The notes beneath the pieces were generated by a model that searched no databases, had not been told where the DNA came from, and saw nothing but the letters and a program-made list of their open reading frames with translations. Source: Planctomycetota bacterium (GTDB lineage Bacteria > Planctomycetota > Phycisphaerae > Sedimentisphaerales > Anaerobacaceae). Taken from it: 34,488 nt of DNA. Position numbers and translations under genes: made by a program. The DNA is taken from the NCBI GenBank assembly GCA_012719085.1, contig JAAYBA010000369.1:1-34488 (forward strand), read 5' to 3'. Shown here piece after piece: positions 1-34,488 of the stretch. The stretch's first letter is position 1. Every line of letters begins with the position of its first letter.

Positions 1-155
1 CGTGGCTTCGCCGTCGTTCAGGACCCGGGCCACGGAAACGGCGGCATACGGCAGAGAAGGATCGCGCCACGTCTGGAGCGTGCCGACCAGACTCGAAAAC
101 GCCCGCCGCAACGAGAACCCCTCGCGCCGCCGTCACCGCCGTAGAGGCAGATCGC

Positions 156-3100
156 TCAGGCTTGCGGCCAGGGGTAGGTGTCGGCCTTGACGACCTCGTA
201 GTTGCCGTCCAGCTCCGGCTGCATCAGGATCAGCGCCCCGATCCGCCGCACCATCTCCGTGACGTATTCCGCTTCCTCGACCTTCAGGCCCCGACCCAGC
301 AGGGCCTTCTCCCGGTAGCTCAGCCACTTCTTGACCACCTGATACCCGCCGATCCGATACTCCCACACCGCCTTCGGCACATTCGACCAATACGCATGCT
401 CATTCAAGTAGACGTCCAACATTGCATCGCCAAACGCCCGCCGCAGTGTCTCATCGTCCTGGCCCCGGACCTCGACCTTGCCGGCCCCCGGCATGCACAC
501 GCCGCCCTGGCCCGCGTGGCCCCAGCCCACCGTCACGTCCAGATGCCCCGCATGCGGGTCCAACGACCCGCCCCCGACACGACAGATCGCACCGATGTCC
601 CTCAAGCGCGAATCGATCTGGCCCGTCGTGACACCGTCAACCGCCTGTTCGGTGTCGAGCAGCGCGGCGACGCGGCGGCCCAGCGCGGCGGAATCCAGCA
701 GCGCCCGCTTCGTCGCGGGCAGCGGGATGCGCGGCCAGTCCTGGCGGATGCCGTCGGCGTTCTCGTCGAGATAGGCCGGGCTGTAGCCGATGGCCAGCGC
801 GTGCATCCAGACGAGGCCCGCCGTCCCGGCGTCGGCGTCGGGATCGCCGATGCCCAACCCGGCCAGATAGGCCCGCGCCACCGGCGAGAGGTTCGCCGTG
901 ATCGTCGCTTCAGCCGCGTAGTGGCCGAACAGGTCCGCCTGCCCGGCGTGGCCCTTCGGCTTCTCCGGCTCGAGGCGCAGGCGAAGGGCAAAACAGGCAT
1001 TGTCCGGCGTAATGAAGTGATCGTCGCTCAAATCCTTGACGAAGTAGCAGGGCACTCCCTCTGGCGAGGCCGAAGAGCGAAAGCGCGTCATGAAGAAAGC
1101 ATTCCCCTCCCAGCACTGCGCCCAGTAGGCGGGACGCGCTCGATTCCACACTCCCGGAACTGCGGAGTAGTAAGCCCATACCGTGTCATATGGGCGAATT
1201 GCATAGGGAACGATATGGTCTTGCCCGAATAATTCCTGCTGAAGTGCCTTCGCCCGGACCTGTTGCGGCACAATCCCCGAGCGTTCGACTTCTAGCCCAA
1301 AGCCCAGTGACCTATAGCCTTCCCAATCCAACGCCGGGTCGAGATAGGCTTTCATGCGTTTTGCGAGCGCGTCGCGGTCGATGTCCATCAGCGCGCCGCC
1401 GCGTTTTTCCATCAGGCCGTTGGACGGCGGCTTTTGCGCCAGTGCCACCACGGAGGGCCATTGCGGGTAGTCACCCACCAGGGAAGATGGGCGGAAGGAG
1501 TAGCGGTTTTCAGGCGTGGGGGTGGCGGTTTCGTATTTGCGGTCGAGGTGTTTGCGTTCCAGGCTGGCGAGCACATCGCGGCGCTTCGTAACGCCCCAAA
1601 AGTGCTGGAAGCGCACCACCGGCTTCTTTGACCGCTTCTCGTTGCGCACCATCAGACATATCACCGTGCCGACGCGGATGCCGACGGCGGTTTGCTCGGT
1701 GGAAAAGACGCTGGGGTCGGGCTTTCCCTCGGGCGTCAGTTTCCCTGTCTCGCGGCTATCGCCGTTCATGCAATCAATCCATATCTTGTCGAACTCGGCA
1801 AGGAGACGCTGGCGCATGACGACAAAGGAGGGGTCGCCGAGGTACGAGAAGTTGGAGATATACGAAACGATTCCCTTTCCGGTCTTGGCGATGCGTCGTT
1901 CGGCGATACGGAAGAAGCGCACGTAAAGGTCATCGAGATTGAACTTCTTGATGCCCCACCCACCTTTGTCAACGGGCGTTGTCAGGCCCTCTTTGTAGAC
2001 ATCGACAAGGCCTCCTTCTTCGGCCGGACTGGTGCCGGCGAAGGCGTTGTAGGGCGGATTGCCAAGGATGACAATGATGGGCGTTTCCTGCTTGACGTGA
2101 TCGGCCCTGTCGCGTTCCTCGGTCAGTTCCGGGAAGAGCGGCAGTTGCTTCTTCGGCTCGGTCGCCGGTTCCCACCCCGTCAGGGCGTTGGTCAGGTAGA
2201 CGCCGGCGCGTTCGTTGCCGTCGGGGTTCAGGGGGGCATCAAGCTGGCGCAGGAGCAGGCCGAGTTGCAGGTGCGAGATGACGAAGGGGGCCGGGAGGAT
2301 CTCGAAGCCGAAGACGCGCTCCATCGCCGCCTTCTTGAGCCGCTGGGCGGTCAGGGCGCTGCGGCCTTTGTCCTGCAAGGTCTTGTGGATTCGCTTGAGC
2401 GTCTCGACGAGCTAGGCGCCGGTCCCGCAACAGGGGTCGAGGATGACGACCTGCTCGTCGGCCAGACCGTCGGCGATGTTGAGCTCTTCGCGGAGCACGC
2501 GGTCGACGCGCTCGACCTGATATTGCACGATCTCCGGCGGCGTGTACCAGACGCCCAGCTCCTTGCGCAGTTCGGGGTCGTAGGCCTTGAGGAATGGCTC
2601 ATAGAAGTATTGCACCGCGTGCTCGTCCTCGAACCGACTGAAGAAGGCGGCCCGATCCACGCGGTTGAGCACGACGCCGGCGCAGTCGAGGACTTCGTCG
2701 ATGCCGAGCGGCTTGAGCCGCTTGGGCATGGCGATCTGATCGAACAGAGTGGCGATCATCGGCACATGCAGGGTCCAGGCGGTGTCGTGCCAGCGAAATT
2801 TGTACCCTGGGCGGTCGCGGTGCTCGCGGCTCCAGAGCACCCACGAGCTGAACACGCCGTAAAACAGCGTCTGCACCAGCGTCGCCCGGAAGAAGTGCTC
2901 GCCCTTGTCGCCCTCGAACTTCATTCCGAGCGCCTCTTCGAGCGCCTTTTGAGACCCTCCAGCGCGGGCAGGGCGGCCTTTTGCTCGACGCGGAACCGCG
3001 CCTCGCGGGCGTAAGAGGCGAGGAACCACGCCAGGTCCTCCGGCTCCGTCAGGGGTGCGGCGTGCAGCATCACACGCCGCAGGAATTCGGCGAGACGCGG

Positions 3101-3634
3101 GCCGTGTTCGTCGGCTGTCTTGCGCGGATGGGCAAGCATCGCATGGAAGGTGTCCTCGCTTTCGGCCAAACGGAACGATTCGAGCCGCAACGGTTTGCCG
3201 CCATCGTCGCGCCCGATGAGCACGAAGTCACGGTAGTTGGTCACGAGCACCAGGTTGTATCGCTTCCAGTACTTGGAGACCTGGGCGCTTTCGCTGCGGG
3301 CAAACGAGTCGTCGTCCCACGGCTTGCACTCGATCACGCCGCGCGAGGGCAACTGGCCTTCGATCGGCAGTGTGTCCTTGGCCCGCTGGAACTGATCGGC
3401 CGTGAACAGACCGAAATCCGGCGCCCCGGCCCCGGTGTTCTTGAGCTGGCCGACGCAACGCACACGCGGCTTGAGCTTGCTGCCGATCTCGTCCAGGAGC
3501 TTCTGCATCGCACCGTAGTAGGATTCCTCAGCCACGCCGCCGCCGCTGCGCCAGATCTCGCTCAAGTCCTTCAGGTAACTCTCAACCGGGTCCACCGCGA
3601 TCTTCCCTCTCTTCGCCTTCACAAACCGGGCCAC
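156..3634 (-). pseudogene. Type ISP / Type IIG-like restriction-modification protein (N6-adenine DNA methyltransferase with N-terminal PD-(D/E)XK-like domain), disrupted by one frameshift and one in-frame stop
   Basis: Three consecutive minus-strand ORFs (2921..3634, 2412..3029, 156..2378) join into one protein of about 1159 aa if one base is added to the AAAA run at 2947-2950 and the TAG at 2412-2414 is read through. N-terminus has GAPDFGLF...RGVIECKPW (PD-ExK-like). Middle has DPCCGTGA (MTase motif I). Then VILGNPPYNAF (motif IV NPPY). C-terminal part has YAIRPYDTVWAYY...WNRARP, resembling the Type ISP C-terminal domain. Confidence 0.85.
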
Positions 3635-3745
3635 AAACGGCCGCCTATTTTAATATCGGCAGGATTCCCCCCGCAACGCCAAGGAATTGCACGTCCGAAC
3701 CGCTGCGGGAGGCGACTGGCGGGGTGGATGTCGCTATTCCTCCGC

Positions 3746-3761
3746 ATGGGCTGAAGCCCAT
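3746..3761. repeat. Short REP-like palindrome ATGGGCT-GA-AGCCCAT
   Basis: Perfect 7-bp inverted repeat in a non-coding interval. Confidence 0.55.
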
Positions 3762-3891
3762 CCTACGCGCTGGCTGAGACGCCACCGATCACGCGGCAGC
3801 GGGGTTCCGCGTCACCGGCCACGGGCCACGAGGAACGGTCCACGCATCCACGCTCGAATCCAGTCGGGGGACGGCGTCCGCCGGAAACCGG

Positions 3892-3910
3892 TACCTGCGA
3901 ATCGCAGGTA
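3892..3910. repeat. Palindrome TACCTGCGA-A-TCGCAGGTA, copy 1
   Basis: Perfect 9-bp inverted repeat with 1-nt centre, followed by GCGCATCTGG. Confidence 0.85.
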
Positions 3911-4245
3911 GCGCATCTGGCCCGGCCCGGCCAACTCCGACGCCACCGATCGCGCGGCAGCGGGGTTCCGCGTCACGGGCCACGGGCCACGAGGAACGGT
4001 CCACGCATCCACGCATCCCGCGCGACGCAGGCCGCAGGCTGGAGGCCGTAGGCCACGCTTCTACGCTTCACGCTCGATACTTCACCCTTCAAGCTTCACA
4101 CTTCAAGCTTCACACTTCATACCGGCCCCCGCTTCTGCGGGTCCCCGTTGCCGGTTGCCAGTTCTTGGTTCCCCCGCCACGCATCGACTCATCCCGACAT
4201 GACAGGCTGCAGGCCACAGCCCACGGCACCCGCCGCCGGAACCGG

Positions 4246-4264
4246 TACCTGCGAATCGCAGGTA
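4246..4264. repeat. Palindrome TACCTGCGA-A-TCGCAGGTA, copy 2
   Basis: Identical to copy 1, same GCGCATCTGG tail. Confidence 0.85.
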
Positions 4265-4583
4265 GCGCATCTGGCCCGGCTTTGATAGGACCGATCGCGC
4301 CGCGGCGCCGTTCCGCATCACGGGCCACGGGCCGCGCATCCCGCGCGCCGCAGGACGCAGGCTGGAGGCTATGGGCCGCAGGCCACGCTTTTACGCTTCA
4401 CGCTCGATACTTCACCCTTCAACCTTCACCCTTCAAGCTTCACACTTCACACCGGCCCCCGCTTCTGCGGGTCCCCGTTGCCGGTTAGACAGTTGACAGT
4501 TCGTGGTTCCCCCGCCACGCATCGACTCATCCCGACATGACAGGCTGGAGGCCGCAGCCCACGGTGCCTGCTGCCGGAATCGG

Positions 4584-4602
4584 TACCTGCGAATCGCAGG
4601 TA
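4584..4602. repeat. Palindrome TACCTGCGA-A-TCGCAGGTA, copy 3
   Basis: Identical to copies 1 and 2, same GCGCATCTGG tail. Confidence 0.85.
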
Positions 4603-4856
4603 GCGCATCTGGTCCGGCTTTGATAGGACCGATCGCGCCGCGGCGCCGTTCCGCATCACGGGCCACGGGCCACGCATCCCGCGCGACGCAGGACGCAGGC
4701 TGGAGGCTATGGGCCGCAGGCCGCAGGCGGGAGGGGCCCGGCCCGCCGTTCCGCATCCACACTTCACACTTCACGCTGGTCCACCCATCTACGCTTCTAC
4801 GAGCAAAGCCTGCCCCGAGGGGAGCCGAGGGGAGCGATGGGCGACGAGCGATGGCG

Positions 4857-7613
<2,757 letters not shown>

Positions 7614-7761
7614 GGCTGCCACTTTATGCCCGCTGCCACCGCCTGTCAAGCATCCGCCCATCCATCGCGCCATTGAATCGCTGGGGCGTGCGTCCCTTCG
7701 ACAGGCTCAGGGCAAGCTCCCGCCCGACATCGCTTCGTTCGCTTCAATCGCGGCCCGGGGA

Positions 7762-9000
7762 CTACCCGCCTCGGCGCTCTCTGTCCCTTCCGTCGCCGGG
7801 CTGGCTGTCGCGCAGCGAGAACTGACTCTTGATAACATCGAACAGGGGATTGTCCCGACGGACCAGGGGAGGATTCCTGCCGGCCTCTTTGGCCTGCCAG
7901 TAGGCAGCGCCCATGCCTTCGGTGCCCAGTTCGTAGTCGTAGCCGTCCCAGCCGTCCTCGCGGAAGGAATAGAACGCCCAGTGAAGGTCGTGTTCGTTCA
8001 GAATGCTGATCACATCGCGGAAGTATGCGGCGGCGCCGGGATTGCGGCGGTAGCAGCCGAACTCGCCGCAGACCACGCGGTTGATGGGAATCTCGCGTGC
8101 CCCGACCCATGCGAACAACGGCGACAGATGGCGTTCCATCTGTCGTTTGTTCCAGTTGACCTTCTTCTTGGCGTGCGGAATCCTGCCCGGATAGACGTAG
8201 GGTTTTTCCCGGCGGAAGTTCTGATGGTTGGTGAACGCGTAGGGTTCGTACATGTGGAACGCGTAGAGCACCCTGTCGTCGCGGGCCGATGGCCAATAGA
8301 CGAACGCATTGGGCTGGGCGTACCAGCCGGCATCCAGCATGATCGGTGTCTGCGAATCGACCTGGCGAATGGCCGCGATGACGGTCTCATAGAAGGCCGG
8401 CAGATCGTGCGCGGTCCCGCGATGCTTGCGATACCAGGCCTCGTAGCGCGCGACATCGCCATGCTCGGCCAGCCCCGTCTCCATCTCGGGTGTCGGCTCG
8501 TTGAGGATGTTGTAGGCGCAAACGGCCGGGTGGTCCTTCAGTCGCGCCGCCAACTCGCTCCAGAAGGCCGCTGACTGCTGCCAGTAGGCCTTGTCGTTCC
8601 ACAGACGCAAGTCACGGCGGTTGTCGTTGTTCTGTATCCAGCGATTGCCGGGCAGCCCGAGCGGCGCAACTACGACCTTGATATTGTATTTCTGGGCCCA
8701 ATCGAGGACTTCGACGAGCTTCGCCAGATCTTGCTGAACCACCCCCTGGAAGTTGTCCGCATCGCCCATGAGGAAATCACGGCCTTGCCCTTTCCACTTG
8801 TCATAGGCCAGACGGACCCAATCGACGCCGAGAGCGCGTGCCGCAGCGAACCATGCCTCGCTGGGCTCGACGTTGAAGCAATTGGCCCCCTTGCGCTGCG
8901 TGTCCCAGAAGGCCATCTTCTGTGCCGCCGCCGGCAATCCGATGAGGAGCAGCCATGTAGTCACGCCCACAACCAGCCGTCGGGTTGTCCCTGCAACCAT
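7762..9000 (-). CDS. Secreted glycoside hydrolase, GH5/cellulase-like
   Basis: Signal peptide MVAGTTRRLVVGVTTWLLLIGLPAAAQ; RGAN-like KGANCFNV, YNILNEPTPE (acid/base NEP motif), CGEFGCYR (nucleophile E region). Confidence 0.85.
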   Translation of the reverse strand: MVAGTTRRLVVGVTTWLLLIGLPAAAQKMAFWDTQRKGANCFNVEPSEAWFAAARALGVDWVRLAYDKWKGQGRDFLMGDADNFQGVVQQDLAKLVEVLDWAQKYNIKVVVAPLGLPGNRWIQNNDNRRDLRLWNDKAYWQQSAAFWSELAARLKDHPAVCAYNILNEPTPEMETGLAEHGDVARYEAWYRKHRGTAHDLPAFYETVIAAIRQVDSQTPIMLDAGWYAQPNAFVYWPSARDDRVLYAFHMYEPYAFTNHQNFRREKPYVYPGRIPHAKKKVNWNKRQMERHLSPLFAWVGAREIPINRVVCGEFGCYRRNPGAAAYFRDVISILNEHDLHWAFYSFREDGWDGYDYELGTEGMGAAYWQAKEAGRNPPLVRRDNPLFDVIKSQFSLRDSQPGDGRDRERRGG

Positions 9001-9097
9001 AAGTCGCCTCCATGAACGTCTCGTAGGGCGTGCCACGCACACCGATTCCATACCGGGCCATTCGACGTCGTTCGCATTCGGCCGGCCGACCGGGTTG

Positions 9098-10822
9098 TCA
9101 GTGCACGGCCTGGATGGCACCGTTCTCTGCGATGTCGACCTGGGCGCGGAGGGTCTTGGCGGATTGGAAAGCGAATTCCTGCCTGCCGCGAACGATGACC
9201 TTGTTGCGATCGGCAATCAGTTGCACCGGCTGGTCGGGGTTGCGTCGGCGAAGGATATTCGCCAGGAGGAAGGCCCTTTCCAGCCCATCGCCCCGGCCGA
9301 AGTTGGCGACCTCGTCAGGCTGGGCGAGCCGGTTGCCGTCGTAGATCGACTCCGATGGCAGACCGTCGAGCCAGGCGAGGACCTCTTCGACGGCCTTGTC
9401 GACGGCCATGTCGAGCGAGACCGGATTGCGCTCAACGGCGGCCTTGACGAACGGTCGCCAGTCGCAGGTATCCATATCGCGAAAGGCGTAGAAGGCCAGA
9501 TCGACGGTGGGATGGCTGGCCCGCATGGACTGGAGCTGTGCCATGACCTCTTCGCGGCTCTGATCGACCGACAACATGATAGGCTCGATCGTCTTGAAGT
9601 CCTTCTGCCTGCCGGGCAGGCGGGGCCGGATGCGCAGGAAATCGGCCAACAGATCAACCATCTTCTTCGCTTCCGGCACGTTGGGTTCAAGGAAACGCCC
9701 CATCGCCTCGCGGCCGGCCGGCGTCTTGAGGTCTGGTTTTTGCTTCGTGAGGAACTCATCGAGCCGGTCGCAGCGCACGCGCCCGGGAATCTCGCGGCGC
9801 ATAAAGTCCTCGTCAGAAACATCGGCGAGGAGCTTGTCGTGCGTCGCGTCGCCAATCTTGTAGGGGCTGCCGTGTTCATACCGGAAGAGCGTCTCGGCTT
9901 TGAGGAACTGCGGCTGGCCGTGACAGTCGCGACAAATCTGAAAATACTCCTGATACTCCTTGCGACATCGCAGAAAGCTGGCGAAGCTCGTGATCGTCAC
10001 CTCGTCCGACAGATACTCGCCGAGTCGGTTTGCGAAATGATCGTAGGCCTTCGGGTCGATCGTGGCGTCGTCGTAGAAGCAGTGGATGTATCCGCTCGGA
10101 TGCGCGACGATGGTCACCTGCTCGTTGCGCAGGGCCCGCTGGGCCTTGTACGAGATTTCGGTGCCGTTGAACCACATCGTCTTGGTGACGAGCCGGCGGT
10201 TGTTCGTGAGGATGCCGCCCTGCATGTCGATGAAGTTCTGCGAGTGCAGCGGCGTGAGGATCAGGTAGATGTCTTCGAGCGGGACGCCGCAGACAACGAA
10301 AGAGGCGGCCGCATAGAGCGTCGCCAGTGACACGCACTCGCCGGCCGCCTTGCCGTAGCCCGGCCTGAAGCGAAACGCGTCCATCGCCTCGACCGTCTCG
10401 GTCTTCCAGTACGGGATCACGTCGCCGTCGTACTTGTCCAAGCCGAAATGCTTGCGGATATCGACGTCGAAGTAGTACTGGTCGCCCGTGTAGCCGAACA
10501 GGGCGTTGCTGGCGGCGATCTGCTCGGGACGGATCACGTGCCGGAAACGCTCGACCTCGGTTGCCTGTTTGGTCAGGCCCCAGGTCTCCAGGTCGAGGTT
10601 GAAATCGAATTCGTCCATGATGTACTGGCGCATCCGCATCAGCCGGCGGTAGCTCGTCTTGCCGTCCAGCTTGGCGAAGCAATCGACCTGACGCCATTTC
10701 CACAGCAGCGGGCTCATGATGTTGGCCAGCACGAGGCTGTACATCAGTTCCGGAAAGACGAACACCTCCATGTCCGAAAGCGTGATCGCCGATGAATACT
10801 TCTCCAGGTCCTTCGCGTCCAT
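9098..10822 (-). CDS. Conserved hypothetical protein, possibly with a transglutaminase-like core
   Basis: Long ORF with coding-like composition. GKAAGECVSLATLYAAASFVVCGVPLEDIYLILTPLHSQNF has a Cys/His arrangement compatible with a transglutaminase-like fold. Start likely MDAKDLEKYS at 10822. Confidence 0.7.
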   Translation of the reverse strand: MDAKDLEKYSSAITLSDMEVFVFPELMYSLVLANIMSPLLWKWRQVDCFAKLDGKTSYRRLMRMRQYIMDEFDFNLDLETWGLTKQATEVERFRHVIRPEQIAASNALFGYTGDQYYFDVDIRKHFGLDKYDGDVIPYWKTETVEAMDAFRFRPGYGKAAGECVSLATLYAAASFVVCGVPLEDIYLILTPLHSQNFIDMQGGILTNNRRLVTKTMWFNGTEISYKAQRALRNEQVTIVAHPSGYIHCFYDDATIDPKAYDHFANRLGEYLSDEVTITSFASFLRCRKEYQEYFQICRDCHGQPQFLKAETLFRYEHGSPYKIGDATHDKLLADVSDEDFMRREIPGRVRCDRLDEFLTKQKPDLKTPAGREAMGRFLEPNVPEAKKMVDLLADFLRIRPRLPGRQKDFKTIEPIMLSVDQSREEVMAQLQSMRASHPTVDLAFYAFRDMDTCDWRPFVKAAVERNPVSLDMAVDKAVEEVLAWLDGLPSESIYDGNRLAQPDEVANFGRGDGLERAFLLANILRRRNPDQPVQLIADRNKVIVRGRQEFAFQSAKTLRAQVDIAENGAIQAVH

Positions 10823-11047
10823 CCGTTCGATTCCCCAATCCAATGCCACCGTTGCCGCCCCCCCCGCCAAGATACGTCCCGCCCGCCGCCGAAGTTTACC
10901 AGAAATCGCACCCATAGCAACTATAAGAGCATTCAGCACAACAGCAGAGAGGAGCACCGGGCGGCCAAGAATGGAAGTGTCTCAGAGGTGCCCATTCGCA
11001 GACCGAGTTCTACAGATCTTCTCAAGACGGCATACGAACAGCGACCC

Positions 11048-11146
11048 TGTCATTCCGAGCGAAGTCGAGGAATCTGGCCATGAACGGGGACATCCACAGT
11101 CTCTGGCCAGATGCTTCGACTTCGCTCCGCTCCGCTCAGCATGACA
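11048..11146. mobile_element. MITE-like imperfect inverted-repeat element (TGTCATTCCGAGCGAAGTCGAGGAATCTGGCC family)
   Basis: Left TGTCATTCCGAGCGAAGTCGAGGAATCTGGCC; reverse complement of the right end is TGTCATGCTGAGCGGAGCGGAGCGAAGTCGAAGCATCTGGCC. Intergenic. Confidence 0.7.
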
Positions 11147-11210
11147 AGTACGTGAAAGGTGCCTGTCAGGCGAAAAGAGTGACAAGACAGAGAGAGGAAA
11201 GGCGGACGAG

Positions 11211-12107
11211 TCAACTGCCATTCGTGCCCGGCCAGTCGGGACGCTGGAGGCACATTTCAAAGAGTTCACAGGATTTGCAGGCGGGACGCAGGCGACCGGT
11301 GCAGTCGTCGAGGATTCCGATGCGGGACAGGGCGAAATCGTATTTGACCGGATCGGCCGGCGCGATGGTGGCGAAACGTTCCGTGACCTGCACGGCGGTC
11401 GATTGCGAGATCGTATTGCTGTCGTGCAGACCGAGGATGCGGCAGAGGCGGGCCATGTGCACGTCGAGCGGGACGATCAGCCTGGCCGGGCTGACGCCTT
11501 TCCACAACCCCGGATCGACGTCGTCGGCGCGGACCATCCATCGCAGAAACAGATGCAGTCTTTTGCTGGCGCTGCCCCGACTGGGACTGGCCAGGAGGTA
11601 CATCAGCCCCCGGCTGACGTGTCCGCCGTGCTTGGCGGCGTAGGCATCCGTCAGGCGATCGCAGAACCTCGCCAGCGCAGACAGAACGTTCGACTCGCTC
11701 GGATCGTATCCATCGACGAAGAACGCCTCGATGCTGCCATACCTGCGGAGGACGGGACGCAGCAACGCCAGCAGATCGGCCACATCTTCGCCGGTCGTGA
11801 AGCGGTGCTTGAAACCGGCCAGCCGTGATCGACGCGACGGAGAAAAGCTCGTCACGAAATCATACGGACGGCAATCCATGTGAGCGAACAGGTCGTTCAG
11901 ACTCCGCTGAATCTGCTGCACGCGACCGTAAGCCAGAGCCGCCGCCAGGAAGCAGGCGACCTCCGCGTCCTGCGGCCGATCGAACCGATAGGCGAATTGG
12001 AGCGGATCGGCGCCGATGAACCGTCGATGATTGTACCTCGCGTGGACCCGTTCGAGGATCTCGGCCAGGACGCCGGCTCGTGGAGGCGATGCGAGCGAGA
12101 CGGTCAT
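11211..12107 (-). CDS. TIGR02757 / DUF2400 family protein
   Basis: RRFIGADPLQFAYRFDRPQDAEVACFLAAALAYGRVQQI, LDVHMARLCRILGL, C-terminal CTGRLRPACKSCELFEMC. Start ATG at 12105-12107 overlaps the cheD stop. Confidence 0.9.
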   Translation of the reverse strand: MTVSLASPPRAGVLAEILERVHARYNHRRFIGADPLQFAYRFDRPQDAEVACFLAAALAYGRVQQIQRSLNDLFAHMDCRPYDFVTSFSPSRRSRLAGFKHRFTTGEDVADLLALLRPVLRRYGSIEAFFVDGYDPSESNVLSALARFCDRLTDAYAAKHGGHVSRGLMYLLASPSRGSASKRLHLFLRWMVRADDVDPGLWKGVSPARLIVPLDVHMARLCRILGLHDSNTISQSTAVQVTERFATIAPADPVKYDFALSRIGILDDCTGRLRPACKSCELFEMCLQRPDWPGTNGS

Positions 12108-12601
12108 TCGGTCCTCTGCGGCGTCTTCTTGCGCGGGATGTCGCCTGCGAAGCGACATTCGATCTCGCCCGTCTGCGTGTTGAACCTGACGCGCCGCCCG
12201 CGCGTCCCGCCGACCTCCTGTCGTACGACGCGGATGCCGGCGGCCTTGAGAACCTCCAGGGCCGCCGCGACGTTGGCTTGGCCGATGCCCCCGTCGGCGT
12301 TGGCTGTCTTCAGGACCGCCGCCCCGCCGAAGATGCCGGCACGATAATGACGCGGCTCGGCGTCGATCTTCAGCATGGCCTTGACAATCTGCCGGGTCGC
12401 GCTGGTCCCGTAGGTGCCGATCTGTGGGTCGGATTCGTCTTTCGGCCGGTCGCGGAGGAAGTGGTTCATCGCCCCGAAGCCCTCTTTGGCGTTGTACAGA
12501 CAGACGGTGACGCAGGAACCGACGAGGGTCTCGGTCATCACCGGCCGGCGGGATGCATGGAACTCGCCGGGCCGCAGGAACTTTCGCATCAATGCCGTCA
12601 C
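12104..12601 (-). CDS. cheD: Chemoreceptor glutamine deamidase CheD
   Basis: ETLVGSCVTVCLYNAKEGFGAMNHFL with Cys and His catalytic motifs; YGTSATRQ; IFGGAAVLKT; GIGQANVAAALEVLKAAGIRVV. Confidence 0.9.
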   Translation of the reverse strand: MTALMRKFLRPGEFHASRRPVMTETLVGSCVTVCLYNAKEGFGAMNHFLRDRPKDESDPQIGTYGTSATRQIVKAMLKIDAEPRHYRAGIFGGAAVLKTANADGGIGQANVAAALEVLKAAGIRVVRQEVGGTRGRRVRFNTQTGEIECRFAGDIPRKKTPQRTE

Positions 12602-12626
12602 AGCAATCGCAGCCCCCCAGAAAAGA

Positions 12627-13442
12627 TCACCCTAAATCGGTGGCACCAACGCTGGCGAGAAACCGCCCGTCGCTCCTGAACACCTCGACGTGACAGTCGA
12701 ACAGCGCCGTCAGGTGGGCCGAGGTCAGCAGATCGTGCGGCGCCCCCTGGCCAACCACCCGGCCGCCCTTCATCAACACGATCTTGTCAACCGCCTTCGG
12801 CAGCTCGTCCAGATGATGCGAGACGATCACTACCGTCGGCGGCCGGCTTCGCGCCAGCAGCCGGTCCAGAACAGCGACGCAGGCCGCACGCGAACCGATG
12901 TCCAATCCCACCGTCGGCTCGTCAAGAAGCAATATCTTTGCGTTCGAGACCATCGCCCGGGCCAGAAGCGTCTTCATCTGCTCGCCGCTGGACAGGTCCC
13001 CATACGCCCGCTCGCCGATCTCGCTCAGGCCGACCGAGGCCATCTCCTCGTCCACGCGCCGCCACTGGCTCTCCGTCACGTCGCGATGCAGAGGCAACAC
13101 AATCGTCCCGAACAGGCCGGTGGCTACGACGTCGCGCACGCACATCCGGTCGTCGAACTTCGGCGCCCGCGAAGGCTCGATCAGACCGATCCCGCTGCGA
13201 ACATCGCCCAAGTTGACCTGCCCGTACATGCGGCCGTCCACGCGAACGCTTCCAGTCGAGGGCCAAAGATAGCCGGCCAGCACCGCCATCAGAGCCGACT
13301 TGCCCGAGCCGTTGGGCCCAAGGATCGCACAGCAGCTACCCGCTTCGACGCTCAGACTGACATTGGCCAGAATGGTGTTGCCCCTCCGGACAACGCCGAC
13401 GTTCTTCAGTTCTATCGCGTTGTGACTCAAAGCCAAAACCAC
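12627..13442 (-). CDS. ABC transporter ATP-binding protein (no permease adjacent)
   Basis: Walker A GPNGSGKS, signature LSSGEQMKTLLARAM, Walker B ILLLDEPTVGLD, H-loop VSHHLDE. Confidence 0.92.
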   Translation of the reverse strand: MVLALSHNAIELKNVGVVRRGNTILANVSLSVEAGSCCAILGPNGSGKSALMAVLAGYLWPSTGSVRVDGRMYGQVNLGDVRSGIGLIEPSRAPKFDDRMCVRDVVATGLFGTIVLPLHRDVTESQWRRVDEEMASVGLSEIGERAYGDLSSGEQMKTLLARAMVSNAKILLLDEPTVGLDIGSRAACVAVLDRLLARSRPPTVVIVSHHLDELPKAVDKIVLMKGGRVVGQGAPHDLLTSAHLTALFDCHVEVFRSDGRFLASVGATDLG

Positions 13443-13444
13443 CC

Positions 13445-14308
13445 TCAGCCGGCCATCGTGAACGTGTCGATCAGCGAGGCGAGCTTCTTGGCGTCCACCT
13501 CTCTTTGGTGGAGCGGGCGCTCGTCCCGGCGATACATCTGTGTGTTCTCTTCGAAGCTGTCCTTCGGATTAACGTAGAAGACGCCAAGAGGCAGTCGATC
13601 CGTTTCCGTCGCGCGGGCGAAGGCGGCCGTACGGTCCGATGGATCGTGCGAGTCATCGAGATAGTACACGTGGTCCTTGAACCACTGATACGTGTTGAGC
13701 TTGTTGAACGTCACGCAGGGCTGGAAGATGTCCACCAGGGCATAGCCTTTGTGGCGGATGGCCCGCTTGAGGATCTCCTTGGTCTGCTCGCGGTCACCCG
13801 CGCTGGCCCGTGCGACGAAGCTCGCGTCCAGCGCAATGGCCACCGCCAGCGGATTGAACGGTTCGAGGATCACACCGGCCACCTGGACGGGCGTCTTGAA
13901 CCCGCGCCGGCTCGTCGGCGACGCCTGGCCTTTCGTCAGGCCGTAGACCATGTTGTCGTGGACGATGTTGGTGATGTCGGGATTGCGGCGGATGCAGTGG
14001 ATGAAATGGTTGCCGCCCTCGCCATACATGTCGCCGTCGCCGCTCTCGGCGATCACCGTCAGCCTGGGATTAACGGCCTTGATCGCCGTGGCCGGCGGCA
14101 GCGCCCGGCCGTGCAGGCCGTTGAAGAAGTGGCACTTGAGATAGTGCGGAATTTTCGCCGCCTGGCCGATCCCGGAGACCATGACGAGCTGCTTCGGATC
14201 GATCTCCAGTTCCGCCAGCGTCTCCTTCAGCGTCTTGAGGATCGGGAAATTGCCGCATCCCGGACACCAGGCAACATCGATGTCACCCATCTCGAAAGCA
14301 TTCATCAT
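13445..14308 (-). CDS. korB: 2-oxoacid:ferredoxin oxidoreductase beta subunit (TPP-binding)
   Basis: [66 protein letters not shown]. Confidence 0.95.
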
Positions 14309-14311
14309 CAA

Positions 14312-16042
14312 CTATCCCTTGTCAATTGCCGTCAGTCCTTCGACCACATCCTCAACGGTGAAGCCGAGTCCGTCATATTTGATCAGCCCTTCGTCCGCAT
14401 CCACGCCGGCGTGCAGACGGATCAGTTTGCGGAACTGGCCCGTCGCATTGCCTTCGACCACGACCGTCTTTCGGGCCTTGCCGATGAGATCGGCCGTGCT
14501 CGGATGCAACGGATACACCTGGCTGTAGTGTAGCATCGCGGTGTCGGTCCGGCCCAACTCGGCCAGGGCCTCCTTGACCACGTGATAAGTCGAGCCCCAG
14601 CAGATCACGAGCTTCTTGTAGTCCTTCGGCCCGATCAGCTCCGGTCGAACGATGTCCTTCCGCAGCGCCTCGCCCTTGGCCAGCCGCTTGTCCACCATCG
14701 CCACGCGCACATCGAGGTCTTCGGTGATATGGCCTTCCTCATCGTGCTCGTCACTGTCAACGGCGACCAGCCCCGAGCCGTAGCCGGGGATACCGCGTGG
14801 AGAGATCCCGTTCTTCGTCAGCTCGTAGCGGCGATAGTCCTTGGCGGTCTTGACGATGTGCCTTTCGGTCTTCGTCCTGGAGAGATCGAATCCCTTGACG
14901 TTATAGTATGAATCCATCAAGTACTCATCGGTCAGGACAAACGCCGGAACCTGGTACTTGTCAGCCAGGTTGAACGCCTTCTGCGTCAGATCGAAGGCCT
15001 GTTCGAGCGTCCCCGGCGCAAAGAGGATTCGCGGGAACTCGCCATGTCCGGCGTAGAGCGCCAGTTCGAGGTCCGCCTGCTCGGTCCGTGTGGGCAGCCC
15101 CGTCGCCGGCCCGGGCCGTTGCGCCAGGTGGATCACCACAGGACACTCCAGCATACCCGCCAGGCTCACGCCTTCGGTCATCAGTGCGAAGCCGCCGCCG
15201 GATGTCGTCACCAGGGCGCGGGCCCCGGCGTAGGAAGCGCCGATCGCCATGTTGATCGCCGCGATCTCGTCTTCGGCCTGTTCGGCCAGGACCCCCTGTT
15301 CGAGGCCATGCTGGGCAAGAAAGGTTAGCACGCCGGTCGATGGTGACATGGGATACGATGAAACAAAGTTGCAGCCGCCCGCGATGGCGCCGAGCCCGAC
15401 AGCTTCCGCCCCGCTGAGCAGCAGTTCGTCCTTGACCTTGGCGCTGGGCTTGAAGGATAGCCTGAGCCCAGCCGGCATGTCGAGCTTGCCGATCGCATCG
15501 TAGCCGGCGCGGACCGCCTTGACATTGTTGGCGACGATGTCTTCCGATTTCTTCGCGAAGTATCGTCGCACGTAGGCGACAACGGCATCCGGATCGAGCC
15601 CAAGCAGACCGGCGATCGCGCCGACCGCCACCACGTTCGAGTAAATCTTGCCGCCGATCTCCGTGGCAATCTCGGTGAATGGGACGGCGAGGGTGCGATT
15701 CGATTCGATGGCTTCGTCGGCGACCACCTCGCGCTCGCCGACCACCACGGTCTGGGGCGTGAGCCGCTCGGCCACGTGGGCGACGGCACCGGCGTTCAGC
15801 GGCACGAGGACATCCATCCGGTCGACCAGCGCCGAGACGCGCTTGCCGGAGACGCGGATCGTCGTCGAATTGGCGCCGCCCCGCACGCGGGACATGTACT
15901 CCTTCGTGGCATGGACATGGTAGCCGGCGGTCTTCAGGATGCGCGTCAGCAGGGTCTCCACCGTCTGCACCCCTTGGCCCGCCTGCCCGCACAGGACAAT
16001 AGACATGTCCCGTCGGGTCGCTGTCCCTCTTGGATCCTTCAT
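14312..16042 (-). CDS. korA: 2-oxoacid:acceptor oxidoreductase alpha subunit with N-terminal fused gamma domain
   Basis: GQAGQGVQTVETLLTRILKTAGYHVHATKEYMSRVRGGANSTTIRVS (gamma), followed by SGAEAVGLGAIAGGCNFVSSYPMSPSTGVLTFLA and TGLPTRTEQADLELALYAGHGEFPR (alpha). Confidence 0.95.
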   Translation of the reverse strand: MKDPRGTATRRDMSIVLCGQAGQGVQTVETLLTRILKTAGYHVHATKEYMSRVRGGANSTTIRVSGKRVSALVDRMDVLVPLNAGAVAHVAERLTPQTVVVGEREVVADEAIESNRTLAVPFTEIATEIGGKIYSNVVAVGAIAGLLGLDPDAVVAYVRRYFAKKSEDIVANNVKAVRAGYDAIGKLDMPAGLRLSFKPSAKVKDELLLSGAEAVGLGAIAGGCNFVSSYPMSPSTGVLTFLAQHGLEQGVLAEQAEDEIAAINMAIGASYAGARALVTTSGGGFALMTEGVSLAGMLECPVVIHLAQRPGPATGLPTRTEQADLELALYAGHGEFPRILFAPGTLEQAFDLTQKAFNLADKYQVPAFVLTDEYLMDSYYNVKGFDLSRTKTERHIVKTAKDYRRYELTKNGISPRGIPGYGSGLVAVDSDEHDEEGHITEDLDVRVAMVDKRLAKGEALRKDIVRPELIGPKDYKKLVICWGSTYHVVKEALAELGRTDTAMLHYSQVYPLHPSTADLIGKARKTVVVEGNATGQFRKLIRLHAGVDADEGLIKYDGLGFTVEDVVEGLTAIDKG

Positions 16043-16215
16043 TCGGTCATCCTCGATTCACTTGACTCCAACGGGCCTGTGGAAGGGCTCGCCATCAACG
16101 GCGCCAGCATCGGTATTATGCTTCACGATGGGGGCATGTCAATGGTTCGGCATTTCCCTCCCATTGCGGGCGCAACCTTCCGCCGTCCCCGGCCCCCAAG
16201 ATGAGACCTCTCCCC

Positions 16216-16692
16216 TCAGACCGTCTGTTCGAGCGATTGGGTCAGAATGCGCACGTGTTTCATCTCTTCCTGGATGATCTCTTCCACAACCTGGCGATCG
16301 GTCTGTTTTGGTATGAAGTCCTTCAGGCCGGTGTAGTAGACGATCGAGTCCTTTTCCTTCTCAATGGCCATCTTCAGGACGTCGGTCCGGCTTTCTTTGC
16401 CGGTAAGCCCCTGGCTCGGATCGGGCTGGATTCCGAAGACCGCCAGCCCCGCCAGGGCGAGGGCGTCGGCCGCACCGGCCCGATCCGGCTCCGGATGCCC
16501 AGCGGCCAGGCGCTGCCGCATCCGCTTGAATATGTCCTCGTGCCGGGCTTCCCACTGGGCCAACTGGACGAAGAGCGTGCTGATGCGGTCATCGTCGCAC
16601 AACCCGGCCGCCCGGCGGTAGAACTTCACCCCATTGCGCTCGATCCTCTCGGCGACCTCAAGCGCCTCGTAGCCGCTCAGTTCCACGTCCAT
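16216..16692 (-). CDS. Rubrerythrin/ferritin-like diiron protein
   Basis: ERIERNGVKFYRRAAG...ARHEDIFKRM...AIEKEKDSIVYYTGLKDF...IIQEEMKHVRILT. ExxH-type repeats; start MDVELSGYEALEVA at 16692. Confidence 0.88.
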   Translation of the reverse strand: MDVELSGYEALEVAERIERNGVKFYRRAAGLCDDDRISTLFVQLAQWEARHEDIFKRMRQRLAAGHPEPDRAGAADALALAGLAVFGIQPDPSQGLTGKESRTDVLKMAIEKEKDSIVYYTGLKDFIPKQTDRQVVEEIIQEEMKHVRILTQSLEQTV

Positions 16693-16742
16693 CGCGCATG
16701 CTCCCCTATCCGAACCGTCCTCAGGGCCTGCCTGGGCATCGA

Positions 16743-16757
16743 GTGTGCCACGCACAC
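16743..16757. repeat. REP-like hairpin GTGTGC-CAC-GCACAC
   Basis: Perfect 6-bp stem with CAC loop; GTGCCACGCACACC also occurs near 9029-9042. Confidence 0.45.
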
Positions 16758-16895
16758 CATCGCATCGCCCGACAAAGCCGAGGGCGCCGCCATTCTATCA
16801 CCTGCCGGCAAACCGCCAAGGCCGGACCTGTTTGGAAATTCGAATGGTGGCGTCTGGACAAATGGCCCAAAAGCGGATAGAATATCAGCACCATT

Positions 16896-19472
16896 ATGGA
16901 CGAGATTCGCAGAAGGTTGGCCCTCATCGAGGCACAGCTCGATGCGCGGAGTTTGCACGTACGGCTGATCGACGCCGCCGGTCTGTTCTTTCCTGCGGTC
17001 GGCCTTATGGCAGGAATCGTTGCGCAGAATGCGATGATGGCAGGGCTCCGACCGACCGAATCATCGGCTCGTCCCGACGTCGCGGTCGTCCTGCCGCTTG
17101 TCGTTTCAACGGTCCTGTGTTTGTCGCTTCTGGCGATGGTCGGGCGGCGCCGTCTTCGGCCTGCCGTTGCGGCGTGGGGGGCCGCACTCTGCTTCGTGGG
17201 CCTGGGCGCGATCCGCCTTGCCGTCTTCCATGCGGCGCGGGGCGACGATGTCCGCCGACACGTCGGCACCGAGCGGGTCCTGGCCACCGTCAGAGGGCGC
17301 ATTCTGACGCAGCCGACCCGCATACGAACCGACTGGCGATTTGCCGAACTGACATTTACCGATCCCTCGACGGTGTTCTATCTGAGGCTCGATCGGATGC
17401 GCACCGACCGTGGCTGGATCGACGCCAGCGGCACAATCCGAGTGCAGGTCGATGAGCCTGCACCCACACTGAGGTCCGGTGACACCATCGAGGCCTACTG
17501 CTGGCTCTCGCGATTCAGCGGCCCGACAAATCCGGGCCAGTTCGATCTGGCAACGCATCTGGCGCGCAGGAACGTATACATCGGCGCCTCGGTCCCATCG
17601 AGCGATGCCGTCACGCGGTGTGCAGCGCCTTCAGGCGGCCTGTTGCGAGGTCTTCAGGCACGGTTTGCCGCCGTGACGTCCGAGGCGCTGTTGGGCGGAC
17701 TGACGCCCATCGAAGATGCCCATGGATTGGCGGCGGCTCTGCTGCTGGGAGACCGCGATCGCATTGACCGGCATACGCACGAGGGATTTCGACAGACGGG
17801 CCTGCTCCATCTGATCAGCCTGTCCGGCATGCATCTGGGAATCTTTGCGGGCCTGGTCTGGCGGCTGGGCAGATTGGCCGGGCTGATGAAGCCCGCGCGA
17901 GCCGCGTTGTGCGCCGTCGCAACAGTGGCGTTTCTGCTGGCCGTCCCGGCCCGGGCCCCTGCCGTTCGCGCGGCCGTCATCGTATGGGTCTTCTGCGCCG
18001 CCGTTCTGGCGCGCCGGCGCACCAGCGCGTTGAACTGCCTGTGCCTGGCCGCTGTCGTGCTGCTGCTGGTCCGGCCCACGCAATTGTTCGAAGCGGGCTG
18101 GCAGCTCTCCTTTGCCGCCGTGGCGGGAATCCTCGCACTGACCGACCCGATCGAAGGCTTCCTCTGCGAGCTCACAGGCAACTGGTTTCGATGCAGCGAC
18201 TGGCCGGCCCGTCCATCCTTCCATGTGCTCCGGCGAATCGGCGGCGGTGCAATCCGGCTCTTCTCGGCCGGACTGGGCGCCTGGATCGGGGGCGCTGGAA
18301 TTCTGCTCTACCACTTCTGGACCATCACGCCCCTGGCAAGTCTCTGGACGGTGCTGGTCTTTCCGCTGGTTTGGGCAATCCTTGCACTGGGTTTCCTGAA
18401 GATCGCCCTGTCATTCGTTCTGCCGACGGCAGCCGCGATGCTGGGAGCGTCGCTGACGCTCTGCACGGGCCTTTTGGCCCGTATCGTAACGCTCCTGGAC
18501 GGCGTGCCCGCCAACACGCTGTCCGTCGGTCGCGTCTGTCTGTCGCTCGTCGTGACCTACTACGGGCTGGTTCTCCTGGCCCGATTCGGACGCGCTCGCC
18601 GACGGTCTCTCAGGCTGGGTCTCTGTCTCGTGCCGGCCATCGTCCTGGTCGTGTGGATCGGCGCGATCCAATGGAGCCGGTCCCACCGAGACCATCTGCA
18701 AATGACCTGCCTGGACGTCGGACACGGCCAGGCCATCGTCGTGCAACTGCCCGGCAAGGAGACCATCCTCTTCGATGCCGGCTCGATGTACCACCGGGAC
18801 ATCGGATCGCGAGTCATCCTGCCTTTCCTTCGCTATAGGGGCATCGCACGCCTCGATGCTGTCGTTCTGAGCCACGGCGACATCGACCACGTCAACGGGG
18901 TCCCGGAGATCCTCGACGGCGGCAACGTCGATCGTATCTACGGCGGCCCATCGCTTCTGGCGCGACCGCCGACCGACCCGACAACCGACCTGCTGATCGC
19001 CTCGCTCGACCAGGGAGGTCGCACCATCGAACCGATGCCCCAAACGTCCGAGGTCGGCGGCGCGGTGATTCGCGTCTTGTGGCCACCCGACGACGTCGTC
19101 GTCACACAGCAACTCAGCGACAACAACCAATCGCTCGTCTTCCTGATCGAATTCGCCGGCGTGAAGATCCTGCTGTGTTCCGACATCGAGCAGTACGCCC
19201 AACAGCAGATCCTGGTCCGATATCCCGAACTGACCGCCGATATCCTGGTCGTGCCGCACCACGGCTCGGCGGCGACGCTGGACGGGACGTTCCTGGAACG
19301 GCTCGGCCCCGGCGTGCAGATTTCCAGTTGCGACCGAAAGCAGTACACGCGCACGGGTCATCCGGCCGAAGAAGAAGATATCGGGAAGTTCTCGACCGCA
19401 CGGAACGGCGCGATTACCGTTTGCGTAGAGAGCGATGGTATGGTATCTACGACAGCATATATTGACCCTTGA
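16896..19472 (+). CDS. comEC: ComEC/Rec2-family DNA internalization protein
   Basis: Competence core HLISLSGMHLGIFAG; C-terminal metallo-beta-lactamase-like domain CLDVGHGQAIVVQLPGKETILFDAG..VLSHGDIDHVNGVPEIL..VPHHGSAAT. Confidence 0.95.
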   Translation: MDEIRRRLALIEAQLDARSLHVRLIDAAGLFFPAVGLMAGIVAQNAMMAGLRPTESSARPDVAVVLPLVVSTVLCLSLLAMVGRRRLRPAVAAWGAALCFVGLGAIRLAVFHAARGDDVRRHVGTERVLATVRGRILTQPTRIRTDWRFAELTFTDPSTVFYLRLDRMRTDRGWIDASGTIRVQVDEPAPTLRSGDTIEAYCWLSRFSGPTNPGQFDLATHLARRNVYIGASVPSSDAVTRCAAPSGGLLRGLQARFAAVTSEALLGGLTPIEDAHGLAAALLLGDRDRIDRHTHEGFRQTGLLHLISLSGMHLGIFAGLVWRLGRLAGLMKPARAALCAVATVAFLLAVPARAPAVRAAVIVWVFCAAVLARRRTSALNCLCLAAVVLLLVRPTQLFEAGWQLSFAAVAGILALTDPIEGFLCELTGNWFRCSDWPARPSFHVLRRIGGGAIRLFSAGLGAWIGGAGILLYHFWTITPLASLWTVLVFPLVWAILALGFLKIALSFVLPTAAAMLGASLTLCTGLLARIVTLLDGVPANTLSVGRVCLSLVVTYYGLVLLARFGRARRRSLRLGLCLVPAIVLVVWIGAIQWSRSHRDHLQMTCLDVGHGQAIVVQLPGKETILFDAGSMYHRDIGSRVILPFLRYRGIARLDAVVLSHGDIDHVNGVPEILDGGNVDRIYGGPSLLARPPTDPTTDLLIASLDQGGRTIEPMPQTSEVGGAVIRVLWPPDDVVVTQQLSDNNQSLVFLIEFAGVKILLCSDIEQYAQQQILVRYPELTADILVVPHHGSAATLDGTFLERLGPGVQISSCDRKQYTRTGHPAEEEDIGKFSTARNGAITVCVESDGMVSTTAYIDP

Positions 19473-19490
19473 GCCAAGGAGATTGACCCG

Positions 19491-20732
19491 ATGACGAAGA
19501 GTCGCAGAGCGTTGACAGTCGCCGCCGCAGCCGTCACCATCGTAGTCCTCTTATCGAGCATTCTATCCGCCGCATCGGGCGTGGATTATCCGAATCCCAA
19601 GACCGACGCGAACGACATCAGCTTCTATCGCCCTCCGGCCCGCGATCGGTCGTATCCTGCGACGCCGTCGAGGGTGCGAAACGTCATCCTGCTAATCGGC
19701 GATGGCATGGGCCTCACCCAGGTGACGTTGGCCCGCGTGAAGGCCATGGGGTCCGAGGGCAAGCTCAACATGCAGCTTCTGCCCGTCCACGGCCTGATTC
19801 GCACGCACTCGGCGGATAAGCTCGTAACGGACTCAGCCGCCGCAGGCACCGCCTTGGCCTGCGGGATCAAGACGAAAAATGGAATGATCGGCATGGCCCC
19901 GGACGAGACGCCCCATTGCAGCATCCTGGAGGCTGCCAAGGACAAAGGGATGGCCACGGGTCTTGTGGCCACGTCCACGATTTCGCACGCCACGCCGGCC
20001 TCGTTCGGCTCGCATGTCAAGAGCCGTAAGATGGAACCCCAGATCGCCGAGCAGTTGATCGGCAATCGGATCAACGTCCTGTTCGCAGGCGGCCGCAAGT
20101 ACTTTCTGCCGCAATCGAACGCCGACAGCGGCCGAAAGGACGACCGAAACCTGATCATCGAGGCCGAGGAGGCCGGATACACCGTGATCGAGACGGCCAA
20201 TCAGTTGCGATGGGTCCACGGCCCTCGCGTGCTGGGTCTGTTCCAGCTCGACGGCCTGACAACGTTCGCCCCGGAGCCGATGCTGGCCGAGATGACCAAG
20301 AAGGCCATCGCCCTGCTCGATGAGACCGCGACGGATTCGCGCAAATACGGCCGAGGCTTCTTCCTCATGGTCGAGGGCAGTCAGATCGACTGGGCCTGCC
20401 ACGCCAACGACACGGCCACTTGCGTGCGGCAGACGCTGTTGTTCGACGAGGCCGTGCGTGCGGCGGTCGATTTCGCCCTGGCCGACGGACGGACCCTCGT
20501 AGTGGTCACCGCCGACCATGAAACCGGCGGCCTGACCATCCCCGACGGAGACCTCAAGGGCGGACAGGTCAAGGTGCACTGGTCGACCAAGGGACACAGC
20601 GCCGCCCCCGTGCCGGTCTATGCGATCGGGCCTCGCTCCGAGCTGTTCGGCGGGGTCTACGACAACACGGAAGTTCCGCAGAGGATCGCGGCGGCCCTCG
20701 GGATCAAGGCCTTCCCCCAGGCGAGGAAATGA
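19491..20732 (+). CDS. phoA: Alkaline phosphatase, secreted
   Basis: Signal peptide; NVILLIGDGMG, VTDSAAAGTALACG catalytic Ser, TADHETGGL, RBS AAGGAG upstream. Confidence 0.93.
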   Translation: MTKSRRALTVAAAAVTIVVLLSSILSAASGVDYPNPKTDANDISFYRPPARDRSYPATPSRVRNVILLIGDGMGLTQVTLARVKAMGSEGKLNMQLLPVHGLIRTHSADKLVTDSAAAGTALACGIKTKNGMIGMAPDETPHCSILEAAKDKGMATGLVATSTISHATPASFGSHVKSRKMEPQIAEQLIGNRINVLFAGGRKYFLPQSNADSGRKDDRNLIIEAEEAGYTVIETANQLRWVHGPRVLGLFQLDGLTTFAPEPMLAEMTKKAIALLDETATDSRKYGRGFFLMVEGSQIDWACHANDTATCVRQTLLFDEAVRAAVDFALADGRTLVVVTADHETGGLTIPDGDLKGGQVKVHWSTKGHSAAPVPVYAIGPRSELFGGVYDNTEVPQRIAAALGIKAFPQARK

Positions 20733-20935
20733 CCGATCGATACGTCATTCGAATCGATGCCACAGAGTCGCCGGCCGTGCGCGTCGGCGATTCTGTGCGC
20801 AAGGGACAGAACCTGTGCGCAGGCACAAAGACGGGGATTTCACACGTCAGTCCCATCGCCGGCGTGGTGGAGGAGGTTCGCTTCGATCCGGCGCAGCACG
20901 AGTTCGTGATCTCGGTATCACCCGAAAAGGCTTAG
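20729..20935 (+). CDS. 68-aa stand-alone barrel-sandwich-hybrid domain, RnfC N-terminal/lipoyl-like
   Basis: ATGA overlap with upstream gene. VRVGDSVRKGQNLCAGTKTGISHVSPIAGVVEEVRFD resembles VKVGDxVxKGQ...SPxSGxV of RnfC-N/biotinyl-lipoyl-like folds. Confidence 0.75.
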   Translation: MTDRYVIRIDATESPAVRVGDSVRKGQNLCAGTKTGISHVSPIAGVVEEVRFDPAQHEFVISVSPEKA

Positions 20936-20960
20936 GCGGACCGCTGCCGGCCCGATGCGG

Positions 20961-21626
20961 CTATCGCATCCGGACGACAATCTCGACGCGTCGGTTCTTC
21001 GCCTTTCCGGCCGCCGTGGTGTTCGGCGCCAGCGGTCGGGCCGGGCCGCAACCGGCCGCACGAAGCTGGCTGGCGGGGATGCCCTGGGCCATCAGATACC
21101 GCGTCACCGACAGCGCCCGCTCGGCCGACAACTCCCAGTTGTCTTTCCACAGGTCCTTGGTCTTGGCGATGGGATCGGTGTCCGTGTGCCCGACGACATC
21201 GATCTCCTTGCCAGCGTACTTGGACTTCAGAACGCTCAGGATGTGATCGAGTTCGGCGCTGGTGGCGCTTTTCAGCTCGGCCTTACCCGACTCGAAGAGG
21301 ATCGTATTGGGCAGCGTCACCGTAATCGTCCCCGCCGCCGCATCAAAGGCCACATCGTAGCCCTCGCCGAAACCGGTCGCCTCGGCGGGCGTCTGGTTCA
21401 GTTCCTCGATCTGCCGGCGAAGATCGTCGATCGTCTGCTGGTCCAGGCTGATGCGCTGGGCAAGCTGCTGCTTCTCATTCTGGAGGTTCTCGAAACGCCC
21501 TTTGAGGTTCTGGTGCTCGACGTTGAGGTAGTCGTACTTCTTTTTGTAATCGGTGCAGCCGGAAACCAGAGACAACCCAACGAGCAACGTCAGCGGGACA
21601 ATCGCTTTGACTTTGAAAACCTGCAT
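20961..21626 (-). CDS. OmpA-family lipoprotein with N-terminal coiled coil
   Basis: Lipobox LVSGC; C-terminal NTILFESGKAELKSATSAELDHILSVLK...VVGHTDTDPI...LSAERALSVTRYLMAQGI..RRVEI. Confidence 0.92.
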   Translation of the reverse strand: MQVFKVKAIVPLTLLVGLSLVSGCTDYKKKYDYLNVEHQNLKGRFENLQNEKQQLAQRISLDQQTIDDLRRQIEELNQTPAEATGFGEGYDVAFDAAAGTITVTLPNTILFESGKAELKSATSAELDHILSVLKSKYAGKEIDVVGHTDTDPIAKTKDLWKDNWELSAERALSVTRYLMAQGIPASQLRAAGCGPARPLAPNTTAAGKAKNRRVEIVVRMR

Positions 21627-21668
21627 TCGAGACCTCCTTGCAATCCCATGAACGCAACCACGCCCTCT

Positions 21669-22856
21669 TTAGTGTGAGAAAAGGAAGGCAAACTCCTTTA
21701 CGATCCGATCGTGAAGAATCATAACCGTAAAGACAGCGAAAGACAAGAATGGGCCGTAGGGAATCTGGCGAATTTTTTTGGAGACCATCTGAAACACCGC
21801 CCAGCCAAGCCCGAAGAACGGCGCGACGAAGAACGCTACGACCACCATGACCGGTCCGACCACGGCCCCGGCGGCCCCCATCAGGTGGACGTCGCCGAGC
21901 CCCATCGCCTCTTTGCCGAAGGCCAGGGTCCCCAGGACCCGCGTGGCCCAGACGACGGCGCAGCCGACGAAGTAGCCGAACAGACTGCCGAGGAACCCCG
22001 CCACCGCAGGGACCTCCAGAAGACCGGCCCACCATGCCGCGACCGCCCCCGGCCGGGTCAATACGGCGTTCGCCACGACCGCACCGACAACGATCGGCAC
22101 CAGAAAGGCGATCTCTCTGACGGCTTCGAGGCGATGGTTGAATTCGGGGTCGTCGGCAAATGGAAACGCCCCCTTCTCCACCTTCGGCTTCTCCTCGGCC
22201 GGCCCGGGCTTTTCATCCGATTCGGGCACCTCGTAGCTGTGCTTGAGCAGCCCCGTCTTCAGCAGGAGCAGGCCGACGGCCAGACCGCCCCCGGCCCCAA
22301 GCGCCAGTGCCCCGGTCGTCGGGGAGGCGACGGGAAGCAGGGAATACGTCCTGATGATCTCGGGATCGATCAAATACCCACCCACGGCCGAGCCGACGAA
22401 CCCGACCGCCGTGGCAAACCAGCAGATCGAAAGCGGGATGATCCAGAGCTCCAGGTCGATCCCGGAGCCGGCGATGAGGGCCGCCAGAAGGATCACATGG
22501 ACCAGGTAGACGAACCACCCGTCCGGCGCCTGCATCCCCTGCCGCAGGACCGTGTGAAAATAGACAAGATACAGTCCGAGAAAAACCAGCCCGGTAAGCA
22601 GCTCAACGACGAAGTAGCGAGGCGAGATCCGCGCACCGCAGTGGCGGCATCTGGCCCGTAGGACAAGCCACGAGATCAGCGGGATGTTGTCATAGAACCG
22701 GATGGGCTTGCCGCAGCCGGGACAGGCCGAGCCGGGGCTCACCAGCGACTTCTCACGCGGCAGGCGATAGATCACCACGTTCAGAAAGCTGCCGATGCAG
22801 CAGCCGAACGCAAAGGTGAACGCACTGATGATCCATTCCTGTGCCGGCACGGCCAT
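21669..22856 (-). CDS. A24 prepilin peptidase with large central insert
   Basis: [57 protein letters not shown]; catalytic [12 protein letters not shown] and [13 protein letters not shown]. Confidence 0.93.
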
Positions 22857-22895
22857 CCATTCCCATTCATCATGCTCTATTGTTCAGCACCTATG

Positions 22896-23282
22896 CTATT
22901 TTCCCAACCTCAGGGAGATCCGGGCTGTCTTGCGAAAGAAGGTGCAAAGCCGTCTCGTCTCGACGGCAGATTCCTTGTCCGCGGATTCGCCTGGATAGCG
23001 AAACGCCACGGCGAAATCTGAGAGGTAGGCAAGGTCCTCGCGGAATATCTCCCAATTAGGTTCAAGCCCAAGGACCTTCTCCAGCAAGGCAACCAGATCG
23101 TGAGTCTTGCCGAAGGTGATCTCCGCTTCACACAAACGGGCTTTGATATACTTCTCCGCACATTGCTGATAGTGAAAACAGATGCCGTCATAGTTGGGGT
23201 TCTTCCTCACTCGGCTTTCTCGCTGCGCGGTAGCAAAATCCGCCTCGGCCTTGGCCACCCATTCAGCGGACATCGGCTTCAT
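22896..23282 (-). CDS. HEPN domain protein
   Basis: WVAKAEADFATAQRE...YDGICFHYQQCAEKYIKARLCE...THDLVALLEK...LSDFAVAFRYPGE; pfam05168-like pattern. Confidence 0.88.
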   Translation of the reverse strand: MKPMSAEWVAKAEADFATAQRESRVRKNPNYDGICFHYQQCAEKYIKARLCEAEITFGKTHDLVALLEKVLGLEPNWEIFREDLAYLSDFAVAFRYPGESADKESAVETRRLCTFFRKTARISLRLGK

Positions 23283-23592
23283 AAAGCACTTGTCCTTCCC
23301 GGAGGATTTCTTCCATGAAACAGTCGCCCATCGTGATTCGCTGATGCACTTTTTCCGGCGTCCTGATGAGAATGTCGACAGGAAACGGCGGCCGTAATCT
23401 CATCCGGATTTCTACCGATTTGTCGACACTCCTGCCTTCAAACGGCCCGATGACCAGTAAGTCGACATCCGAATCATCGGTGGCGAGTCCTTGCGCGTAG
23501 GAACCGAACAGTATGACCCGTTCAGCGTGGAACTGCTCACCGATTTGTCTGCCGAACTCCCTTATCGCGTTCATCGCCACCATGACTGACAC
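23263..23592 (-). CDS. Minimal nucleotidyltransferase (MNT)
   Basis: ILFGSYAQGLATDDSDVDLLVIG (GSxxxG..DxD) plus third Asp PVDILIRTP. 20-nt overlap with downstream HEPN gene. GTG at 23592 or ATG at 23583. Confidence 0.9.
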   Translation of the reverse strand: MSVMVAMNAIREFGRQIGEQFHAERVILFGSYAQGLATDDSDVDLLVIGPFEGRSVDKSVEIRMRLRPPFPVDILIRTPEKVHQRITMGDCFMEEILREGQVLYEADVR

Positions 23593-24108
23593 CTACGCTG
23601 GCTGATTACGAACATAATTTACGAAGAACTCTCCCAATCGAGCCAGGAATTCGACGAAGTCCTTTTTGAAGATACAGACATCAAAATCGACCACCCCTGC
23701 CCGCGTTTCGTTCCACAATCGAAAATGTGCGTTTTCACCCAACGTCAGTTCGATATTGGCGTGAGCGATAGCATTCCTCATCTTTCTAATAAAGGTCTTG
23801 TTGCCTGGAGGAACAGTGGGGGCTGTAAAGGCAAAGCCCTGCTGTAGATCACCCGGCAAGGTTCCATAATCAAACCCGTCGATAAGCTCTCTCGGATAGA
23901 CCAACAATACATATGCGGTCATCAGGATCGTAGCCTGATTGTCCAGCACAAAGTTCGCATTCTCGGTCCAGCCATGATCACGGAGGAAACTGCCCAGTAC
24001 ACGCTTTTCCGGCTCCATGCCGCTATGGATCTTCCCTGACATAGCAAACAGGAACTTGGCTGTCCAGTAGCCCCACTCGACGATTTCTCGTTCGTCCCGA
24101 CCATTCAT
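23593..24108 (-). CDS. Hypothetical HEPN-like protein with RX4H motif
   Basis: FIRKMRNAIAHANIEL contains R-N-A-I-A-H, the RX4H HEPN RNase motif. Stop codon abuts the MNT start. Confidence 0.7.
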   Translation of the reverse strand: MNGRDEREIVEWGYWTAKFLFAMSGKIHSGMEPEKRVLGSFLRDHGWTENANFVLDNQATILMTAYVLLVYPRELIDGFDYGTLPGDLQQGFAFTAPTVPPGNKTFIRKMRNAIAHANIELTLGENAHFRLWNETRAGVVDFDVCIFKKDFVEFLARLGEFFVNYVRNQPA

Positions 24109-24142
24109 TTGAGCCTTTGCCCTTCCTACCTACAGCGGTGGC

Positions 24143-25381
24143 TCACTTGGTCGACTTGCCGTTGCCTCTGCGATTGACGATACCAGCGACCTTCATCGGC
24201 AAGCCGAACAGCCGAATGAAGCCCTTCGCATCGGTCGGATCGTATTCGGCGCCCATTGTGAAGCTGGCCAGGTCCGCCTGGTAGAGGCTGTGCGGACTCT
24301 TCATGCCGGCCAGCGTGCAGCGGCCTTTGAACAGCTTGACCCGGACGTCGCCCGTGACACTGCGTTGGGTGACGTTGATGAAAGCATCGAGCGCCTCGCG
24401 AAGCGGGCTGAACCACTGGCCGTAATAGACCAGCTCGGCGTATTTCAGCGCCACCTGCTGCTTGTAGTGCATCGTCTCCCGCTCCATCGTGAGGCTTTCC
24501 ATCGCCGCGTGCGCCGTCATCAGGATCGTGCCGCCGGGCGTCTCGTAGACGCCGCGCGATTTCATACCGACCAGGCGGTTCTCCACGACATCCACCTGGC
24601 CGACCGCGTGCCGGCCACCGATGTCGTTGAGTGCCTCGATCATCTTGACGCCGCTGGTCAGCTTGCCGTCGAGCTTGACGGGGACCCCTTCGTGGAAACC
24701 GATGGTGACGTAATCGGGCTTGTCGGGGGTCTGGCTGACCGGCTGCGACATGACGAACAGCTCGTCCTTCGGCTCATTGGCCGGGTCTTCGAGGTCTGCG
24801 CCCTCGTGGCTGATGTGCCAGAGATTGCGGTCGCGGGAGTAGATCTTCTTCTTGCTCTGCTCGATGGGGATATTGTGCTTCTTGGCGTAGTCAACCGCCG
24901 CCTCCCGGCTGGTCAGCTTGAATTTCGGGTCCTTCCACGGCGCAACGATCTCCAGCGTCGGATCCAGGGCCATGAAGGTCAGCTCGAAGCGGACCTGGTC
25001 GTTGCCCTTGCCCGTAGCGCCGTGGGCGACGGCGGTCGCCTTCTCGGCGTGGGCAACCTCCACCTGATGCCTGGCGATCAGAGGCCGGGCGATGCTGGTG
25101 CCCAGCAGATAGCCGTTCTCGTAGACGGCGCCGCTCTTGAGCATCGGCCAGAGGTAGTCCTCGACGAACTCCCGACGCAGGTCCTTGACCACGCACTTGC
25201 TGGCTCCGCTGGCCAGGGCCTTCTTCTTGATGCCCGCCAGCTCGTCGCCCTGGCCCAGTTCGGCGGCAAAGGCGATGACGTCGTACCCATACGTTTCCCG
25301 CAGCCAGGGCAGGATCACGCTCGTATCGAGCCCGCCACTGTATGCCAACACCACTTTCTGCTGCTGTTGCTTCTTCGCCAT
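24143..25381 (-). CDS. argG: Argininosuccinate synthase
   Basis: [69 protein letters not shown] at 25379-25381. Confidence 0.97.
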
Positions 25382-25480
25382 AGCGGTATCCCCAAAACGC
25401 CAAGAATCTCGAAAACGCAGATTATACGCGCACGCCGGGTGCGATTCAACGGAATATCGGGCAAGCAGAGCAAGGGGGCG

Positions 25481-25712
25481 CACTTCACGTTTGTAGGTAG
25501 GTTCCTGCCAAGTCCAGGAGGGGATCCTGTCATTTCGACCAAGAGCTTGCCCTGAGCGAAGTCGAATGGGGCGAAGCCCGCACGGAGAAATCTGGCCGAG
25601 GATACGGCAATGTCCCATTCGCAGCCAGATTCCTCCACTGCGCTGCGCTCCGGTCGGAATGACAAAGTCGATTGCAGTACCCCCGTGAATATCTGCCCAC
25701 AAACGTGAAGTG
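25481..25712. mobile_element. 232-bp MITE-like element with nested terminal inverted repeats
   Basis: Outer TIR CACTTCACGTTTGTAGG / CACTTCACGTTTGTGGG (25481; reverse complement at 25712). Inner TIR TGTCATTTCGACC / TGTCATTCCGACC (25528; 25664). Flanked by GCAAGCAGAGC at 25461-25471 and 25712-25722. Confidence 0.75.
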
Positions 25713-25741
25713 CAAGCAGAGCGTGGGCGTCGCCGGGGCCT

Positions 25742-26050
25742 TCAGACGGCGCATTCGCCGGGGGATCTTGCCGACCAGTCCTCAGGCAAGCCTCCACGCC
25801 GGGTGCGGGCGTAATGGAAGTACAGCAAGAGGTCCGTCGCCACGAGGACCATGTTCAGGGCATACAGCACGATGATCCAGTCGAAGGCGTGCAGGGTCTT
25901 GTAGAGGACGCCGTTGAGATAGCCGAAGCAGACGATCCCCATGAACAGCGGGCTCTTGCCCTCGACCTTCTTCGTACGCAGTGATTTGGCGATCGAAATC
26001 GGCCAGCTCACACCGAAACAGACCAGCATGATCGCTTCGAACACGGACAT
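25742..26050 (-). CDS. Small conserved integral membrane protein
   Basis: MSVFEAIMLVCFGVSWPISIAKSLRTKKVEGKSPLFMGIVCFGYLNGVLYK...NMVLVATDLLLYFHY; three predicted hydrophobic segments. Confidence 0.8.
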   Translation of the reverse strand: MSVFEAIMLVCFGVSWPISIAKSLRTKKVEGKSPLFMGIVCFGYLNGVLYKTLHAFDWIIVLYALNMVLVATDLLLYFHYARTRRGGLPEDWSARSPGECAV

Positions 26051-26098
26051 ATCCAGATGCTCCACGTCGTACCCTCCCCCAGCCCCCGATGTGCCATT

Positions 26099-26137
26099 GC
26101 GCCGGGTGTCCCGATGGACCCACGGGACACCCGGCGC
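26099..26137. repeat. 15-bp perfect inverted repeat, REP-like or terminator-like hairpin
   Basis: GCGCCGGGTGTCCCG-atggaccca-CGGGACACCCGGCGC between two minus-strand genes. Confidence 0.85.
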
Positions 26138-26177
26138 CGGAATCTCTGTCTCATCCCGCCGGCAAAACCGCCACGGA

Positions 26178-26867
26178 TCAGATTTCCTTGATCTTCATGT
26201 TGCGGAAGTAGATCGGAGCGCCCGCGTGCTTGCCCTGGAGCCCGATGTTGCCGTGCGTGGGCAACTCCGCAAACGGTGTGCTCAGCCACGACGGAATCTC
26301 GCTGCCGTCCGGGTTCGTCTTGGCGCTGGTCCACAGGGCCATGTTCATCACCGAAACCATCTCGCCGTTGATCATGACGTAGATCATCTGGTCGTGGCAG
26401 GTGATGGTCATACGGTTCCACTCGCCCGGCTTCTTGACCATGCTCTTGGTCGGCGCCAAATGGCCGAAGATCGCCCCGCACTGCCAGGTGCCCGGACTGT
26501 TGGCCCATTGCTCGGCGAAATCGTCGGCGATCTGGATCTCGACCGAATTGGGAATCCAGTTCTGCATGTCGGTGCAGTAGACGATCACACCGCTGTTGGT
26601 GCCTTCGGCCGTCTTGAACTCCAGGTCGATCACGAAGTTGTCATAGTCTTTCTTGGTCCAAATCGCCTCGTCCTTGCTGGCCGTCAGCACACCGTCTTCG
26701 AACGTCCAGACGCCGTCCGGGTAAATCGCATCGGACAGATCGGGGGCGAACAGGTCGTTCCACGAGCCGACCTTCGGGTGCGTCTTGGGCGGAACCGAGA
26801 GGTTCCGACTGCACGAGCTCAGCAAAAGACTGCAACCGACCACCGCCAACACCACTGCCTTGTTCAT
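26178..26867 (-). CDS. DUF1080 (3-keto-disaccharide hydrolase-like) lipoprotein
   Basis: Lipobox LLSSC; WTFEDGVLTASKDEAIWTKKDYDNFVIDLEFK..NSGVIVYCTD..VEIQIAD...GEWNRMTITCHDQMIYVMINGE..GNIGLQGKHAGAPIYFRNMKIKEI. Confidence 0.92.
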   Translation of the reverse strand: MNKAVVLAVVGCSLLLSSCSRNLSVPPKTHPKVGSWNDLFAPDLSDAIYPDGVWTFEDGVLTASKDEAIWTKKDYDNFVIDLEFKTAEGTNSGVIVYCTDMQNWIPNSVEIQIADDFAEQWANSPGTWQCGAIFGHLAPTKSMVKKPGEWNRMTITCHDQMIYVMINGEMVSVMNMALWTSAKTNPDGSEIPSWLSTPFAELPTHGNIGLQGKHAGAPIYFRNMKIKEI

Positions 26868-26998
26868 TTCTTGCTCCTTCAGAAAGACCGATACTTGCCG
26901 CGATTCGTCGCCCTGTGACGCGAACCGGCGGAGCATTCTACACCACGGACGTCGCAACGGCCAGCGCCAACCCTCTCATTCGCCTGCGGCCCGACCGG

Positions 26999-27856
26999 TC
27001 ACGTTCGGACGCTGCGCACGGTCTCGAAGGCAATGGCCGCAAGGATGACCGAGCCGCCGGCCACGGTGCGAAACGACAGGGTCTCGTCGTGGATCAGGTA
27101 GCCCAGCACCGCCGCATAGAACGGCAGAAGCGTCGCGATGATCCCGACCGTCTTGGCGCTGAGATGCTTGAAGCTGGCCGAGAACAGGGTGTGCGGAACC
27201 GCCGTGAAGACCACGCCCAGCAGGAGCAACAGCCCCCCCGTGCCGGGCGCCCAGGGCACCCGATCGACGAGCAGCCACGGCAGCAGCACCAGGCCCGTCA
27301 CCAGCATCTGCCAGAACATCAGAACGCTGCTGGTGTACTGATGGACGTACTTGCGGGTCAGCAGGTTGCGGGCCATGAAGAACAGGCCCGAGACCACGCC
27401 CAGCACAATCCCCTGCGTCGTCGTGTCCGACAGGCTCAGCGTGGGCGTCATGATGAGGATCCCGACGAAGACGGCGACCGCCAGAGCGATGTCGCTCTTC
27501 CGCAGCCGCTCCGAGAAGACGAACGGCTCGATGATCGCGGTGAGGATCGGATAGGTGTGCAGGGCCAGGATTCCCACCGCCGCCGTGGAGACCTTCAGCG
27601 CCTTGAAGTAGGTCAGCCAGTGGGCGCACAGCAGCAGTCCGAGCGTGACCATCAATACGTAGTGTCGGCCCCCGTTGGCCCCAAGCGGCCTCTTGAGAAC
27701 GACCAGCATGGCCAGCAGCGCCGCCGCCCCGATCAGCGATCGCAGGCAGATGATGTGCGGCACGGGCAGCGCAACGCCCTTGGCGAACATGGCCGTGCCG
27801 CCCCACATCAGGACGGCGACGTTGAGTTGAATCAGATTGATCTGTCTGGGCTGCAT
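26999..27856 (-). CDS. EamA-family (DMT) transporter
   Basis: Ten hydrophobic segments; NVAVLMWGGTAMFAKGV, LLLCAHWLTYFKALKVSTAAVGILALHTYPILTAI, two EamA repeats. Confidence 0.92.
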   Translation of the reverse strand: MQPRQINLIQLNVAVLMWGGTAMFAKGVALPVPHIICLRSLIGAAALLAMLVVLKRPLGANGGRHYVLMVTLGLLLCAHWLTYFKALKVSTAAVGILALHTYPILTAIIEPFVFSERLRKSDIALAVAVFVGILIMTPTLSLSDTTTQGIVLGVVSGLFFMARNLLTRKYVHQYTSSVLMFWQMLVTGLVLLPWLLVDRVPWAPGTGGLLLLLGVVFTAVPHTLFSASFKHLSAKTVGIIATLLPFYAAVLGYLIHDETLSFRTVAGGSVILAAIAFETVRSVRT

Positions 27857-28058
27857 ATTATGTCACGAGACCCGTTATGCTCCAAACAACCGACAAAAAC
27901 AAGGACCAAATCACTCGTCGCCGCTCGACGGCGGCGATTCGGCGGGGGCAGAGACTTGCTCCCAGCGGCAAAACCCCCCATAATCCAGATGTGCGAGCCG
28001 TGCAATCGGTCCGACGAAGATGGTGCAAACGACGCAAGAAGAAGGAAAGGGCGCTCCC

Positions 28059-30173
28059 ATGCAACGATGGGTTTTGATTCTCCTGACGGTGCTCCTGCCC
28101 GACCTGTGCATGGGTCAGCGGGAAGCGGACCTGCTGATCTGCGATTTCGAAGGCCCGGACTACTGTAGCTGGGAAGTGACCGGCAACGCCTTCGGCAACG
28201 CCCCGGCCAGGGGAACCCTGCCGGGACAGTTGGTCGTCACCGGCTTTCGGGGCCGAGGCCTGGTCAACAGCTTCCTCAACGGTGACGAATCGAAGGGCAC
28301 GCTGATCTCGCCGCCCTTCGAAATCGAGCGCCGCTACATCCACTTCCTGATCGGCGGCGGTGGCTACCCCCGCCTGACGTGCATGGACCTGATCGTCGAC
28401 GGTCGGACCGTCCGCACCGCCACCGGACGCAACAACCGGCCGGGCGGCTCCGAACGACTGTCTTCGCGCGTCTGGGACGTATCCGACCTCGTCGGACGGA
28501 CCGCACGCATCCGCATCGTGGACAACCACGCCGGGCACTGGGGCCACATCACCGTCGATCACATCTTTCAGAGCAACTCGCAGACCGATTTCGACCAGAG
28601 CAAGGAACTTCTGCTCAGCACGCGATATCTCAACTTCCCCGTCAAGAACGGCGCCGCCAAACGGCGCGCTCGGATCGTGATCGAGGGCAACACCGTCCGC
28701 GAATTCGAAATCGAGCTGGCCGACGCCGATCCCGACTTCTGGGTCTTCCTGGACGTCAGCGCATTTCGCGGCAAGACGGCGACGATCGAGGTGGACGGTC
28801 TGCCCCGCTTCTCGCACGGCCTCAATCTCATCGGCCAGGACGACGAGATCAAGGGGGCCGAAGATTTGTACCGCGAGAAGCATCGCCCGCAGTTCCATTT
28901 CACCTCGCGACGCGGATGGAACAACGACTCCAACGGGCTCGTCTTCCACAAGGGTCTGTACCACCTCTATTACCAGCACAATCCCTACGGCATCCAGTGG
29001 GGCAACATGCACTGGGGCCACACCGTCAGCACCGATCTGGTCCATTGGACCGAGCTTCCTATCGCTTTGTATCCGCGGCAGTTCGGCGACTGGTGCTTCT
29101 CCGGCAGCGCCGTGGTCGATGTGAACAACACCGCCGGCTTCCAGAGCGGTGACGAGCCGCCCATCGTGGCCGCCTATACCAGCACCGGACGGGGCGAGTG
29201 CATCGTCTACAGCAACGACGGCGGACTGACCTTCACCGAATACGACGGCAACCCTGTCGTCAAGCACGCCGGACGCGACCCGAAGGTCATCTGGTACGGG
29301 CCGGGACGGCACTGGGTCATGGCGCTGTACCATGAGATCGACAACAAACGCACCATTGCCTTCTACACCTCCGACGATCTCAAGAGCTGGCACTACGCCA
29401 GCCTGATCGACGGTTTCTACGAATGCCCGGAGATCTTCGAGCTGCCCATCGACGGCGATGCGGACAATGCGCGATGGGTCCTGTACGCAGCTGACGGCGC
29501 CTATCGGATCGGCACATTCGACGGCAAGACCTTCACGCCTGAATCGGACAAGATCCGGTTCGACTACGGCAACTGCTTTTACGCCTCGCAGACCTACAGC
29601 GACATCCCGCCCGCTGACGGCCGGCGCATCCAGATCGCCTGGGGCCGCGTCGAGATGCCGGGCATGCCGTTCAACCAGATGATGCTGTTTCCCGTCGAGC
29701 TGACCCTGCGAACGACCGACGACGGGCCGCGGCTGTTCGCCGTGCCGGTCCGGGAGATCGAACGGATTCAAACGCCCCTTCGAACCTGGACGAACGAGAA
29801 GCTCACGCCGCGAAAGGACCTGCTCAGCGGCGTCCGGGGCGACCTGCTTCGCATCCGCACCCGCTTCGAGCCGGGCGATGCCGAACGCGTGACCCTGGAC
29901 ATCCGAGGCGTCCGCATCGTTTACGACGCCAAGACCCGCCAGCTCTCCTGCCTGGACAAGACCGCCCCGCTGTCACCCAAGGATGGCGCGATCGAGTTGG
30001 ACGTCCTGGTCGATCGCACCTCGATCGAGGTCTTCGCCAACGCCGGCCAGCTCTACATGCCGATGGGCGTCAAGTTCGCCGACGAGAATCGGTCGTTGCG
30101 TTTCTTCTGCGAGGGCGCCCCGATCGCCGTCGAGTCGCTGGAGGTCTCCGAGATCGCCTCGATCTGGCCATAA
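28059..30173 (+). CDS. GH32-family beta-fructosidase (levanase/fructanase-like) with extra N-terminal domain
   Basis: HFTSRRGWNNDSNGLVFHKGLYHLYYQHNPYG (nucleophile motif variant), AGRDPKVIWY (RDP), YECPEIFELP (EC), GH32 C-terminal beta-sandwich RTSIEVFANAG. Confidence 0.92.
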   Translation: MQRWVLILLTVLLPDLCMGQREADLLICDFEGPDYCSWEVTGNAFGNAPARGTLPGQLVVTGFRGRGLVNSFLNGDESKGTLISPPFEIERRYIHFLIGGGGYPRLTCMDLIVDGRTVRTATGRNNRPGGSERLSSRVWDVSDLVGRTARIRIVDNHAGHWGHITVDHIFQSNSQTDFDQSKELLLSTRYLNFPVKNGAAKRRARIVIEGNTVREFEIELADADPDFWVFLDVSAFRGKTATIEVDGLPRFSHGLNLIGQDDEIKGAEDLYREKHRPQFHFTSRRGWNNDSNGLVFHKGLYHLYYQHNPYGIQWGNMHWGHTVSTDLVHWTELPIALYPRQFGDWCFSGSAVVDVNNTAGFQSGDEPPIVAAYTSTGRGECIVYSNDGGLTFTEYDGNPVVKHAGRDPKVIWYGPGRHWVMALYHEIDNKRTIAFYTSDDLKSWHYASLIDGFYECPEIFELPIDGDADNARWVLYAADGAYRIGTFDGKTFTPESDKIRFDYGNCFYASQTYSDIPPADGRRIQIAWGRVEMPGMPFNQMMLFPVELTLRTTDDGPRLFAVPVREIERIQTPLRTWTNEKLTPRKDLLSGVRGDLLRIRTRFEPGDAERVTLDIRGVRIVYDAKTRQLSCLDKTAPLSPKDGAIELDVLVDRTSIEVFANAGQLYMPMGVKFADENRSLRFFCEGAPIAVESLEVSEIASIWP

Positions 30174-30378
30174 TCGCCGGTCCGGCCCGCAACCGATACA
30201 CCTGAAGGGCCACAGGGGATGGCCGCCCTCTCCGTGCGCTGTTTTTTCCCAGACAGCACCCAAACGGCTGAACTGCGCGCCGGTTCGCACAGTAGGATCA
30301 ATCAAGTCTTATACCAAGTGAACCGTGTGCGTTGCATCGATTGCAGTGAAATACCGGTGTGTAAAGGGAGATTGAACT

Positions 30379-32181
30379 ATGGAAACGTTGCGAATCCGAT
30401 TCAGGCCGATTGCCCTGGCGATGATGGTCTTGTCGGCCGGGGCCGCCGTACAGGCCCAGCCGCCCGATGTGACCTGGACGTTTGGCGCCATCGGCTCGGC
30501 TTCATACCGACTGGACGCCTTCACCCCCGACGACGCCGCATTCGGGGCAATCGGCAGCGCCGACCCGACCCTGCCGCTGAAAGTGGGCAAACGCTATCAG
30601 GTCACCGTCACCGAATACGTCGTCCATCCCTTCGAGGTGATCGCGAAATCCACATCGCCGCTCCAGGACCAAGTGCTGCTGTCGATGGCGATCGCAGCAC
30701 CGTTCGAGTCGTCTCCCGATGTGAACTGGCAGGACAACGGCCGGGGAACGGTGGCGTTCACGCTAACGCCCGGGCTGCACGAGGCCATGACCGCATCGGG
30801 CCGTACGCCGGGATACCGATGCCGGCCGCATTTTATGGACATGCGGGGTGATTTCACCGTTACCGAGCCGCCGTCCGACGAAGGCATTGCGCCATCGCCA
30901 ATTCAGATCGACCTGGAGCCCATCGCGGTGGGACTGACCGCGCCGGTGGACCTGCAACCCGACCCGTCGACGCCGGGGCGACTCTATGTCGTCGAGCAAT
31001 CGGGCACTGTACGCGTGATCGACCAGGGCCAACTCCTCGACGCGCTCTTTCTCGACGTGCGGGACCGGCTCTATGCGCCGCTGGGCGTATTCCGTACACG
31101 CGATGCGAACGACTACGATGAGCGGGGCTTTCTCGGCCTGGCGTTCCATCCGGGCTATGCGAATGTCAACAGCCCCGGCCACCGAAGGCTGTATACCTAC
31201 ACAAGCGAACCGGTTGACGGGCCCGCCGATTTCACGCTGGAAGATCTCGATCCCAACGACATGAACCACCAGAGCGTAGTGACCGAATGGCAGTCGGCTC
31301 GCGACGGCAGCGCGGTCGAGCCGGATACGGCGCGGGTGCTGCTGCGCATCGATCAGCCGCAGTTCAACCATAATGGCGGACAGCTCGCCTTCGGTCCCGA
31401 CGGCTACCTCTATATCGCCCTGGGCGACGGCGGAGGCGCCAACGATGCCGAAGCCGGCCATGGTCCCAACGGCAACGGGCAGAACATCCACACCGTCCAC
31501 GGCAGTATCCTGCGCATCGATCCGTTGCCGCCCGAGTTGACACCCGGCAGTCGCAACGCCGCCGGCGCCAACGGCCGGTATCGCATCCCCTGGGACAACG
31601 AGTTCGTCGGCATCGACGGGGCCGATGAGATCTTCGCCTATGGCTTCCGCAACCCCTATCGGTTCAGTTTCGACCACCTCACCGGCGCCCTGATCGTGGC
31701 CGACGTCGGACAGGGTCTCTACGAGGAAGTCGACATCGTCCGCAAAGGCGGCAACTACGGATGGAACATCAAAGAAGGCGACTTCCTCTTTGATCCGGAA
31801 GGGGGCGGCGTCGAGGTGCCGTTCGAGGACCCGAGCCTGATCGATCCCGTGCTCCAGTACGATCACGAGGAGGGTCTGGCCGTCGTCGGGGGATTCCTCT
31901 ATCACGGAACGCAGGTCCCGCCGTTGCGCGGGCAGTATGTCTTCGGCGATTTCTCGCGGCAGTTCCGATCGCCCGACGGTCGCCTCTTCGTTGCCGACCT
32001 CTGGCTCGGGCAGATTCAGGAACTGCTCGTCGGCGATGACCGCCGTCCGCTCGGCTTGTTCCTCAAGGGGATGGGGCAGGACCTTGAAGGCGAACTCTAT
32101 GTCCTCGCCAGCAGCGCCTCCGGACCCTACGGCGAGACGGGAGTCGTCCTGAAGATCGTGCCGCAACGCCCAACTCGGTGA
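30379..32181 (+). CDS. PQQ-dependent glucose/sorbosone dehydrogenase-like protein with N-terminal cupredoxin domain
   Basis: Signal peptide; VVHPFEV and YRCRPHFMDMRGDFTV (His...Cys-x2-His-x-Met) cupredoxin-like; then APVDLQPDPSTPGRLYVVEQSGTVRVID, HNGGQLAFGPDGYLYIALGDGGGAND, YGFRNPYRFSFD, GGNYGWN. Confidence 0.9.
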   Translation: METLRIRFRPIALAMMVLSAGAAVQAQPPDVTWTFGAIGSASYRLDAFTPDDAAFGAIGSADPTLPLKVGKRYQVTVTEYVVHPFEVIAKSTSPLQDQVLLSMAIAAPFESSPDVNWQDNGRGTVAFTLTPGLHEAMTASGRTPGYRCRPHFMDMRGDFTVTEPPSDEGIAPSPIQIDLEPIAVGLTAPVDLQPDPSTPGRLYVVEQSGTVRVIDQGQLLDALFLDVRDRLYAPLGVFRTRDANDYDERGFLGLAFHPGYANVNSPGHRRLYTYTSEPVDGPADFTLEDLDPNDMNHQSVVTEWQSARDGSAVEPDTARVLLRIDQPQFNHNGGQLAFGPDGYLYIALGDGGGANDAEAGHGPNGNGQNIHTVHGSILRIDPLPPELTPGSRNAAGANGRYRIPWDNEFVGIDGADEIFAYGFRNPYRFSFDHLTGALIVADVGQGLYEEVDIVRKGGNYGWNIKEGDFLFDPEGGGVEVPFEDPSLIDPVLQYDHEEGLAVVGGFLYHGTQVPPLRGQYVFGDFSRQFRSPDGRLFVADLWLGQIQELLVGDDRRPLGLFLKGMGQDLEGELYVLASSASGPYGETGVVLKIVPQRPTR

Positions 32182-32209
32182 GGGCGCGCGCCGACAAGTC
32201 ACAACAGGT

Positions 32210-32566
32210 TCAACCGCCGAACAGCCTTTGGCGGAAAACAAAGAAGACCGCGCCGAGGATGCACAGGCCCGCCCAGAGATAGTCCAGCCGGATCTGCTCT
32301 TTCATGTACAGAATCGAGAACGGCACGAAGATCGTCAGCGTGACCGCCTCCTGGAGGATCTTGAGCTGCCCGACATTCAGCACGCAATGCCCCATCCGAT
32401 TGGCCGGGACCTGGATCAGATACTCGAAGAAGGCGATCCCCCAGCTCACCAGCGCCGCAATGATCCACGGCCGATGCGACAGGTTCCGCAGGTGCCCGTA
32501 CCAGGCGAACGTCATGAAGATGTTGCTGCAACACAATAGCAGCGTCGTCGTCAGAATCACACGCAT
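32210..32566 (-). CDS. DMT superfamily DUF486 membrane protein
   Basis: MRVILTTTLLLCCSNIFMTFAWYGHLRNLSHRPWIIAALVSWGIAFFEYLIQVPANRMGH; internal ATG of the longer ORF at 32564-32566. Confidence 0.92.
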   Translation of the reverse strand: MRVILTTTLLLCCSNIFMTFAWYGHLRNLSHRPWIIAALVSWGIAFFEYLIQVPANRMGHCVLNVGQLKILQEAVTLTIFVPFSILYMKEQIRLDYLWAGLCILGAVFFVFRQRLFGG

Positions 32567-32736
32567 ACACCAAGCCCTTCGACAGACCCGAACCCTCGCC
32601 GCGACCGCCGCGGCCGAGACCGAAGTATCAAACCCGAAATGCTGCGAATACACAAGGGGCGCCGTGCGGCCATGCGCTATTTGTGTGTGTGCAGGTGTCA
32701 GGGCACCGGCATCTCTGAGCCACTGAAGCGGCTGGG

Positions 32737-32848
32737 TGGCAGCCTCAAGTCCGCAGGACTTGGGGATGGCTGAAAGTGTCGGCGTCGCCGGACATAGAAG
32801 GCCCAATCGTACCCGCCATCCCCAAGGCTTCGCCTTGAGGCTGCCACA
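32737..32848. repeat. BIME-like pair of inverted REP hairpins
   Basis: GTGGCAGCCTC-AAGTCC-GCA-GGACTT-GGGGATGGC (32737-32771) and inverse GCCATCCCC-AAGGC-TTC-GCCTT-GAGGCTGCCAC (32816-32848). Confidence 0.85.
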
Positions 32849-32877
32849 CGCATGCCAGGATATTTTCACGCACACCG

Positions 32878-34488
32878 CTATTTCCTGCGGCGGGGTTTCC
32901 GCGCGTGGAGGCGGGTGATCTTGGCGAGCAAGTCGGGACGCTTTCGTTCGCGAAGGAACTCGGCGACGATCGTCCGGTTCTCGCTCTGGTAGTAGTGCAT
33001 CAGCGCCGCCTGAAGACGCTTCTCTTTGCGTGACGTCGGGACGTAGATCTTCTGTCCGGCCGCGTCGGCGCCTGATACGTACATCGCCGTCGAGAGCGTC
33101 AGCGGGATCGGCACGAAGTCCTGCACCTGCCTGGGCCGCCACGAGCGGGACACGAGGTACTCGGTCAGCCTCAGGGCGTCTTCGGGCCGACACGCCGGAT
33201 GGGCGCTGATGAAGTACGGCACGAGGTACGCCTCCTTGCCGACCCGCCGGCACGTCTCGGCGAACCGCCGCTCGAACTCCTCGAACACCTCGAAGTGAGG
33301 CTTGCCCATTCGGTCCAGCACGCCCGGGCAATAGTGCTCCGGCGCAACCTTCAAATGCCCGCCGACGAAGTGACGAACGAGCATGTCCAGATAGTCGCGG
33401 CTCTGGAGCGCCAGGTCGTGACGAATGCCGGAGGCAACGAAGACGTTGGTCCGCTTCGACCCGCGATCGCGCCAGCGGACGAAGGCCTCCATCATCTCGA
33501 GCATCGGACCATGGTCGAACCCGCCCCGCCCGCAAGGCTTGGGAAACAGGCAACTGGCCCGCCCGCAGGAAAGGTGTCCGGTACCTTTTTTCGGTTCCCC
33601 TTCCGATCGCGGGTCGAAAAAAGGTACCGGACACCCTTGGTTTTCCATGCCGTACATGTTCGCCGACGGCCCGCCGAGGTCCTCGATCGTCCCGCGAAAC
33701 CCCGGATGCAGGCGAAGCCGGTCCGCCTCCGCCAGCAGCGAGTCCAGCGAACGCGAACGAATCTGCTTGCCCTGGTGGGCCCCGATCGAGCAGAACGAAC
33801 AGCCGCCAAAGCAGCCGCGATGCGTCGTGATCGAGAACTGCACCGGCGTCAGCGCCGGCACGCCGCCGTCGCGGTCGTAGCGAGGATGCCACGCCCGGGC
33901 GAACGGCAGGTCGTAGAGGCCGTCCAGTTCCTCGCCGCTCAGCGGCTCGGCCGCCGGCATCACCACCAGCGTCCCAGGGTCCTGCTCCTGCACCACCGGC
34001 CGACCCGCCGGATGGGCCTGCGACTGATACTGCTGATGCGCCGCCATGAACAGCGTGACATCATCGGCCTGCTGCGACAGCGAAGGCAGGTGCACCGCGT
34101 CGTTGGGGACGGCGATGCCCCTGCGGGCGATGTACGCCGTGCCGGGGATGTCGGTCAGCTCGCCAATCGACCGGCCGGCGTCCAGACGCCTGGCGACCCC
34201 GGCCACCGCCCGCTCGCCCATCCCGTGGATCAGAAGGTCGGCCTTGGCATCGACCAGGACCGACCGCTTGAGCCGATCCTCGATGTAGTCATAGTGCACC
34301 AGTCGCCGCAGACTCGCTTCGAGCCCGCCGAGCACGATGGGCACATCGCGATACGCCTCGCGGGCGCGGGCGGCATAGACGAGCAGCGGCCGGCCCGGCC
34401 GAAGGCCCGTCGCCCCGCCGGGACTGTACACATCCTGCCGGCGCCGGTGGCCCAGCGACGCGTAGTCGTTCAGACGCGAATCGATGCA
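32878..34488 (-). CDS. ygiQ: YgiQ-family radical SAM protein, 5' end truncated by the window
   Basis: [49 protein letters not shown]; radical [52 protein letters not shown]. Frame stays open to the window edge ([24 protein letters not shown]). Confidence 0.93.
33573..33635. repeat. Perfect 21-bp inverted repeat inside ygiQ
   Basis: GGTGTCCGGTACCTTTTTTCG (33573-33593), 21-nt spacer, CGAAAAAAGGTACCGGACACC (33615-33635); total 63 nt = 21 codons. Confidence 0.95.

Follow-up and report, generated by a model that had tools for sequence, protein, structure and literature searches.

Tandem arrays of degenerate 7-nt units have been described in several groups of bacteria. The cyanobacterial heptanucleotide repeats (Calothrix STRR; Nostoc PCC 7120 GGGGA(C/T)T; PMC4692102) consist of degenerate tandem 7-nt units, are mostly intergenic and occur in many copies per genome. 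The heterogeneous (GGGANTN)n heptamers of Xanthomonas, also intergenic, combine conserved and variable unit positions, differ in length among related species, form some inverted pairs, and are built on a single G-rich motif with quadruplex potential (PMC4692102). The TAACTGA direct repeats of Beggiatoaceae (PMC4679880) and the heptanucleotide elements of Geobacter metallireducens (PMC2700814) are dispersed intergenic tandem heptamers with a fixed motif, few copies per site and a proposed regulatory role, and the (GATAGRA)n satellites of Chloroflexus aurantiacus (PMC6749651) are heptamer-derived tandem arrays of one regular motif, scattered over one genome. Outside the heptamers, GTAG-tagged REPs, known from bacteria that include Planctomycetes, and the BIMEs are characterized by a tagged palindrome, dispersal and frequent head-to-head pairing (PMC3733652). 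That bacteria carry more heptameric repeats than expected was noted in 2007, still without a tested cause (as cited in PMC4692102).

The window analysed here (the whole stretch of 34,488 nucleotides) holds, at 3780-4800, a real, non-coding, multi-motif and drifting variant of these known degenerate heptanucleotide arrays. Its tandem, degenerate and intergenic 7-nt units support the likeness to such repeats in other bacteria that an earlier note on this DNA, made from the sequence alone, had drawn. Unlike the cyanobacterial repeats, the array has many unrelated motifs, a drifting unit, a second level of 338 bp and interspersed palindromes; it is free of the restriction to one G-rich motif seen in Xanthomonas, and its motifs drift, in contrast to the single regular motif of the Chloroflexus satellite. 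With REPs and BIMEs the region shares the tagged palindrome, its dispersal, the frequent head-to-head pairs and the presence of RAYT-type genes in the genus, but the REP/BIME definition does not include heptad DNA, which forms most of the mosaic in the window.

The array is flanked by polA on one side and by a fragmented type IIG restriction-modification gene on the other, and the main features are as follows:

3783..4266, no strand: degenerate heptad tract 1 (lag-7 segment score 80.2)
4309..4509, no strand: degenerate heptad tract 2 (lag-7 segment score 62.3)
4647..4777, no strand: degenerate heptad tract 3 (lag-7 segment score 49.6)
4080..4121, plus strand: six CTTCANN units, block copy 1 (from sequence; TRF period 7/14)
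4410..4451, plus strand: six CTTCANN units, block copy 2 (from sequence; TRF period 14)
4857..7673, minus strand: polA (DNA polymerase I), its 3' end adjoining the array (Pfam PF00476, E 4e-152)

Autocorrelation at period 7, a check proposed in the earlier note, gives an identity at lag 7 of 0.436 over 3700-4830, where dinucleotide shuffles reach 0.285 (z 11.4). Longer lags are also raised (z 8.8, 4.2 and 3.5 at lags 14, 21 and 28, respectively), and lags 5, 6, 8 and 10 lie at about background. The top lag-7 score over 200 nt is 0.545 in the array vs 0.36 in the rest of the window. All of the heptads quoted in the earlier note are found where it placed them (CTTCANN at 4080-4121, GTT units from 4143, CACGGGC...GCGGGAG at 4657-4735), and the presence of several motif families is borne out. 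Octads (CTTCTACG, CACGCATC) occur among the array units, and lag-8 segments lie next to lag 7 in several heptad-array loci. A coding array is ruled out, as the overlapping ORFs lack an NCBIfam match and neither the period of 7 nor the block length of 338 is a multiple of 3; the array is thus non-coding, as had been claimed.

Above the heptad level, larger segments are repeated:

4009..4722, no strand: higher-order tandem repeat of 338 bp, 2.2 copies (TRF, 91% matches, score 1188)
3778..3853, no strand: 76-nt direct repeat, its second copy at 3939-4014 (spacing 161; 97% identical)

The palindrome TACCTGCGAATCGCAGGTA, found at 3892, 4246 and 4584, gives block spacings of 354 and 338, which together with the TRF period of 338 confirms the proposed second repeat level of ~338-354 bp. 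The stretches 4154-4384 and 4492-4722 are 95% identical, block parts are 91-95% identical across copies, and the top four lags within 300-380 include 338, 345 and 331, in steps of 7. A second, diverged block, with its parts in the same order and a REP at its edge, is present on contig C244 of the same genome. The label 'satellite-like' given to this level is too strong, since the 338-bp block is present in only ~2.2 copies, the versions in the two sister species are shorter, and a single diverged copy lies on another contig.

The earlier note had further held that the different heptad families share one phase, and this stands locally but fails globally. Residues modulo 7 are 6 for CTTCA, 4 for AGGC and 1 for GTT in block copy 1, and 0, 5 and mostly 3, respectively, in block copy 2; because they shift differently, the offset from CTTCA to GTT is unequal between the copies. 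When 13 arrays from several genomes are pooled, in-phase identity at unit distances 1-6 is 0.497, 0.417, 0.366, 0.325, 0.291 and 0.275, with an out-of-phase identity of ~0.26. Coherence therefore extends over ~4-5 units; the fall of in-phase similarity from 0.50 between neighbours to near background by six units means that the unit drifts along the array, and a single global register is ruled out by this decay and the residue shifts between copies. In the window array itself, an overall in-phase excess is absent at lags >=28. The smooth in-phase decay is the pattern predicted by copying of a neighbour unit followed by mutation, and simulated unit duplication, deletion and mutation give a decay that is alike but somewhat slower.

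Two palindromic elements, a REP bordering the array and a palindrome inside the blocks, had been missed in the earlier note:

3744..3766, minus strand: GTAG-tagged REP GTAGGATGGGCTTCAGCCCATGC, with dispersed copies in same-genus genomes
3890..3910, no strand: second palindrome GGTACCTGCGAATCGCAGGTA, copy 1
4244..4264, no strand: second palindrome GGTACCTGCGAATCGCAGGTA, copy 2
4582..4602, no strand: second palindrome GGTACCTGCGAATCGCAGGTA, copy 3

The element at 3744-3766, a short dispersed palindrome that ends on one side in an unpaired GTAG, belongs to the GTAG-tagged REPs; it has 10-62 dispersed copies per same-genus genome, many as head-to-head pairs, and a reversed control pattern has 0 copies in these genomes. 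The second palindrome, whose three copies anchor the higher-order block at the spacings of 354 and 338, is also a dispersed element in genomes G000, G001, G004 and G029. Because the GTAG-tagged REP stands at the border and the second palindrome occurs three times inside, the region is best called a BIME-like mosaic with heptad DNA as filler, in which the second palindrome is only REP-like. The block could be read as a non-autonomous mobile element that has REPs at its ends, carries heptads as cargo and depends on a RAYT-type transposase for its movement, and the dispersal of the REP in the genus, the REP at the edge of the diverged C244 block and the presence of Y1_Tnp (RAYT-type) genes, above the family cut-off in most relatives and in one case (G005:C17) ~130 bp from a REP, are in keeping with this. 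We nevertheless consider it quite unlikely: only two of nine REPs in random regions lie within 200 bp of a heptad array, a figure that is no more than suggestive of an association, most arrays are without a REP, the ends of the block are undefined, a target-site duplication was not observed, and the sole Y1_Tnp match in the array's own genome falls under the cut-off.

Orthologous sites in relatives were identified through polA. Diverged versions of the array are present at the polA 3' site of G004 (polA 96% identical) and G005 (94%), and a lag-7 array is absent from this site, within ~1.5 kb searched, in G001 (polA 88%), G002, G003, G029 and G036. In G004 and G005, the arrays have polA on one side and, on the other, a conserved stretch of ~170 bp, which corresponds to one further feature of the window:

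3595..3768, no strand: conserved stretch separating the array from the adjacent gene slot, aligned with G004 and G005 (79-84% identical)

Among indels of >=3 nt between homologous copies, the commonest length is 7 nt (10/32); five are of 8 nt, a single one is of 14 nt and none is of 6 nt, these comparisons overlapping and amounting to roughly half a dozen separate places. In G005, two array parts are separated by an inserted protein of 369 aa that has an N-terminal methylation motif of the prepilin type (L044 9814-10923, G005:C40). The homologous arrays that two separate genomes carry at this site also bear on whether the array is an assembly artefact or a set of mis-joined repeats. The assembly consists of 658 contigs, in which copies of a tandem repeat may be collapsed or expanded, but the single-contig relatives G002 and G006 carry heptad arrays too and the period signal is far above shuffles, so that an artefact is extremely improbable.

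Beyond the conserved stretch, the gene slot has different contents in each of the three species. In the window it holds a broken type IIG gene (156-3634), whose pieces on the minus strand (156-2378, 2412-3029, 2921-3634) match successive portions of a single type IIG profile (PDLC03610), the split being due either to a pseudogene or to sequencing errors in the assembly. The same slot contains another type IIG gene in G005 (L044 5822-9259) and, in G004 (L043 198-4007), an unrecognised protein of 1269 aa. The restriction gene pieces have no match in the sister loci, because the slot carries different genes there. Since the slot gene differs in each species, the array lies at the border of a variable slot next to polA, which looks like a small defence-gene exchange site.

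Placed after polA on the same strand, with two palindromes able to form hairpins, the array might be transcribed and act as RNA, or might terminate transcription at the 3' end of polA. However, the predicted fold of the window array is not better than that of shuffles (z -0.8 to 0.3) and an Rfam match is lacking, which rules out its identity as a structured RNA, and polA of five relatives is without a heptad array there; a transcribed RNA or terminator is thus very unlikely. Some heptad arrays in relatives differ from the window array in that the array is succeeded by its own inverted complement, so that the two form a long hairpin. Three of these fold far better than shuffles (L071 4060-4212, z -7.5; L052 10446-10577, z -5.9; L053 9591-9667, z -5.6), which is a point in favour of an RNA or terminator, and a long hairpin is also formed by L095 12299-12783 (range over the four, z -4.9 to -7.5). 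The hairpin-forming heptad arrays of relatives are a separate class, and some of them may have a structural role.

In regions picked regardless of repeats, lag-7 arrays occur at 17-35 per Mb in G000, G001 and G005 and at 9 per Mb in G002 of the same genus, at 90 per Mb in G006 of the same family, and at 0-17 per Mb in genomes of other families in the order, all of these being densities of sampled regions, not of whole genomes. The non-triplet lags 4, 5, 10, 11 and 13 give 0-2 arrays per genome sample and lag 8 gives <=3, and arrays at lags 6, 9 and 12 reflect codons. The ORF-based coding mask is crude in a GC-rich genome, where it includes spurious ORFs, and the split into coding and non-coding arrays is therefore not used as evidence. 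Motifs in use include CTTCANN, CAGTTNN, GTATCTC, AATCCGA, GGCCTGC, TTTAGNN and GAACGTY, and the published cyanobacterial STRR motifs appear unlike those of the window array. With 7-nt units above chance, a non-coding location and further arrays dispersed in the genome and its relatives, the window array is a degenerate heptanucleotide array in the wide sense. Arrays may be clustered, with ten in ~17 kb of G005 (L075 531-17036, G005:C8) and nine in ~12 kb of G004 (L048 7997-19745, G004:C14), and most sampled regions are without any.

Individual motifs reach far beyond the genus. Four tandem CTTCANN units occur in 31 of 298 class genomes, and four CAGTTNN units in 24/198, vs 6/198 for the permuted core ATGTCNN; CAGTT at period 8 is found in 3/198. 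Five tandem CTTCANN units occur in at least 119 DNA stretches, and the 80 listed of these span many phyla. Outside the seeds, these CTTCANN loci contain 31 arrays of period 7, 2 of period 6, 5 of period 8 and 4 of period 9, on contigs that were selected for a heptad array and so are non-random; random sequence of the array's own family gives 10, 2, 1 and 3 arrays of the same periods, respectively. The class member G081 contains large perfect octad arrays (CAGTTGAC)n, with 75 matches over both strands and some at contig ends, and is an exception to the heptad rule.

Another reading is that the array is a selected binding platform, on which a tandem-module protein would recognise a core of 4-5 bases (CTTCA, CAGTT, GGC) once per 7 bases and leave the rest free. 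Many runs have five constant and two variable positions (CTTCANN, CAGTTNN), CAGTT and CTTCA occur in distant class families more than ATGTC, and the Geobacter heptanucleotide elements have been proposed as regulator sites (PMC2700814). Yet the runs with five constant positions came from search patterns that left exactly those two positions free. A distinct-allele column test finds no excess of conserved unit columns (z -1.6), although runs mix motifs and the test is weak, and the core effect in units outside the seed is mild (mismatch 0.10-0.12 vs 0.17-0.21, 80 named loci). The five relatives whose site is without the array also count against such a platform, which we regard as unlikely.

On balance, the array probably arose neutrally, as whole 7-nt units were gained and lost and point mutations accumulated, before segmental duplication took place. 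Short runs would lengthen in 7-nt steps through replication slippage or unequal exchange, point mutations would convert one motif to the next with the local register retained, and recombination between repeats would then duplicate a larger block. A dedicated function would be unnecessary, and if the array influences the 3' end of polA or gene exchange at the restriction-gene slot, this would be a by-product. This neutral reading is supported by the smooth in-phase decay, the frequency of 7-nt indels, the patchy presence at the polA site, the like behaviour of unrelated motifs throughout the genus and class, and the lack of a clear conserved core, of a fold signal in this array and of Rfam or coding matches. 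Neutral slippage alone does not explain the strong preference for 7 over 6, 8 and 9, nor the recurrence of CAGTT-type cores above the permuted core. It is conceivable, though doubtful, that the sharp 7-nt preference, which unrelated motifs show in many phyla, stems from a copying process of its own, linked to a polymerase or a transposase and stepping 7 nt, of which the arrays of this genus would be a direct record.

The genus is rich in arrays whose units drift, and three close species have their own version of one array at an orthologous site. How 7-nt units are gained and lost could be traced across strains here, which would bear on the idea that the footprint of the polymerase favours heptad slippage, and the array illustrates the strength of the bacterial preference for a seven-base unit.
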